A DNA stretch of 58,587 bases from Bacillota bacterium (GTDB lineage: Bacteria; Bacillota; Limnochordia; DTU087): positions 1 through 58,587 of the forward strand of contig JAAZLW010000066.1 in assembly GCA_012799135.1 (NCBI GenBank). Reading direction: 5' to 3'. The stretch's first letter is position 1. The number at the start of each line of letters is the position of its first letter. This document shows, one piece after another, positions 1 to 58,587 of this stretch. A model generated the notes under the pieces. The model saw only the letters and a program-made list of their open reading frames with translations, was not told the DNA's origin and ran no database searches. The position numbers and the translations under genes were made by a program.

Positions 1-2
1 AG

Positions 3-974
3 CTGATGACCGCCATCTTTGACCTGGACAAGAACATCATGGCTCAACGCTATAGCCATCTAGATACAGATCTCCCAGATAATGTCGTTGAGATGATTGG
101 CTCATCTTTTGAGGAGCTTATTGAAGAGACAAGAATGAACCCTGATGCCATTCTTTGGTGTGGAGTAGCTTGCCCTGGCCTTGTTTCATCCCATAGGGGC
201 GTTGTGGAGAGGTCCTCTAATTTGGGCTGGATAAAAGTGCCACTGAGTGCATTGATCTCAAAGCGCTTAGGCGGCTTACCGGTACATGTAGAAAATATAT
301 CCAACGCGGCTGCTTTGGCGGAAAAGGAGTATGGCTTAGGCCGGGGTCATAAGCACTTAGTCTTTATTAACCTATCAGTCGGTATTGGAGCAGGCATTCT
401 GGCTGATGGCGAGATCTATGGTGGAGTCAAGGGCTTTGCCGGCGAAATCGGGCATATGACCTTACTTACCGAGAATGGCCCGCTTTGTGCCTGTGGCCGG
501 CGGGGCTGCTTTGAAGCAGTTTGTGGTGTGAGGGCTGTTGTCGAAAGGGCGAAAGCTACAATCCCGGCAGAGACCTTTGCCGAGTATGGTATTTCCAAAG
601 ATGAATTGACCTTAGCGGATCTAGCTTTTTCCCCTTTGGCTAATTGTACCGAGGCCCAAAGGTTAATTGGGGAAGTAGGGCGCTTTATCGGCATCTTGGT
701 AGCCAATGTGGTCAACCTTCTCAACCCTGAAACCATTATTCTAGGTGGAGAACTATCGAATCTCGGTGACCGCCTGCTGCAGGCAGTCAAGGCAGAGGTG
801 GAAGCCCGTACTCTGGAAGAAATCCAAAAGACAGTGAGTATTCAGATCTCTAACATAAAAGGGAGTGCTCCTTTGATGGGAGCTTATGCCCTGGCACTGG
901 AAAGGATATTCTCCTTGGAGGAATGGGACGGTCAGCGGGTACAAGCGAATTGGGAGTATCAGATTAGCGGTTGA
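3..974 (+). CDS. ROK family protein (transcriptional regulator or sugar kinase), 5' end missing
   Basis: This is the C-terminal part of a ROK family protein, either a sugar-responsive repressor or a sugar kinase. The reading frame is open to the left edge. The first ATG is at 6, but the first residues match the middle of the usual ROK N-terminal ATPase fold, so the true start and any winged-helix domain lie outside the window. Counting from that ATG, residues 95-106 give VENISNAAALAE, 126-130 GIGAG, 147-150 EIGH, and 161-173 the ROK zinc site CACGRRGCFEAVC. It is followed by a terminator and then a sugar ABC importer, which suggests control of that operon by a sugar ligand. Without the N-terminus, repressor and kinase cannot be told apart; the ABC context favours a repressor. 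Confidence 0.9.
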   Translation: MMTAIFDLDKNIMAQRYSHLDTDLPDNVVEMIGSSFEELIEETRMNPDAILWCGVACPGLVSSHRGVVERSSNLGWIKVPLSALISKRLGGLPVHVENISNAAALAEKEYGLGRGHKHLVFINLSVGIGAGILADGEIYGGVKGFAGEIGHMTLLTENGPLCACGRRGCFEAVCGVRAVVERAKATIPAETFAEYGISKDELTLADLAFSPLANCTEAQRLIGEVGRFIGILVANVVNLLNPETIILGGELSNLGDRLLQAVKAEVEARTLEEIQKTVSIQISNIKGSAPLMGAYALALERIFSLEEWDGQRVQANWEYQISG

Positions 975-1025
975 GGATCAGGTCTTCATCATAAGGGGAG
1001 AGAAGGGGCTAATTCAATCCAGAGG

Positions 1026-1063
1026 TCAGGTATCTCTTCTGAGGGAGACCTGGCCTTTTCTTT
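1026..1063 (+). terminator. Intrinsic terminator after the ROK gene
   Basis: CAGGT at 1027-1031 pairs with ACCTG at 1048-1052, with further pairing inward (TCTC with GAG/GAGA). The hairpin is followed by a T-rich tract at 1056-1063. It ends the ROK transcript, so the ABC operon that starts at 1211 needs its own promoter. Confidence 0.7.
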
Positions 1064-1210
1064 GGACAAAATCGCCAGGGATGTCTCCATGCCTTACGCT
1101 TTTCGAGAACTGACCTGAGCTATGTAGACGTAAGCGAAAAGTCGCGATAGAAGGGAACCGGGCGAATTGGGCGAATCAGTTACTAAGACCAAATATGGGG
1201 AGGGGTTGTG

Positions 1211-2560
1211 ATGAAAAAACGCAAGTGGGTGTTGGCTCTATTAGTTGTCTGTGTTCTCGTTCTGCCGGTTGCACAAGCCTCAGCTGCTAAGAAGATCACG
1301 ATCACCTGGTGGCTAAATCCATGGCGCATTGAACCACCGGGGTTTCCGGAAGGACAAGCAGTAACGGCCGAGGACTACCCCCAATGGGTGAAGCAAGAGT
1401 TTGAGAAGCTGTACCCCAATGTAGAAGTCAAGTACGAGGTCGTGACCAATGCCGGGTATGAGCAGAAGATATCGGCTGCCATCTTGGCGGGTAATCCACC
1501 GGACGTCCTCCGCGACTATTCGTTCAAGAAAGCTTGGGCCATTCATGGTCTTTTGGAGCCGGTCGATGATTATGTTACCCCAGAAGATATTGCTGACTGG
1601 TATCCGGATGCCTGGAACAAGGCCCTAATCAACGGCAAGCATTACTTATTCCCGTGGAGCTATGGCACCAATGGCATGGGTTCCACTATGTTACTCAACC
1701 CCAAGATCTTTGCTGAGCGTGGTATAGAACTACCGGCATTGCCGTATCGCTCATGGACACTTGATGAGTTTTTGAGTGTAGCTAAGAAACTGTCTTGGGA
1801 CGATGACGGGGATGGCGTGAATGATCACTATGCCTTAGGCCTGGGAGCCCAAGACTCAGAGAACAATCCCGTATGGTTGTACATGCATGGAGCCCGCATG
1901 TTCAACGAAGATGAGACTGAGGTGATTATCGATTCTCCTGCAGGCATTCAGGGTTTGCAGTTCATGGTTGACATGATCTATGAGCACAAGATTGCACCCC
2001 CTGGTGCCGAAGGAATGGGTATCTATGACATCATTAACCTATTCCACAGCAAGAAGACAGCCATGGGCTATGGAGGCCCCTATGAGATCGGACGCATCTA
2101 CCGATATGTAAATGAAGGCAAATTGGATGAGCCTTTTGAGGTCAAGATAGCGCAGTTTCCTCACATACCTGAAATTGGTCCAGTGGCTTATCATGCCAGT
2201 GGTGGTTTCATGGTGTTTAAGCAGCGGGATTCGGAAAAGAAGAAGATGGTCATGGAGTTCTGCCGGTTCTTGACCAATCCTGAGAATACTCGCTTGCTCA
2301 AGTCCCTGCTGTATATTACGGCACGGGATTCTGTTAACCAAGATCTCTACGTAGATAGCGTTTTTGCTGATGAGGTCTCAATCTATGCCAATGCCATCCA
2401 AAACGGCCATCAGTACTACGGGAGTCTGGATGTGGACTTTACTCCTGCCCGTAAGTTTTGGCAGGCTGCCTTTGAGGCGGCGTTTACCAGGGACAAGACT
2501 CCGAAGGAGGCCCTGACCGAGTTCGCGCAAGAGGCCAACAAGGTATTGTTCAAGAAATAG
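1211..2560 (+). CDS. Carbohydrate ABC transporter substrate-binding protein (family 1)
   Basis: Extracytoplasmic sugar-binding lipoprotein-like or secreted receptor of a CUT1-type ABC importer, 449 residues. A short Lys/Arg start and hydrophobic stretch ending near AQASA form a signal peptide of about 26 residues. The mature protein begins with the TITWWLNPWR type strand usual in family 1 binding proteins, and has the long two-lobe length of that family. No lipobox Cys is evident. The ATG at 1211 fits the upstream GGAGGGG; a GTG at 1208 is also in frame but too close to it. Two permease genes follow, and no ATPase gene is present here, so a shared MsmX-type ATPase probably energises the system. 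Substrate is unknown. Confidence 0.92.
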   Translation: MKKRKWVLALLVVCVLVLPVAQASAAKKITITWWLNPWRIEPPGFPEGQAVTAEDYPQWVKQEFEKLYPNVEVKYEVVTNAGYEQKISAAILAGNPPDVLRDYSFKKAWAIHGLLEPVDDYVTPEDIADWYPDAWNKALINGKHYLFPWSYGTNGMGSTMLLNPKIFAERGIELPALPYRSWTLDEFLSVAKKLSWDDDGDGVNDHYALGLGAQDSENNPVWLYMHGARMFNEDETEVIIDSPAGIQGLQFMVDMIYEHKIAPPGAEGMGIYDIINLFHSKKTAMGYGGPYEIGRIYRYVNEGKLDEPFEVKIAQFPHIPEIGPVAYHASGGFMVFKQRDSEKKKMVMEFCRFLTNPENTRLLKSLLYITARDSVNQDLYVDSVFADEVSIYANAIQNGHQYYGSLDVDFTPARKFWQAAFEAAFTRDKTPKEALTEFAQEANKVLFKK

Positions 2561-2593
2561 TAGGGGCTTTCGAAAAACAGGTAGATGGTGCAA

Positions 2594-2624
2594 AGGGCGG
2601 GGCTGCTTTGCAGTGTCCCGCCCT
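2594..2624 (+). promoter_or_regulatory. Intercistronic hairpin between binding protein and first permease
   Basis: AGGGCGGG at 2594-2601 pairs perfectly with CCCGCCCT at 2617-2624, and inside it CTGC (2603-2606) pairs with GCAG (2610-2613) around a TTT loop. There is no T tract. Such hairpins after binding-protein genes often protect the upstream message or reduce read-through, giving more binding protein than permease. It also argues against the in-frame ATG at 2585 as start of the permease. Confidence 0.6.
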
Positions 2625-2632
2625 GCTGCAAT

Positions 2633-3541
2633 ATGGATCAGGAGGTCATTGCCAAGACCATGGCTAGTGTGTGGGCAAGAATCAAGAAAGACAGATGGGC
2701 TTATATTTTCCTTCTCCCGAGTTTTGCCTTCTTCGCAACCTTCTTTCTTTTTCCGGTCATCTGGTCGATCGTTCTTAGCTTCCTGGACTATCAGGTTTGG
2801 GGAGCTAGTTTTGCTGGACTAGACAACTATAGAGAGATCATGACAGACCGCATTTTCTGGATATCACTTCGCAACAATTTCCTTTATGCGCTAGGGGTTG
2901 TACCGCTTTGGTTGGGTAAAGCTTTACTCATTTCCGCCTTGATTTTTCCGTTTCGCAAATCGATTCAAACATTTTTCAAAGCGGCTTTCTACCTGCCACA
3001 TGTGACGTCATCAGTGATTATTTCCATGATCTGGCTTTGGATTTACAATCCTCCGTTTGGACTTTTGAACTACATAGTGTCCCTATTTGGCAGGGAAGGC
3101 ATTGCCTGGTTGGGAAACACGAAGACAGCTTTACCTGCCCTAGTAGCTCAGACGGTGATTATGGGGGGCGGCTCATCTATTGTTCTCATCTCTGCCGCCA
3201 TGAATGGCATCCCAACCCACCTTTACGAAGCAGCGGAGTTAGATGGGGCCTCGAAGCTGGTTACATATCTGTGGATTACATTGCCACTACTCAAGCCGAC
3301 GATTTTGTACCTCATGGTTATGGGCACCATCTCTTCCTTTCAGGTCTTTACCCAAGTCTATATGATGACCAAGGGAGGACCCCAGTTCGCTACTACTACT
3401 ATCGTATATCTCATCTTTGAAAAGGCTTTTCTCAATTTCCAGTTCGGGCCGGCTTCGGCTATGGCAGTTGTCTTGTTTGGCATTATTTTCTGTTTTGCCC
3501 TGATTCAGTTTAAGTGGCTAGGTGAAGAGATTGAGTATTAG
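2633..3541 (+). CDS. Carbohydrate ABC transporter permease (MalF/LacF type)
   Basis: Membrane permease of the CUT1 sugar importer, about 302 residues, with six predicted membrane segments. The cytoplasmic EAA loop that contacts the ATPase is clear (EAAELDGASK...LPLLKP). An in-frame ATG at 2585 lies before the intercistronic hairpin and is unlikely. The ATG at 2633 is used here, but the best Shine-Dalgarno (GGAGG at 2641-2645) precedes the in-frame ATG at 2660, so the protein may begin at MASVWARIKK. It follows the binding protein and is followed by the partner permease. Confidence 0.9.
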   Translation: MDQEVIAKTMASVWARIKKDRWAYIFLLPSFAFFATFFLFPVIWSIVLSFLDYQVWGASFAGLDNYREIMTDRIFWISLRNNFLYALGVVPLWLGKALLISALIFPFRKSIQTFFKAAFYLPHVTSSVIISMIWLWIYNPPFGLLNYIVSLFGREGIAWLGNTKTALPALVAQTVIMGGGSSIVLISAAMNGIPTHLYEAAELDGASKLVTYLWITLPLLKPTILYLMVMGTISSFQVFTQVYMMTKGGPQFATTTIVYLIFEKAFLNFQFGPASAMAVVLFGIIFCFALIQFKWLGEEIEY

Positions 3542-3598
3542 GGAGGTGCAGGGCCACTTCTTCTCCACCGGATGTGGAGCCCGTGTGGTCTGGTTTCG

Positions 3599-4426
3599 AT
3601 GAAAAGAGGCATAGCATTGCGTAAGGCGGTCACTTTCGTGATCTTGCTAATCCTGGCATTAGCCGCCATCATACCCCTTTATTGGATGGTGGTAACGGCT
3701 ATTCAGAGGCCGACTTTGACCATGCAGTTTCCTCCGGAATGGATTCCAGCAGACCCTACCTTGGATAATTTCCGGCGCTTTTTCGAAAGACCATACGTTT
3801 GGGACTGGACGATCAATAGTATTATAGTGGCAGTGACAGTCACCACTTTGCAGATCTTTGCATCAGCTTTAGCAGGCTATACCTTTGCCAAGAAGCGATT
3901 TCTTGGGTCACAAGTACTGTTTTGGCTCTATGTCGGGTCAATGATGGTGCCCGATCAGGTGACATTGGTGCCCTTGTACTTACTTATGAGTAAGCTGGGT
4001 TTCTTGGATTCATTTAAAGGGCTGATTCTACCGGGATTGGCGGGGCCCTTCGGTGTTTTTCTCATGAAACAGTATATCAGCACTTTGCCCTCGGAACTGA
4101 TCGATGCTGCCAAGATCGATGGGTGCAGTGAGTGGGGCATTTTCCAGAAGGTGGTCTTGCCACTATCCAAACCCGGTCTGGCTGTCTTGGCCATCTTTAC
4201 TTTTGTTGGGCAATGGAATTCTTTCACCTGGCCATTGATTGTCACCAGTAGCTCTAACATGCGTACTCTGCCCGTAGGTCTGGCACTCTTGCAGGAAGAG
4301 GTGCCAATGCAGTTTGCTCTACTCATGGCAGGGGCTACCTATGCTGCTATCCCGATGTTGATCGTATTTCTCTCGTTCCAACGCTATTTCTTGGAAGGGG
4401 TAACTGTAGGCGCATTGAAAGGTTAG
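3599..4426 (+). CDS. Carbohydrate ABC transporter permease (MalG type)
   Basis: Second permease of the sugar importer, about 275 residues. After a short basic N-terminus comes a hydrophobic segment ending in PLYWMVVTA, typical of MalG relatives. The EAA loop is present as DAAKIDGCSEW...LPLSKPG, with Asp in the first position. The frame extends upstream to 3572, but the ATG at 3599 gives the usual MKRG-type start; no strong Shine-Dalgarno is seen for either, so the start is uncertain. It lies 57 bases after the first permease and should form the heterodimeric channel with it. Confidence 0.9.
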   Translation: MKRGIALRKAVTFVILLILALAAIIPLYWMVVTAIQRPTLTMQFPPEWIPADPTLDNFRRFFERPYVWDWTINSIIVAVTVTTLQIFASALAGYTFAKKRFLGSQVLFWLYVGSMMVPDQVTLVPLYLLMSKLGFLDSFKGLILPGLAGPFGVFLMKQYISTLPSELIDAAKIDGCSEWGIFQKVVLPLSKPGLAVLAIFTFVGQWNSFTWPLIVTSSSNMRTLPVGLALLQEEVPMQFALLMAGATYAAIPMLIVFLSFQRYFLEGVTVGALKG

Positions 4427-4469
4427 AAGGTATAGGATTGCTCTACCATGATTGGAAAGGTGGATTTTC

Positions 4470-5285
4470 TTGTTGATTACATTTGATCTGGACGGCGTCT
4501 TGCAGGTTAACCCCTTCCGTCGGGGCGTATTCCCGGAGGTCTGTGGCAAGATTGGAGAGACCTTGGTGGAAGAAAGCGGGCAAGAACCCAGGACCGCATC
4601 CAAGCGAGTGATGAAGATGATCCGGGAAGAATCAAGGCGACGTCTTCTGGCCGGCGCCTATGTCGATGCTTATGATTGGGATGATATCATTCTTACTGTA
4701 GCTAAGGCGGTGGAAAGCCCTGCTCGTTTTGATATCGAGCAGTCAGTGATCAAATACTGCACACCAGAATATATCTCTTCTTACCCATATGCAGCTAGTA
4801 CCCTAGCGGAACTGTCCTCTCGGGGCATACGACTAGCGGTTGTCACCAATGGCTTTTATAAGTATCAAAATCCTGTGATGACGGGTCTGGGGTTAAGACA
4901 TTTCTTCGATGATTTTATTACCCCAGAGATGATCGGTACCGTCAAGCCCTATGCTGCGATCTACCAAGCAGCGGTCAAAGGAGAGCCTAGCGTGTGTCTA
5001 CATGTGGGTGACACAATCATCCACGATGTTTGGGGTGCAGACCAGGCCGGCTTTGAGCCGGTATGGGTAGTGCGGGATTTGGCCGGTGATCTGGCTGATC
5101 TCAAGCCTTGGGAGAGGCCTACTCGACCAGAGGTAGAGGTTCTTATGAGAAAGGCTTTCGACTCAGATTCCTGCCCGGAGGCATATCCAGAGGCTAGGGT
5201 CGAAGATTGCCGAGCAGCTTATATAATCAAAGATCTTTCTGAGCTCCTAGCTGTGGTTGAATACGCTCAGCGTAAGGTGGCGTAG
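4470..5285 (+). CDS. HAD superfamily hydrolase (subfamily IA phosphatase)
   Basis: Predicted cytosolic phosphatase of the haloacid dehalogenase superfamily, about 271 residues. Motif I FDLDGVLQ lies at the very N-terminus, motif II is VVTNG, the motif III lysine is in TVKPYAAIY, and motif IV is HVGDTIIHDVWGA, so all catalytic residues are present. AAAGGTGG at 4456-4463 supports a TTG start at 4470 or 4473 over the TTG at 4452 that lies before it. The gene follows the ABC permeases and may dephosphorylate a sugar phosphate from the imported substrate. The substrate cannot be inferred from sequence, and the family also contains haloacid dehalogenases and phosphonatases. Confidence 0.85.
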   Translation: MLITFDLDGVLQVNPFRRGVFPEVCGKIGETLVEESGQEPRTASKRVMKMIREESRRRLLAGAYVDAYDWDDIILTVAKAVESPARFDIEQSVIKYCTPEYISSYPYAASTLAELSSRGIRLAVVTNGFYKYQNPVMTGLGLRHFFDDFITPEMIGTVKPYAAIYQAAVKGEPSVCLHVGDTIIHDVWGADQAGFEPVWVVRDLAGDLADLKPWERPTRPEVEVLMRKAFDSDSCPEAYPEARVEDCRAAYIIKDLSELLAVVEYAQRKVA

Positions 5286-5329
5286 TCCTGGAAGGTGCGA
5301 ACTAGTCGTTTCTCTTGGTGGGAGGCAGG

Positions 5330-5362
5330 ATGACTGAGACTGGGGGCAGCAATACATGTTAG
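5330..5362 (+). other. Ten-codon mini-ORF with strong ribosome-binding site before the serine hydrolase
   Basis: GGGAGGCAGG directly precedes an ATG at 5330 that opens a 10-codon frame (MTETGGSNTC) ending in TAG at 5360-5362. The hydrolase ATG at 5356 lies inside this frame in another phase and has no comparable Shine-Dalgarno of its own. The mini-ORF may therefore couple translation of the hydrolase. This is inferred from layout only. Confidence 0.35.
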
Positions 5363-6423
5363 TGCGAACGTTAGGGTTGGTTAAGCGATTCGTCGACGAG
5401 AGAAATACATCTGGAGCGGTCATGTTAGTTGGCTACAGAGGGAGGATGTATGGGCCATATCCCGTAGGGTCTATGGGTTTCCTCTCTGATTCCAAGCCGG
5501 TTATGGAGGATACCATCTATGACCTCGCCTCTCTGACTAAAGTCGTAGCAACAACCACTGCTGCATTACTACTGCTAGAGGATGGGGTCATGTCTCTTAA
5601 ACACACAGTGGGCTCTTTTTATGCGAAAGCTCCCCCCGATAAGGCGGAGATCACCCTCGAGCAGCTTTTAACCCATACTGCTGGGATACCCCAGATCGAG
5701 CTGTATCGGGAGCTAAGTGATCCCGATACAGCTATCGAACACATCCTCCATACCGAGCTCGCCTTTAAGCCCGGTACCCAGGTTCTGTATTCATGTCTTC
5801 ATTTTATCTTGCTGGGCAAGATCTTGGAACTGTGCGCTTCCGAGACTCTCGATGTTTTCGTTACTCGCCACATTTTCGAGCCCTTAGGCATGTATGATAC
5901 TTGTTTCAATCCGCCGAAGGGGATCCATGATCGGATTGCTTATACCGAGTGGTGTGATATGGAGAAGGCCTTTATTCGGGGTAAGGTACATGATGAGAAC
6001 AGTCGGTTTTTAGGTGGAGTCAGTGGTAATGCAGGACTCTTTTCCACCGCTGCCGATCTGGGGGTTTTTGCCACCATGCTCTTGCAGCAAGGAGCCCATA
6101 GTAAGCGACAAGTACTACATCCCCGTACCGTTAGGTTGCTGAATACAAATCGTACCCCGGGGCTAAATGAGAGTAGGAGCATTGGCTGGATGATGAAAGG
6201 CAATGGTTTTTGCTCAGGCGGTGATCTGATTTCCAATCGGGCCTTTGGGCATACCGGATTTACCGGGACATCGCTTTGGATTGATCCAGAGCTGCGGGCG
6301 TTCTTTGTATTGCTGACTAACAGAGTTCACCCCACCAGGAATAACGATGAGATCATCAGATTTAGGCCTGTCTTTCATAACGCGGCTATTGCGGAGTTGG
6401 GGGAGCCTATCCTGGGTAAATGA
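5356..6423 (+). CDS. Serine hydrolase of the beta-lactamase class C / esterase family
   Basis: Predicted serine hydrolase, 355 residues, of the family that includes class C beta-lactamases, DD-peptidases and esterases. The nucleophile motif SLTK (SxxK) is near residue 60 in DLASLTKVVATTTAA. The tyrosine motif is YSC in place of the usual YSN (LYSCLHFILLG), and HTGFTGTS supplies the third (K/H)TG box. No signal peptide is visible, so it acts in the cytoplasm. It ends a sugar ABC operon, as do related hydrolases in amino-sugar or muropeptide recycling operons, so a sugar ester or peptide link in the imported compound is a possible substrate. Confidence 0.85.
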   Translation: MLVRTLGLVKRFVDERNTSGAVMLVGYRGRMYGPYPVGSMGFLSDSKPVMEDTIYDLASLTKVVATTTAALLLLEDGVMSLKHTVGSFYAKAPPDKAEITLEQLLTHTAGIPQIELYRELSDPDTAIEHILHTELAFKPGTQVLYSCLHFILLGKILELCASETLDVFVTRHIFEPLGMYDTCFNPPKGIHDRIAYTEWCDMEKAFIRGKVHDENSRFLGGVSGNAGLFSTAADLGVFATMLLQQGAHSKRQVLHPRTVRLLNTNRTPGLNESRSIGWMMKGNGFCSGGDLISNRAFGHTGFTGTSLWIDPELRAFFVLLTNRVHPTRNNDEIIRFRPVFHNAAIAELGEPILGK

Positions 6424-6642
6424 CTTCGGTATCTCTGATTAGCTAACGGCCCATAGGGAGAAGGGCATCGATTCTTTTGGGTTAAGCGGCTTCCAGAACA
6501 AGCGCCAGATTACTTAAGCTGGGGTGATGACAGTGAAGCTGTTGCCTATGTTTTTGGCGCAGGATTCCTATGGAGGAATCAGCCAGGCGCACTGGAATGG
6601 TTAGAGGTTAGTTGCTAATACGTCCGAGACCCTGCGGCAAAA

Positions 6643-6665
6643 GGGGCTACCTTCTAGGTAGCCCC
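6643..6665 (-). terminator. Terminator of the ribose-type ABC operon
   Basis: A perfect 9-bp stem, GGGGCTACC (6643-6651) with GGTAGCCCC (6657-6665), around a 5-base loop. On the minus strand it is followed by TTTT (6639-6642). It lies between the convergent serine hydrolase gene and the ABC binding protein and may act in both directions. The 6424-6642 stretch otherwise holds only a 25-codon frame of doubtful meaning at 6527-6604. Confidence 0.7.
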
Positions 6666-6696
6666 CACAGCAGCAATTCAGCATATTCGCTTCTTT

Positions 6697-7677
6697 TTAT
6701 TTTACATAAAACGCGTCTACATTATCCTTGGTCACTATGTTGGTGCCGGTATCGACTACACCGGGTAAGGGATTAATCCCCTTGGTCTGCCAGCCTTCCA
6801 CTGGCTTAATCAGGTCATGCCTGACACTGTATAGCATCAGCATGGACCAGTAGCCCATGTTCCAGGTTCCTTGGGCGATGGAGGCATCGATGATGCCTTC
6901 TTTGATGAGATCTAGTGTGCCCTGATCTGTGTCGAAGCTGACGATCCTGACTATACCGGCTTTGCCGGCCTCCCTTACTGAAGTGGCAGCACCGACTCCG
7001 CCCAGGGCATCTGTACAGAAGATGCCGCTTAAAGTGGGATGGGCCTGCAGGAAGCCAGCTACTAAGGTGGCGGCAATGGTTTGGTCGTTGTTGTCATTTC
7101 CGACGGCAACCACCTTGACATCGGGATGTTCCCTGGCTAGTGTCTCTGTGAACCCGGCTTTTCTCTCTTCGTGGTTCAGCTGACCGGTCACGGTGGAGAT
7201 GGCTACTTCACCTTTGCCTCCGATCAGTCTAGCCAGATAGCGGGCGGCCATGGCGCCTGCATTGTAGTTACCTGTTCCTAGATAGCAATAGCGCTGACTC
7301 AAAGGTGAGTCTGCATCAAAGGTAACGACGGGGATCCCGGCTTCGATGGCCTTATCGATGGGAGCTCTTAACCCATCGGGGTTGGCACAGGTTACGGCGA
7401 TGCCCGCCGGACTCTTGGCAATAACCTGCTCCAGTACTGTAACCTGTTGATTTACGTCAGCTTGGGGCGCACCTGTATAGATCGCCTTTACCCCCAACAG
7501 CTTTGCAGCATCTTCCATTCCGGCAAAACAGCCTTTCCAATACTCTATACCGGAGACAAAGGTAACCATATAATACTCTTCTTTTGGATCACCAACAAAG
7601 GGGTTACCCGCTCCTAAGGCCGAGCTAGAAAAGGCTAGCACTAACAGCACAGCTACTACCAGAAAGCGTTTCGTCAC
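6697..7677 (-). CDS. Sugar ABC transporter substrate-binding protein (RbsB/periplasmic-binding type)
   Basis: Extracellular receptor of a ribose-type (CUT2) ABC importer, 326 residues from the chosen start. The GTG at 7677 is preceded at good spacing by AAGGAGG, which rules out the longer frame from 7713. The N-terminus (TKRFLVVAVLLVLAFSSSALG) is a signal peptide. The rest is a Peripla_BP_4 fold with the typical TFDADSP and LGTGNYNAGAMAARYL stretches, the latter lining the sugar cleft in RbsB. It is the last gene of the minus-strand operon, separated by about 150 bases from the permease gene. The ligand could be a pentose, another monosaccharide, or a nucleoside-like compound. Confidence 0.92.
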   Translation of the reverse strand: MTKRFLVVAVLLVLAFSSSALGAGNPFVGDPKEEYYMVTFVSGIEYWKGCFAGMEDAAKLLGVKAIYTGAPQADVNQQVTVLEQVIAKSPAGIAVTCANPDGLRAPIDKAIEAGIPVVTFDADSPLSQRYCYLGTGNYNAGAMAARYLARLIGGKGEVAISTVTGQLNHEERKAGFTETLAREHPDVKVVAVGNDNNDQTIAATLVAGFLQAHPTLSGIFCTDALGGVGAATSVREAGKAGIVRIVSFDTDQGTLDLIKEGIIDASIAQGTWNMGYWSMLMLYSVRHDLIKPVEGWQTKGINPLPGVVDTGTNIVTKDNVDAFYVK

Positions 7678-7825
7678 AGCCAAATCCTCCTTTTGGGTAG
7701 ATCTCCATACCAAGACCGCATTCTGCCAACAGCTGTTCTCGAGTTTTCACCTCCTCAAGCCTGTGATAGATGGCTGTTTTTTGTATCGGTACTACTCTGC
7801 GTGTGCATCGTACTAGACGAACAGA

Positions 7826-8842
7826 CTATTTAGTGAGATAGGCAGATTGATGGGTAAGAAAATCCAACAAGACTGCACTAATCAGGATGATGCCGGTAAT
7901 CAGATCCTGCCAATAGACTGAAACATTGAGCAGGACCAGTGCATTATTTACCAGAGCCAGAAGAATTACTCCTAGTACGGAACCTAAGACAGTCCCTTCA
8001 CCGCCACGCAGGCTGGCACCACCGATGACAGAGGCTGCTATAGCCCGCATCTCTGCGGACATACCGGCATTGGGGGCAGCCACGGTAAACCTGGATAGGG
8101 TGAGTATTCCGGTTATAGCCGCTAGTGTACCTGTTAGGAAAAACACCCCGGTCTTGACTTTGGATACATTGATTCCGGAAAGGGCAGCGGCTTTTTCGTT
8201 GCTTCCCACATAGAAGACTTGACGCATAGCTGCAGACCGGCGCATGGCAAAATCCATAATCACAACGATGACAAGGTAGATTAATACCATCACCGGGAAC
8301 CCTAGGATTCTGCCTCCACCTAGGAACTTAAAGCTCTTAGATATTCCTGCTAGGGATAAGGGTGACCCTTTAGTCAGTACATAGGAGCTGCCTCGGGCAA
8401 TACTCATCATTCCCAGGGTTGTGATAAAGGGATTGAGGCCCACATGGCCGATAAAGTAACCATTGATTAGTCCACATAGCATTCCCACACCTAAAGCAAT
8501 CACGGCTGCCAGCCAGATGTTCATTCCACCCAGGTAGAGGGAGCCGGCGACAACTCCGCTCAGGGCCATGACTGAGCCTACGGAGAGATCAAAGCCGCCA
8601 AGGACCAGAGCTACAGTCATGCCTACAGCGATTATGCCATCAGCAGCCAGGCCAATGGCGGTGGTAGTAATATTAGCCCTGGTTAGGAAATGAGGGGTGA
8701 GAAAACTCAAGATTAGCGAAAAACCAATGATAATAATAAAGAGCGTGAATTCCCGAAAACCAAGTGCCTTAGCCAATAGGCTGCTTGGCCGGGTTAGTTC
8801 TGTCCTCGTCTCTATGGATTGTCCCCCTGAAGCTTGACTCAC
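7826..8842 (-). CDS. Sugar ABC transporter permease (RbsC type)
   Basis: Membrane permease of the CUT2 importer, about 338 residues, mostly hydrophobic, with the BPD_transp_2 hallmark GGFDLSVGSVMALSGVVAG and the later GASLRGGEGTVLGS loop. An ATG at 8860 overlaps the stop of the ATPase gene, but AAAGGAG inside that stretch is well placed for the GTG at 8842, giving MSQASGG as the start. Genes for ATPase, permease and binding protein run in the usual rbsA-rbsC-rbsB order. The tight junction with the ATPase gene suggests translational coupling. Confidence 0.92.
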   Translation of the reverse strand: MSQASGGQSIETRTELTRPSSLLAKALGFREFTLFIIIIGFSLILSFLTPHFLTRANITTTAIGLAADGIIAVGMTVALVLGGFDLSVGSVMALSGVVAGSLYLGGMNIWLAAVIALGVGMLCGLINGYFIGHVGLNPFITTLGMMSIARGSSYVLTKGSPLSLAGISKSFKFLGGGRILGFPVMVLIYLVIVVIMDFAMRRSAAMRQVFYVGSNEKAAALSGINVSKVKTGVFFLTGTLAAITGILTLSRFTVAAPNAGMSAEMRAIAASVIGGASLRGGEGTVLGSVLGVILLALVNNALVLLNVSVYWQDLITGIILISAVLLDFLTHQSAYLTK

Positions 8843-8860
8843 TTCTACATCTCCTTTCAT

Positions 8861-10369
8861 TCAAGCAGTTTCTCTTCTCTGTGTTGCCGCTAATCGCATG
8901 ATATTATCCTCGGTAATGTCACTCCCGATAAGCTCACCGGTTAGTAGCCCTTCATTCATGACTACTACTCGGTCACACATGCCGATGATCTCCGGCAATT
9001 CGGAGGAGATCAGCACAACACCTACTCCGCGGTTAGCAAGCTGTCGCATGAGATAGTGAATTTCAGTCTTGGCTCCCACATCAATGCCCCGGGTGGGTTC
9101 ATCCATGAAGAGCACCATAGGGTCGATGGCCAGCCATTTAGCCACCATGACCTTCTGCTGGTTGCCTCCACTTAGATTTACGACTTTCTGCATAAGACTA
9201 GATGCTTTGATCCGGAGCATATTCACAGATTGCTTGGCGAGATCTCTTTCTTTCTGTCGGTGGATGAGCTTGTTTTCGGTAATGCTTTCCAGTGACGTGA
9301 CCGAGACATTTGGTTGGATGGCCATATTGAGGAAGAGCCCTTCCTCCTTACGATCTTCAGTAAGGTAGGCGATTCTGGCTTGAATGGCATCATGAAAGCT
9401 TTCGAACTGTACCGCCTTCCGGTCGAGATGGATGTGTCCCATATCGTAACCATCGATACCACACACCGCTCGGGCAACTTCTGATCGACCGGCGCCCACT
9501 AGACCGGCGAAGCCCAAGATCTCGCCTTTTCTGACCGCAAACGTGACATTCCGGAAAGTATTACCTCTGGTCAAACCCTCAACCCGTATAATCTCTTCTT
9601 GCCCTTGACCGATCTTCTCTGGATAGAAGGTGCTAATGCTGCGTCCCACCATGTTACGAATTACCTCATCCTCAGTTGTGTCTTGTACCGCTAAGGTCTT
9701 CACATAGCGACCGTCCCTCAGAATGGTGATCCGGTCACAGACTGTAAAGACCTCCTTAAGGCGATGGCTGATATAAAGGACGCTGATCCCCCTTTGCTTC
9801 AGGTCTTTGATAATCCTAAAGAGGTTTTCGGTCTCCAGTTCTGTTAGGGAGGAGGTTGGCTCATCGAGAATCAGGAGGCGGCAATCTAAGGATAGGGCCT
9901 TGATGATCTCTACAACCTGCTGATTGGCGATACTCAAATCTTGCACCTTGGTTATGGGATCTAGTTGTGTGGCAAATCTCCCCAGTAGTTTACCGGTCTC
10001 CTCCCGAGCTTGCTTAAAGCTAGCCAAGACTGACATGCTGCGGGGCATTCGCCCCAAAAATACGTTTTCAGCTACAGATAAGTGAGGGCAAAGAGCGGTT
10101 TCTTGGTGGACAAAGCCAATCCCCTGTTCCTGAGCCTTTCGGGGACTAGTGGGAGCATATCTCATGCCATCAAAATACATTTCTCCACCATCGGGTTGGT
10201 GCACGCCGGAAACGATATTCACTAAGGTTGATTTCCCAGCTCCGTTTTCGCCAACTAAAGCATGGACCTCTCCGGGGGTCACATTTAGGCTGACCTTGTC
10301 GAGGGCTTTTACTCCGGGAAATATCTTCGTAATGTCCACCATGGATAGCAGCACCTCTCCAAGCACCAT
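8861..10369 (-). CDS. Sugar ABC transporter ATP-binding protein (RbsA type, two ABC domains)
   Basis: Cytoplasmic ATPase that drives the ribose-type importer, about 502 residues with two fused ABC domains. The first has Walker A GENGAGKST and Walker B LLILDEPTSSL with a divergent signature (LSIANQQ). The second has a degenerate Walker A (GLVGAGRSE), signature LSGGNQQ and Walker B LFMDEPTRGID. This asymmetry is normal in RbsA relatives. TAGGAGGGG lies just before the ATG at 10369 and the adjacent GTG at 10366; an in-frame ATG at 10342 after GGAGAGG is also possible. It is first in the operon and diverges from the CofE-like gene. Confidence 0.93.
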   Translation of the reverse strand: MVLGEVLLSMVDITKIFPGVKALDKVSLNVTPGEVHALVGENGAGKSTLVNIVSGVHQPDGGEMYFDGMRYAPTSPRKAQEQGIGFVHQETALCPHLSVAENVFLGRMPRSMSVLASFKQAREETGKLLGRFATQLDPITKVQDLSIANQQVVEIIKALSLDCRLLILDEPTSSLTELETENLFRIIKDLKQRGISVLYISHRLKEVFTVCDRITILRDGRYVKTLAVQDTTEDEVIRNMVGRSISTFYPEKIGQGQEEIIRVEGLTRGNTFRNVTFAVRKGEILGFAGLVGAGRSEVARAVCGIDGYDMGHIHLDRKAVQFESFHDAIQARIAYLTEDRKEEGLFLNMAIQPNVSVTSLESITENKLIHRQKERDLAKQSVNMLRIKASSLMQKVVNLSGGNQQKVMVAKWLAIDPMVLFMDEPTRGIDVGAKTEIHYLMRQLANRGVGVVLISSELPEIIGMCDRVVVMNEGLLTGELIGSDITEDNIMRLAATQRRETA

Positions 10370-10384
10370 GACCCCTCCTAACGC

Positions 10385-10398
10385 ATAGTACGTACTAT
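10385..10398. promoter_or_regulatory. Perfect palindrome upstream of the ribose-type ABC operon
   Basis: ATAGTACGTACTAT is a perfect 14-bp palindrome placed just before the ribosome-binding site of the ATPase gene. On the minus strand an AT-rich TTATATG-like stretch lies immediately upstream of it. Position and symmetry suit a repressor operator at the start of this transcript. It does not resemble the palindrome near the IclR gene, so another regulator may bind it. Confidence 0.45.
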
Positions 10399-10633
10399 TC
10401 ATATAATTCAGGCGAAAAGCGAGAACTCCTGCTTGAGTGAAAAAAGAGTGACGATTATCAGGGTTAACTCAATGGTGTCCTTGGGGATATATAGCGCATC
10501 GAATGGCGGGAAGACTAACCTAGAAGGGGTTCCTATGGGGCGGAGGGAGATTTGCCTGAAAAAGAGGAATCAGAGTATGGTGCAAAGAACATAGAACTTC
10601 GGGTTAGGCTCATGGGAAACTGGAGGTATGGTT
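10399..10633. other. Divergent intergenic region between the ABC operon and the CofE-like gene
   Basis: This stretch must carry the promoters of both divergent units. I could not pick out a convincing -35/-10 pair for the plus-strand gene. Its ribosome-binding site (CTGGAGG) sits just before the two ATG codons at 10628 and 10634. No hairpin or riboswitch was recognised. Confidence 0.5.
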
Positions 10634-11812
10634 ATGAAGACATTGCCTGCGTATATAGGTTCTGCTGCCTTTGGCTTGAAAATGGGTGTCTTTCTGCCGG
10701 GATGTGATCTGATTGGAGAAGTGTCTCGGCGGGCTGAGGAGCTTTATAGAGATGGGCTCCTAGACGATGGCGATGTCATCTGCATTACTGAATCGGTAGT
10801 TGCCCGGGTGCAAAACAACATTGTCACCACTGATCAGGTAGCAGAGGAAGTTAAAGACAAACTAAATCTCCAACCAACATCTACCTTAGGTGTGGTCTTT
10901 CCGATTGCGAGTCGCAATCGCTTCAGTGTAGTACTAGAGGGTTTGGCCAAGGCCGTTCCTGAAGGTCGGGTGGTAGTGCAGTTTTCCCATCCCGAAGATG
11001 AGGTGGGTAATCAGGTGATAGATCCTGCCTATGTAGAAACTCATGGTGGGGCTGGTGCTGTGCTGCGGCATAGAGATATACCTGGGGATTTGCTCTTGCA
11101 TCCGGTGACCAAGCTCGATTACGGTTCCTATTATGCTGATGCAATCCGCAGACAGGGGGCAACACCGGTGATTTTCTATGCCAACGATCCACAGGCGATC
11201 TTGGCGGAACAGCCGGATGGGATTATGGCTGCAGATATTCGCACCCGAGAACAGACCAAGGCCCGACTGCAACAGGTTTTCGCCAACTGCATTACATTGC
11301 AGGACATCTGCAACGATGGCGATATTGCTAGTTCGTGGGGGCTCTTGGGCAGCAATATGTCCAGTGAAGGTAAGCTGAAACTTGCTCCCAAGGATGGTGA
11401 CGCGATAACCCAAGACATTCAGGCTGAGATTCTACGAAGAACCGGTCGCAATGTCGAAGTTATGATTTATGGTGATGGTGCCTATAAAGACCCGGAAACA
11501 GGCATCTATGAACTTGCTGACCCGGTAACGACCTTTGGATGCACACCTAGACTAAACAACTGTGTGCGAGGTGGAGTTAAGTACAAGATGCTGGCTGATC
11601 AACTCCATGCCGAGGGCAAGTCAGTTGAAGAGATTGAGGCAGCTATCAAGGATGCTAGAAACAACGATCTTGGAGCAGATCACATGGAGACCGAAGGCAC
11701 AACCCCCCGGAGAATGACCGATATTCTGGCTAGTCTGGCCGACTTAGTCAGTGGTTCATCTGATGCCGGTACACCGGTGGTCGTGGTCAAGAGTATTTAC
11801 CGCAGCAAATAG
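10634..11812 (+). CDS. CofE-like protein (coenzyme F420-0 gamma-glutamyl ligase family)
   Basis: Member of the F420-0:L-glutamate ligase family, about 392 residues, longer than the roughly 250 of archaeal CofE. CofE joins glutamate to a phospholactyl flavin using GTP. Here the N-terminal part has the family pattern LDDGDVICITESVVARVQ and GVVFPIASRNRFSVVLEGLA, and the middle a GDGAYKDPETGIYELADPV stretch. GGAGG at 10622 precedes two in-frame ATGs; the second, at 10634, is better spaced. No other F420 genes are nearby. The neighbours are a sugar importer, IclR, a sugar kinase, a HyuA-like ATPase and an amidohydrolase, so I infer amide-bond chemistry in a catabolic route. Substrate is unknown. 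Confidence 0.75.
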   Translation: MKTLPAYIGSAAFGLKMGVFLPGCDLIGEVSRRAEELYRDGLLDDGDVICITESVVARVQNNIVTTDQVAEEVKDKLNLQPTSTLGVVFPIASRNRFSVVLEGLAKAVPEGRVVVQFSHPEDEVGNQVIDPAYVETHGGAGAVLRHRDIPGDLLLHPVTKLDYGSYYADAIRRQGATPVIFYANDPQAILAEQPDGIMAADIRTREQTKARLQQVFANCITLQDICNDGDIASSWGLLGSNMSSEGKLKLAPKDGDAITQDIQAEILRRTGRNVEVMIYGDGAYKDPETGIYELADPVTTFGCTPRLNNCVRGGVKYKMLADQLHAEGKSVEEIEAAIKDARNNDLGADHMETEGTTPRRMTDILASLADLVSGSSDAGTPVVVVKSIYRSK

Positions 11813-11844
11813 CGAGTAAAAGCCGAAGTTTTGAAAGGATCTGG

Positions 11845-11872
11845 AAGCGGAGATCTCGGTCTCCGCTTTTTG
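11845..11872 (+). terminator. Intrinsic terminator after the CofE-like gene
   Basis: A perfect stem, AAGCGGAGA (11845-11853) with TCTCCGCTT (11860-11868), with a TCTCGG loop and a run of T to 11871. It separates the CofE-like gene from the IclR gene, which has its own promoter just downstream. Confidence 0.85.
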
Positions 11873-11898
11873 GCGTGTTTTGGGAGCAGGAACATGGT

Positions 11899-11926
11899 TT
11901 GACCGCGCAGAATATACTCATATATA
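11899..11926 (+). promoter_or_regulatory. Sigma-A-type promoter of the iclR-pfkB-hyuA operon
   Basis: TTGACC at 11899-11904 and TATATA at 11921-11926 are separated by 16 bases. The predicted transcript start, near 11933, coincides with the left edge of a perfect palindrome. It would drive the IclR gene and the kinase, HyuA and amidohydrolase genes behind it. Confidence 0.6.
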
Positions 11927-11932
11927 GGCAAG

Positions 11933-11953
11933 GCATTTCATTTATTGAAATGC
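11933..11953. promoter_or_regulatory. Candidate IclR-family operator
   Basis: GCATTTCA (11933-11940), five bases, TGAAATGC (11946-11953): a perfect inverted repeat at the predicted transcript start. TTTCA/TGAAA half-sites are of the kind bound by IclR-family proteins such as KdgR. The gene behind it encodes an IclR protein, so autoregulation is likely. Confidence 0.6.
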
Positions 11954-12003
11954 GGTGCAGGTTGGCGGAAGTCTTTACCAGCGGAAAAGGAGTTTTGAGT
12001 CTT

Positions 12004-12795
12004 ATGAGTGGTGGAAAACCAGTGGTTAGCCAAACCGCAATGCGATGTCTTCAGGTGCTGCAGGTGGTTAGTGACCACGGGAGAAGCAATAGTCGCAAAG
12101 GCCTGGCCTTGAGAGATGTGGTGGAGAAGACCGGTTTTAACTCATCTACGGCCTATCGATATCTGCAGACTTTAGAGCAATACGGCTTGCTGCAAAGAGA
12201 TGTCGATGGCCTATATAGACTAGGTCTTAAGGTGGTTGAGCTTTATCATGCCTTTTCTGATGGCAATGATCTTCGTTCAGTGGCCTATCATTCGATGCTT
12301 GCCCTTTCTAAGGAAACCGAAGAGACAGTCTATCTGGGGATCCTCGATGGGCTGGAGGTCTTTTACCTGGAAAGGGTAGACAGTCCTTTGCCCATTAGAC
12401 CCCATACCCAGATCGGAGGTAGAAACAAGCTCTATTGTACAGCATTGGGTAAGGCTATTTTGAGCCAGAAAGAGGACTTGCTGGCCCACATCCTGGGTAT
12501 GGGTCTGGACCCAATGACGGCCAATACGATCACTAATCCAAAGAACTTAATCAGTGATCTACAGCAGTGTCGGGAGCGGGGATTTGCCCTTGATGATATG
12601 GAAAACGAGTCAGAGGTAAGGTGTGTGGCTGCCCCGATCTTTGACCAGAGTGGCGAGGTGATAGCTGCTCTAAGCATTTCGGGACCGGTTTCCCGCATGT
12701 CCCTGGAACGATTGATTCAAGAGCTAGGCCCGAAGGTAAAGGAAGCAGCGGATCAGGTCTCCAGCATGCTGGGATACATAAAGAGACGAGTATGA
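12004..12795 (+). CDS. IclR family transcriptional regulator
   Basis: DNA-binding regulator of the IclR family, 263 residues from the ATG at 12004. The longer frame from 11875 runs through a promoter and operator and is rejected; AAAAGGAG at 11986-11993 precedes the chosen start. The N-terminal winged helix contains GFNSSTAYRYLQTLEQYGLL. The C-terminal GAF-like effector domain has YLERVDSPLPIRPHTQIGG, LYCTALGKAILS and ALDDMENESEVRCVAAPIF, all typical of the family. It lies 30 bases before the PfkB kinase gene and is probably the local regulator, sensing a substrate or intermediate of the pathway. Confidence 0.93.
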   Translation: MSGGKPVVSQTAMRCLQVLQVVSDHGRSNSRKGLALRDVVEKTGFNSSTAYRYLQTLEQYGLLQRDVDGLYRLGLKVVELYHAFSDGNDLRSVAYHSMLALSKETEETVYLGILDGLEVFYLERVDSPLPIRPHTQIGGRNKLYCTALGKAILSQKEDLLAHILGMGLDPMTANTITNPKNLISDLQQCRERGFALDDMENESEVRCVAAPIFDQSGEVIAALSISGPVSRMSLERLIQELGPKVKEAADQVSSMLGYIKRRV

Positions 12796-12825
12796 TAAAC
12801 CTAAATCTGAAGGGAGTCCTGTAAG

Positions 12826-13809
12826 ATGGAATATGATCTTATTGCTTTTGGGGAAACGCTGGTGCGTTTATCACCACCGGGTCCGGAGGTCATTGAGCAA
12901 GCTATGTCGCTAAGAATGTACCCTGCCGGCAGTGAGCTCAATGTGTCAGTTGCAGCTTGTCGGCTGGGGCTGAAGGTCTCATATGTTTCTAGATTGGCCA
13001 ACAACCCTCTGGGCTGGTGGATCACCAACAGATGCCGAGAACATGGTGTTGATGTCTCCTACGTAAAATATGCCGATGACAGACAGGGATTATATTTCTT
13101 TGAAAATGGTGTGCCGCCGCGACCAGGGGTGGCCTATTATGATCGGGCGGATTCTGCCTTCGCCAATGTCAGCCTAGGGGATTTTGATTGGGCGAGCATC
13201 GTATCGAAGACCAAAATCTTCTTGGTCAGTGGGATCAACCCCGCTTTGAGCCCTAGTGCTCACCAGGTAACTTTGGCGGCTGTAAAGCAGGCCGACGCAG
13301 CGGGAAAGCTGGTGGCCTTTGACCTTAACTACCGCAGCAAGCTTTGGGATATCCCCACAGCGAAGAGGGTGCTAAGTGAATATCTACCCTATGTGAGTAT
13401 CCTCTTTACCTCTGGTGGAGATGCCCGCGATGTGTTGGGCTTTACGGATCCTCCGGGCGAAGATTTGGCAGTAAAGATGAGGGAGAAGCTAGATATTCCC
13501 ACGGTGTGCCTGATATATGGACCTGGTGATGGTTCTGATGCTCTCTGGCGAGCTATTTGCGCCAGTCAAGGAGAGATCCATACAGCCGAGCAGGGGGGTG
13601 CCCTCATGACCGTAGATCGCTTAGGGGCGGGAGATGCCTTTGCTGGAGGATTTCTCACTGGTTTTCTAGAAGCCGGTCCTGAGCTAGGTGTCAAACTGGG
13701 CAACGCAGTGATGACTCTGAAGAATACCTACCTAGGTGATATCGCCTGGATGACCAGGGATGTGGTGGATGCCTACTTGGCCGGTGAAGGTGGTATGATC
13801 AAGAGATAG
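12826..13809 (+). CDS. PfkB family carbohydrate kinase (2-keto-3-deoxygluconate kinase-like)
   Basis: ATP-dependent sugar kinase of the ribokinase/PfkB fold, 327 residues. The N-terminal GETLVRLSPPG and PAGSELNVSVAACRLGL form the sugar site. The C-terminal DRLGAGDAFAGGFLTGF holds the anion hole and catalytic Asp. The overall pattern is closest to 2-keto-3-deoxygluconate kinases, but the substrate cannot be fixed. It begins 30 bases after the IclR gene and ends 48 bases before the HyuA-like gene, so it belongs to the same operon. It would phosphorylate the sugar-like core of the imported compound. Confidence 0.88.
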   Translation: MEYDLIAFGETLVRLSPPGPEVIEQAMSLRMYPAGSELNVSVAACRLGLKVSYVSRLANNPLGWWITNRCREHGVDVSYVKYADDRQGLYFFENGVPPRPGVAYYDRADSAFANVSLGDFDWASIVSKTKIFLVSGINPALSPSAHQVTLAAVKQADAAGKLVAFDLNYRSKLWDIPTAKRVLSEYLPYVSILFTSGGDARDVLGFTDPPGEDLAVKMREKLDIPTVCLIYGPGDGSDALWRAICASQGEIHTAEQGGALMTVDRLGAGDAFAGGFLTGFLEAGPELGVKLGNAVMTLKNTYLGDIAWMTRDVVDAYLAGEGGMIKR

Positions 13810-13857
13810 AGACTCGAGTAGCTTGGGCAGGGATAAGCAAACACGGAAGGTGGAGCC

Positions 13858-15576
13858 ATGTATATTGCCGGTATAGACGTTGGCGGTACCAACACTGATG
13901 CCGCCTTGATCAAGGATGATGTGGTAGTGGCCACCGGTAAGGTGCCTACCGACCACGCGAATCTGGTGGAAAGCACGGCCGCAGCCCTAGAGGCTATTCT
14001 CAGTTCCTACGAAGGTTCTGCACCACTGGAGCTGCACCTTAGTACCACGCTATCCACCAATACCATTGTAGAAGGAAAAGGAGATCCCACCACTGTACTG
14101 GCTGTACCGGGTCCGGGAATGCGTATCAAGGAGCTGGATCTAGGGTTCCCTGTCCATGTGCTCTCTGGGTCGGTAGATCATCGAGGGCGCGAAGTGGCGG
14201 AGACCGATCATGACGAGGTACAAAGCGCTTTAGCTGCTGCTCAAGGTGAGGATATGGCGGCTCTGGCAGTAGTCGGGAAGTTTTCACACCGCAATCCTGC
14301 CCATGAGCTCCAGATCGAGGCCATAGCCCAGAAGGTAACCCCAGGGTTTCGACATATAACCTTAGGTCATCGGCTTTCGGGGCGTCCTAACTTCCCTAGG
14401 CGTCTGGCTACGAGTTATCTGAATGCCGGTGTTGCCGGACAGCAGGCGCTATTTGTGGAAATGGTGAAGAGGTTGATGGTTCGGGGGAGAAACATCGGCA
14501 AAGTATTTCTGCTAAAAGCTGATGGTGGGACCATGACCCTTGATGATTCCCTAGCTCGGCCGGTGGAGACCATCTTGAGTGGCCCAGCGGCAAGCCTGAT
14601 GGGGGCTCAAGCACTGACTGATTATCCTGAGGGTAATGGGGTAATTGTGGATATTGGGGGAACTACCACCGATATCTCCGTACAGGTAGCCGGTGAACCG
14701 GTTTTTCAACGACAAGGGGCAGAGATCGCAGGTCATAAGACTCTGGTGCCGGCATTGTTCGCCCGTTCCATCGGATTGGGTGGCGACTCGGAGATAAAGG
14801 TAATCTCCCAGCAGGAGGCGGGACAAGACGGCCCCAAGTTACAGATCGGGCCCAGACGAGCTGGTACTCCCGCGGCTTTAGGTGGAAGTAAAGTAACCCC
14901 TACCGACGCGGCGGTGGTATTGGAATTGGCCCGGATCGGTGATGCCGACAGGGCAAAAAGAGCAGTAAGAAGCCTTGGAGAAGCTCTGGGATTGGAGACT
15001 AAAAAGGCCGCTCAAGCGGTCATAGAGAGGTTTACGGATCAGCTGGTAGATGAAATCGAGGCTACTTATGCCTATCTAGAGTCTCGACCGGTTTACACCA
15101 TTTCTGAGTTATTGGCCCCACCGGATATTCGGCCTACGGTACTGATCGGCTTAGGGGGGCCGGCGGAGGTGTTTATACCCTTGGCAGCCAAGGCCATGGA
15201 TGTAGATTGGGAGGTATTGCCATGCCACCAAGAGGCCAATGCCATTGGAGCTGCGGCGAGCCGCCCCACGGCCGCGATTACTTTTCATGCTGATACTGCT
15301 TTAGGTACAGTCACAGTACCGGAGATGGATTATATGGGTAAGATCAAGAGAGCTTTGCTTTTTGATCTCAGGGAGGCACGGGCGGAAGCCACTCAGTGGG
15401 CAGCAAAAAAAGGTGAACAGCTTGGTATTACCAGCCTGGATGATATCGGTATCATCGAGGAAGAGAGCTTCAGCATGGTGCGGGGTTTTCGTACAGTCGG
15501 CCGTATTTTTACCATCAGGGCTCAGGTGCGACCACAGGTGCGGCGGATAGCCGGTGCGGGAAGGGGGAGGAATTAG
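13858..15576 (+). CDS. Hydantoinase/oxoprolinase family protein, HyuA type without HyuB
   Basis: ASKHA-fold ATPase of the hydantoinase A / 5-oxoprolinase family, 572 residues. The N-terminus has the phosphate loop IDVGGTNTDAALI. A second ATP site is VIVDIGGTTTDISVQ, preceded by LSGPAASLMGAQ. Family members hydrolyse cyclic amides or carboxylate ketones at the cost of ATP, usually with a HyuB subunit. No HyuB gene is present here. The stop codon is followed directly by the ATG of an amidohydrolase gene, which suggests tight translational coupling and perhaps a shared substrate. Lactam opening is an inference. Other lone HyuA-like proteins have unknown roles. Confidence 0.85.
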   Translation: MYIAGIDVGGTNTDAALIKDDVVVATGKVPTDHANLVESTAAALEAILSSYEGSAPLELHLSTTLSTNTIVEGKGDPTTVLAVPGPGMRIKELDLGFPVHVLSGSVDHRGREVAETDHDEVQSALAAAQGEDMAALAVVGKFSHRNPAHELQIEAIAQKVTPGFRHITLGHRLSGRPNFPRRLATSYLNAGVAGQQALFVEMVKRLMVRGRNIGKVFLLKADGGTMTLDDSLARPVETILSGPAASLMGAQALTDYPEGNGVIVDIGGTTTDISVQVAGEPVFQRQGAEIAGHKTLVPALFARSIGLGGDSEIKVISQQEAGQDGPKLQIGPRRAGTPAALGGSKVTPTDAAVVLELARIGDADRAKRAVRSLGEALGLETKKAAQAVIERFTDQLVDEIEATYAYLESRPVYTISELLAPPDIRPTVLIGLGGPAEVFIPLAAKAMDVDWEVLPCHQEANAIGAAASRPTAAITFHADTALGTVTVPEMDYMGKIKRALLFDLREARAEATQWAAKKGEQLGITSLDDIGIIEEESFSMVRGFRTVGRIFTIRAQVRPQVRRIAGAGRGRN

Positions 15577-16920
15577 ATGCGAGGCAGTAAGCATAAAGTA
15601 GGGCTGATCTTCTTCCCAGCCTTTGACTGGGCCATATCACCTGACCATCCCGAAAGGGAGGAACGCTTGCTTTATACCCGTGATCAGATAATGGAAGAGG
15701 GGTTACTTGACGTACCGGGGATCGAAGAATTTCGCCCGACAGTTGCCAGCGATCTGGAAATCAACCGTTCTCATATCTGTGTTCCCTCGACTGCCAATAT
15801 CATTACCGAGTCCCACAGAATTGCCGCTGGGGGGAGTATAACAGCGGCTGACCTGGTGTTTACCAAGAGAGTCCATCGGTCTTTTGCCTTGCTGAGGCCC
15901 CCGGGGCACCATGCTAACCGAGTAGTACATGGATCTCGGGGATTTTGCACCATTAACAATGAAGCCATCATGGTGGAGCATATTCGTCATACCTATGGTC
16001 CGGATCTGCGCATAGCCATCGTGGATACCGATGCTCACCATGCCGATGGTTCGCAAGATATTTTCTACAATGACCCGGGAGTCTTGCATATTTCTCTACA
16101 TCAAGACGGCCGTACCCTATACCCTGGCACTGGTTTCACTAATGAACGGGGAGGTCCTGCAGCCTATGGACAGACCGTTAATGTGCCGTTACCACCAGGC
16201 ACCGGGGATGAGGGGCTCTTGTATGCAGTAGAGAATCTGGTATTACCGATCTTGGATGAGTTTCAGCCGGATGTAATTATCAATGCTGCCGGTCAGGACA
16301 ACCATTATACTGACCCCTTGACCAATATGAATGTAACGGCTCAGGGGTATGCCAAGTTGACGGAGCTTTTGGCCCCAGACATCGTTGTTTTGGAGGGCGG
16401 GTATTCGATCGAAGGAGCATTGCCTTATGTCAATGCAGGGCTGCTTCTGGCCTTGGCGGGACTAGACTATAGTGCTGCTCGGGAGCCGGACTGGTCAGCA
16501 GATAAGGTAAGACAATCACCACGAGTTACAGAGGCGATCAAGGCCATTGTCGGAGAACTACAAGAGATGTGGTCTACCCGCAAGGATGTTGATTTAGCAG
16601 ATATCTTTGGCAGTGGCCCGATTTTCAAGAGACATCGCCGCATCTACTATGATACCGATAATATTATGGAGGAACAGGTGGAGCGGATCAGATTATGTCC
16701 TAGCTGCAGTGGTTGGCGCTCGATTTACTCCGGTGCTGCCCGAGGGCTAGGTGGCGGCTTGGGGCGCACTACGATGATCGCTGCAATTCTGATTCCTTGG
16801 CATGCCTGTAGCCAGTGTCGGAGGGAAGCGGCAGATGAGCTGCAAGCAGCCATAGACAGTGGCAGGTTCCGCTATGTATATTTACAAGATGTGAAAAGGG
16901 ACATCTATAGGCGTGCTTGA
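15577..16920 (+). CDS. Histone-deacetylase-fold amidohydrolase with C-terminal zinc-ribbon extension
   Basis: Zinc amidohydrolase of the histone deacetylase/AcuC/acetylpolyamine amidohydrolase superfamily, 447 residues. The His dyad is in RPPGHHAN. Zinc ligands are in DTDAHHADG and the Asp of GQDNHYTDPL. The transition-state Tyr is in LEGGYS. All catalytic residues are therefore present, so it should remove an acyl group from an amide. The usual domain ends near residue 320. The extra C-terminal part carries CPSC and, some 40 residues on, CSQC, which look like a zinc ribbon. The ATG abuts the stop of the HyuA-like gene. The substrate is likely a small N-acyl compound, not a protein. Confidence 0.88.
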   Translation: MRGSKHKVGLIFFPAFDWAISPDHPEREERLLYTRDQIMEEGLLDVPGIEEFRPTVASDLEINRSHICVPSTANIITESHRIAAGGSITAADLVFTKRVHRSFALLRPPGHHANRVVHGSRGFCTINNEAIMVEHIRHTYGPDLRIAIVDTDAHHADGSQDIFYNDPGVLHISLHQDGRTLYPGTGFTNERGGPAAYGQTVNVPLPPGTGDEGLLYAVENLVLPILDEFQPDVIINAAGQDNHYTDPLTNMNVTAQGYAKLTELLAPDIVVLEGGYSIEGALPYVNAGLLLALAGLDYSAAREPDWSADKVRQSPRVTEAIKAIVGELQEMWSTRKDVDLADIFGSGPIFKRHRRIYYDTDNIMEEQVERIRLCPSCSGWRSIYSGAARGLGGGLGRTTMIAAILIPWHACSQCRREAADELQAAIDSGRFRYVYLQDVKRDIYRRA

Positions 16921-17047
16921 AGGATCAGAACTCTAGTATGGGGAAGATACCGAATGTGCTAAGTCCGGCACCATGATCCGGCAGTGTAACCAATTTGGGT
17001 AGCCTTAGGGTATGATTAGGATGCCCATAGCTAGGGAGGGATGCTGT

Positions 17048-18241
17048 ATGGCCTACGATTTTGATCTGGTAATGGAACGACGGGGCACAAGCTGTGTGAA
17101 ATGGGATGGTTTGATAGATAGGTATGGAGCAAAGGATCTACTGCCCTTCTGGGTGGCTGATATGGATTTTGCAGTAGCAGAGCCAATCCAAAAAGCGATC
17201 ATTGAACGCGTACAGCATCCCATCTATGGTTACACTCAAGTCGCCCCTTCGGTATTTGAGGCGATAATCAGTTGGCTGGAGAGGCGACATGGCTGGCATG
17301 TGCAGCCGGAATGGATCGACTTTACCACCGGGGTAGTTAATGCCCTAAATCTCATTATCTATACTTATACATTGCCGGGTGATAAGATCCTGGTACAGCC
17401 ACCGGTGTATGCGCCCTTTTTTAATGCGGTGCTCAATAATGGTCGCCAGGTGGTGTATAATCCCCTAGTTCGGACCGACAACAGTTACATCATGGATCTA
17501 GATGATCTGGAAAGCAAGATCGATGCCCGCACTAGGATGCTCATTTTGTGTAATCCCCATAACCCGGTGGGTAGGGTTTGGAGCAGACCAGAATTGCAGC
17601 GGCTAGCAGAGATTTGCCTAAGACACGATCTGCTCATGGTTTCCGATGAAATCCACTCTGATTTCATCTATGCAGGACACAAACACGTACCTCTGGCATC
17701 TCTCTCCTCCGAAATTGCCGAGAACACCATTACCTGTATGGCTCCCAGCAAAACCTTTAACTTAGCCGGTTTAGCTACTTCTTTTGTGGTGATCTCAAAC
17801 AGGCGATTACGAAAGCTTTTCTGCAACACACTGCAGAATGTGGGAGTAAATAATGCCCTCTTAGGGGTTACTGCCCTGGAAGCCGCTTATCGCTATGGGG
17901 AAGACTGGCTGGAAGAGCTTTTGGTTTACCTAAAAGGGAATCGGGATTTCATGCAGGAATTTCTGGAACGGCAAGTTCCCGGGATTGAGATGAGAGAACC
18001 AGAGGGCACGCATCTTGCTTGGCTCGATTGCCGGGGATTGGCAGTGGAAGAGAATAGCCTACAGGATTTCTTTATCAAGAACGCCAGAATCGTAGTCAAT
18101 GACGGCCAGTGGTTTGGCCCTAATGGCAAAGGGTTTATCAGATTCAACATTGGTTGCCCACGCCCCCTCCTACGTGAAGGTCTTTGCCGAATGGAGAGGG
18201 CGGTGAAGGAATCGTCAGAGGTCTCGACTGGGCGAGTCTAG
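17048..18241 (+). CDS. MalY/PatB family PLP-dependent C-S lyase or aminotransferase
   Basis: Fold-type I pyridoxal-phosphate enzyme of the MalY/PatB group, 397 residues. The N-terminal WVADMDFAVAEPIQKAI is a hallmark of the group. The substrate loop is ILCNPHNPVGRVW, VSDEIHSDF supplies the cofactor-binding Asp, and the Schiff-base Lys is in APSKTFNLAGLATS. The frame opens at 17012, but AGGGAGGG before the ATG at 17048 gives the usual MAYDFD start. MalY and PatB cleave cystathionine or cysteine conjugates. A gap of about 125 bases without a terminator separates it from the amidohydrolase gene, so it may be part of that pathway or only a neighbour. Confidence 0.9.
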   Translation: MAYDFDLVMERRGTSCVKWDGLIDRYGAKDLLPFWVADMDFAVAEPIQKAIIERVQHPIYGYTQVAPSVFEAIISWLERRHGWHVQPEWIDFTTGVVNALNLIIYTYTLPGDKILVQPPVYAPFFNAVLNNGRQVVYNPLVRTDNSYIMDLDDLESKIDARTRMLILCNPHNPVGRVWSRPELQRLAEICLRHDLLMVSDEIHSDFIYAGHKHVPLASLSSEIAENTITCMAPSKTFNLAGLATSFVVISNRRLRKLFCNTLQNVGVNNALLGVTALEAAYRYGEDWLEELLVYLKGNRDFMQEFLERQVPGIEMREPEGTHLAWLDCRGLAVEENSLQDFFIKNARIVVNDGQWFGPNGKGFIRFNIGCPRPLLREGLCRMERAVKESSEVSTGRV

Positions 18242-18298
18242 GATCTGAGGTGTGATCCATACATGGGCACGTATATAAGGCGGTACCTGGTTTTTGCC

Positions 18299-18326
18299 TT
18301 GACTTCGTGATGCTTTATGCTATGAT
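18299..18326 (+). promoter_or_regulatory. Sigma-A-type promoter of the riboswitch and SulP-Mrp operon
   Basis: TTGACT at 18299-18304 and TATGAT at 18321-18326 are 16 bases apart. Transcription would start near 18333, just before the riboswitch aptamer. A TATAAT at 18327 is too far from the -35 box to be its partner. Confidence 0.6.
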
Positions 18327-18339
18327 TATAATTGTGGCT

Positions 18340-18582
18340 TGCCTAAGCCCGAAAATGCACGTTATCTCCGAATTCCGCATACGGAAACGGGGGACCCCTT
18401 AATTGGGGTGAATCCTGAATATCAGGTAGGGCAACTTGGGTGCCCGAACCCGTCAGCTAACCCCGTAGGAGTGGTCCAAGCGTTAGGTTTTAGCCCCGGT
18501 AGACTTTGCTAGGCTCTTTCTGATACTGGCAGCGTCTCAGCCGGACTACTTGGTACCACTACTATAGACGGGGTGGTTTTTT
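18340..18582 (+). ncRNA. Cyclic-di-AMP riboswitch (ydaO/yuaA type) with expression platform
   Basis: The leader contains the conserved ydaO blocks: GGGGGACCCC and GGGGTGAATC around a short loop (18394-18409 stem), CCTGA/TCAGG at 18414-18426, GGGCA/TGCCC at 18429-18445, and CCCGTCAGCTAACCCCGTAG near 18449-18468. This RNA class binds cyclic-di-AMP and turns expression off. Downstream, ACCAC (18555-18559) can pair with GTGGT (18573-18577) followed by six T, a small terminator just before the start codon. ACCCCGT of the aptamer (18460-18466) can instead pair with ACGGGGT (18568-18574), which would break that hairpin. This gives a plausible ligand-off antiterminator. The aptamer edges are approximate. 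Confidence 0.9.
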
Positions 18583-20124
18583 ATGAAATCCTGGTGGGAG
18601 CGTGTGCGAGGAGAGGTAATCGGAGGAGCCACTGCGGCAGTTGTAGCTCTTCCCTTAGCTATGGCCTTTGGGATCGCTAGCGGGGCGGGAGCTGTATCTG
18701 GTTTGTATGCCTCGATTTTTGGTGGTTTGACTGCGGCGATATTTGGTGGCTGTGGTGTGCAGATCACCGGACCCACCGGCGCAATGACAGCGGTTCTAGT
18801 GATGGTTGTCAGCAAGCATGGGGTAAGCGGCATGCTATTAGCCGGAGCTTTGGCCGGCTTAATGCAGGTGATTCTCGGCCTTTTGCGGTTAGGCAAGTTT
18901 GTCAAGTTTCTTCCTCAGCCGGTAATTGCCGGTTTTACGAATGGTGTCTCCATCCTGTTTTTCATGACCGCAATAGATGATGCTTTACAGACCCCCTCGA
19001 TTACCGTGGTTACCACGCTGGTAATTCTCTTGGCATTGCGTTTCTTCAAACAGGTTCCGGAGTCACTCTTCGGGCTCGTTGCCGGCCTCGTCATGAATGA
19101 GTTGTTCATACACACCCCCCACGTGGTGGGGGATCTTCCTTTCACTATACCCCAGCCTACATTGGCACTGATGCCCTTTGGGGATATCGGTCATCTGATC
19201 AGGCCTGCGATTACGATCTGTCTTTTGGGAAGCATTTCGGCCTTGCTGTCAGCGGAGGTCACCGATGGGATGCTTGGCACCAAACATGATAGCAATCGAG
19301 AACTGATCGGGCAAGGTCTGGGAAATCTGGTTTCCTCTCTTCTAGGAGGTGTCCCCGTCTCCGGAGCCGTTGCTCGCTCAGGGGTAAATGTCCACAGTGG
19401 GGGTCGCACCCGCCTTTCCAGTATTCTCCACGCTGTCTTCCTGTTGATCATGGTCATAGCCTTGGGACCGGTGGCTAAGCGCATACCGCTGGCTTCTTTG
19501 GCTGCCATCCTGATGGTGGCTTCAGTGCGCACAGCCGACTGGAAAAGCTTAAAGCTGATGCCCCGGGCCCGGTGGAGCTATGGGGTAATCATGACTATCA
19601 CTACCATATTGACTGTGGTCCGGGACTTGACCATTGCGGTAGCAGTTGGGGTGGTCTTGGCCGCCGCTGTGGTAATGGTGGAATTAGCATCCATGCCCCG
19701 GGGCAGCGAGGTCGCTTCAAAGAAAGCCTCTTCAACTCCTGCTCACCCAGTTCATCCCGATGTTCAGGTAATGGCTTTTGATGGCCCATTGTTTTTTGTG
19801 GGGACAGAAAATCTAAGAAGCCAAATCAGGGATGCTTCCAGTAAACCGATCTTGGTCTTGGATCTCTCTAACGTGCCTACCATGGATGAAACCGGTGCCT
19901 TAGCACTTAAAGATCTAGCCGACCGACTGCAAAGGGAAGGCAAGAGCCTTTATATAGGCGGCCTCAAAGACAAGTCCTTACGGATGTTGGCTAGAATGGG
20001 TTTGGTAGGCGAGTTGAGCCGATCTCGGGTATGCAAGGGCCTGGGAGGTGCTTTACGCAGAGCTTCCGAGGAAGCAACCCTAATGGCTCAGGCTGAGTCC
20101 AAGCTATGTCCTCAGCAGGCATAG
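18583..20124 (+). CDS. SulP family anion transporter with STAS domain
   Basis: Membrane anion transporter of the SulP/SLC26 family, 513 residues. The N-terminal half has the family features GGATAAVVALPLAMAFGIASG and GPTGAMTAVLVMV. About ten or more hydrophobic segments run to residue 385. A C-terminal STAS domain follows (about 390-490; LDLSNVPTMDETGALAL). SulP proteins move sulfate, bicarbonate or other anions, often with Na+ or H+. The gene is first behind a cyclic-di-AMP riboswitch and ahead of an Mrp antiporter operon, which fits Na+-coupled bicarbonate uptake and pH control better than sulfate nutrition, but the substrate is inferred. Confidence 0.92.
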   Translation: MKSWWERVRGEVIGGATAAVVALPLAMAFGIASGAGAVSGLYASIFGGLTAAIFGGCGVQITGPTGAMTAVLVMVVSKHGVSGMLLAGALAGLMQVILGLLRLGKFVKFLPQPVIAGFTNGVSILFFMTAIDDALQTPSITVVTTLVILLALRFFKQVPESLFGLVAGLVMNELFIHTPHVVGDLPFTIPQPTLALMPFGDIGHLIRPAITICLLGSISALLSAEVTDGMLGTKHDSNRELIGQGLGNLVSSLLGGVPVSGAVARSGVNVHSGGRTRLSSILHAVFLLIMVIALGPVAKRIPLASLAAILMVASVRTADWKSLKLMPRARWSYGVIMTITTILTVVRDLTIAVAVGVVLAAAVVMVELASMPRGSEVASKKASSTPAHPVHPDVQVMAFDGPLFFVGTENLRSQIRDASSKPILVLDLSNVPTMDETGALALKDLADRLQREGKSLYIGGLKDKSLRMLARMGLVGELSRSRVCKGLGGALRRASEEATLMAQAESKLCPQQA

Positions 20125-20202
20125 CTCCGTGGGTAGCCTAGATGGCAATTATCAAGACCCCTATGGGGGCAGAGCATTGCAGCTAGTGATGGGGGGTTGA
20201 CT

Positions 20203-20781
20203 TTGAACAAGCGATCTTTGGTTTTATGTGCCATATTATTGGTATTTTGGCTGGTGGTCTCTGCAGAAGCAGACTTACAGCATATTTTGGTTGGGGCGCT
20301 TCTTGCCTTGGGAACCGTGTGGTTCTGGCAGGACCTTGGCCCAAGACTGCCCCGTTTGCTTTCGGCTACAGAACTGCTACTTTTGGGTCACTGTCTCGTA
20401 ACGTTGATTCGGTTTATCATTCAGTCGAATATTGCCGTGGCCAAGACTATCTTGCTATCGAGTCCACCGGTGGGACCGGTATTTGTGGTGATGCGCCCTC
20501 CCATTGAAAGTAACTGGGGGAGGGTGCTATTGGCCAATTGCATCACCATCACCCCAGGCACGGTGACCGTTGATATTGATCCTGAGACGGGCCAGTTCAT
20601 CGTGCATGCACTGACAGAAGAGGCCGCACACGGACTGTTTGATTGGCAGATCATTCAAGAAATCAGCAACTTAGAATCATGGGGACAAAGGAGGGCAAAA
20701 CATGCTGTGGCTGCTAGTAGGTCTCATGGTACTAATTCTGTTCGTACTCTTGCGGGCGATTATCGGCCCGACGGTGATTGA
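20203..20781 (+). CDS. mnhE: Mrp antiporter subunit E (MnhE/MbhA-like)
   Basis: Membrane subunit of the Mrp-type monovalent cation/proton antiporter, about 192 residues. Two N-terminal hydrophobic segments (LVLCAILLVFWLVV and HILVGALLALGTVWFW) and the later LLANCITITPGTVTVDIDPE are the MnhE signature. GGGGGG at 20191-20196 suits the TTG at 20203 better than the TTG at 20197. The frame runs 80 bases into the next gene. The last 25 or so residues are therefore translated from mnhF DNA in another frame and extend past the usual MnhE length of about 160. The gene opens the Mrp block. Confidence 0.88.
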   Translation: MNKRSLVLCAILLVFWLVVSAEADLQHILVGALLALGTVWFWQDLGPRLPRLLSATELLLLGHCLVTLIRFIIQSNIAVAKTILLSSPPVGPVFVVMRPPIESNWGRVLLANCITITPGTVTVDIDPETGQFIVHALTEEAAHGLFDWQIIQEISNLESWGQRRAKHAVAASRSHGTNSVRTLAGDYRPDGD

Positions 20782-21013
20782 TCGCTTGCTTTCCATCAAT
20801 GCGATTAGCAGCAAGGTCAGCATGATTATCTTGTTGATGGCATTCATGAGAGGCGATTATGGATTCATCGATGTAGCCTTTGTCTTTGTGTTATGTGGAT
20901 TTGTGGGAGGGCTTTGGATACTGCGGGTGCTAACCCCTGGTGATTGGCAGCTGAGGTTACCGGGGTTGGGCGGATTTGAAGGTGAGGGAGAGGAAGCGGT
21001 TTCTCATGATTAA
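20702..21013 (+). CDS. mnhF: Mrp antiporter subunit F (MnhF/MbhB-like)
   Basis: Small membrane subunit of the Mrp complex, 103 residues with three hydrophobic segments. The pattern RAIIGPTVIDRLLSINAIS is characteristic of MnhF. AAAGGAGG at 20690-20697 gives a strong start at 20702 although it lies inside the end of mnhE. The C-terminal tail past residue 80 is polar. The stop overlaps the start of mnhG by 8 bases, so the three small subunits are translationally coupled. Confidence 0.9.
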   Translation: MLWLLVGLMVLILFVLLRAIIGPTVIDRLLSINAISSKVSMIILLMAFMRGDYGFIDVAFVFVLCGFVGGLWILRVLTPGDWQLRLPGLGGFEGEGEEAVSHD

Positions 21014-21317
21014 GTTGTTAGCTAATGTCTGCTTTATCGGGTCTTTTTGCGCGTTTGCCCTGGGTACTTTGGGGCTGTTTCGCTTGCCGGATCCATATAC
21101 CCGCCTGCATGGGGTCGGTATGGGAGATACCCTAGGAGTGGGGTTGGGAGGCCTAGGACTCTTTCTGCTCAGCCCCAGTTGGGCTCTGCGGATCAAATTA
21201 CTGGTTATCCTGGCTCTATTTTGGACGATCAACCCCGCTATGACCCACCTAGTAGCTAAAGCGGGCCTAATACATGGGGTAGACCCGGTAGAGGGTACTA
21301 AACTGATCAAGGGGTGA
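21006..21317 (+). CDS. mnhG: Mrp antiporter subunit G (MnhG/MbhC-like)
   Basis: Small membrane subunit of the Mrp complex, 103 residues from the ATG at 21006, which overlaps the mnhF stop. The family signature FRLPDPYTRLHGVGMGDTLG is present between the first and second of three hydrophobic segments. The in-frame ATG at 20976 would add a charged tail not found in the family and is less likely. Confidence 0.9.
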   Translation: MIKLLANVCFIGSFCAFALGTLGLFRLPDPYTRLHGVGMGDTLGVGLGGLGLFLLSPSWALRIKLLVILALFWTINPAMTHLVAKAGLIHGVDPVEGTKLIKG

Positions 21318-21321
21318 GCAG

Positions 21322-21573
21322 ATGGAGTTTACGGCTGTCGATTATGGAACTATGGTTATGCTCTTGATCCTAGTGGCGGCTTCTCTGGCCATGTATTTTA
21401 TCAAGGATCTGATACATGCAGTGATTGTGTATGGAGCCTATACTCTGATCATGGCTTTAGTCTGGCTACAGATGAACACCCCTGATATTGCTATTACTGA
21501 GGCTGCGGCGGGGATTGGGATGACAGTTTTGATGATGGTGGTTATTTCTCGCACCAGCCGAAGGGAGGAGTAA
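21322..21573 (+). CDS. Mrp/Mbh subunit of the DUF4040 family (MbhD-like; MrpA C-terminal domain)
   Basis: Membrane protein of 83 residues with three hydrophobic segments and the DUF4040 motif MNTPDIAITEAAAGIGMTVLM. In canonical Bacillus Mrp systems this domain is fused to the end of MrpA. In archaeal Mbh/Mrp modules it is the separate MbhD subunit, as here. It starts 4 bases after mnhG, and its stop overlaps the next start (TAATG). Confidence 0.88.
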   Translation: MEFTAVDYGTMVMLLILVAASLAMYFIKDLIHAVIVYGAYTLIMALVWLQMNTPDIAITEAAAGIGMTVLMMVVISRTSRREE

Positions 21574-21872
21574 TGGTGAGGCTGCGGACTTTCGTAATTT
21601 TGCTCATTGCCTTATTAGCCGGTTATGTAGTCTTAATTGCCGTGGCCGAGTTGCCTCCCTACGGGATGCCTGGCAATCCCGCCCATAACGAGGTAACCCA
21701 ACGCTACATTGAAAACGCTCTGGAAGATACGGGAGTTCTCAATATGGTTACAGCCATTGTTTTGGATTATCGGGCCTATGATACTATGTTCGAAACCATC
21801 GTGTTGTTTACGGCAGTCCTAGCGGTGATTATCACCCTGAAGACAACAGAGGAAAAGGGTGGTGGGCAGTGA
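21573..21872 (+). CDS. Mrp/Mbh subunit MbhE-like (MrpA C-terminal / MrpB N-terminal domain)
   Basis: Membrane protein of 99 residues. An N-terminal hydrophobic segment is followed by an external loop (ELPPYGMPGNPAHNEVTQRYIENALEDTG) and NMVTAIVLDYRAYDTMFE, the hallmark of MbhE and of the matching MrpA domain. A second hydrophobic segment is at the C-terminus. Start and stop overlap both neighbours by 1-4 bases, so it is translated as part of one block. Its separation from an antiporter-like subunit again resembles archaeal Mbh modules. Confidence 0.85.
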   Translation: MVRLRTFVILLIALLAGYVVLIAVAELPPYGMPGNPAHNEVTQRYIENALEDTGVLNMVTAIVLDYRAYDTMFETIVLFTAVLAVIITLKTTEEKGGGQ

Positions 21873-22294
21873 GGGATTTTGTCCTAAAACGGGTTGCGGC
21901 ATTGCTCTTGCCTTTTGTCCAAATGTATGGACTATATGTGATTTTCCATGGCCATGTCTCCCCAGGGGGCTCCTTTGCCGGTGGTATCGTAGTGGGTCTA
22001 GCCTTCATCGCCTTTGCCACCATCTATGGTGTGCCAAGAGGTCGGGCAAAGCTACCGGAGAAGGTTACCACTCTGGCTGAGAGCTATGGGACCCTTTGGT
22101 ATGGACTCATGGGCATGGTAGGTATCATCAAGGGCGCTCCCTTTTTAGCCAATAAGTTGGCGGGAATTGATCTGGGAGTACCGGGAGCACTATCTTCTGG
22201 GGGGCTGGTTTCCCTTATCGGTCTCGGTGTTGGCATAAGGGTGGCCTCAACAATGGTTACTCTGTTTTTTACCATGATGGAGGAAGAGTCGTGA
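21869..22294 (+). CDS. mnhB: Mrp antiporter subunit B (MnhB/MbhF-like)
   Basis: Membrane subunit of the Mrp complex, 141 residues with four hydrophobic segments. The family pattern GLYVIFHGHVSPGGSFAGGIV near the N-terminus is clear. It starts with GTG at 21869, overlapping the previous gene by 4 bases, and its stop overlaps the GTG of mnhC. Confidence 0.92.
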   Translation: MRDFVLKRVAALLLPFVQMYGLYVIFHGHVSPGGSFAGGIVVGLAFIAFATIYGVPRGRAKLPEKVTTLAESYGTLWYGLMGMVGIIKGAPFLANKLAGIDLGVPGALSSGGLVSLIGLGVGIRVASTMVTLFFTMMEEES

Positions 22295-22674
22295 GCATAT
22301 TGCTAGAGAAATTAATGGTCAACTACCCATACTTCGCCGCGGTGATCTTGTTTATTATCGGTGCTCTCACGGTGCTGACCCGTTCTAACCTATTTAAGAA
22401 ACTGATCGGTATCAACATCATGGAAAGCGCCATTTTCCTCATGTTTATCGCAGCAGGCAACATCCGGGGTGGGGCTGTACCCATACTGGATCAGGCGAAC
22501 CCGAAGACAGCTTATATTAACCCAGTGCCTTCAGCTTTGATGTTGACGGGCATAGTGGTCAGTGTCAGTGTGACTGCTTTTGCTTTAGCATTGATTATCA
22601 GGTTATATCAATCTTACGGTACCACCGATTCCCGCCGGATAGCAGAGATGAAAAGTGAGGTGACAGATGGATGA
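22291..22674 (+). CDS. mnhC: Mrp antiporter subunit C (MnhC/NuoK-like)
   Basis: Membrane subunit related to NuoK of complex I, 127 residues with three membrane segments. The central part has NLFKKLIGINIMESAIFLMFI, with the conserved Glu of this family. ALMLTGIVVSVSVTAFALALIIRLYQ follows. It starts with GTG overlapping the mnhB stop and ends overlapping the mnhD start. Confidence 0.92.
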   Translation: MSILLEKLMVNYPYFAAVILFIIGALTVLTRSNLFKKLIGINIMESAIFLMFIAAGNIRGGAVPILDQANPKTAYINPVPSALMLTGIVVSVSVTAFALALIIRLYQSYGTTDSRRIAEMKSEVTDG

Positions 22675-24170
22675 TGGCGACCATTACGGCTAATTTACCG
22701 GTCTTTGTTGTCATCGCACCTCTGTTTGTCGCCTTCATCTTGCCTACCTTCGCCCATCGCCTACGGCTGGTGGAAGGACTGGTAATGGCCGTCGAGGCTT
22801 TGGGGCTCTTGGGGGCGGGATATTTGGCTTCCCTTATCCTTTTGCAGAAAGGCATTCCCGTTGTCTATAGCATGGGAGGTTGGTCAGCCCCGTGGGGTAT
22901 AGAATTGATGGTGGGCAATTTGAGTGCCTTCTTTCTCCTAGTGGTGGCCGGTGTCACTTTGCCGGTGGCCCTTTTCTCCATCGACAGCATGAGTCACGAA
23001 GTCGGTGGTCCCCAGCGAATCAGCCGGTTTTATGTACTTTACCTGCTGCTCAGTGGGGCCCTGGCCGGTATGGCTGTCACCAATGACCTTTTCAATGTCT
23101 TTGTCCTGGTAGAAGTAGCTACCCTAAGCTGCTGTGGTCTGGTAAGTGCCCGCAATCATCCCCGGGCAGCGGAAGCGGCCTTCAATTATTTGATCCTGGC
23201 AACACTGGGATCTGCCCTCATCTTGGGTGGTATTGGTTTTTTATATATTGTTACGGGACATTTGAATATGGGGTTTGCCTCTCAAGAACTAAGCTGTGTC
23301 TGGCAGGACTACTCGCACGTGGTATGGATAGCTGCCAGTTTCCTACTAGTGGGTTTTGGTGTAAAATCTGCTCTTTTCCCATTGCATGTTTGGCTACCGG
23401 ATGCTCACTCCACAGCTCCCTCCCCAGCCAGTGCTATCCTGTCTGGGTTGGCTATCAAAGGGTACTTAATATGCCTAATCAAGGTGCTGTACGTCGTTTT
23501 TGGCAATACTCTGATGCAGGAATACGCCATGCATCGAATATTGGTATTGCTGGGAATGATCGCGATTATTGCCGGGTCGCTTTTGGCTTTGGCACAAGAT
23601 GAACTCAAACGCAGATTGGCCTTTTCCACTGTTGCCCAGGTGGGATATGTATTCCTGGGGTTAGGACTGGTCAACACGAAGGGCCTTACCGGTACACTGT
23701 TTCACATGGCCAGCCATGCTGTAATCAAGTCCAGCCTATTCTTGGCGGCGGGAGCCATGATCAGTGCCACGGGCAAAAGTAGGATTAGTGAAATGGCTGG
23801 TATTGGTAGGAAAATGCCGGTCACTATGGCGGTCTTTACCATCAGTAGTCTGGGCTTGGTGGGTATACCGTTGTTTTCCGGGTTCATTGGCAAATGGTAT
23901 CTCTTGCTCGGCAGTTTAGGAGCGGGGAACTCGCTGGCGGCGGTGGTGCTGATCGCAGGAAGTGTACTATGCGCAGCTTACCTTTTCCCGATTATCCGCA
24001 TCGCCTATTTTGAACCGGTATCTGTGGAGGAGGATTGGCAGGACCCCGGCATGCCACAAAAGATTGCCCTGATCTTGCTGGCAGCTGGGGTGGTGATCTT
24101 GGGGATAGTACCAGGACCTTTCCTGGAGCTGGCCGGTAGGGCGGCGGCGGATTTACTGGTAATCCAATAG
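22671..24170 (+). CDS. mnhD: Mrp antiporter subunit D (MnhD), first proton-channel subunit
   Basis: Large antiporter-like subunit of the NuoN/NuoM/MrpD family, 499 residues with about 14 hydrophobic segments. The channel Glu of the fifth segment is in NVFVLVEVATL. The conserved Lys and its loop are in GVKSALFPLHVWLPDAHS, followed by APSPASAILSGLAIKG. DELKRRLAFSTVAQVGYV is the later lysine region. It sits where MrpD/MbhH is found in other operons and overlaps mnhC by 4 bases. Confidence 0.9.
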   Translation: MMATITANLPVFVVIAPLFVAFILPTFAHRLRLVEGLVMAVEALGLLGAGYLASLILLQKGIPVVYSMGGWSAPWGIELMVGNLSAFFLLVVAGVTLPVALFSIDSMSHEVGGPQRISRFYVLYLLLSGALAGMAVTNDLFNVFVLVEVATLSCCGLVSARNHPRAAEAAFNYLILATLGSALILGGIGFLYIVTGHLNMGFASQELSCVWQDYSHVVWIAASFLLVGFGVKSALFPLHVWLPDAHSTAPSPASAILSGLAIKGYLICLIKVLYVVFGNTLMQEYAMHRILVLLGMIAIIAGSLLALAQDELKRRLAFSTVAQVGYVFLGLGLVNTKGLTGTLFHMASHAVIKSSLFLAAGAMISATGKSRISEMAGIGRKMPVTMAVFTISSLGLVGIPLFSGFIGKWYLLLGSLGAGNSLAAVVLIAGSVLCAAYLFPIIRIAYFEPVSVEEDWQDPGMPQKIALILLAAGVVILGIVPGPFLELAGRAAADLLVIQ

Positions 24171-24192
24171 AGACGGGAGGAGGGTTTAGCAG

Positions 24193-25638
24193 ATGATTGA
24201 TTTAATTCTGGCTTTACTGAGTGGAGCGATCGGCGGGCTATGTGTAGCATTGATGCCCCGGGCAGGCAGCCGTTTGCGCAACACCATTACACTGCTTTTC
24301 ACTGTGGCCGGCACGATCTTCAGCTGGCGGGTGGCCGGCAGGGTATTGGGTGGCCAGAGTATTCGGATAGCTGGTGAGTTCGGGGGGCTGACCTGGAGCT
24401 TACACCCAGACCCGTTGGGGGCAGTCTTTGGTTTGATTGTTTCCACTCTGTGGATCTTTGCTGCTGTCTATTCCTATGGGTATATGGCAGGAGAGCAAAA
24501 ACAGCGGACTTATTACACCTATTTTCTTCTGGCTTTTAGTGTGGCTTTAGGGGTAGCCTTTTCCGGTAATCTCTTGGCTCTCTATCTGTTCTATGAAATA
24601 CTCACCTTTGTCACCTATCCTTTGGTCATCCATGAGCGTAATACAGAAGCCATGCAGGCCGGTGCCAAGTATATTATCTACAGTCTCTCAGGTGCAGGGG
24701 CGATTCTTATCGCTATAGTAATCACCTATGGCTGGACAGGTAATTTGGATTTCGCTGGTGGGCCACTGTTAGCCAATGGTGGCCTGAGGCCGGGCTTAGG
24801 TTGGCTCTTGGCCTTGTATGTTGCCGGATTTGGTGTAAAGGCGGCCATAATGCCGCTCCATCGCTGGTTGCCGGCGGCGATGGTAGCACCTACTCCCATC
24901 AGTGCGTTACTCCATGCAGTCGCAGTAGTCTACTCTGGGGTTTATGGGATATTGCGGGTAGTGTATTCAGTCTTCGGGCATGAACTGATGCGGGAGCTGG
25001 ATCTCAGTCATGTCCTCCCCTGGGTAGCGGCTTTTACCATCTTGGTAGGGGTGATCATTGCCACACAACAGGATGTTCTCAAGCGGCGCTTGGCCTATCA
25101 TACGATTAGCCAGCTTTCTTATATTCTCTTGGGAGCCTTCACATTGCATCCGTGGGGATTGGCTGGGGCTGTGTTCCATATGATCAGTTACTCCACCCTG
25201 AAGGTTACGCTTTTCTTTGGTGCAGGGATTATTGCTAAAGCGACCGGTAAGGTCAACGTCAGTGAAATGGGTGGGGTGGGGTGGCGGTTGCCCTGGACCT
25301 TGGCTGCCTTTGGTGTCGCTAGTTTGGGAATGATCGGAATGCTGCCTCTTAATACCTTTTGGAGTAAGTATTATTTGATGAAGGGCAGTGTAGCCGGGGG
25401 AAGGTGGCCACTGGCCGTGGTGCTGATCGTTAGTGGTGTTATCAATGCTTTTTGCTTCATTCCCACTGTGGTGACTGCCTTCACTGGAGGGAAAGGTCAG
25501 CTCACTGCGGAAAAGGGGGGCCAGGTCAGTCTCATGTTGGCTCCTACTGTAATGCTGGCTGGGATTGCGGTCTTGATCGGTCTTTGGCCGGGATTGGTTT
25601 GGCCAGGAGTTGAAGCTGTAGTCAATTGGTTTTTCTAG
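24193..25638 (+). CDS. Second MrpD/NuoM-like proton-channel subunit
   Basis: Antiporter-like membrane subunit, 481 residues. The channel Glu is in LYLFYEILTFVTYP, the lysine loop is GVKAAIMPLHRWLPAAMVAP, and the later part has DVLKRRLAYHTISQLSYI. GGGAGGAGGG before 24193 gives the ATG start. The protein has Leu and Ala where its neighbour has Asp-Ala-His in the loop after the Lys, so it is a separate paralogue and not a recent copy. It follows mnhD by 22 bases. Classical Mrp operons have only two such subunits. Confidence 0.88.
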   Translation: MIDLILALLSGAIGGLCVALMPRAGSRLRNTITLLFTVAGTIFSWRVAGRVLGGQSIRIAGEFGGLTWSLHPDPLGAVFGLIVSTLWIFAAVYSYGYMAGEQKQRTYYTYFLLAFSVALGVAFSGNLLALYLFYEILTFVTYPLVIHERNTEAMQAGAKYIIYSLSGAGAILIAIVITYGWTGNLDFAGGPLLANGGLRPGLGWLLALYVAGFGVKAAIMPLHRWLPAAMVAPTPISALLHAVAVVYSGVYGILRVVYSVFGHELMRELDLSHVLPWVAAFTILVGVIIATQQDVLKRRLAYHTISQLSYILLGAFTLHPWGLAGAVFHMISYSTLKVTLFFGAGIIAKATGKVNVSEMGGVGWRLPWTLAAFGVASLGMIGMLPLNTFWSKYYLMKGSVAGGRWPLAVVLIVSGVINAFCFIPTVVTAFTGGKGQLTAEKGGQVSLMLAPTVMLAGIAVLIGLWPGLVWPGVEAVVNWFF

Positions 25639-25655
25639 TGTAAGGAGGTTAGTCT

Positions 25656-27590
25656 ATGCTGCTCATAGTCCTTCCCGCTATTCCTTTAGTGGGAGTAATA
25701 GCCCTTCTTGGTATGCGGGGCAAGGATATCAATATGCCTTTGATCATTAGTTCAATTATTCTGCTCTTGGGGAGCTGGGGGCTAAAGGACGTGTTTTGGG
25801 GCGGGCCGTTGACCTACAGACTCTCGCTTTCCGGGCCATATGCTCCTACTTTTCGGGCTGATGCTTTGTCTGCTATTTTTGTGCTTCTGGCTGCGTTTCT
25901 ATGGTGGGTAGTCTCCATATATGCACCGGAGTATATGCAACACGAAGGCAGAGTACGCAGTTTCTATGTTTGTACGCTCTTGACCCTATCTGCGGTCTTG
26001 GGGGTCTTTCTCGCCGGCGATCTTTTCACTATGTTGCTTTTCTTCGAGCTGATGACTATAGCTTCTTTCTTCTGGGTGATCCACCGGATGAATAAAGAAG
26101 CGATTCGAGCCGGATACTTTTATCTGTTCTTTAGCATTGTCGGCGGTCTTTTCTTGGCTCTGGGGATTGTGCTGATGGGAGCAGCCACCGGTGATCTGCT
26201 TACCATCGGTACCGGCCCCGTAGATCCGTTGCAGCCACGCATGTTGGCGTGGGCTTTGGGCCTATTTGTCGCTGGGTTTGGGATCAAGGCCGGCATGGTG
26301 CCTTTGCATCTTTGGCTGCCTCATGCCCACTCTGTGGCTCCGACTCCAGCTAGTGCCCTCTTGTCTGGGCTCTTAATCAAGGTAGGAGCTTACGGACTGA
26401 TCCGCACGGGGGAGCTGGTCGGTTGGGGTATAGAGTGGGGAGGCATGGCAACTTGGTTAGGGCCTGCTTTGACTGTTCTGGGTACCTGTACCATGCTCGT
26501 GGGGGTGAGTGCCGCACTTCTGCAAAGTGATGCCAAACGGCTGCTAGCCTATCATAGTGTAAGTCAGATGGGTTATATTATCTTGGGGCTGGGTGTAGGT
26601 CTGCTCTTGGGGAAAGCGGGAGGACTGGGCCTGATGGGAGCGATCTATCATATTGTCAACCATGCCCTCTTTAAGGCAGCCCTTTTCTTGGGTGTTGGTG
26701 TAATCTATGTTCACACCCAAGAGGCCAACCTGTATAACCTTGGGGGTTTGTGGCGGCGCTTTCCGGTTACGGCCATACTGATGTTCCTGGCGGTTTTGGG
26801 TATTACTGGCGCACCAGGCCTGAATGGGTATGCCAGCAAGACTTTGCTTCATCATGCAGTCAGTGCCGTCGCTGAAGGCGGTCCACCTTGGATGGTCTGG
26901 GTGGAGCGACTGTTTTTGGTAGTTGGAGTTGGTACTGCTGCTTCCTTTACTAAGCTCTATTATCTTATATTCCTGGGACAACCCACAGAGATTGAGATTG
27001 CAGAAGGGCAGTCTCATCGCCTCCAGCTAGCCATGGCATTACTGGCCGTGGTGATGGTGGGAATTGGGCTCAAGCCAGGTCTTTTCCCTCAGGCCTTGGC
27101 GATACCGGCAGCTGAGGCATTGGGGATGGGGATGGCTCATGATGCGATGGTGGGCTTTTCCTTCTGGGATGCCGGTGATGTAGTAGGCATGCTAATCACT
27201 TTGGGGCTCGGTATGGCGGTGTGCTGGGCTGGCCTAAGAACCGGAGCATTCCATTGGCAGCCTCCGCTTTGGCTTACCTTAGAGGGCCTAGTGAGGATAC
27301 TTGGTCATGGTCTTTTAGCGGTCATTAGGGTTGGAGAAAGGTCTTACCGCTGGGTAGCTGCCCGTTTCTCAGAGCTAGGCAGGACCCTAGGGTCCCGCCT
27401 AGCCTCAGCCTGTCACAGGCTGGATCATGCCCGGGGTGGGACTATTGGTGGTATTACCTTGTCCGGAATCAGTGCTGATGCCTTCTTGTTGATGTTTACC
27501 TTAGCAGCCCTGATCGTCTGGTATGTTGCCTCACCTAGTCTGCGGTGGCCCTTATCTTTACCCACAGGGATAGGAGTACCGCTCCGGTAG
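25656..27590 (+). CDS. Third NuoL/MrpA-like proton-channel subunit
   Basis: Antiporter-like membrane subunit, 644 residues, the longest of the three. The channel Glu is in TMLLFFELMTIASFF, the lysine loop is GIKAGMVPLHLWLPHAHS, then VAPTPASALLSGLLIKVG, and later DAKRLLAYHSVSQMGYI. A C-terminal extension after about residue 480 contains extra hydrophobic segments, including one at the end, as in MrpA/NuoL-type proteins, but without the MbhD/MbhE domains, which are separate genes here. TAAGGAGG precedes the ATG. Its last 33 bases overlap the end of the convergent P-type ATPase gene. Confidence 0.88.
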   Translation: MLLIVLPAIPLVGVIALLGMRGKDINMPLIISSIILLLGSWGLKDVFWGGPLTYRLSLSGPYAPTFRADALSAIFVLLAAFLWWVVSIYAPEYMQHEGRVRSFYVCTLLTLSAVLGVFLAGDLFTMLLFFELMTIASFFWVIHRMNKEAIRAGYFYLFFSIVGGLFLALGIVLMGAATGDLLTIGTGPVDPLQPRMLAWALGLFVAGFGIKAGMVPLHLWLPHAHSVAPTPASALLSGLLIKVGAYGLIRTGELVGWGIEWGGMATWLGPALTVLGTCTMLVGVSAALLQSDAKRLLAYHSVSQMGYIILGLGVGLLLGKAGGLGLMGAIYHIVNHALFKAALFLGVGVIYVHTQEANLYNLGGLWRRFPVTAILMFLAVLGITGAPGLNGYASKTLLHHAVSAVAEGGPPWMVWVERLFLVVGVGTAASFTKLYYLIFLGQPTEIEIAEGQSHRLQLAMALLAVVMVGIGLKPGLFPQALAIPAAEALGMGMAHDAMVGFSFWDAGDVVGMLITLGLGMAVCWAGLRTGAFHWQPPLWLTLEGLVRILGHGLLAVIRVGERSYRWVAARFSELGRTLGSRLASACHRLDHARGGTIGGITLSGISADAFLLMFTLAALIVWYVASPSLRWPLSLPTGIGVPLR

Positions 27591-29756
27591 GCAGTGGCAG
27601 ATCCCTTGAGAACTAGGCCGGAAGCGGAGCGCTCTGGTCGAGTTAAGGACAGCCAAGAGTGCCACGCCGACATCGGCGAAAACCGCCTGCCAAAGGGTGG
27701 CTACTCCGGCAATTCCGAGAGCAATGAACAGGGCTTTGACGGCAAAGGCCAAAATGATATTTTGGATGATGATCTGCCGGGTGTGGCGGGCGATCCGGAT
27801 GGATTCAGCTACCTTACCCGGCCGATCCTCCATGATTACTACATCAGCGGCCTCAATGGCAGCATCAGAGCCGAGGCCTCCCATGGCAATTCCTACATCG
27901 GCCCGAGTGAGTACCGGAGCATCGTTAATTCCGTCTCCGACAAAGGCTAGCTTGCCTTGGCGCCCATCTTCATGAGCCAGGAGATTCTCTAGCTGAGTCA
28001 CTTTCTCATCGGGAAGCAACTCAGCATGGATCTCATCGATCCCTACCTCAAGGCCCACCTGCTCAGCAGTGCCCTTAGCATCTCCCGTTAGCATAACCGT
28101 CTTTCCTACCCCCAGATGGTATAGATCATGGATCGCTGTGGTAGCATCAGGTTTGATCTGATCAGCAATAGTAATGGTCCCGGCGAATTCTCCGTCTTTG
28201 GCCACATATACAGTGGTAACCCCATTGCCAGAGTCTGGAAAGAAGCTGACACCGCTACTGGCCAGTAACTTGGCGTTTCCCACCAGGATTTCAGCTCCAT
28301 TGATTCTCGCCCGGACGCCTTTCCCTGCGATCTCTTCATATTCCCCCTCACCGATGGTAGGTGACTCTGCCAAAGAGTTGGCCTTAAGGATAGAAAGGGC
28401 AATAGGGTGAGTGGAGTGAGCCTCGGCCTTTGCCGCTAAGTCTAGTACGGTCTCCGAAGTAAAGCCATTAGCCGGTGTAACCTGTTGGACTTGGAAAACG
28501 CCCTCGGTAAGGGTGCCAGTTTTGTCAAAAACCACTGTATCTATATCAACCAATGCATCCAAGTAGTTGGCGCCTTTGATCAGGATGCCCCGGCGGGAAG
28601 CACCACCAATCCCGCCAAAGTATCCTAGTGGTATGGAGATAACTAAAGCACAGGGGCAAGAGATCACTAAGAGCACTAGTGCTCTATGGACCCATTCCCC
28701 TAGACTGGCACCGGGAATGAGTATTGGTGGCAGTATTGCTACCAAGACCGCGCCGATTACGACTACCGGTGTATAGTACCGGGCGAGTTTAGTAATAAGG
28801 TGCTCTGTCGGTGCCTTACGGCTAGCGGCATTTTCCACTAGTTCTAAGATACGGGCCAGGGAAGTCTCCCCATATGCTTTTGTGACTCTAACTTGCAGCA
28901 ATCCAGAGTGATTGACCATGCCTGCCAGTACAGCTTCACCTGGGCATACTCGCTGTGGTACAGACTCTCCGGTGAGAGCCGAAGTATCGACAAAGGAATT
29001 GCCCTCGATGATCTCGCCATCGAGTGGTATCCGTTCTCCCGGTCTTACTATGATCATGCTGCCCACAGGTACTTGAGCAGGATCAACGGTTTCTATCCCA
29101 TCTCCAGTCTTTAGATTAGCAAAATCCGGCCGGATCTCCAGAAGTGATTGAATGGAGCTGCGGGAGCGAGATACAGCCATGTCTTGTAGCAGTTCGCCTA
29201 TATAGTAGAAGAGCATTACACCCACAGCTTCCGGCAAGTTGCCAATGGCAAACGCGCCTACAGTGGCAATGGTCATTAGGAAATTCTCATCGAAGATCTG
29301 GCCCTGGGTAGCATTGCGGATAGCTGCAGTAATAACCCTTCCACCCACCAGGAAGTAGGCGGTAAGGAAAACGATATATTGACCCCAGCCTCTACCCATC
29401 GTCTCTAGCTGGGACTTATATATGAGTCCAGTACCGAATAATATACCGGCAATGATCAGCGGCCAAAGTCTGACACTTTGCCGATGGCTCTCTCGGACCT
29501 CAGCCTCGGTGGTTGAGCGCTGTCCTTGCCCCTTGGGGTGAATCATCACACCTGGCTCTAATGCATCGATAATAGCTTGAGCCTGGGATACCTTGGCTGC
29601 ATCCATCATCAATGTGCTAGTGGCAAAGCTGATGGTGGCCTTAGCATCTAGGTCCTTCTGCAGTCGGGCTTCTATCTTGCTGGCACAATTGGCGCAATCC
29701 AGGCCACTTAAGGTGTAAGTCTCTGTTGCAGCTTCTATTAGCTCCGATGCGGGCAT
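27558..29756 (-). CDS. cadA: Heavy-metal P1B-type ATPase (Cd/Zn/Pb/Co exporter, CadA/ZntA type)
   Basis: Metal-exporting ATPase of the inner membrane, 732 residues. The N-terminal metal domain has GLDCANCASK. The transport motif is CPC in VISCPCALVIS, the phosphorylation site is FDKTGTLTEG, the HP motif is in STHPIALS, and the hinge is GDGINDAPVLTRADVGIAMG. CPC with GxxCxxC and no copper-type Met motifs points to Cd, Zn, Pb or Co. The ATG at 29756 has AGGGGAAA before it; the frame upstream enters the ArsR gene. It is 10 bases behind a CadC-like repressor gene, an ordinary cadmium/zinc resistance pair. Confidence 0.93.
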   Translation of the reverse strand: MPASELIEAATETYTLSGLDCANCASKIEARLQKDLDAKATISFATSTLMMDAAKVSQAQAIIDALEPGVMIHPKGQGQRSTTEAEVRESHRQSVRLWPLIIAGILFGTGLIYKSQLETMGRGWGQYIVFLTAYFLVGGRVITAAIRNATQGQIFDENFLMTIATVGAFAIGNLPEAVGVMLFYYIGELLQDMAVSRSRSSIQSLLEIRPDFANLKTGDGIETVDPAQVPVGSMIIVRPGERIPLDGEIIEGNSFVDTSALTGESVPQRVCPGEAVLAGMVNHSGLLQVRVTKAYGETSLARILELVENAASRKAPTEHLITKLARYYTPVVVIGAVLVAILPPILIPGASLGEWVHRALVLLVISCPCALVISIPLGYFGGIGGASRRGILIKGANYLDALVDIDTVVFDKTGTLTEGVFQVQQVTPANGFTSETVLDLAAKAEAHSTHPIALSILKANSLAESPTIGEGEYEEIAGKGVRARINGAEILVGNAKLLASSGVSFFPDSGNGVTTVYVAKDGEFAGTITIADQIKPDATTAIHDLYHLGVGKTVMLTGDAKGTAEQVGLEVGIDEIHAELLPDEKVTQLENLLAHEDGRQGKLAFVGDGINDAPVLTRADVGIAMGGLGSDAAIEAADVVIMEDRPGKVAESIRIARHTRQIIIQNIILAFAVKALFIALGIAGVATLWQAVFADVGVALLAVLNSTRALRFRPSSQGICHCLPERYSYPCG

Positions 29757-29766
29757 GATCTTTCCC

Positions 29767-30132
29767 CTACCTTTCTTCAGCAAAGTGTTCTTGAGCCTGA
29801 TGAATGAGGTTTACTATATGATCGTCATCCAATGAGTAAAAAACTTGCTTGCCTTCTCGGTGGTATCTAACCAGACGCATGGCCTTCAGCAGCCGCAGAT
29901 GGTGAGATATTGCCGGTAATGACATCTCCAAGATCTCAGCCAAATCGCAGACACACAGTTCCTCTTCAGAAAGAAGGTAGATGATTTTGGTCCTGGTTTC
30001 ATCACCGAGGACCTTGAAAAGCTCGGATAGACCGGCTACCTCCAGCACTTTCTCCCGTAATCTGTCCATCTCCCGGCAGTTGGGGCTATATTGATCACAT
30101 ATATCCTGGCAGGAACGGTCACTCTCAGTCAT
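29767..30132 (-). CDS. cadC: ArsR/SmtB family metal-sensing repressor, CadC-like
   Basis: Winged-helix repressor, 121 residues, that leaves DNA when it binds metal. The alpha-3 metal motif is ELCVCDLAEIL, and the N-terminal arm has three further Cys (SCQDICDQYSPNC). This combination is that of the CadC alpha-3N cadmium/lead site. The recognition helix is LPAISHHLRLLKAMRLV. GAGGTGAGG before the ATG at 30132 fixes the start; the longer frame enters the operator. It is cotranscribed with the P-type ATPase and should repress its own promoter through the adjacent palindrome. Confidence 0.93.
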   Translation of the reverse strand: MTESDRSCQDICDQYSPNCREMDRLREKVLEVAGLSELFKVLGDETRTKIIYLLSEEELCVCDLAEILEMSLPAISHHLRLLKAMRLVRYHREGKQVFYSLDDDHIVNLIHQAQEHFAEER

Positions 30133-30153
30133 ATGCCTCACCTCTACGTTTAG

Positions 30154-30177
30154 ACGATTAAACAAGTGTTTAATCGT
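30154..30177. promoter_or_regulatory. CadC-type operator
   Basis: ACGATTAAACA (30154-30164), AG, TGTTTAATCGT (30167-30177): a perfect 11-2-11 inverted repeat. ArsR/SmtB operators have the same form (12-2-12, often with TTAAACA-like arms). It lies right after the -10 box of the minus-strand promoter, covering the transcript start. Confidence 0.85.
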
Positions 30178-30206
30178 ATTATATGACCGGGTTTCATCCC
30201 TGTCAA
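30178..30206 (-). promoter_or_regulatory. Consensus sigma-A promoter of the cadC-cadA operon
   Basis: On the minus strand TTGACA (30201-30206) and TATAAT (30178-30183) are separated by exactly 17 bases. Both hexamers are perfect consensus. The operator abuts the -10 box, so bound repressor would block RNA polymerase. Confidence 0.88.
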
Positions 30207-30347
30207 TGGGGTTTTGATCATGTTCATTGATTATTTACTTCGTTGTGGTAATCTAGAGTAGGTTGCTTAGCGAGATCCGCTTCTGATCAGGTTTCATGAA
30301 TCTCAACTAGGCAGATGCTTGACTAAATTAGACTAGGAGGGCCGATA

Positions 30348-31190
30348 GTGCTGGTAGACTATCATTTGCACACAGTATTCTCCGGCCATGCTGTGGGGAC
30401 CATAGACGATTATCTGGCCAAGGTCGAAGAGCTGGGAATCGAGGAAGTGTGTTTTACAGAGCATACTTCCAGGCAGTATCTTCCCGACGAATTCCGTCGC
30501 CAGATCCCGGATTCCTGGATGCAGGATGAGGAGTTGGCTGTATATCTCAAGCTGGTGGCTGCTGCGGCCACGAGAACTTCGGTGAGAGTAAAGCTGGGAT
30601 TAGAAACAGACTATTTTGCGGGGCACGAAGAGGCTCTGGCGAGATTCCTTGATTCACTGCCCCTTGATTTTGTACTGGGAACTGTACATTTCCTACCGAT
30701 GTACGAAATGCGTTATATCAGCCTGGTTGACGAAGAGCCTGCTGCTTTTCTCGTGGCTTACTTTGACTATATTAAGAGAGCGATAGAAAGTGGATTGTTC
30801 GATTCCATCGCCCATATACATCTGGGTTGGCAGATAGTGCCATGGCCTTCAGGAAGAGCAGGGAAGACAGTGGAAAAGGGTTTGGCCCAGGTAGTTGCCG
30901 CCGCCGCTACCCATGACGTCTGTTTAGAGATTAACACCCGGGCTTTCAATTTCGAGGGACATGGAACACTGGATATATATAGGAGATTCATGGCGATGAT
31001 CGCAGACTACGGTGTGCCGATTACTCTGGGTTCTGATGCTCATGACCCGAAGGATGTAGGCCGCAACTATCCTCAGGTTCTACGGACTCTACGTCACTAT
31101 GGTATTGATGAGGTGGCTACCTTTGAGAAGAGGCAAAGGCTTATGGTGCCGGTGGGTGATCAGTTGCTGAGCACTGCACAAGGCAAATAA
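30348..31190 (+). CDS. PHP-domain phosphatase, histidinol-phosphatase (HisJ) type
   Basis: Metal-dependent phosphoesterase with the PHP fold, 280 residues. Metal ligands are in VDYHLHT at the N-terminus, TEHTS, GLETDYF, GTVHF, and GSDAHDP near the end. The length and order match the Gram-positive HisJ histidinol phosphatases. GGAGGG precedes the GTG start at 30348. No other histidine genes are present, so the role could also be another small phosphate ester. A hairpin around 31192-31223 separates it from the convergent MATE gene. Confidence 0.87.
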   Translation: MLVDYHLHTVFSGHAVGTIDDYLAKVEELGIEEVCFTEHTSRQYLPDEFRRQIPDSWMQDEELAVYLKLVAAAATRTSVRVKLGLETDYFAGHEEALARFLDSLPLDFVLGTVHFLPMYEMRYISLVDEEPAAFLVAYFDYIKRAIESGLFDSIAHIHLGWQIVPWPSGRAGKTVEKGLAQVVAAAATHDVCLEINTRAFNFEGHGTLDIYRRFMAMIADYGVPITLGSDAHDPKDVGRNYPQVLRTLRHYGIDEVATFEKRQRLMVPVGDQLLSTAQGK

Positions 31191-31191
31191 A

Positions 31192-31223
31192 ACGGAAGAG
31201 TAGTGCCTTTTGTCCTACTCCGT
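31192..31223. terminator. Hairpin between the convergent HisJ-like and MATE genes
   Basis: ACGGA-GAGTAG (from 31192) pairs with CTACTC-CGT (31215-31223) with one bulged A, around a loop that contains CCTTTTG. No clear T tract follows on either strand, so it is only a likely convergent terminator. Confidence 0.45.
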
Positions 31224-32608
31224 CAATTGCTCTCAACAGTTCTTTGCACCACGACCCGTTTCTTCCAGCGACCAGTTTTGTAATAGAGGAACTGGAAGAC
31301 AAAACCCATCACACTGCCTAGGGCAATCGCCAGCCAGACTCCACCTACACCTAGCTCCGGTATGGAGGAAAGGTATTTGGCTAACGGCACTCTGACTATC
31401 CAAAGGGAGCCCAGGGTCAGGAACATGGTGGCAACGGTATCCCCAGCACCTCGGACTACACCCCCGATAGTGAACATCAGGGCCATGGGGATGTATGATA
31501 GTGAGACATATCGCAGATACCGAGATCCTTCTGCTAGGACGGCTTCATCTTGAGTAAAAAGCACCATGAGTATGTCGGGGCGCAAGATAGCGATCACAGA
31601 GACAATGGCAGTGATGCTGGAAGCGAGGATAGCGCTCCACTTTACCGTCTCAGCTACCCGCTCGGGTTTACCGGCTCCGAGATTCTGCCCTACCAGGGCC
31701 GAGACCGCTAAACCCATACTCATAGATGGCATGAAGGCGAATTGGTCAAGGCGGGAGGCGGCGCCGAAACCAGCGATTACGGTAGCACCGAAACTATTAA
31801 CAATGGAGTTGACCACGACTGCGCTGAGCGAGACCAGTACCTGCTGAATACCGGCAGGCAGTCCGATACGAAAAGTCAAGGCCGTTAAGTCCCAGTCGAT
31901 GCTAAACATTCCCGGTTCATACCGTAAGAGCCCTGACTTTACGTACAGATATCTCAGGGAAAGCACTGCCGAGATACCTTGGGCGATAATAGTCGCCAGG
32001 GCTACACCGGCGATCCCCATTCTTGGAATGGGCCCCAAACCGAAGATAAAGAGAGGGTCCAGGATGATGTTCAAGATTGTGGCATAGGCCAGGAAGCGCA
32101 AAGGGGTGCGGGAGTCTCCTAGCCCTCGCAATACGGCACCGGCGACGTTATACAGAAACATACCAATCAGCCCTGCCATGTAGATCGCCAGATACTGTGC
32201 GGCCATGTCGATGATTTCAGAAGGTGTATTGATTAACCCTAGTAAAGGCCGGCGGAAAGCGATACCGATGGCAGAGATCACAAGTCCCAGTCCGGTCAGC
32301 AGAACCAGGGAGTTATTGACAGTCCTTACCAGACGCTCATGCTGGTGTGCTCCAAAGTATTGCGACACCAGGATCGTCGTCGCCATAGTAATCCCGTTGA
32401 CCATGGCTATTAGAGCGAAGATGATGGGAAAGCCTACCGATACGGCAGCTAGCGCATGGGGGCCCAGAAAACGTCCTACCCAGATGCTATCTACGGTATT
32501 GTATAAGGCCTGAAGGAGGTTTCCCAATAGCATGGGTACGGAGAATGAGATCAAATGGCGTAGAATGCTGCCCTCGGTAAAATCAGTAATCTGCTTGTTC
32601 TGCACCAC
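31223..32608 (-). CDS. MATE family multidrug/cation efflux transporter
   Basis: Inner-membrane antiporter of the MATE family, 461 residues with about 12 hydrophobic segments in two similar halves. The N-terminus has GSILRHLISFSVPMLLGNLL followed by NTVDSIWVGRFLG, the standard start of the DinF/NorM-type first half; the second half repeats it (GLPAGIQQVLVSLSAVVVNS). AAAGGAG lies just before tandem GTG codons at 32608 and 32605, and either may be used. It is a single-gene unit. Substrate is unknown; relatives export drugs or organic cations with Na+ or H+. Confidence 0.92.
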   Translation of the reverse strand: MVQNKQITDFTEGSILRHLISFSVPMLLGNLLQALYNTVDSIWVGRFLGPHALAAVSVGFPIIFALIAMVNGITMATTILVSQYFGAHQHERLVRTVNNSLVLLTGLGLVISAIGIAFRRPLLGLINTPSEIIDMAAQYLAIYMAGLIGMFLYNVAGAVLRGLGDSRTPLRFLAYATILNIILDPLFIFGLGPIPRMGIAGVALATIIAQGISAVLSLRYLYVKSGLLRYEPGMFSIDWDLTALTFRIGLPAGIQQVLVSLSAVVVNSIVNSFGATVIAGFGAASRLDQFAFMPSMSMGLAVSALVGQNLGAGKPERVAETVKWSAILASSITAIVSVIAILRPDILMVLFTQDEAVLAEGSRYLRYVSLSYIPMALMFTIGGVVRGAGDTVATMFLTLGSLWIVRVPLAKYLSSIPELGVGGVWLAIALGSVMGFVFQFLYYKTGRWKKRVVVQRTVESN

Positions 32609-32873
32609 AAAGCTCCTTTCACAACCCGGCGAATCGGTTTTAGCAACAATATCCTCTTTCGGCTGCTTACAAATACGAAGGCGGCTACACGCATTAGTTT
32701 ACCACGGAAGCTATGCCTCAGCAAGGCAAGCGGGGCAATGTATTCCGGGGTATGTACCTAAGGGATTGGTTTGCCGCAACTAACATAAAGGAAAAAGACC
32801 CTGGTATGTAGTAGGTCAATTCAAGTGACAAGCAACCCTTAACGGGATGTCAGGTAGAAGGGAGATTCGCGCC

Positions 32874-33755
32874 ATGGAAGTTGCTGCTCTTTCTCTTACA
32901 GGGTTGAAGATGGAGCAAGCCGGGGACTATGCCACCTATCTGAGTGCCCTTTTTCAGCAGTGCCCGGTTGAGCTAGCTGTCCTGCCAGCTCATACTGCCT
33001 TCTTACTCTGGGCTAGCTCGGGACAGCTAGAGGAGCTAGTGGAATATAGCGAAGGATTCAAGCTTTTCATGCATGATGTCCATAAGTGGAATGAACGCTT
33101 TCTGGAGCTCCACAGTGAACTGGCTAGGAAGAATGACCTGTATCTCGTGGCAGGGACCACAATCGAAGAGGTAGACGGTTATTTCTATCAGACAGCTTAC
33201 TGTTTCAACCCAAGTGGAGAAATCTGTGGCCAGCAGCGCCAGACACATCTTAGCCGTGAGGAGCGCACCCTTGGCCTAAGTAGAGGAGATGAGCTGCATC
33301 TGATCGACCTGGGGGGCTGGAAACTGGGTTTTATGGTCGGCACTGATGCCCGCCATCCCGAGGTCGGCCGCATTCTCGCGCTCCAGGGAGCTACGATAGT
33401 TGCCCACACAGGAGCCTTACTCCATGGTCCAGAGAGCCGAACACAGCCGGCGGGAGTCTGGGCACAGGTACAGCAAAACCAGTTTTGGGCCGTAGAGGCA
33501 CAGCTGAAGTGTACTATCGGTGGTCGCTCATTTGGTGGGCAGGCTGCGGTCATCGGCCCTTGCGAAGTGACCCTTGACTCGACCGGCTATCTGGCCCGGA
33601 CCGAGGGAGAAGAGCTTATTGCCGTGGCCAAGCTGGTGGAAGCTGACCGTCAAAGAATCAAAGCCGAGTATCCCTTGTTGCGGCTGCTTCAGCCAAAGGC
33701 CTATGAGGGGCTAATACCTGAGCTCTATGAGGCGGAGTCAAGAGAGAACCACTGA
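32874..33755 (+). CDS. Nitrilase-superfamily protein lacking the catalytic triad (probable pseudoenzyme)
   Basis: Carbon-nitrogen hydrolase fold protein, 293 residues. The superfamily needs Glu, Lys and Cys. Aligned by eye with the next gene, the Glu position reads Ala (AVLPAHTAF against VAFPEYNNL), the Lys position Gln (GQQRQTHL against GTQDKVHL), and the Cys position Gly (FMVGTDARHPE against APVCMDATYFE). The framework residues round each site remain, so this is a folded but probably inactive member. GAAGGGAG supports the ATG at 32874 rather than 32847. It precedes an intact homologue by 80 bases, which suggests a regulatory or structural partner. Confidence 0.85.
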   Translation: MEVAALSLTGLKMEQAGDYATYLSALFQQCPVELAVLPAHTAFLLWASSGQLEELVEYSEGFKLFMHDVHKWNERFLELHSELARKNDLYLVAGTTIEEVDGYFYQTAYCFNPSGEICGQQRQTHLSREERTLGLSRGDELHLIDLGGWKLGFMVGTDARHPEVGRILALQGATIVAHTGALLHGPESRTQPAGVWAQVQQNQFWAVEAQLKCTIGGRSFGGQAAVIGPCEVTLDSTGYLARTEGEELIAVAKLVEADRQRIKAEYPLLRLLQPKAYEGLIPELYEAESRENH

Positions 33756-33835
33756 GTTCAGCTGTGGGAAAGTGAAGCGTGTCGAAAAAACCAGCAGGAA
33801 GCAGTGTATCTTGTCTCTAGTAAGGAGATGGGGTT

Positions 33836-34900
33836 ATGGCCCTTGATGGATGGAAAGAAAGACTATTGCGTCGGTATCTCTATTGGCGCTGTCGCCCGGC
33901 CAAGGTGAAGCGGCGGCTCTCTGCTCTGGTCAAGGAAAGAACGGCCCCTCCAGTTGTCGAAGCAGGGTGTCTTAATGTTGCAGCTCTTCAGGTCCAGGTT
34001 CAGCTATTTAGGGATCCTTTGGATTATGTCGATACAATGCACCGTCTGGTCAAGGAAGCTGCCGCCAAAGGGGCACATTTGGTAGCATTTCCTGAATATA
34101 ACAATCTTGCGCTTTTGGTCATGCTGCCAGGAATAGAACAGATGGGAGAAGGGGCGTCCGGGGGAGCTATGGAAGCGGAGGCCAACACCAATGGCCCCGC
34201 CATTACCGTTACCGATGTAGTCTCCTATATAGGTCCGGTAATGGCACCCTTTCTCGATACCCTTTATTCGAGTCTCGCCGCGGCCTATGGTCTGTATCTG
34301 ATGGCCGGCAGTTTTCTTCTGCCCGACAAGGATAGAGTAGTCAACCGGGCTTTCCTATATGGTCCCCATGGGCAGCTGCTTGGGACCCAGGATAAAGTCC
34401 ACCTCATGCCTATGGAGGCTGAGTGGGGCACTTCAGCCGGTACAAGGCTCAACCTTTTCGATACAGAGTTGGGCAAGATCGCAGCTCCGGTATGTATGGA
34501 TGCAACCTATTTCGAAACCTTTAGGATTCTGGAGCTAAAGGGAGCAGAGATTATCATCATCCCTATCGCCAATCCCGAACCATATAATCATTGGTTGGCC
34601 CTACGAGGTATCTGGTCCCGGGTGCAGGAATGCCCGACATACGGAGTCAAGAGTGCTCTAGTCGGGCGCTTACTGGGGTTTGAGTTTACCGGGCGGGCGG
34701 GGATCTTTGGCCCGGCAGAGCTGACCCTGGGAGGCAGTGGTATCCTGGACATAGTCACCTCCCCGAAGGACGAAGGGATGGCTTTTGCACAGATCGACCT
34801 CACCGCCCTTAAGGAGCTACGCCGGGATCATCCCTGGCGGGACAGTAACCCTCAGCTCTATCGGCGCTATTTTCCCCGGGTATATCAGTCTATAGAATAG
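33836..34900 (+). CDS. Carbon-nitrogen hydrolase (nitrilase superfamily), triad intact
   Basis: Predicted amidase or nitrilase, 354 residues. A basic N-terminal extension of about 45 residues (KERLLRRYLYWRCRPAKVKRR) precedes the domain. The catalytic residues are Glu in LVAFPEYNN, Lys in QDKVHLMPME, and Cys in APVCMDATYFE. An insertion of about 40 residues after the Glu motif makes it longer than most members. AAGGAG precedes the ATG. Substrate cannot be inferred; the family hydrolyses amides, nitriles and carbamoyl groups or transfers acyl groups. The neighbouring inactive paralogue may pair with it. Confidence 0.88.
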   Translation: MALDGWKERLLRRYLYWRCRPAKVKRRLSALVKERTAPPVVEAGCLNVAALQVQVQLFRDPLDYVDTMHRLVKEAAAKGAHLVAFPEYNNLALLVMLPGIEQMGEGASGGAMEAEANTNGPAITVTDVVSYIGPVMAPFLDTLYSSLAAAYGLYLMAGSFLLPDKDRVVNRAFLYGPHGQLLGTQDKVHLMPMEAEWGTSAGTRLNLFDTELGKIAAPVCMDATYFETFRILELKGAEIIIIPIANPEPYNHWLALRGIWSRVQECPTYGVKSALVGRLLGFEFTGRAGIFGPAELTLGGSGILDIVTSPKDEGMAFAQIDLTALKELRRDHPWRDSNPQLYRRYFPRVYQSIE

Positions 34901-34927
34901 CAGCCCTAGGGTGTTCGAGATGCTGCT

Positions 34928-36253
34928 TTATGGGCCGATGCTATCCTCTTGGTAAGCGATAACCTCTTTCTCGGGGTAATGGGAGAAAATCAACGCACCG
35001 ATGATGATAAACAGCGTTGCGACTGGTCCGGTCAGGCGAATCCCTAGGGCTTGCTCCGGCGTTCTCCCGAAAAATTGCAGAAGCCCGGTGGTAATCAATG
35101 TGGATAATCCCAAGGCCAGCTTTAGGATAAAGCCCTGTGCACCGAAATACATGGCTTCACGGCGCTGTCCGGAGAGTTTCTCTTCCAGGTCTGAAACCGC
35201 GGCGACGATGGCATCGGGGACGACAAAGATAGCCGATACGGGGATTCCCATTAGTGCCATCAATACATAACCGAAGATGCGGGGTGTTAGTCCCCAAACA
35301 GATTGGCCGAGAAAGTAGATCCCCGGCAAGAGCAGGGCGAAAAGGATCATGGAAAAGAGCATTACCGTTTTTAGACCCAGCTTTTTCGAGTAGATATTCA
35401 CCAGTGGAAAACAGAGTAGAGCCACCGCCATGACCAACCCGAAATAGATGGCCACATCACCCTCGGTTCCACCCAAAAGCACTGTGACATAGGGAGCGAT
35501 GTTGAGAGTAACGATATTGAAACCCAGCCAAAAGGCGACATTACCAGCCAGGTAAATCAAGAATGGGCGGTTCTTGAAGGTTGTATTTAGAGCATCCCTC
35601 AAACCCAAGGTTGCAGGTTCAGATTGGGCATAGTCCCTTTCCCGGATAAATAAGGCCGGAATGTAAAGCATAACCAGACCTATGCCACCCATCACCCAGA
35701 GCATGCCATAAATACCGAGAGAATCAATCAGGATACCCCCACCGACAAAAGCAACCGCTACACCCAGGATACTGAAAACCGCTTTCCAGGTAGACAAATC
35801 GACCCGGTCTTTGTTGGAGCGAGCCAGTTCAGGCAACAGAGCCAGGTAAGGGCAAACATAGGCGGTAAATAAGGCAAAGTAGAGTCCCAGCATCAAAGTT
35901 AGGTAGATGAAGTTGAGCGAGGAAGTAGCAGCTACCGGCGGGTAGAAAAGAGCGATGAAGACTGCTACATAGAAGATGCCACTGTAAAGCATGAAGGGGA
36001 TCCGGCGACCCAAACGCCCCCTGTGGTTATCCGACCAACGGGCGATGAGGGGGTCGGCTACTGCGTCAACAACACGGCCTAAGAACATGACCATCCCGAA
36101 GGCTAGAGGGACAACTAGTGCTGTTTCTCCCTTGATGGGGTTGATCAGGTAGTAATGCAGCAAGAAGCTAACCATGATTCTGTCGATGAGGCTAAAGCCC
36201 CCTGCACCGATACCGTATGCGAGCTTACCCCAAAGGGGTAGTCTTTTGGCCAT
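34928..36253 (-). CDS. GPH-family sugar:cation symporter (MFS)
   Basis: Membrane sugar transporter of the glycoside-pentoside-hexuronide family, 441 residues with 12 hydrophobic segments. The N-terminus (LWGKLAYGIGAGGFSLIDRIM) and the loop DAVADPLIARWSDNHRGRLGRRIPFML are signatures of the MelB/YicJ group. AAAAGGGG is best spaced to the ATG at 36253; a GTG at 36259 is also in frame. It lies 144 bases downstream of a very large glycosidase gene on the same strand and probably imports the sugar that the enzyme acts on. Confidence 0.92.
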   Translation of the reverse strand: MAKRLPLWGKLAYGIGAGGFSLIDRIMVSFLLHYYLINPIKGETALVVPLAFGMVMFLGRVVDAVADPLIARWSDNHRGRLGRRIPFMLYSGIFYVAVFIALFYPPVAATSSLNFIYLTLMLGLYFALFTAYVCPYLALLPELARSNKDRVDLSTWKAVFSILGVAVAFVGGGILIDSLGIYGMLWVMGGIGLVMLYIPALFIRERDYAQSEPATLGLRDALNTTFKNRPFLIYLAGNVAFWLGFNIVTLNIAPYVTVLLGGTEGDVAIYFGLVMAVALLCFPLVNIYSKKLGLKTVMLFSMILFALLLPGIYFLGQSVWGLTPRIFGYVLMALMGIPVSAIFVVPDAIVAAVSDLEEKLSGQRREAMYFGAQGFILKLALGLSTLITTGLLQFFGRTPEQALGIRLTGPVATLFIIIGALIFSHYPEKEVIAYQEDSIGP

Positions 36254-36403
36254 CTTCACATCCCCTTTTCCACGAGTTTTGAGACTTCATATGTTTTCGC
36301 TATTGTCGTTGGTTTCCCCTTGATCGCGCTCTAAAGTGATCTGGGGGTCGCTCGTCTATTACGCTGATCGATTGCAGGTGAGTTTGGTTAGCTAAAGCAA
36401 GGC

Positions 36404-39400
36404 TCACCTGATCCAGATTATCCTTGCACCCTCAATCCCCTGAGGCACTAGGTTATATTCATCTTGCCAGTTATTGGGGTCAGAGAAGGTCTCCGGTCCG
36501 GCAATGAAGTCAACCCTGAGGTGATGCAAGGGATCCAGCAGATTGCGCAGACTGTTGGTGACGACAATTCGAAGCTGGTTTTCACCAGGCTGCACCAAAG
36601 GTGTTATATCTATCTCATAGGGGGGAAGTGCTATCCGGTCACAATATTGGCCATTGACGTAGATGCGGGCAATGGGAGCTTTTAGGTCAATCAGTTGGAG
36701 AATGGCCTGACCCCGGGCTAATCTACTCCAGTTGAAGGTAGCCTCATACTCCATCTGACCTGCATAAAAGGGATAGCCCTGCTCAGTCCAATCGCCGAGC
36801 CCCAGGGAGGCAGGCTGGAAATCGGCTAGATTCGGCTTGCCTATTGCCTTTGGGGTAACCCGAAAGCCTCCTACAATAAAGCTGTTTTCCAGCTCCCATA
36901 GCTCGTCAAAAGTGGTGGATAAGACTACGGTATTCTCGCCTTCTTGCAGGGCGGTAGTGATATCAAGGGCTGTGAAGGCCTGATCCAGCCAGGTGCCGGC
37001 AGGGTGAATATCGGTATTGCCATTTACATTGATGGCATATTGGTTACCAGATTCCACTACCAGTCTCACGGGGTATCGGTTTTTCTCCACGTTGGCAGCG
37101 AGAAAGGTCAGCTCAATATCGATTTGATCATCAGCGGTAATCGGTTGGCGATCTTGCACCTGCCGCCAGGGCTGTACATCTCGGTTGTTTCTGGAGGTAG
37201 GCAGCCCATAGTAGCTGCGGATTCTGGTAAAGGCCTCCCAGATGGGGACTGGTTCGCTCCATTGGTGATCATCGATTCGGTAACGACACCAGTCCAGGAT
37301 TAGGGGGTTATCGGCAAGCGGCCGAACTGTCCACTTACCTGGTATCAGTGTTTTGACCTCTCTGGCACTATCAGTGGTGCATTCATAGGGCAAACCCGAT
37401 GCCCATTCCGCAGCCATTATCCCCACCAGAAGCAGGTGGGATTCGGCCTCTACAAAGCGCAGGTTTAGTCTTAACCCGTCTGTGGTTTGCTTATAGCTTA
37501 AGGGTTGGATTTCACCGGAGATTAGGTCCAGCCGTGCTAAGGGCCCCGGATGGTGAATGGTGATCTCTGCTTCAGAGCAAGAGGCTTCACCGACATTAGC
37601 CAGAAAGACTACAAGATTATCATTGAGTCGGCGGGTATGGCTGTAGATGCGGGGACAGTGCTCCTGCACATTCCCATTTTGTGGGGCCGGATAGGTAAGT
37701 CTCACGGACACGGTGCGTTGGGCAGTCCTAAGTAGTTCTTGCTCCAAGGAAGCAAAGTCAGCCACAGCTGTCATTGATGGAAGTAGTAAGTCTAGGCGCT
37801 CTTTGGCGGCTGCACCCACTGCCTCGGGAGGTGTTCCTAGGTAAATAACGTGACCACCGGCTGTGATGAACTCATCTAGCAGGCTAATGGTGGAAGGAGC
37901 CAACACTGTCTCACTAGGTAGAACCAACACACCATAACGGCCATGACCAATCTCTAATTTATTGTCTCTAACCCGAGCCATGGTTTCCATGAGTACTTCA
38001 TCGGCCAAATCATAGTCCCAGTTACTTTCAGTCAAGTCCTTGCAGAGATCTTCAAAGCTGCGAGCGATATCCTGCCTGCCAAAGCCCTTTACCCAGAAAA
38101 CTGTAACAGGATGCAAAATCGCGATATCTGCAGCAAAGTCTCCCTGGGACAGAGCATAGCTCAGCCGGCCAAAATAGTCTGCCAGGTAATCATATTCGGC
38201 AGCCCAGGGCTGATGGTTTCCCCAACTGGGTGGGTAATCCCGTTTTCTTAGCCCCTTAAGTGAGTAGTGATAAAGGTGCTGGTTGAGCAGATTTACGCCC
38301 AGGGCATATTGCCAGTCCCCCACGATCTTTTGATCAGCAAAGGAGATATCTGACATCGCCCCACCATAGGTCTCAGATAACACCCTTTTTTGCCCCGTCT
38401 GATGAGCAACACTGGAGGCTAGCTTGATCATCTGGACATTGCCCATCTGGCTCTGGATGCCATCCCCGGCCAGCTTGCCGATAAAGGTCCGGCCACCCAA
38501 GAGGTCCACTCCCGGTACATGGAGATAAGCTAGGGGAGCCATAAAAGATCCGGCTTTATGAAAGTAGGGGAATTCATGTTCCCAGTAATGCCCAGTCCAC
38601 AGCAGCCCGTTTTGATCACACCAATCGGAAACAAGCTGACACCAGTTTTCCAAGAACAGCCCAGTAGCAGTATGCCAAAAGTCGTAGCGTACCTGCTGGG
38701 CATTATCTGTATCCAAGACCAGACTGGGGAGATTAGCGATCAAGTCATAGCCACAGCGTTGTCGAAATTCGATCGGAAAGCGCGGGGTCCAGGGCAGGGT
38801 TGAGGTTGAAGAACTCGTTCTTTCGCAATACATTTGTGGTTCATCGGTAAATACACCGGGAATCTGGCGACCGAAGTGGCTGGCAAAACGTTCTTTGTAC
38901 GGTTCTAGACCATGCCTGATGAAGGATCGTACTGCATCACCATCGAGAGTATCCAAATATGTGAAACCATTGAACCAGGTGGATGGGATGGCATTCTGCC
39001 AATAGAAGGTAAGACATTCTTCGCCATCTTCTGGTAGCTCACTTGCCTTCAAGGGTCGCACCTTTACTGGCTCGTCTTGGCCCGCTGTATAGGCAAAGCG
39101 ATGAAGCAGGGTTCCCGATATGGGGCCAGGAACCTTTTCCACAGTGAATCTCAGGTGTTTGGCGGCAAAGGCAACGAAATTGCGTTCCAGTGCTAAACCT
39201 CCGGCAGGACCACTGGGGTATCGGTCTTCATCATAGATCCAAGCCTTCATATCCAGCTTTTCCGCCTCATTGACGGCGGCAGCCACGGCTTCCATCCATT
39301 CATCGGAGAGAAAAGGTGTCGTTAGCCCCTGCCGGGAGTGCATAAAAAACCCTCCCAGACCAATGGAATGCATGTGCCGCACCTGCTCTCTGATGCGTTT

Positions 39401-39481
39401 TGGTTCCAGGCAGTCATTCCATGACCAGAAGGGCATAGGACGGTAGGTGCTGCATGGGTTCTGAAAGAGTTGCTTATTCAA
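36404..39481 (-). CDS. Large glycoside hydrolase, GH106/alpha-L-rhamnosidase-like
   Basis: Predicted glycosidase of 1025 residues. The N-terminal YRPMPFWSWNDCLEPKRI, then GLGGFFMHSRQGL and WIYDEDRYPSGPAGG, are the hallmark of the large bacterial family annotated as GH106-like or rhamnosidase-like. The middle has VFTDEPQM and GHYWEHEFPY, candidates for the catalytic acids. The C-terminal part (after about 800) is a galactose-binding-type jelly roll as in family 2 enzymes. No signal peptide is present, so it works in the cytoplasm on imported oligosaccharides. The TTG start at 39481 is fixed by AGGAGG nine bases upstream. It follows DUF1893 by 14 bases. Confidence 0.8.
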   Translation of the reverse strand: MNKQLFQNPCSTYRPMPFWSWNDCLEPKRIREQVRHMHSIGLGGFFMHSRQGLTTPFLSDEWMEAVAAAVNEAEKLDMKAWIYDEDRYPSGPAGGLALERNFVAFAAKHLRFTVEKVPGPISGTLLHRFAYTAGQDEPVKVRPLKASELPEDGEECLTFYWQNAIPSTWFNGFTYLDTLDGDAVRSFIRHGLEPYKERFASHFGRQIPGVFTDEPQMYCERTSSSTSTLPWTPRFPIEFRQRCGYDLIANLPSLVLDTDNAQQVRYDFWHTATGLFLENWCQLVSDWCDQNGLLWTGHYWEHEFPYFHKAGSFMAPLAYLHVPGVDLLGGRTFIGKLAGDGIQSQMGNVQMIKLASSVAHQTGQKRVLSETYGGAMSDISFADQKIVGDWQYALGVNLLNQHLYHYSLKGLRKRDYPPSWGNHQPWAAEYDYLADYFGRLSYALSQGDFAADIAILHPVTVFWVKGFGRQDIARSFEDLCKDLTESNWDYDLADEVLMETMARVRDNKLEIGHGRYGVLVLPSETVLAPSTISLLDEFITAGGHVIYLGTPPEAVGAAAKERLDLLLPSMTAVADFASLEQELLRTAQRTVSVRLTYPAPQNGNVQEHCPRIYSHTRRLNDNLVVFLANVGEASCSEAEITIHHPGPLARLDLISGEIQPLSYKQTTDGLRLNLRFVEAESHLLLVGIMAAEWASGLPYECTTDSAREVKTLIPGKWTVRPLADNPLILDWCRYRIDDHQWSEPVPIWEAFTRIRSYYGLPTSRNNRDVQPWRQVQDRQPITADDQIDIELTFLAANVEKNRYPVRLVVESGNQYAINVNGNTDIHPAGTWLDQAFTALDITTALQEGENTVVLSTTFDELWELENSFIVGGFRVTPKAIGKPNLADFQPASLGLGDWTEQGYPFYAGQMEYEATFNWSRLARGQAILQLIDLKAPIARIYVNGQYCDRIALPPYEIDITPLVQPGENQLRIVVTNSLRNLLDPLHHLRVDFIAGPETFSDPNNWQDEYNLVPQGIEGARIIWIR

Positions 39482-39495
39482 TGCGTTGGACCTCC

Positions 39496-39927
39496 TTATT
39501 CACGATCTTTCAGAAATTGTCCTATTGCTTTCAATAGCAGTTCTCCATCATCAATACTTGCGGCTAGTTTTTCTATCGGACACATCCCATCCTGGCTTCG
39601 ATTGAGGATATAAGGGCAGGTCTTATTATACTCCAGGTCGATACCTGCCTCATTGAGAGCTTCCATAGCCTTGCTGGAAATCAGCTCCGCATAAACACTT
39701 TTGACCTGTGCTAGGCTGCAAAGCATAGCGGCAGCCTTGCCAATTACCCGATCAGCTAGGACGGCTCCCTTAAGGATTTCGCCTAGTTGAGTTACCGCAC
39801 TATATATTGGTTTTATACCTTGATCTCTACTGGTAAATAAGAGCTTTCCCTGCTTAACGATTACCAGGGAGTACTGCCCCTCTAGAAGTCTGTCTCTGGC
39901 TAGATCAATGTCCCTTATTTGCTCCAT
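39496..39927 (-). CDS. DUF1893 protein (TM1506-like, deaminase-like fold)
   Basis: Small cytosolic protein, 143 residues from the ATG at 39927; in-frame starts at 39939 and 39966 are also possible. The sequence ARDRLLEGQYSLVIVKQGKLLFTSRDQGIKPIY is the DUF1893 pattern. The rest (GAVLADRVIGKAAAMLC, then CPYILNRSQDGMCPIEKLA) fits the deaminase-like fold known from Thermotoga TM1506. In these proteins a catalytic deaminase role is unproven. It lies 14 bases before the glycosidase gene and is probably cotranscribed, an unusual pairing. Confidence 0.82.
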   Translation of the reverse strand: MEQIRDIDLARDRLLEGQYSLVIVKQGKLLFTSRDQGIKPIYSAVTQLGEILKGAVLADRVIGKAAAMLCSLAQVKSVYAELISSKAMEALNEAGIDLEYNKTCPYILNRSQDGMCPIEKLAASIDDGELLLKAIGQFLKDRE

Positions 39928-39966
39928 CCCAATCTGCATCCTCTCCGTAGCCCGGGTATAACCCAT

Positions 39967-40276
39967 TGCCCTTCTCGCTCGTCATCTTTAACCTGGTGAA
40001 TCCTTCGGTAGAAAATTAGCATCCGATTAGACGCTTCTCCTAAAGTGTGTTTAACCCTGCCTAAATGCCAGACAATCACTCTCGTTTTAGGTCCTTGCCT
40101 TTTTGCGTTGCCGGTATCCTAGACTACAGGAATCAGCTGGATAGAAGCGAAATCATCCACTAGGTCTTAGGCTTTGGGCGAGGTTGGGGGGAAGCCGGCC
40201 CGATCGGCCGGTTGCTCCCATCGGAGCTTCCCGGCATGTTCGCTGGTCGGTACTCTGCAGGAAGGGAGTAGATATA
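39967..40276. other. Divergent intergenic region with a branched inverted-repeat structure
   Basis: The stretch separates DUF1893 from the thioesterase gene. Near its right end GGGAAGC (40189-40195) pairs with GCTTCCC (40226-40232), enclosing CCGGCC/GGCCGG (40195-40211, 5-base loop) and GCTCC/GGAGC (40214-40227). These form a compact GC-rich branched element, though the outer and inner stems share a few bases. It could be the leader of the thioesterase message, or on the other strand part of the DUF1893 promoter region. No known RNA family was recognised. The left part holds no visible feature. Confidence 0.45.
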
Positions 40277-40729
40277 TTGTCAAAGAGAACGAGGGCTAAT
40301 GACTATGCAAAGATGGACCGGATGCGGGAGTTGCCACCCAGTAGTGGCTGTTTTGCTTGTGGCCTGGATAACCCTTCTGGCCTAGGCATCCGTTTCTATA
40401 CTGATGGCAAGGCTGCGTATGGAGAGTATGTGCCCACTACCAATTACCAAGGGTATGCTGGAGTACTGCACGGAGGCATACTTACGACCCTTCTGGATGA
40501 AGCTATGGTCAAGGCCCTGGCAGTGGAGGGCATCATTGCGGTGACCGGCAAGATCGAGGTACGCTTCCGCAGACCTGCTCCTACAGGCGAAAGGCTGCTG
40601 GTCAGAGGTTGGGTCAAGTCCCAGCGGGCGGGCGGCTTCCTGGCTGAAGGGGAAATCATTGACTCAGATGGTATGCTTTTGGCAGAAGCTGAGGGTCTCT
40701 TGTTCTCCGAGGAGAGTAGATCGGTATAG
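40277..40729 (+). CDS. PaaI/YbgC-like hot-dog thioesterase
   Basis: Predicted acyl-CoA thioesterase, 150 residues. The N-terminal GCFACGLDNPSGLGIRF and the hot-dog helix motif GVLHGGILTTLLDEAM are typical of PaaI-related thioesterases; the Asp of LLDE is the usual catalytic residue. GAAGGGAG (40259-40266) is well placed for the TTG at 40277. The longer frame from 40184 crosses the branched inverted repeat and is rejected. It is a single gene; acyl-CoA substrate unknown. Confidence 0.85.
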   Translation: MSKRTRANDYAKMDRMRELPPSSGCFACGLDNPSGLGIRFYTDGKAAYGEYVPTTNYQGYAGVLHGGILTTLLDEAMVKALAVEGIIAVTGKIEVRFRRPAPTGERLLVRGWVKSQRAGGFLAEGEIIDSDGMLLAEAEGLLFSEESRSV

Positions 40730-40893
40730 GCAGTGGGAGAGCGTTCACTCATCAGCCTTTGCTAACCAAATATCAAGACATAGCTATGGCAGCAACACAG
40801 GATCAAGGGATCTGGCTCCACTAATCACCTGTCAATGGTTACATAGGTGACTCAGCTTGGGGTCATAATCAAAGGTGAAAGGAGTGTGAGCCG

Positions 40894-41274
40894 ATGCCCA
40901 ATCCAAAAGTGATCTGTGAAGTAGATACATGTACCCATTGGTTACCGGGGGATGTCTGTGGTGCGGCCAATATCGATATTCTCAATGAAGAGGAAATGAT
41001 GGCAGAATCCGCAGAGCATACAGAGTGCAAGACCTTTGCTGAACGCAAGGGGTTGGCCAATCTCGTTGGTTCGGCCGATAACGTCAACTGGTGGGGCGCC
41101 ATTGAGGCCGCGCTCATCCCAGATCGAGAGATGTCACCGACGGTCACCTGTGTAGTTGAATCCTGCAAGTACTACGCCGAAGGTGACAGATGTGATGCCG
41201 ATGAAATCTTCGTCAGTGGTGATGACGCCAAAGAGTGTCAGGACACGAATTGCGACACTTTTAATAAGGAATAA
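40894..41274 (+). CDS. Protein with two DUF1540 domains
   Basis: Small Cys-rich cytosolic protein, 126 residues, made of two DUF1540 repeats. The first has CEVDTCTHWLPGDVCGAANI and a later ECKTF. The second has CVVESCKYYAEGDRCDADEI and CQDTNCDTF. Four Cys per repeat suggest metal binding. A linker of about 35 residues lies between them. AAAGGAG precedes the ATG. DUF1540 proteins are frequent in endospore-forming Bacillota; their role is unknown. Confidence 0.88.
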   Translation: MPNPKVICEVDTCTHWLPGDVCGAANIDILNEEEMMAESAEHTECKTFAERKGLANLVGSADNVNWWGAIEAALIPDREMSPTVTCVVESCKYYAEGDRCDADEIFVSGDDAKECQDTNCDTFNKE

Positions 41275-41331
41275 GTGGTGGGTCTTGCCTCTCGCCTAGA
41301 TCACAGACAGTCAACCTTGTCCGATTGCTGG

Positions 41332-41361
41332 GGAAGGCTGGCCAATTACACCCAGCCTTCC
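41332..41361. terminator. Convergent hairpin terminator
   Basis: GGAAGGCTGG (41332-41341) and CCAGCCTTCC (41352-41361) form a perfect 10-bp stem with a 10-base loop between the convergent DUF1540 gene and the membrane protein gene. Neither side has a good T tract. Confidence 0.6.
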
Positions 41362-41373
41362 AAGTAGTTGAGT

Positions 41374-41853
41374 CTAGCTCTCTGAAGATCGCCTCATTAG
41401 GTAGAGGCCTCCTAGAATCAGCACTGCGGCGATCAGGTAAGTGAAGTTGCCAAAGAAGTTGGGGTTATTGACAAACCCGGTAATCATCAGGATACTGGCC
41501 GGGAAAAGGGGCCAGTTGCGAGTGGGCCAATCGAAGCCGTTAACTCGAGTGTGAATGAAGTAAACACCAAAGAAAGCGGCTGCCATGAGAAACAGGATTC
41601 CGCCTTCTGGGACTCCTGCCCCGGGCAGATCTTCAGAATGGGTGGCAATGCCAATTGCCAAGAGGACCAGACCAGGGATCAGCCATGCTACGTTGCCATA
41701 GTGGCGGCGCCCACCCATGTAAACGTATAGTCCGAGAAAGGCGAGACTGAGTATGTAGAGAACACCAACGCCTTCTAAGAATCCGAGTTGACCTGCTAAG
41801 GCCAGAACTCCGAAGGCAATAAGCAGAAGACCGGTTTTTCTATTTCGATCCAA
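41374..41853 (-). CDS. Small multi-pass membrane protein of unknown function
   Basis: Membrane protein, 159 residues with about six hydrophobic segments (for example TGLLLIAFGVLALAGQLGFL at the N-terminus and YLIAAVLILGGLYLM at the end). The repeated G/A/L-rich pattern with short loops resembles the LiaF-like or DUF5668 type of membrane protein, but I cannot assign it. It starts with TTG at 41853 after GGGGGTGAT. It lies 29 bases behind the hexapeptide-repeat gene and probably shares its transcript. Confidence 0.7.
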   Translation of the reverse strand: MDRNRKTGLLLIAFGVLALAGQLGFLEGVGVLYILSLAFLGLYVYMGGRRHYGNVAWLIPGLVLLAIGIATHSEDLPGAGVPEGGILFLMAAAFFGVYFIHTRVNGFDWPTRNWPLFPASILMITGFVNNPNFFGNFTYLIAAVLILGGLYLMRRSSES

Positions 41854-41882
41854 GTTCCATCACCCCCTTGCTATGGTCATAA

Positions 41883-42599
41883 CTAACTTGGTTCCTGCTT
41901 TCCAATGGGTATTCTCGGTTCGATCTGGGTGGCGATTACCACCTTGATTATGGAATCGGCCGGGTAGAACCCCCTCAGCGATGCATTGGGATAGACTAGA
42001 GTCCTCGGCCCGATGAGAGTACCGGGATTACAGACACTATTGCACCCCAAAGCCACCCCATCCCCTAATATAGCACCGAGTTTCACTCGGCCGGTGGGGT
42101 AATACTCATTCCGATACTTGACAGTGATCTCGTCTTTGGTGTGTTTCACATTTGACAGCTTAACACCGGCCCCGAGATTGCAGTGTTGACCAAGGATGGA
42201 GTCACCCACATAGTTGAAATGTGGAGCGGCACTACCGTCTAGAAGGATACTGGCCTTGACTTCGGAAGCGTGCCCGACGACACAATGGTTACCGACGATG
42301 GAGCCTTCCCGTAGGTAGGCTCCGTGGCGGATGATGCTCCCCTCTCCAACATAGGCAGGGCCCTTGATGTAAGCTCCTGACTCCACCACAGATCCCGGAG
42401 CTAGGAACACGTCTTCTCCGACAAAGGCTCCTGGCTGGATCATGCCCTGCCTCCGATTATCTGAGGAACAGGGAGTATCCAGCAGCCTTTCCAGCCAGGG
42501 GTTAATTTGCTGCAGCACCTCCCAGACATATACGACCCCTTCGAATAACATTGCTAGAGACGTAGTTTCCCATTCAAAGAAATCACTGGCAGAAAGCAT
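41883..42599 (-). CDS. Left-handed beta-helix (hexapeptide repeat) protein, sugar-phosphate nucleotidylyltransferase-like
   Basis: Protein of 238 residues with a short N-terminal part and a long left-handed beta-helix made of hexapeptide repeats (GAFVGEDVFLAPGSVVESGAYI onward). The pattern, with HFNYVGDSILGQHCNLGAGV and NVKHTKDEITV, is close to the acetyltransferase half of GlmU-type enzymes. The N-terminal pyrophosphorylase domain is missing. It may be an acetyltransferase on a sugar phosphate or a gamma-carbonic anhydrase-like fold. GGAGG precedes the ATG at 42599. Confidence 0.82.
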   Translation of the reverse strand: MLSASDFFEWETTSLAMLFEGVVYVWEVLQQINPWLERLLDTPCSSDNRRQGMIQPGAFVGEDVFLAPGSVVESGAYIKGPAYVGEGSIIRHGAYLREGSIVGNHCVVGHASEVKASILLDGSAAPHFNYVGDSILGQHCNLGAGVKLSNVKHTKDEITVKYRNEYYPTGRVKLGAILGDGVALGCNSVCNPGTLIGPRTLVYPNASLRGFYPADSIIKVVIATQIEPRIPIGKQEPS

Positions 42600-42984
42600 T
42601 GGTGTTGCCTCCAGTGCTAACCGGAATTATCCTATACCAACTAGTTTTGCCTATCCTCCCAGCAACATACGCTATTGGCCCCCAGAATATGCCACTGCCT
42701 TTCGTGTTGCTTAGATTCTCGTCGGGTACGATTTTCGCCGAAGTACGACCAATTCCTGTTAGATCTGTTATCCGAATATCCTTCGGCGGAGTCCTGCGCG
42801 CTTATCTTTGTCAGTAGTCCACCGTGTCGGCGAATTGGTCAAACTTGCCAAGTCCATCGACCACAAGGCAGGAACCCCTCTCATCAAGCGGGAATACCTG
42901 AAGTGTGAATTGACTGTCTAGAGTGAGTCATCCTAGGCTTGGGGAAGCGTTAACGCAAGTTTACGCGGAAGGGAAGTGGTTAGT
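42600..42984. other. Divergent intergenic region with inverted repeats
   Basis: No convincing gene is seen here. CGCCGAAG (42736-42743) and CTTCGGCG (42781-42788) form an inverted repeat 37 bases apart. Near the right end GCGTTAACGC (42947-42956) is a perfect 10-bp palindrome 28 bases before the ThuA start. Its CGTTAACG core resembles operators of LacI-family sugar repressors. A TTGACT at 42910 lacks a matching -10 box. Confidence 0.4.
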
Positions 42985-43710
42985 ATGGGTATCCGAGTAA
43001 CTGTATGGAATGAGAACCGTCACGAAAAAACCGACGAGAGGGTACGGAAGCTGTATCCGGAGGGCATACACGGAGCCTTGGCCGGCATACTGCGCGCTCA
43101 GGGTATGGAAGTCAAAACAGCGACTCTTGATCAACCAGAGCATGGCCTGACTGACGCAGTGCTGGACAATACCGATGTTTTGATCTGGTGGGGCCATTTG
43201 GCACATCACGAAGTCAGTGATTCGGTAGTTGAAGAAGTAGCCAAACGCGTTCTCGATGGCATGGGCTTGATTGTCTTGCATTCCGCCCATTTCTCCAAGA
43301 TATTCCGCAGACTCATGGGTACCAGTTGTGATCTCAAGTGGCGGGAGATTGGTGAGAAGGAACGGCTTTGGGTGGTTGAGCCCGGGCATCCGATTGTGGA
43401 AGGTATAGGTGAGTATATTGAGCTTCCGCAAACTGAGATGTATGGAGAACGCTTCGACATACCGGTACCGGACACATTAGTGTTTATCAGTTGGTTTGCT
43501 GGTGGGGAAGTCTTCCGTAGCGGTTGCTGCTATAACCGGGGAAAAGGTAAGGTCTTTTACTTCCGGCCGGGTCACGAAACATTGCCCATATTCTACAACA
43601 AGGATATCCAGCGAGTTATTATCAATGCTGTCCGTTGGGCCGCACCGGTGCAGGGGCCTGTACCGAAGTTTGGACATCATCCTAAGCCTCTGGAGCAGAT
43701 CGAGGAATAG
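42985..43710 (+). CDS. ThuA-like (trehalose utilisation) domain protein
   Basis: Class I glutamine-amidotransferase-like fold protein of the ThuA family, 241 residues. [18 protein letters not shown], then [13 protein letters not shown] (the place of the nucleophile elbow, with His-Ser and no Cys) and [14 protein letters not shown] near the end are family features. The ATG at 42985 is preferred to the GTG at 42976, which overlaps the GGAAGGG site. ThuA proteins occur in sugar-catabolic clusters, often with Gfo/Idh/MocA dehydrogenases, two of which lie just downstream. Its biochemical activity is unclear. Confidence 0.85.
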
Positions 43711-43755
43711 GTCCCTGGGCTATCCAGCATAGGTGACAGAAGAGACAAGGCATAC

Positions 43756-43783
43756 AGAGCTGTCCTGATGGATGGCTCTTTTT
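43756..43783 (+). terminator. Intrinsic terminator after the ThuA gene
   Basis: AGAGC (43756-43760) pairs with GCTCT (43775-43779), with GTCC/GGAT pairing inside, and five T (43779-43783) follow. It separates the ThuA gene from the ribonuclease H gene. Confidence 0.75.
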
Positions 43784-43866
43784 CATGCACCGGCAAAGGC
43801 AAAAGGGATCGAGACTGGACGTCATCCCCTCTTTTATGTTACGGTTGCGGTAGGTAGAAGAAGGGA

Positions 43867-44343
43867 ATGAGCAATGTGAGTTTACCTGAGGTCACGATCT
43901 ATACTGATGGAGCTTGTTCGGGTAATCCTGGGCCCGGTGGCTGGGCGGCTCTGCTCAGGTATGGTTCCCATGAGAAGGAGCTAGCCGGCTATGAAGCCCA
44001 CACTACTAACCAGCGCATGGAGTTGATGGCCGCCATTAAAGGGCTAGAGGCCCTCAAAAAGCCTTGTTCAGTGCAGCTACATAGTGATAGTGCCTACCTA
44101 ATCAATGCTTTCCACCGGAAATGGCTGGTCAAATGGCAGCGCAATGGCTGGCTGAATGTCAAGAAACAGCCGGTGGAGAATCAGGATCTATGGAAACGCC
44201 TGGTGACTCTGACGGAGAAACATCAAGTAAGATGGGTCAAGGTGGAAGGTCATTCTGATGATGAGCTCAACAACCGCTGTGACTATCTGGCCAAACAAGC
44301 TATTAAGGAGAATGCCCCCACCGGCAATGATGAGCTGAGTTAG
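43867..44343 (+). CDS. rnhA: Ribonuclease HI
   Basis: Ribonuclease HI, which cuts the RNA strand of RNA/DNA hybrids, 158 residues. The four catalytic acids are in YTDGACSGNPGPGGW (Asp), TNQRMELMAAIKGLE (Glu), LHSDSAYLINAF (Asp) and NRCDYLAKQA (Asp), and WVKVEGHSDDELN provides the His. It also has the basic handle region (HRKWLVKWQRNGWLN) of the E. coli-type enzyme. A weak ribosome site (GAAGGG) precedes the ATG. It sits between sugar-related genes with no functional link seen. Confidence 0.96.
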   Translation: MSNVSLPEVTIYTDGACSGNPGPGGWAALLRYGSHEKELAGYEAHTTNQRMELMAAIKGLEALKKPCSVQLHSDSAYLINAFHRKWLVKWQRNGWLNVKKQPVENQDLWKRLVTLTEKHQVRWVKVEGHSDDELNNRCDYLAKQAIKENAPTGNDELS

Positions 44344-44456
44344 GGAAGGAAACAAATATCTATCAAAGAATAAGAAGAATAGTGAAGACTGAGGGACGAT
44401 TTGGTCATGTGGGAGTATTTGGGAGCCCCAGATAACTTATGTGGAGGTGAGGGAGA

Positions 44457-45467
44457 GTGAGGGTTGGAATAGTCGGATTAGGCACTATGGGTACCACCCA
44501 CGCAGGCGGGTACCAGAATATTGCCGATTGTGAGTTGGTAGCTGTAGCCGATATTCAACCAGAGCGGTGTAGAGCAATGGTAGAGCGCTATGGGGTGCGG
44601 AGCTATGCCACTCTTGCCGATATGTTGGTTGCGGAGGCATTGGACGTAATCGATGTGTGTCTGCCAACTCATCTGCACCTTGAACATGTGGAGATGGCTG
44701 CCGCTGCGGGTAAGCATGTCTTCTTTGAGAAACCTCTAGCCCGTAACCGAACAGAGGGTGAAGCCATGGTCAAAGCTTGTCGCAAGGCCGGCGTGACCTT
44801 GGGTGTTGGCCATGTGGTGAGGTTCTTTCCGGAGTATCGACGGGCGAAGGAGATCATCGCCAGCGGACAGTTGGGCAATGTCGGTACTGTATATACCTAT
44901 CGAGGTGGGGGAGGATTTCCCACGGCCTGGCAGGATTGGTATGCCAACTACGAGTGGAGTGGTGGCCTTACCCTGGATATGATCATCCACGATTTTGACT
45001 TTCTGCGTTGGACTCTCGGAGAGGTGGACCGGGTCTATGCTAAAAGCACCTTTGGCCGTGATTACAACCGTCTGGAGCATGTATTGGTTAGTCTGCGGTT
45101 TAGGAATGGAGTCATTGGCAACATAGAGGGTACATGGCTCAATGTCGGTGGTTTTGGCACGAAATTCGAGTTTGCCTGTGAGAAAGGGCTTTTGACCCAT
45201 GACTCTAAGATTGCTTCTGCGTTTCGAAGCTACCCACAGATAACCAGTCCTCAAGTAGGTGGGCCGGGGGTAGCTGTACCGGAGAGTCCATTAGATAAAG
45301 ATCCCTACACTGTGGAGCTAGAACACTTCATTCAGTGTCTGCATCAAGGTCAGAAACCGCTGACTAGCGGCGAAGAGGCTCTATATGCAATCGACATAGC
45401 GGTAGCTGCTCTCGAGTCCATCAAGACCGGGAAACCGGTCAAAGTATACGGGGGGGTGAAACAATGA
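44457..45467 (+). CDS. Gfo/Idh/MocA family oxidoreductase (first of pair)
   Basis: NAD(P)-dependent dehydrogenase of the Gfo/Idh/MocA family, 336 residues. The N-terminal Rossmann fold has VGIVGLGTMGTTHAGG, and the cofactor/substrate site has FEKPLARN. The C-terminal half has GGLTLDMIIHDFDFLRW, which places the catalytic His-Asp pair. GGAGGTGAGGG precedes the GTG at 44457. It overlaps the next gene by 4 bases (ATGA). Members oxidise or epimerise sugars and inositols; the substrate is not known. Confidence 0.93.
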   Translation: MRVGIVGLGTMGTTHAGGYQNIADCELVAVADIQPERCRAMVERYGVRSYATLADMLVAEALDVIDVCLPTHLHLEHVEMAAAAGKHVFFEKPLARNRTEGEAMVKACRKAGVTLGVGHVVRFFPEYRRAKEIIASGQLGNVGTVYTYRGGGGFPTAWQDWYANYEWSGGLTLDMIIHDFDFLRWTLGEVDRVYAKSTFGRDYNRLEHVLVSLRFRNGVIGNIEGTWLNVGGFGTKFEFACEKGLLTHDSKIASAFRSYPQITSPQVGGPGVAVPESPLDKDPYTVELEHFIQCLHQGQKPLTSGEEALYAIDIAVAALESIKTGKPVKVYGGVKQ

Positions 45468-46441
45468 AGCTGGGAATAATGAGTTTTGCCCATCTGCATG
45501 CCTATAGTTATGGAGATGTAATCGGGAAGCTGCCCGGTGTGGAGCTCGTGGGAGTAGCTGATCTGAATCAGGATCGGGGGAGACAGGCGGCTGATCAGCT
45601 CAATACCCGGTACTATCCATCCTATGAAGAACTGCTCGATGCTGACATAGATGGTGTGATTATTACGGCGGCCAACCGCGATCACCGAGAACTAACGGAG
45701 ATGGCTGCTGCTGCGGGGAAGCATATTCTGTGCGAAAAACCAATCGCCACTTCTTTGGAAGATGCTAAGGTCATGGAGAAAGTCACCCGGGAGGCCGGAG
45801 TCAAATTCCAGATGGCTTTTCCCTGTCGCTACATTCCCGCTGTGCAAAGACTCAAGAGCCAGTATGACAGGGGCGAGTTGGGACGGATATTGGCTATCCG
45901 TGGCACTAACCATGGATGCATGCCCGGTGGGTTCTTCATTGACCCTGATGCTGCCGGTGGTGGGGCTGTTATTGACCATACAGTGCATTTGGTGGACCTA
46001 GTGCGCTGGATTTTCCAGACTGAATTTCGGGAAGTGTATTGTGAGATGGATCGCCGCTTCCATGATATCCCCACTGAAGATTGTGGTCTTTTAACTCTGG
46101 AAATGACCAATGGTGCCTTCATGACCTTAGATCCCAGCTGGTCTAGGCCGGATTGCTTCTATACTTGGGGTGATCTTTACATGCAGGTGGTAGCAACAGA
46201 CATGGTCACAGAAGTTGATATGATGCGCCAAAGCATAGAGCGGATTAGTTTTGATGATCCTAACTACCAGTGGGAGTTTTGGGGAGCGAATAGTGACTAT
46301 TACTTGGTCAAGGAGTTTGTCGATAGTTTTCGCGAGGATCGGGAGCCGAGTATCACTGCACTAGACGGTATTCGGGCTCTGGAAGTGGCTTTAGGTGCCT
46401 ATGAGTCTGCACGGACCGGCCAGCCGGTTCAGATCGGATGA
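45464..46441 (+). CDS. Gfo/Idh/MocA family oxidoreductase (second of pair)
   Basis: Second dehydrogenase of the same family, 325 residues, distant in sequence from the first. The N-terminus is LGIMSFAHLHAYSYG, a diverged Rossmann loop with His in the usual Gly positions. The site motif is CEKPIATS, and GGGAVIDHTVHLVDLVRW holds the catalytic His-Asp. It starts with ATG overlapping the stop of the first gene. Tandem Gfo/Idh/MocA genes often carry out linked oxidation and reduction steps on one sugar, and the ThuA protein upstream may belong to the same route. Confidence 0.92.
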   Translation: MKLGIMSFAHLHAYSYGDVIGKLPGVELVGVADLNQDRGRQAADQLNTRYYPSYEELLDADIDGVIITAANRDHRELTEMAAAAGKHILCEKPIATSLEDAKVMEKVTREAGVKFQMAFPCRYIPAVQRLKSQYDRGELGRILAIRGTNHGCMPGGFFIDPDAAGGGAVIDHTVHLVDLVRWIFQTEFREVYCEMDRRFHDIPTEDCGLLTLEMTNGAFMTLDPSWSRPDCFYTWGDLYMQVVATDMVTEVDMMRQSIERISFDDPNYQWEFWGANSDYYLVKEFVDSFREDREPSITALDGIRALEVALGAYESARTGQPVQIG

Positions 46442-46498
46442 TCCACTGATCCACTGACTGGAGCATCGGGCCAAGCCAGGAGAATTACAGGGAGGCTG

Positions 46499-46515
46499 GG
46501 CGTTGGTGCAACGCC
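46499..46515. promoter_or_regulatory. Perfect inverted repeat at the start of the triple-HTH regulator gene
   Basis: GGCGTTG (46499-46505), GTG, CAACGCC (46509-46515) is a perfect 7-3-7 inverted repeat ending 7 bases before the ATG at 46523, where a ribosome-binding site would be expected. It may be an operator for the encoded regulator or an RNA hairpin that limits translation. Confidence 0.5.
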
Positions 46516-46522
46516 ATTTGGT

Positions 46523-47278
46523 ATGGATGGAGATACTTTTCGGATTCTAAGACAGCAAAGAGGACTGACCTTACAGGATGTGGCCACGCGCAGTGGGCTT
46601 TCACGTTCGTATTTGAGCGAAATTGAAAATGGGAAGAAACAACCTTCGGTTAAGGCTTTGGAGGCGATAGCAGCAGCCTTAAATGTCTCTTTAAAGGTGC
46701 TTCTACCAGAGGCGAAGGAGACAGAAATAGGATTAGGAGAGCGACTCAGACTAGCCCGGGAAAGAGAGGGAATGTCACTAACAGAGGTAGCTGAAGCGGT
46801 CGGCATCTCCTCGGGTTATCTGGGTGAAATAGAGCGGGGCCAGGCACTGCCGGCGGTGGATACGTTGCGCCAGCTGGCAGAGGTAGTGGCCTTGCCTTTA
46901 TCCCAAGCCTTTAAGTGTGGTACCATTGGCGATAGGGTGGGAATGCTGCGCGAGCGTTTGGGCTTGTCCCGAGCGGAGCTGGCTCAGATGGCCGGTGTGA
47001 CACCGAGTTTTATCGCTCAATTGGAGAATAACAAGACTCAGGCCTCATTGCTGACACTGAGGCGCATATCCCAGTGTCTGGGTGTTTCTACCTGTTATCT
47101 GATCTTGGAAGACGATAGTGCAGAAGAGATGATTCGCCTGCTCAATCCAGAGCTCCGGGAGTTGCTGCAGGAGCCCAGGATACAGCTGGTACTGAGGATG
47201 GTCTGTGATATGACAGAGAAGGAATTCGCATTTTTGTTGCAGTTTATACGCCTGCTCAAGCAAAGCGGTTTGCAGTAG
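46523..47278 (+). CDS. Transcriptional regulator with three tandem XRE-type helix-turn-helix domains
   Basis: DNA-binding protein of 251 residues built of three Cro/CI-type domains. Domain 1 (about 4-58) has LTLQDVATRSGLSRSYLSEIE, domain 2 (about 70-125) has MSLTEVAEAVGISSGYLGEIE, domain 3 (about 134-188) has LSRAELAQMAGVTPSFIAQLE. A C-terminal helical tail follows. Most XRE regulators have one such domain. No clear Shine-Dalgarno precedes the ATG; instead a perfect inverted repeat occupies that place. It lies 40 bases before the CrtI-like flavoprotein gene, which it may control. Confidence 0.88.
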   Translation: MDGDTFRILRQQRGLTLQDVATRSGLSRSYLSEIENGKKQPSVKALEAIAAALNVSLKVLLPEAKETEIGLGERLRLAREREGMSLTEVAEAVGISSGYLGEIERGQALPAVDTLRQLAEVVALPLSQAFKCGTIGDRVGMLRERLGLSRAELAQMAGVTPSFIAQLENNKTQASLLTLRRISQCLGVSTCYLILEDDSAEEMIRLLNPELRELLQEPRIQLVLRMVCDMTEKEFAFLLQFIRLLKQSGLQ

Positions 47279-47318
47279 ACACCGAATGTCACTGGATGAG
47301 GGGAAAAGGAGTAGCATA

Positions 47319-48824
47319 ATGGCAAAGGATCTGGATGTAGTCGTTATTGGTGCCGGTGTAGCCGGCTTGACAGCTGCCGCTTATTTGGCCCAGGCCGGGA
47401 TGAGTGTCTGTGTGCTGGAACAGCAGCATAGGCCGGGAGGCTTAGTAGGGGCTTTCCCTCGGAGGGAGTACCTGTTTGAACAGTCGCTGCGTTGGGTGGT
47501 AGGTTGCCACCCAGGTGGGACGCTCAATACCTGCAGGGAGGAGCTAGGTCTCACCTTGAGTTTCAAGCAGCTCGATCCTTGTAGCCGTCAGATAGGCCCC
47601 GGCTTTGATATCTTGCTTTCCTCCAATGTGGGCCAGTGGACAGATGAGCTGTGCCGATTGTTTCCTAACGAGGCCCCGGGCATTCAGCGGTTGGTGGCTG
47701 ATGCGCTGAAACTTTTCCGGCGAATCCCGGAGGTTCCCAAAAAGCCCCAAGAGATGCTGACCAAGTGGGAACAGCTGAAGATCGGGCTGAGTGCTCTTTG
47801 GAACATGAAGCTATATAGAAAATACGCGGGCCTCAACATCCAAGATTTGCTGCTGCAGGAGTTTAAAGAACCCCAGCTACGGACCTTTTTCTACTCCCTA
47901 TGCCCCGTCGGTGGAGCCTCGGCGATCTTACTTCTGACTACTATTGGCTGGATCAAAGAACGGCATCTACATTATCCCGTTGGGGGTGGACAGGCCATCA
48001 TCGATAGTCTGCGCCAGGTTATCGAAGAGAACGGGGGCCAAATCCGTTGTGGTGTTGCAGTGGAGAGCATATTAGTAGAAGATGAGCGGGCCATTGGTGT
48101 GGTATTGGCGGACCGAGAGAGTATTCGCAGTGATTTTGTCGTGGCTGCCTGTGATGCGATGCAGCTCTATGGTAAGCTGGTCCCCAAGGGTGCCGTGCCC
48201 GAATATGTGCTGGAAGATCTGAACCATTTAGAGCCCTGGCCGTCCTGCTTTCTGATCTGCCTGGGGGTAGATGATGGCATCACCGATCTGGCCTCCTGGC
48301 ATCATCATATAACTTATTGCCCGACACTGATGGATGCAATGGAAAGTGAGGATCCGACCCATTGGATGCTCGATATAGCAGATAACAGCTATGCCGATAC
48401 CCTCCATGCACCTGACGGCTATCGCAGTATTGCGCTCGGGGCTCAAGTGTCATTTGAGTACGGACAGCGGTGGCAGACAATCGGAGAAATGCGGGGTCCT
48501 GAGTATACAGCTCTGAAGGAAGAGATCGCCGCCAATCTACTTGCCTCAGCGGAAAGATTGCTGCCCGGGCTCCAGGCGCGGGTTAGGGTGGCCGATGCGG
48601 CTACACCCATCACCTATCGACGCTATACTGGGAATTGGAAGGGTGCCCGTAGGGGTTGGTTACCGACGGTGGAGACCATGGGCCATATCAAGAGAGAGAC
48701 AACTTCGCTCCCGGGTCTTTTTCAGTGTGGCCACTGGCATGTCCATTCCGGTAGCATAAGTGGGGCAATGCAATCAGGGAAAAATGCGGCTCTGCTGTTG
48801 ATCCGAGAGGCTAGTATTCTGTAG
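47319..48824 (+). CDS. CrtI/phytoene-desaturase-like FAD-dependent oxidoreductase
   Basis: Flavoprotein of 501 residues with the amine-oxidase/CrtI fold. The FAD loop is VVIGAGVAGLTAAAYLAQAG followed by LEQQHRPGGLVGAF. The C-terminal end has GLFQCGHWHVHSGSISGAM, the second FAD contact. HYPVGGGQAIIDSLRQVIEENGG is typical of CrtI and retinol-saturase relatives. Without other carotenoid genes nearby the substrate is open; related proteins reduce or desaturate isoprenoids. AAAAGGAG supports the ATG at 47319 rather than 47286. It probably shares a transcript with the triple-HTH regulator. Confidence 0.87.
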   Translation: MAKDLDVVVIGAGVAGLTAAAYLAQAGMSVCVLEQQHRPGGLVGAFPRREYLFEQSLRWVVGCHPGGTLNTCREELGLTLSFKQLDPCSRQIGPGFDILLSSNVGQWTDELCRLFPNEAPGIQRLVADALKLFRRIPEVPKKPQEMLTKWEQLKIGLSALWNMKLYRKYAGLNIQDLLLQEFKEPQLRTFFYSLCPVGGASAILLLTTIGWIKERHLHYPVGGGQAIIDSLRQVIEENGGQIRCGVAVESILVEDERAIGVVLADRESIRSDFVVAACDAMQLYGKLVPKGAVPEYVLEDLNHLEPWPSCFLICLGVDDGITDLASWHHHITYCPTLMDAMESEDPTHWMLDIADNSYADTLHAPDGYRSIALGAQVSFEYGQRWQTIGEMRGPEYTALKEEIAANLLASAERLLPGLQARVRVADAATPITYRRYTGNWKGARRGWLPTVETMGHIKRETTSLPGLFQCGHWHVHSGSISGAMQSGKNAALLLIREASIL

Positions 48825-49124
48825 TCTGAGTCTTGCGTTCTCCACTTCCGCCACAGCTCGTTTCTTGACCACTTCCTCCATTAGCTTATCTTGGAAGGAA
48901 AGGCCCCGTAGCCTCTCCCAGACATTCGGAGGGGTGACTTGAGCCGATACCCGGGGTGAGGCTTTGTAGCGGGCGCATCTGGGTCCATCGATAGCTTCTA
49001 CTTGCGCGGTGTCCTGATAGAGGGTTACTCTGATCCCCCAGACCTGGCCTGGGGTGATTTCAGTATATACAGCCATTTTATCGGTGGGGCGGGTCCAAGT
49101 GCCTCGATTGAGCAGTTTGTACAT
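48774..49124 (-). CDS. Small hypothetical protein, last gene of a minus-strand set
   Basis: Frame of 116 residues that fills the otherwise empty stretch 48825-49124 and overlaps the end of the CrtI-like gene by 51 bases. The protein has an ordinary composition: an N-terminal beta-rich part (KMAVYTEITPGQVWGIRVTL) and a C-terminal charged helix (DKLMEEVVKKRAVAEVENAR). I do not recognise a family. A weak GATGAGAG precedes the ATG at 49124. Position behind two other small minus-strand genes supports it, but it could be spurious. Confidence 0.5.
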   Translation of the reverse strand: MYKLLNRGTWTRPTDKMAVYTEITPGQVWGIRVTLYQDTAQVEAIDGPRCARYKASPRVSAQVTPPNVWERLRGLSFQDKLMEEVVKKRAVAEVENARLRLQNTSLSDQQQSRIFP

Positions 49125-49221
49125 GGTCTCTCATCCCATCATTCCGGTTCTGTGTCAACTGCAGTGTTCATACACTTTCTTGAAGAAGAATGGGATTCCT
49201 GCTTGAGGATCTATACCATGT

Positions 49222-49389
49222 TCATTGATTCGGGAAATCGGTTGCATCGTTTTCCCCGTTTGCCCGGAGTTTACCCAAGAGACCGGCTTCTTGTTCCAGA
49301 CATGTCGGGCAGCGTACTACACCGGAGACTAGGTCAAAGTGAGGATTGTTGGTTTCTTGGCCACATTTCATACAGACGTAGTTCGCCAT
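49222..49389 (-). CDS. 55-residue zinc-ribbon protein
   Basis: A short gene that is easy to miss. GGAGGTGAGAGT directly precedes the ATG at 49389, an excellent ribosome site. The product begins MANYVCMKCGQET and continues to VRCPTCLEQEAG, then a polar tail of about 20 residues ending in FPNQ. Two CxxC pairs 18 residues apart make a zinc ribbon. It lies between the stand-alone CBM25 gene and the small hypothetical gene on the same strand. Function is unknown; small zinc ribbons often bind RNA, DNA or a partner protein. Confidence 0.75.
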   Translation of the reverse strand: MANYVCMKCGQETNNPHFDLVSGVVRCPTCLEQEAGLLGKLRANGENDATDFPNQ

Positions 49390-49449
49390 ACTCTCACCTC
49401 CAACCGTTTCCTGGAAACCCGAAGTCTGGTCGTGCAGTTATGAGAGGTG

Positions 49450-49483
49450 GGGCGAAACCCTACCGGATACTCAGGTCTCGCCC
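49450..49483. promoter_or_regulatory. Strong hairpin between the CBM25 and zinc-ribbon genes
   Basis: GGGCGAAACC (49450-49459) pairs over 10 positions (one G-T on the minus-strand copy) with GGTCTCGCCC (49474-49483), with a 14-base loop. No T tract follows on the minus strand. It may terminate or stabilise the CBM25 message. Confidence 0.45.
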
Positions 49484-49525
49484 TCCCTTATTATTACGCT
49501 ATGAGGTATCCAAGTTTGATGTACC

Positions 49526-49819
49526 CTAGTGGACTCGGATGGTCCAATCTAGTCCATTGTTGTTATCCCAGTTCATAGCACTGTCATGGAAACAGAAATT
49601 CACTTCATGTCGGGCAGAAGCCCTGACCATGGAATGGAAGGAACCTATCTGATTCCGCATCATTGGTACAGTGGCAGGGTTCCTCCAGCCGTCAACCCCG
49701 AAATGAAGGTACACCTGATCTGCACCGCTCTTGCGAAGGAGGCCATCGTAGTTTATGGTGATATCCTGATCTTGATAGGGATTACTAGGCTCAACCGAGA
49801 CTCCGTGGATTAGTTGCAT
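49526..49819 (-). CDS. Stand-alone CBM25-type carbohydrate-binding module
   Basis: Protein of 97 residues consisting of a single starch-type carbohydrate-binding domain of family CBM25/53. The family pattern is complete: GVSVEPSNPYQDQDITINYDG, then GADQVYLHFGVDGW (binding Trp), and HEVNFCFHDSAMNWDNNNGLDW (second binding Trp and the Asn/Asp loop). No signal peptide and no enzyme domain are present. AAAGGAG precedes the ATG at 49819. A cytoplasmic glucan-binding protein, perhaps acting on glycogen, is the simplest reading. Confidence 0.85.
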   Translation of the reverse strand: MQLIHGVSVEPSNPYQDQDITINYDGLLRKSGADQVYLHFGVDGWRNPATVPMMRNQIGSFHSMVRASARHEVNFCFHDSAMNWDNNNGLDWTIRVH

Positions 49820-50159
49820 GGGCTCAACTCCTTTCTCAAAGTTTCACAAATCTATGTTGCCCGTTATCTATGGGAGTCATGCATCTGGTTGAGCGCTCGG
49901 ATCTGGAAGGTCCATGGCTTTGTTTCCAGCCTAGGAGCTAATTGCTGAGCTTTGAAAAAGCAGGATTGTGAGTCCTTATGTAGTATTGGAGAGGGGTATA
50001 AGGTGGAACCCTAGATCCATAGAAGCTAGAGAATTCGCAGGAGATGTGTCCGCCTGGAGATGAGCCACCGGCCTGTGAAAAGAGCCCCGGCATTGATGTG
50101 AGCTAAGCGCCGGGGTCCCTTAGACGGATCTTGGCTGGCGGCATGGGAGGAGGTCTGTT
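49820..50159. other. Divergent intergenic region with a hairpin before the CoA-transferase gene
   Basis: No gene is supported here. CCCCGGC (50085-50091) pairs perfectly with GCCGGGG (50109-50115) around a 17-base loop, 45 bases before the CoA-transferase start, and may be a leader hairpin or an attenuator without a T tract. The rest shows no clear promoter to my eye. Confidence 0.4.
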
Positions 50160-51479
50160 TTGCTCACTATGACTAAGAGCGTGGAGCAGAAGTACAAAGA
50201 CAAATTGACGACATCAGAGGAAGCGGTATCCAGGATCGAGAGTGGCTCCACAGTGATCCAACCATTGGGTGCCGGCGAACCCCCGGCCATACTTGAGGCG
50301 ATTGCCAATGCAGTCAAAGCTGGGAATTTGCAGAACATAACGATGCATGCCATGTTGCCACTGGCTAATACGCTGCAGACAGTGTTGCGTCCTGATCTAC
50401 CAAAGGAGATTAACTGGGAATCATATTTTTTTAGTGGGGTAGATCGTAAAGCCTATAAAGAGGGAAGGGCAACATATACACCTAATCTTTTCTACCAGGC
50501 GCCCCGGATCTTTTCGGAGTTTCGGCAGATAGATACGGCAATCACAGCTGTTTCCCCCATGGATCGCCATGGCTGCTTCAGTTTGGGTGTTTCCGTCGAC
50601 TACAACCTGGAGGTCTGCCGCAAAGCCCGCCAGGTTATCGTGGAAGTCAACCCCAATATGCCCCGCACCCACGGTGCTGGCTTTCTGCATATTGATGAGA
50701 TCGATGCTATAGTGGAACATGAGGCACCGCTCCCCGAACTGCCACCACCAACCTTTGGCCCAGAGGACGAGAAAATCGGCCAGCTCATCGCGGAGATGAT
50801 ACCTGATGGAGCTACTCTGCAGTTGGGCATCGGTGGTATCCCTAGTGCGGTGATTAAGTACCTGATGAACCATCGAGATCTGGGCATTCATACCGAGATG
50901 CTTAGTGATGGTCTTATGGAGTTGATCCTTGCCGGGGTGGCGACGGGTCGTTGCAAGACATTACACCCCTACAAGGCGGTGATCGCTTTTGCCACCGGTA
51001 CCCGGCATTTGTACGATTTTCTCGATGATAATCCCTTGATCGAGGCCCATCCAGTGCAATATGTGAATAATCCTGCCCTAATCGCCAAAAATCACAAGCA
51101 AATAGCAATCAATGCCGCTTTGCAGGTCGATCTTACTGGCCAGTGCTGTGCCGAATCCTTCGGTGTCCAGCAGTATAGCGGTACCGGAGGCCAACTGGAT
51201 TTCACCCGGGGAGCCTTTGAATCACCAGGGGGCAAGGCCATCATTGCCTTTAACTCGACTGCCAAGGGAGGGGAGTTTTCCCGAATCGTACCAACCTTGA
51301 GTCCCGGAGCGGTAGTAACTACTCCTAGGACCGATGTGCATTATATAGTGACAGAATATGGGGTTGCTCAGCTAAAGGGTAAATCACTGCGGGAGAGGGC
51401 CCGTTTACTTATCGGGTTGGCCCATCCCAAGTTTCGGGATGTATTGACGTTTGAGGCAAAAAAGATAGGTTTACTGTAG
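50160..51479 (+). CDS. Acetyl-CoA hydrolase/transferase family protein (4-hydroxybutyrate CoA-transferase-like)
   Basis: CoA-transferase of 439 residues that moves CoA between acetate and another carboxylate such as butyrate or 4-hydroxybutyrate. Family motifs are TLQLGIGGIPSAVIKYLM (CoA binding), GIHTEMLSDGLMEL with the likely catalytic Glu, and the C-terminal GAVVTTPRTDVHYIVTEYGVA. AGGAGGT at 50148-50154 fits the TTG at 50160 much better than the ATG at 50169, which would be 14 bases away. It stands alone. Fermentative acetate or butyrate metabolism is the expected role. Confidence 0.88.
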   Translation: MLTMTKSVEQKYKDKLTTSEEAVSRIESGSTVIQPLGAGEPPAILEAIANAVKAGNLQNITMHAMLPLANTLQTVLRPDLPKEINWESYFFSGVDRKAYKEGRATYTPNLFYQAPRIFSEFRQIDTAITAVSPMDRHGCFSLGVSVDYNLEVCRKARQVIVEVNPNMPRTHGAGFLHIDEIDAIVEHEAPLPELPPPTFGPEDEKIGQLIAEMIPDGATLQLGIGGIPSAVIKYLMNHRDLGIHTEMLSDGLMELILAGVATGRCKTLHPYKAVIAFATGTRHLYDFLDDNPLIEAHPVQYVNNPALIAKNHKQIAINAALQVDLTGQCCAESFGVQQYSGTGGQLDFTRGAFESPGGKAIIAFNSTAKGGEFSRIVPTLSPGAVVTTPRTDVHYIVTEYGVAQLKGKSLRERARLLIGLAHPKFRDVLTFEAKKIGLL

Positions 51480-51482
51480 GCG

Positions 51483-51504
51483 GAAGCCGGGCATACCCGG
51501 CTTC
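51483..51504. terminator. Convergent hairpin terminator
   Basis: GAAGCCGGG (51483-51491) and CCCGGCTTC (51496-51504) form a perfect 9-bp stem with a CATA loop just after the CoA-transferase stop. It faces the convergent phosphoesterase gene. The T tract is weak. Confidence 0.65.
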
Positions 51505-51567
51505 ACTCCATTCCTAACCTGGAAACCGTGCTAAGGCGGAAGGTACATCGCCATGGGCTAGGGATGT

Positions 51568-52269
51568 TTACGGAAGGCTGGTAATATACAGGGGTCTAAA
51601 CCCAATGGCATCACAGGCGACCAGGTGATAATCAACACCCCGGTGCAGACCGGTAAGAGCTTGCTGTTGCGCCGGTCCGTGGAGATGACCATAGACACAG
51701 TGCCGGATCCCCGCGGCTTCCATGATCTCAGTGAAGCCCGAAGGTGTTTGAATCTCATTGGTAGGGGGATAGTGGAGCATAGCGATATATGGTCTATGAC
51801 CGCTATCTGTGGCGGATTTGAGCGAAAGACGCAGTCTCGCTAACTCCCGGAGGTAGATCTTCTCATCTTCCTCGGTGAAGTCAGCAGCGTTGGGGCATTT
51901 CCAACCTCTGGCACCACAGACTGCTAAGCTGCCCGGCAGTGGGTAAAAGTCATTCTGCAGGGCCAAAACATTGTCCGGGAGCAGTTGTCGGAGCTGAGTA
52001 ATACTCTTCCACCACAAGTCGTGATTGCCCTTCACCAGTAAGATGGTGCCAGGCAGGGTGCCAAGGAAAGCCAAATCCTCACAGGCAGCAGCCAGTTTCA
52101 TTGCCCACGAGAGGTCGCCTGGAGAAAGCACCAAGTCCCCCTCACCCACTATTGCCTTCCAGGCAGTAGCAACCCGAGCTATGTGATCAGACCACTCAGG
52201 CCCGAAAATGTCCATTGGTTTGTCTTCTCCACCGGGCAGATGCAAGTCGCTAATACCGTATATGCGCAT
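51568..52269 (-). CDS. Metallophosphoesterase
   Basis: Calcineurin-like phosphoesterase, 233 residues from the ATG at 52269. The metal-binding motifs appear in order: GISDLHL (DxH), LSPGDLSW (GD), VKGNHDLW (GNHD), MLHYPP (His) and YGHLHGP (GHxH). It matches the stand-alone predicted phosphohydrolase group typical of Bacillota and clostridia. GGGAGG lies 12 bases upstream of the chosen ATG; the frame extends to 52302. Substrate unknown. Confidence 0.9.
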   Translation of the reverse strand: MRIYGISDLHLPGGEDKPMDIFGPEWSDHIARVATAWKAIVGEGDLVLSPGDLSWAMKLAAACEDLAFLGTLPGTILLVKGNHDLWWKSITQLRQLLPDNVLALQNDFYPLPGSLAVCGARGWKCPNAADFTEEDEKIYLRELARLRLSLKSATDSGHRPYIAMLHYPPTNEIQTPSGFTEIMEAAGIRHCVYGHLHGPAQQQALTGLHRGVDYHLVACDAIGFRPLYITSLP

Positions 52270-52428
52270 AGATAAGTACAGCCTCCCAGCCTGTCTCGTC
52301 AAAAGGCAAGCATATTGCCTTCAAGGTAAGATTCCTTCCGGTAGGAGTTTTTTCCTCTTCGACGAAGTTTATCAGGCCTGGCCTGTTACTTCCCGGCACT
52401 TAATCAAACCCTGAGGCGGTGAACAAGG

Positions 52429-52905
52429 ATGAACTATTTGATTGATCAGCTCAATGCGGGATATCTGAAAGTTGTGGGGCTGTATCAGCAGCTATCGATC
52501 CTGGCACAGTCCATGGCTACAAGTCTGGAAAGGGGTAAGTGGGAGGGGGTACATGAACAGTTACGGGAAAAACAGGTCATTATGGACACGATTGATGCCA
52601 AGGAAGCTGAGCTTAGTCAAGTGCGGGAAAGGCTCAAGCAGAAGCTGGGGTTAGAGGAATTCTCTCTCAGTGCGCTTCCGAATCAGCCATCTGTCAGCGA
52701 ACTAAATGCGACCATTGCACAGTTGCTGGATGTGATTGGGGAACTGCAGAAATGGGAAAAGAATAATGAGGGCATGTTGCAGAAACTAGTAGAGGATGTT
52801 CAGGGTCAGATTGAAGATTTTAGCCTGAGCAAGCGGGCCGCCAAAGCATACTCACCTAGGTCAGAAAGGCATGGTGAAGCCCGGTTTGTTGATGAGAAAA
52901 AGTAG
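52429..52905 (+). CDS. Coiled-coil protein, possibly FlgN-like
   Basis: Protein of 158 residues, almost all helical, with long coiled-coil stretches (QLREKQVIMDTIDAKEAELSQVRERLKQKLG) and a polar C-terminus. Length and pattern recall FlgN-type flagellar export chaperones, and a FapA-family gene lies two genes downstream, but the similarity is weak and no other flagellar gene is in view. It could be any small helical protein. It precedes the calcium-type ATPase gene by 54 bases. Confidence 0.6.
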   Translation: MNYLIDQLNAGYLKVVGLYQQLSILAQSMATSLERGKWEGVHEQLREKQVIMDTIDAKEAELSQVRERLKQKLGLEEFSLSALPNQPSVSELNATIAQLLDVIGELQKWEKNNEGMLQKLVEDVQGQIEDFSLSKRAAKAYSPRSERHGEARFVDEKK

Positions 52906-52959
52906 AGCCAAAGCAAATTCAAGCAGGTCTACAAGAGTACAGGGGGACACAGCTAAACA

Positions 52960-55704
52960 ATGGACGAAGATCGAGAGCAATACTGGCACAAAATGAGCAG
53001 GGAAGAAGCTGCAACTGCTCTTGCTACAGATATGCACACAGGGTTAGCTCCTGAGGAGGCCGCCAAGCGATTAAAGCAGTATGGGCCAAATGAGTTGGAG
53101 GCCCAGCCTGGCAGAACCATATGGTCTATGCTCATGGATCAGTTCAAAGAAGGAATGGTCCTGATGTTGATTGGGGCTGCGATCATTTCTGGTTTGGTGG
53201 GAGAAATCGAAGATACAATCATTATCTTGCTGATTGTGATTCTCAACGCGATTCTGGGAGTGGCTCAGGAAAGTAAAGCAGAGAACTCCCTGGCAGCATT
53301 GAAGAAACTGTCAGCCCCGATGGCTACTGTGATCCGGGGAGGTAAGCCACAGCAAGTCCCTGCCCGAGAGCTGGTGCCCGGTGATCTGATTGTGTTGGAT
53401 GCCGGGACAAGTATTCCCGCGGATGCGCGTCTGGTGGAAGCAGTTAACCTCAGATGTGAAGAGGCAGCTTTGACCGGAGAGTCGGTGCCGGTGGAGAAGG
53501 CAGTGACTGCCCTGAAAGACGAAGATGCCGGTATCGCCGACTGGGTGAACATGGTTTTTAGTGGAACAACCTCAGTTTACGGTCGCGGGCGAGCTTTAGT
53601 GGTGGAGACCGGGATGCAGACGCAGATCGGCAAGATTGCTACCATGATTCAAGCAGCTCCACAGGAGCCAACCCCGCTACAGCTCAAACTGGAAGAGCTC
53701 GGCAAGAGTCTAGGGGCCGTTGCTTTGGTGCTGGTTGTATTGGTGTTCTTGGCAGGCATATTGCGGGGGGAGCCTGCCTTTGAAATGTTCATGACAGCGA
53801 TAAGTCTGGCTGTAGCAGCCATTCCCGAGGGCTTACCGGCCATTGTCACCATCGTACTGGCTTTGGGTGTACAGAGGATGATCAAGCGCCAAGCCATTAT
53901 CCGCAAATTGCCGGCGGTGGAGACTTTAGGGACAGCTACTGTGATCGCCTCTGATAAGACCGGAACTCTGACCCAAAATGAGATGACAGTAACTCATATC
54001 TATGTAGATGGCGAGTTGCTGGAAGTGACAGGACAAGGATATGAACCTGTGGGTGAGTTTCTTGGGCAAGATGGCCAGCCCAAGGAGGAGCCTTTGGATG
54101 ATCAACATCTCAATCTGCTCCTACATGGATTTTCGTTGGCCAATGATGCTCAGTTTGATGCCAATAGTGACGGATATGCGATTATCGGTGATCCTACCGA
54201 GGGAGCTTTGATTGTGGCCGCCGCCAAGGCCGGCATTGCCGTAGATGATGGTGGATTTTACCCTCGGATAGGAGAGCTCCCTTTCGATTCACGGCGAAAA
54301 CGGATGACAACATTTCATAGGGTGGAGAACAACGGGAAGTTGGCGGGTATCGAGGCTGTGGGCACAGGTTTGGTCTCTTTCTCCAAAGGTGCGCCTGATG
54401 TGCTCCTATCCCTTTGTGACCATATCTATACTCAAGGAGAGATTAGGTCACTAACTGACGCTGAGCGAGAGCAGTTGTTGGAGGTCAATGCCGCCTTAGG
54501 GCAGAAGGCCTTGCGAGTCCTGGCACTGGCTTTCCGCCGTTGGGAAACCATGCCGGAGACCATTTCCTCGGAAACAGTGGAGAGAGACCTGGTCTTTGTG
54601 GGTTTCGTCGGCATGATCGATCCTCCCCGACCTGAGGTAAAGGCAGCAGTGGAGGTGGCCAAGGAAGCTGGAATTAGGACAATAATGGTGACCGGAGATC
54701 ATAAGCTTACGGCTACAGCCATCGCTCGAAAGCTAGGTATTCTGGAAAGAGAAGATCAGCTGGTAGTATCGGGACCGGAACTGGAGAGGCTTTCTGATTC
54801 AGAGCTCCAGGAGATCATCGAAAGGGTAAGGGTCTTTGCCCGGGTGTCTCCCGAGCATAAGGTCAGAATTGTCGATGCCCTCAAGGGCAAGGGACATGTG
54901 GTGGCGATGACCGGTGATGGCGTCAATGACGCACCGGCCCTGAAGCGGGCAGATATTGGAGCTTCAATGGGAATCACCGGTACCGATGTAGCCAAAGAGG
55001 CTGCGGAGATGGTGTTGGCTGACGATAATTTCGCCACCATAGTAGCCGCGGTTGCAGAAGGGCGAACGATTTACTCCAATATCCGCAAGGCCATCTACTA
55101 CCTACTATCCTGCAATGTCGGTGAAATCTTTACAATCTTTATGTCCATCATGTTAGGATGGGGTAGACCCCTTACGGCGATTCAAATCCTGTGGATTAAC
55201 CTGGTCACTGATGGTTTGCCGGCCCTAGCTTTAGGAGTGGAACCGTCGGAACCAGGGGTTATGCACCAAAAACCGCGTAGCAGTCGGGAGAGTGTTTTTG
55301 CCGGTGGGATGTCCTACAGGATTATGTTACATGGATGTCTAATTGGTATCTTAGGATTGATAGCCTATTACCTGGGAATACAGAGAGGAGCACCGGTGGC
55401 CATGGCCCGGAGTATGGCCTTTGCTACCTTAGCCTTTTCCCAGCTATTTCAGGCCCTTAACGCCAGGTCAACCGAGTCGTTGTTTCGGGTAGGACTGTTT
55501 AGCAATAAGTATATGGTTCTGGCCTTACTCGGTTCGGCGAGCCTGCAATTGATGGTGATGTTGATACCGGCTTTACGGAGAGTTTTTGGGGTTGTACCAT
55601 TGGATGTGCTACACTGGGATCTGGTGATTGGACTTTCCATTGCCCCTGTTGTGGTGGGCGAAATTCAGAAACTTGTCTTAAGAACCGTAAGGCCGGCTCA
55701 ATGA
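52960..55704 (+). CDS. P-type ATPase, calcium-transporting (P2A/SERCA-like)
   Basis: Cation-pumping ATPase of 914 residues, probably exporting Ca2+. The N-terminal cation-ATPase domain is followed by TGESVPVEKA (actuator), AIPEGLPAIVTIVLALG (site-II Glu region), SDKTGTLTQNEMTV (phosphorylated Asp), MVTGDHKLTA and MTGDGVNDAPALKRADIG (hinge), and ILWINLVTDGLPALALG (Asn and Asp Ca2+ ligands of TM6). Length and ligand motifs are those of bacterial SERCA-like pumps. A weak GGGGG precedes the ATG. The gene stands between a coiled-coil gene and FapA. Confidence 0.93.
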   Translation: MDEDREQYWHKMSREEAATALATDMHTGLAPEEAAKRLKQYGPNELEAQPGRTIWSMLMDQFKEGMVLMLIGAAIISGLVGEIEDTIIILLIVILNAILGVAQESKAENSLAALKKLSAPMATVIRGGKPQQVPARELVPGDLIVLDAGTSIPADARLVEAVNLRCEEAALTGESVPVEKAVTALKDEDAGIADWVNMVFSGTTSVYGRGRALVVETGMQTQIGKIATMIQAAPQEPTPLQLKLEELGKSLGAVALVLVVLVFLAGILRGEPAFEMFMTAISLAVAAIPEGLPAIVTIVLALGVQRMIKRQAIIRKLPAVETLGTATVIASDKTGTLTQNEMTVTHIYVDGELLEVTGQGYEPVGEFLGQDGQPKEEPLDDQHLNLLLHGFSLANDAQFDANSDGYAIIGDPTEGALIVAAAKAGIAVDDGGFYPRIGELPFDSRRKRMTTFHRVENNGKLAGIEAVGTGLVSFSKGAPDVLLSLCDHIYTQGEIRSLTDAEREQLLEVNAALGQKALRVLALAFRRWETMPETISSETVERDLVFVGFVGMIDPPRPEVKAAVEVAKEAGIRTIMVTGDHKLTATAIARKLGILEREDQLVVSGPELERLSDSELQEIIERVRVFARVSPEHKVRIVDALKGKGHVVAMTGDGVNDAPALKRADIGASMGITGTDVAKEAAEMVLADDNFATIVAAVAEGRTIYSNIRKAIYYLLSCNVGEIFTIFMSIMLGWGRPLTAIQILWINLVTDGLPALALGVEPSEPGVMHQKPRSSRESVFAGGMSYRIMLHGCLIGILGLIAYYLGIQRGAPVAMARSMAFATLAFSQLFQALNARSTESLFRVGLFSNKYMVLALLGSASLQLMVMLIPALRRVFGVVPLDVLHWDLVIGLSIAPVVVGEIQKLVLRTVRPAQ

Positions 55705-55728
55705 CTAAGCTTCTAGGGGGTCAAGCCC

Positions 55729-57576
55729 ATGGCTTTCGATGACCGGACAAGGGCAGAAGAGCACAATGTCGTTGAACAGGAGACCACAGGCCAGAAGGAC
55801 GCTCTAGAGACGAACGAGGAAGTGACCCCAGTTGTTGTCGATGGCCGAATCTCTGTTCAGGATGGTAAAGTGCAAGTCATACCGCCGATGGAGGGCGGGC
55901 GATGGCCGGTGATCGGACCCGGCGCTAATGTAGTTGTCAGAGTGAACGGCAGCGAGATTACAGAGAAATACACCCTCTCTGAGGGTGATGTGGTCGAGGT
56001 TCTACCGGCCGATGAGGAAGCGATCTGTGAAGTCAAAATCATCGTCAACTCTACGAAAATGCAAGCCTTAGCCTCCTTTCACCGTCAGGCGGGCAAGACC
56101 TTTCGCGTAAGAGATCTCCCGGAAGGTCCCTTCGCTCATATGACGGCAGAGCTTGTGGAGGTGACTACTCCACCCGACCCCACTGTAGAAGATGTAATGG
56201 ATAAGCTGGCTGAAGCAGGAGTGGTTTTCGGAATCGATCAAGAGGCGATTCAGCAATTGATCAAAGGGTTCGGTGCCACACCGGTACCGGTGGCTCAGGG
56301 TCAGCCACCGACTGAGCCTGTGGATGGGATGGTTCGGTATTTATTTACTGAGTTGGCGGAAAAGGATATAGATCCCAACGCAACCAGGATTGACCTATAT
56401 GACCGTCATTCAATTCCTTGGGTTCAACCCCGAGATGTTTTGGCAGAAAAGACGGATCCCCGGGCGGGCGAACCAGGGACCAATGTATATGGGGAGCCTA
56501 TTCGTCCCCGCAATTACCGGAACCCAGTGCTCTCAGTAGGAGAAGGGGTAGAGCTACGGGACGAAGGGCGTCAAGCTGTGGCTACCAGGGAAGGGAGGCC
56601 TATCTTGGATGGCAAGACCATTAAAGTTGTTCCGACCTTCCTGGTACCCAAAGACGCTGATGCCAGTACTGGACATATCCGCTTTTCCGGGGATGTTGTA
56701 GTCAATGGGGATGTCTTGGATCGGATCGAGGTTATCTCGGGAGGGGTAGTAGAAGTCTCTGGTCTTGTTTCACATGCCAAGGTCATGGGTCAGCAGGGAG
56801 TAGTGGTACGTAAGGGTGTGATTGGTGGCCAAATCCGTGCAGGGGGCATCTCGGCGGAATGCAAGATGATTCTATCGGTGGTTAAGGTTCTGATTCTCCG
56901 CTTGGAGGAGTTGCTAAAAGCGTTGCAACAGCTACAGCGAGATCCGAGAATGCAGGAACTTAAACTATCTGATGGCCAAGTAGTTAAGCAGCTTTTGGAG
57001 AGCCGCTTTAGTGAGATTCCCAAACGGGTTGTCGAACTGGAGGACTACGCCGCTGCTTCTCCTGGTTTGTTTCAAGAAGTCCCACAGTTGACGCCGATCC
57101 TGAGGAATAAGCTGATGGGTTTGGGACCTACTTCCATCGCCTCTCGATGGGAGCTCCAACCTTTGATCAGTTCCCTACAGGATTTCGCACTGTATCTGGA
57201 AGCGATGCAGGCCGCTGATGCCGATATTGAAGTAAAGAGCCTGCAGAATGCAGTATTGGAAGCCAGTGGGAAAGTGTCGATCAGCGGTACAGGCTGCTAT
57301 CACTCAACCATCTTGGCCGGCAAGGGGGTCAAGGCCCCTCGGGGATTACTGAGGGGGGGCAAAGTGGTAGTCAATGAAGGCAATGTGGAGTTCAAGGAAC
57401 TGGGCGGTCCCGGAGGTATTACCACTGAAGTGACCATAGTTGGTAGTGGGATTATTGCAGCTCAGACAGTCTATCCCAATGTAATCCTTTCCATTCAGGG
57501 TGAGAGCCGGGCCTTCAAGGATACGGGACGGCGGATAAGAGCCTTTGTCAATGAGGAAGGGAAGTTGGTTGTATAG
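55729..57576 (+). CDS. FapA (DUF342) family protein
   Basis: Protein of 615 residues of the FapA/DUF342 family. After an N-terminal module of about 110 residues come the typical DRHSIPWVQPRDVLAEK and GTNVYGEPIRPRN parts, then a beta-helix of short repeats (HIRFSGDVVVNGDVLDRIEV ... SGLVSHAKVMGQQGVVVRKGVIGG). A helical insertion (about 390-500) precedes the last repeats. FapA proteins are often encoded in flagellar regions; their biochemical role is unclear. It starts 24 bases after the ATPase gene. Confidence 0.87.
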   Translation: MAFDDRTRAEEHNVVEQETTGQKDALETNEEVTPVVVDGRISVQDGKVQVIPPMEGGRWPVIGPGANVVVRVNGSEITEKYTLSEGDVVEVLPADEEAICEVKIIVNSTKMQALASFHRQAGKTFRVRDLPEGPFAHMTAELVEVTTPPDPTVEDVMDKLAEAGVVFGIDQEAIQQLIKGFGATPVPVAQGQPPTEPVDGMVRYLFTELAEKDIDPNATRIDLYDRHSIPWVQPRDVLAEKTDPRAGEPGTNVYGEPIRPRNYRNPVLSVGEGVELRDEGRQAVATREGRPILDGKTIKVVPTFLVPKDADASTGHIRFSGDVVVNGDVLDRIEVISGGVVEVSGLVSHAKVMGQQGVVVRKGVIGGQIRAGGISAECKMILSVVKVLILRLEELLKALQQLQRDPRMQELKLSDGQVVKQLLESRFSEIPKRVVELEDYAAASPGLFQEVPQLTPILRNKLMGLGPTSIASRWELQPLISSLQDFALYLEAMQAADADIEVKSLQNAVLEASGKVSISGTGCYHSTILAGKGVKAPRGLLRGGKVVVNEGNVEFKELGGPGGITTEVTIVGSGIIAAQTVYPNVILSIQGESRAFKDTGRRIRAFVNEEGKLVV

Positions 57577-57580
57577 GGCG

Positions 57581-57609
57581 TTGTTTTATTTGCCTGGGCA
57601 AGATATAAT
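57581..57609 (+). promoter_or_regulatory. Sigma-A promoter of the zinc-ribbon gene
   Basis: TTGTTT (57581-57586) and TATAAT (57604-57609) with exactly 17 bases between them. Transcription would start near 57616, almost 190 bases before the zinc-ribbon ATG. Confidence 0.75.
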
Positions 57610-57615
57610 AGACAT

Positions 57616-57803
57616 TGATAGTGTGGGCCCAAGCGGTCGGTGTGCCGCGCATCGCATTGCCACGGCAGTGAGACCAAGCCCTGAGGCCACGTCTTGATCC
57701 CCAGTAGTGTCCGGAAGACACTTCCCCGGCGGGGTGGAGGGAATGAGGCAAAGGTAGGCCCGCGCTGGGTAGTGATTACCGATCAAAGAAGGGGATCAGA
57801 TTA
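57616..57803 (+). ncRNA. Long structured leader of the zinc-ribbon gene, unknown class
   Basis: The 188-base leader is GC-rich and can fold locally: AGTGTC/GACACT around CGGAA (near 57706-57722), CCCC/GGGG around GGC (near 57724-57734), and TGCCG/CGGCA (near 57631-57667). Part of its 5' end (CCCAAGCG) can pair with CGCTGGG near its 3' end, closing the structure. I did not recognise a known riboswitch, 6S RNA or signal-recognition RNA. It may be a regulatory leader or an independent small RNA. Confidence 0.4.
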
Positions 57804-58097
57804 ATGGGTGCCTTTGTTGACAAGGTTCTAGTCTGCCGTGATTGTGGTTCAGAGTTTACTTTTTCCGCTGGAGAACAAGCTTTTTACGAGGAAAAGGGGT
57901 TTGTAAATGAGCCGACCCGGTGTCCTGAGTGTCGCCGGAATCGGAAACAGCAGCGTAACGCCCCATCCCGTTCACGTCAGCGGGAGACATTTAAGGCTAT
58001 TTGTGCTGATTGTGGTGTAGAAACCGAAGTCCCATTTAAGCCTCAGCTAGACAGACCTGTGTACTGCCGAGATTGTTTTGCTAGGCATCGCAGTTAG
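57804..58097 (+). CDS. Zinc-ribbon protein
   Basis: Protein of 97 residues with two zinc-ribbon units. The first has VCRDCGSEFTFSAGEQAFYE and RCPECRRNRKQ, the second AICADCGVETEVPF and YCRDCFARH. A basic, Arg/Gln-rich linker (RKQQRNAPSRSRQRE) joins them and may touch nucleic acid. This matches the small zinc-ribbon family of Bacillota and Chloroflexi (Pfam probable zinc-ribbon). AAGGGG precedes the ATG. It has its own promoter and a long leader, and a cold-shock gene follows, as for stress-responsive small proteins. Confidence 0.88.
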   Translation: MGAFVDKVLVCRDCGSEFTFSAGEQAFYEEKGFVNEPTRCPECRRNRKQQRNAPSRSRQRETFKAICADCGVETEVPFKPQLDRPVYCRDCFARHRS

Positions 58098-58127
58098 GCT
58101 GAGCGTATAGCCTAAGAGCATAGAGAG

Positions 58128-58175
58128 AAAGACTCCTGTCAGCAGAGTACCGGGGAAATGCCGATAGGAGTCTTT
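58128..58175 (+). terminator. Intrinsic terminator after the zinc-ribbon gene
   Basis: AAAGACTCCT (58128-58137) and AGGAGTCTTT (58166-58175) form a perfect 10-bp stem with T residues at its 3' end and ACTTTT following. It ends the zinc-ribbon transcript. Confidence 0.85.
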
Positions 58176-58515
58176 ACTTTTGGCCATCTGAAAAAGAGGC
58201 GTGCAGCCGGTGAGACTTGCCATAAAACTACAGCTGCCAGTACGTTTAGGCCTAGTGGCTACGGGGTACAACTAGCGAGGGATACCTTGGTAGGGAGCTT
58301 ATCCTGGCTGTGACGATTGCCGGACGGAGGAAATTGGACCGGTGAAGCCTCTTGACAGGCTGGAGCTGGGTGTGATACCATTAGTTCGAAAGTTGGAAAC
58401 TCTTAGGCGTTGTTGCTACCAAGCAACATCGGGCCCTTATCCAAAGCCCCCTTGTTCTTGGCCTTGTTTGCTTCACCTTAAGAGTTGGAGAAATCTTTAG
58501 GAGGAATGCGTAGTA
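58176..58515 (+). promoter_or_regulatory. Promoter region and structured leader of the cold-shock gene
   Basis: A perfect TTGACA at 58352-58357 is followed at 16-17 bases by a poor -10 (GATACC, preceded by TG), so the promoter call is tentative. The likely leader of about 130 bases contains TGTTGCT/AGCAACA (58411-58428, 4-base loop) and a long-range stem AACTCTTA (58398-58405) with TAAGAGTT (58479-58486) that would bring the ribosome site AGGAGG (58499-58504) near a closed structure. Such leaders control cspA translation by temperature. Nothing else is seen in 58176-58350. Confidence 0.45.
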
Positions 58516-58587
58516 ATGCTAGGCAGAGTTAAGTGGTTTAACGCGGAGAAGGGCTACGGCTTCATAGAGAGGGAAGACGGTGGCGAC
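58516..58587 (+). CDS. Cold-shock domain protein, 3' end missing
   Basis: First 24 codons of a CspA-family RNA chaperone. The product starts MLGRVKWFNAEKGYGFIERE, with the conserved WFN and the RNP1 motif KGYGFI. AGGAGG lies 11 bases before the ATG at 58516. The gene runs off the right edge; family members are about 65-70 residues, so roughly two thirds is missing. Confidence 0.9.
   Translation, partial: MLGRVKWFNAEKGYGFIEREDGGD

Follow-up and report, generated by a model that had tools for sequence, protein, structure and literature searches.

A c-di-AMP riboswitch that probably activates a SulP–mrp operon

The second messenger c-di-AMP holds down the import of K+ and osmolytes, whereas an efflux arm at the level of genes is far less clear. 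In the window, by which we mean the whole analysed stretch of 58,587 nt, a c-di-AMP riboswitch stands in front of genes for an anion carrier and a cation/H+ antiporter. The locus therefore raises the question whether one riboswitch governs both and in which direction it acts. Our analysis suggests that this riboswitch, transcribed from its own promoter, probably controls the SulP–mrp operon and most likely activates it at high c-di-AMP.

The preliminary description had read the region 18340–18582 as a ydaO-type leader and proposed to score it with the Rfam covariance model. A cmscan analysis of the whole window gave a single match, the c-di-AMP (ydaO) riboswitch aptamer RF00379 at 18356–18487 on the plus strand, with 94.8 bits (E 3.9e-21) against a gathering cut-off of 38 bits and spanning the full model (positions 1–134). 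The reading was thus correct, and the range given comprises the aptamer together with its expression platform. In the model alignment the 5′ strand of P1 (CUCC, 18366–18369) pairs with GGAG at 18468–18471, and the 5′ strand of another aptamer helix (ACGGGG, 18387–18392) pairs with CCCCGU at 18461–18466. The 3′ pseudoknot, in which a hairpin loop pairs with the tail, is also present, being formed by the loop strand CUUGG (18435–18439) and CCAAG; elsewhere among the leaders the sequences differ while their complementarity is maintained. The 3′ strand of the aptamer, ACCCCGUAGGAGUGGUCCAAG (18460–18480), comprises the partner of ACGGGG, the 3′ strand of P1 and the pseudoknot strand CCAAG, and it is this strand that the alternative structures described below make use of. 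The promoter scan points to a probable promoter at 18299–18326 on the plus strand (TTGACT, 16 nt spacing, TATGAT, with an extended −10, i.e., TG ahead of the −10 element), and the orthologous leaders are preceded by a similar sequence. The same genome encodes a diadenylate cyclase (DAC), and we infer that the aptamer binds c-di-AMP.

Directly behind the leader, 95 nt beyond the end of the aptamer, lies a gene for a SulP-family anion transporter (18583–20124, 513 aa, PF00916 and a STAS domain in profile searches), and ten Mrp/Mbh-type antiporter genes follow on the same plus strand up to 27590, an arrangement which the preliminary description had seen correctly. According to the profile matches these genes encode MrpE (MNHE, 20197–20781), MrpF (20702–21013), MrpG (20976–21317), an MbhD domain protein (21322–21573) and an MbhE domain protein (21573–21872), both corresponding to the C-terminal part of MrpA, MrpB (MnhB, 21869–22294), MrpC (NuoK-like, 22291–22674), two MrpD-like antiporter subunits (22671–24170 and 24193–25638) and, as the last gene of the operon, a third antiporter subunit which is HyfB/MrpA-like (25656–27590). 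From the mrpA–G set of an Mrp (CPA3) antiporter, E, F, G, B, C and D are present, and in place of an undivided MrpA there are MbhD, MbhE and additional antiporter subunits, in the fashion of an Mbh-type module. Near the end of the operon there is also a minus-strand ORF whose 3′ end begins at 27558. The closest solved relatives of the SulP protein by sequence are 5da0, a sulphate transporter, and 6ki1, a low affinity sulfate transporter which we take to be BicA. The protein reaches 263 bits with the NCBIfam BicA equivalog, whose cut-off is 880, and it also scores far below the cut-off of the NCBIfam sulP subfamily; these scores give no support to the earlier suggestion of a possible role in bicarbonate balance.

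Whether the riboswitch acts on SulP and mrp together was addressed by surveying other genomes for the linkage, as had been proposed beforehand. The order riboswitch–SulP–Mrp recurs in 11 of the 12 genomes of the order, that is, in all genomes in which the locus was found, and in two families. All window-type SulP genes of the class carry the riboswitch, as opposed to none of the three other strong SulP matches. In one genome (G042) the riboswitch lies directly 5′ of MrpE and SulP is missing, in another (G017) it precedes MrpA and thus a canonical mrp operon, and in two genomes it is retained in front of a SulP pseudogene. Given the conserved synteny, the riboswitches that precede Mrp genes only and the retention next to a decayed SulP, joint control of SulP and mrp, which had been postulated for this locus, is likely from comparative evidence. 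It is unlikely, in our estimation, that the riboswitch governs SulP alone with mrp being transcribed separately or insulated by translational control of the first gene. Such a first-gene-only effect in an operon has been reported for nlpC of C. glutamicum, and there are genomes with riboswitch and SulP that have no mrp (G012 and G014, no MNHE match) or have MrpE on other contigs (G067 and G072). The riboswitches directly ahead of MrpE and MrpA, however, argue against it, as does the survival of the synteny after SulP decay, though these losses are recent. Moreover, no promoter-like or terminator-like site was seen on the plus strand between SulP and MrpE, in a scan whose power is low, given that shuffled sequence is expected to yield just as many hits.

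The direction of the switch lay outside the claims of the preliminary description. In the c-di-AMP riboswitches that have been studied, which repress, the terminator is set apart from the aptamer, and the canonical OFF-type platform employs the aptamer 3′ strand in the antiterminator. The orthologues of the window leader instead build the 5′ arm of their terminator from the 3′ strand of the aptamer, which takes part in P1 and the pseudoknot. The best terminator hairpins of these leaders have predicted energies of −15.8 to −22.8 kcal/mol and become 6–23 kcal/mol weaker once the strand is locked in the aptamer; in two leaders (G006 and G008) the hairpin vanishes altogether. In the window only a decayed relic of this terminator is left at 18478–18525, with −9.1 kcal/mol and without the U-run. 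Further downstream, at 18549–18574, there is a mimic region (CUUGG-U-ACCACU..ACGGGGU) which repeats the sequences of two aptamer strands, that of the pseudoknot loop and ACGGGG, and is therefore able to pair with 18460–18480, with a predicted duplex energy of −30.8 kcal/mol. This pairing would bury the Shine–Dalgarno sequence of SulP (GGGGUG, 18570–18575), whose predicted probability of being unpaired is 0.01 in the free fold versus 0.19 when the aptamer is constrained to its folded state; the free-state value is at most 0.04 in 8 of the other 11 leaders tested. With the aptamer held folded the Shine–Dalgarno sequence of the window is still mostly paired, partly inside a terminator-like hairpin that occurs in the window only. 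The long pairing of the aptamer 3′ strand is found in close relatives as well, and two relatives (G006 and L150) have parts of it broken. In the predicted structures the aptamer 3′ strand thus lies inside a terminator or inside a helix sequestering the Shine–Dalgarno sequence, as in ON-type switches. From the fused terminator of the orthologues and the pairing in the window we infer that c-di-AMP turns the genes on.

The window-only hairpin just mentioned (ACCACU..GGUGGU with a U-run, 18555–18582) was initially read by us as the terminator of a conventional OFF switch. Ligand binding would free ACCACU, so that the hairpin at 18555–18577 and its U-run terminate transcription just 5′ of the SulP start codon, and in the unliganded state the aptamer 3′ strand would hold ACCACU and GGGGU as an antiterminator. 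The hairpin does exist (−6.2 kcal/mol) and is also predicted when the aptamer is kept folded, and the experimentally tested c-di-AMP riboswitches in the literature examined are all OFF switches (PMC9337991, PMC9960051). We have demoted this reading, and now regard it as rather unlikely, because the hairpin is not conserved: it depends on one G that is absent from the closest orthologues, which have GGUGA instead of GGUGG and retain the U-run. Its stem is also weak, the orthologue terminators are built from the aptamer strand itself, as opposed to this separate hairpin, and the same strand pairing buries the Shine–Dalgarno sequence in the ligand-free state. It is quite improbable that the switch of the window is degenerate, with an intact aptamer, a decayed platform and constitutive expression. 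The missing U-run of the orthologous terminator would fit, and one relative (G005) has lost the entire region adjoining the start codon and part of SulP; the aptamer, however, scores as high as those of the relatives, and the pairing that hides the Shine–Dalgarno sequence is strong and shared with close relatives.

For the activating switch we propose the following mechanism. When the ligand is absent, the aptamer 3′ strand (ACCCCGU-GGAG-CCAAG) would be free for downstream pairing; in most orthologues an intrinsic terminator would then use it as its 5′ arm, and in the window it would pair with the CUUGG/ACGGGG mimic region and bury the SulP Shine–Dalgarno sequence. Once c-di-AMP is bound, the strand would be locked in the aptamer as part of P1, of the helix with ACGGGG and of the pseudoknot, which would free expression. 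Activation by c-di-AMP changes the physiological reading, as cation efflux would be switched on at high c-di-AMP: possibly high K+ or turgor, signalled by c-di-AMP, leads to more anion transport and more Na+(K+)/H+ antiport.

Among known systems the KtrB/TrkH-type ydaO/yuaA (RF00379) leaders of Bacillus relatives (L230, L231, L234) share with the window the aptamer family, the position of the pseudoknot and the location 5′ of an ion transport gene. In those leaders, however, about 20 nt separate the pseudoknot strand from the terminator downstream of it, whereas window-type leaders incorporate the 3′ strand of the aptamer into the inhibitory structure. Where members have been tested, K+ or osmolyte genes are repressed, whereas the target here is an anion carrier with a cation/H+ antiporter. 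The nlpC riboswitch of C. glutamicum also responds to c-di-AMP, lacks a canonical terminator and is thought to act on translation, but it was shown to be an OFF switch and its gene encodes a cell wall peptidase (PMC9960051). The ZTP (pfl) transcriptional ON switch resembles our proposal in that aptamer and terminator compete for the 3′ pseudoknot strand and the ligand favours read-through (PMC10085676, PMC7337938); aptamer family and ligand differ, and the output in the window is probably translational. The Na+-I riboswitch and the Na+/c-di-AMP tandem (PMC9337991) likewise place antiporter and ATP synthase genes under riboswitch control and follow the rule that overlap of aptamer and terminator means ON, but Na+-I has another ligand, and the c-di-AMP member of the tandem is an OFF switch acting on lysine 2,3-aminomutase. 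In the literature searched we found no ON-type c-di-AMP riboswitch, no SulP or mrp genes as targets and no description of a role of SulP in c-di-AMP physiology; the search lacked the founding work (Nelson 2013, Block 2010), so that these gene associations may have been mentioned earlier.

The class-wide comparison suggests that the architecture extends beyond this operon. In 66 of 124 leaders of the class the terminator is fused to the pseudoknot strand, mostly with an overlap of 3–4 nt and a start at +15 or +16; in many of them the overlap is just 3 nt and the rest of the stem is still strong. The 20 leaders of the class typed as having a separate terminator show zero overlap with this strand. 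Fused leaders precede antiporter, Mrp and SulP genes, and separate ones the importer genes OppA-like, OpuAC, TrkH and KtrA. With stricter automatic typing the same split is 12:0 versus 2:9 (p = 7e-5, uncorrected for relatedness). Some leaders outside the class (L237, L254, L290, L300, L310) were also called fused by the automatic typing; those inspected look like long-hairpin artefacts. Unconstrained equilibrium folds do not discriminate the architectures, P(terminator) having a mean of 0.93 for fused and a median of 0.92 for separate leaders. A duplex-energy test gave no clear antiterminator signal in either group, and by eye an antiterminator is clear in L230 (GAGUGG with CCAUUC) and in L070 (GUAUGUGGU with ACCACAAUAC). 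We give even weight to the general proposal, and to its contrary, that cation/H+ antiporters (Mrp, CPA), SulP carriers and further genes are driven by a widespread ON-type c-di-AMP riboswitch, with the pseudoknot/P1 strand built into a terminator or a helix blocking the Shine–Dalgarno sequence, and that OFF-type riboswitches act on importers of the same bacteria, uptake going down and efflux up via RNA alone. If these leaders are ON switches, one second messenger would control import and export reciprocally at the RNA level, SulP carriers would join the c-di-AMP regulon, and the direction of a c-di-AMP riboswitch could be told by a simple sequence rule, the pseudoknot strand lying inside the terminator.

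Two further SulP riboswitches, whose platforms are unrelated in sequence, share the logic of the window-type SulP leaders. In UBA5301 the pseudoknot strand GAAAAG lies within the terminator arm, and in family f57 the start codon and the upstream GAGGG are hidden in a predicted hairpin with the P1/pseudoknot strand of −22 kcal/mol.

The only Rfam match in the whole window is the c-di-AMP riboswitch RF00379, on the forward strand at 18356–18487 (94.8 bits; gathering score 38), so that covariance-model scoring confirmed the ydaO-type leader proposed for 18340–18582 in the preliminary description. Upstream of the aptamer, at a distance of 30 nt, lies a promoter-like sequence (18299–18326) whose −10 element is of the extended kind, and similar sequence is found upstream of the orthologous leaders. 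The gene layout described earlier also held: directly behind the leader comes a SulP transporter with STAS domain (start codon 18583), followed on the same forward strand by ten Mrp/Mbh-type antiporter genes ending at 27590, all separated by small gaps or overlapping. Riboswitch control of mrp would operate through a common mRNA. An ORF on the reverse strand (27558–29783) marks the end of the block; judged from the protein, the reverse-strand region 27558–30165 apparently encodes a heavy-metal P-type ATPase and an ArsR-type regulator; it runs convergently towards the mrp operon and shares 33 nt with the last gene there. The genome encodes a diadenylate cyclase domain protein and carries three c-di-AMP riboswitches. 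Another of these (L002, G000:C121:59-181, 89.4 bits) is located at a contig end, where no gene could be assigned in the roughly 60 nt remaining 3′ of it.

A survey for the same linkage elsewhere, as had been suggested, covered 12 genomes of the order, and the arrangement riboswitch, SulP, mrp is common to the 11 in which the locus was found. These represent two families, the second-family locus (L045) showing protein identities of about 53–79%. One metagenome-assembled genome, G009, has two such loci (L036, L037), one more than 90% identical to the window's, reflecting either a duplication or a mixed bin. We then compared the positions of riboswitch, SulP (PF00916) and MrpE (PF01899) in 73 genomes of the class. 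A c-di-AMP riboswitch stands just upstream of every window-type SulP; the three remaining strong SulPs of these genomes have none in that position. G012 and G014 have riboswitch and SulP with no MrpE match, in G042 MrpE follows the riboswitch directly with no SulP between, and in G017 the riboswitch precedes a canonical mrpA-type operon. In G002 and G005 aptamer and mrp are retained and the SulP between them is an eroded pseudogene with large internal deletions (L016/L038 and L013/L043, respectively); in G005 the region adjoining the start codon is lost as well. SulP is intact in G001 and G004 of the same genus. Since the losses are recent, this retention is only modest evidence that mrp may be a riboswitch target in its own right.

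The aptamer ends with the pseudoknot tail CCAAG (18476–18480), which pairs with the loop strand CUUGG (18435–18439) and is preceded by the P1 strand GGAG (18468–18471); CCCCGU (18461–18466) is the partner of ACGGGG (18387–18392). In the orthologues a hairpin and a U-run follow straight after the aptamer. In G006, G007, G008, G009b, G010 (with a short U-run), G001, G002 and leader L150 the 3′ strand of the aptamer itself supplies the 5′ arm of the best terminator, with predicted energies of −15.8 to −22.8 kcal/mol; in G011, G018, G004 and more distant relatives the terminator starts at the AAG of the pseudoknot strand. When the aptamer strand was forbidden in folding, the terminators of the former group weakened by 6–23 kcal/mol, and no terminator-like structure was left in G006 and G008. 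Because the terminator needs this strand, c-di-AMP binding, by locking it in the aptamer, would disfavour termination and read-through should be favoured. We infer ligand binding, this ON direction (expression raised by c-di-AMP) and the associated physiology. The riboswitch family is already known, and its experimentally tested members in the cited papers are OFF switches (PMC9960051, PMC9337991). A search of an open-access library, which does not extend to key subscription papers, turned up neither SulP or mrp as a target nor the reversed platform.

In the window the orthologue-type terminator has no U-run (−9.1 kcal/mol). Upstream of SulP, 18549–18574 (CUUGG-U-ACCACU...ACGGGGU) duplicates two strands of the aptamer and is able to pair with 18460–18480, the partner that both share (predicted duplex −30.8 kcal/mol). 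Part of the Shine-Dalgarno site (18570–18575) lies within ACGGGGU and would, without ligand, be buried as the mimic region pairs with the aptamer 3′ strand. Its unpaired probability increases from 0.01 in the free fold to 0.19 when the aptamer is kept folded. Nine of the 12 leaders tested, the window included, give at most 0.04 in the free fold, and in each of these nine the probability rises when the aptamer is held. G006 and G008, where the strand-exchange terminator is strongest, lack this pattern, which suggests that the two platforms replace each other; both predict ON. The main threat to this reading for the window's copy is a hairpin with U-run at 18555–18582, which could terminate transcription in the bound state and make this copy OFF; the hairpin is, however, weak and depends on a base absent from close orthologues.

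We classified 124 distinct leaders from the class: in 66 the terminator merges with the pseudoknot strand (fused type) and starts at +15 or +16 relative to the conserved AGCUAAC, and 20 were typed as separate, with zero overlap. Behind fused leaders we find PF00999 Na+/H+ exchangers, Mrp, SulP, VEG and small zinc-ribbon genes, and behind separate ones SBP_bac_5 and OpuAC solute-binding proteins, TrkH and KtrA. Both architectures coexist within single families: f1 has leaders of SulP as well as of OppA-like genes, and f8 has those of PF00999 as well as of TrkH genes. Stricter automatic typing gave fused to separate ratios of 12:0 for antiporter/Mrp and 2:9 for uptake genes (Fisher p 6.7e-5, sequences counted regardless of kinship); by eye, the two fused uptake leaders seem to carry antiterminator hairpins that the script typed wrongly. 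Bacillus-type KtrB leaders are separate, and a phylum sample outside the class is mainly of separate or no-terminator type, with genes, named by reading the proteins, such as lysine 2,3-aminomutase, KtrB, KimA and amino acid uptake. VEG (PF06257) and zinc-ribbon proteins follow fused riboswitches in L098, L100, L122, L124, L129, L145 and others; in the window's own family zinc-ribbon genes also stand behind terminator-less riboswitches (L003, L021–L028). The SBP_bac_5 peptide-type leaders (L004–L009, L070–L072, L108, L138) mostly have separate terminators, with antiterminators discernible by eye in L070 and L006.

Two further SulP genes, not window-type, have c-di-AMP riboswitches, one in UBA5301 (41% identity; aptamer 84 bits) and one in family f57. 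The UBA5301 leader has the pseudoknot GCUUUUC:GAAAAGC and the terminator arm GAAAAGCGAGU...ACUCGCUUUUUU; in the f57 leader a predicted hairpin that joins the pseudoknot region with the 3′ strand of P1 (−22 to −23 kcal/mol) hides the start codon and the GAGGG upstream of it. With different sequences, both appear to follow the same logic as the window's leader, a case of convergence as far as the predicted folds go. Another riboswitch precedes what by eye is apparently an F-type ATP synthase operon (L059, G012:C250; atpI-like gene first, atpB-like next; leader hairpin CCAAGCG..GCGCUU). A DUF1538 membrane protein (PF07556, 407 bits), which may be a further ion transporter, follows the riboswitch L127 (G029:C87). 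In several lineages octopine/nopaline dehydrogenase-type genes follow riboswitches (L063, L064, L066; L238, L268, others), assigned by PF02317 in L066 and by similarity in the rest.
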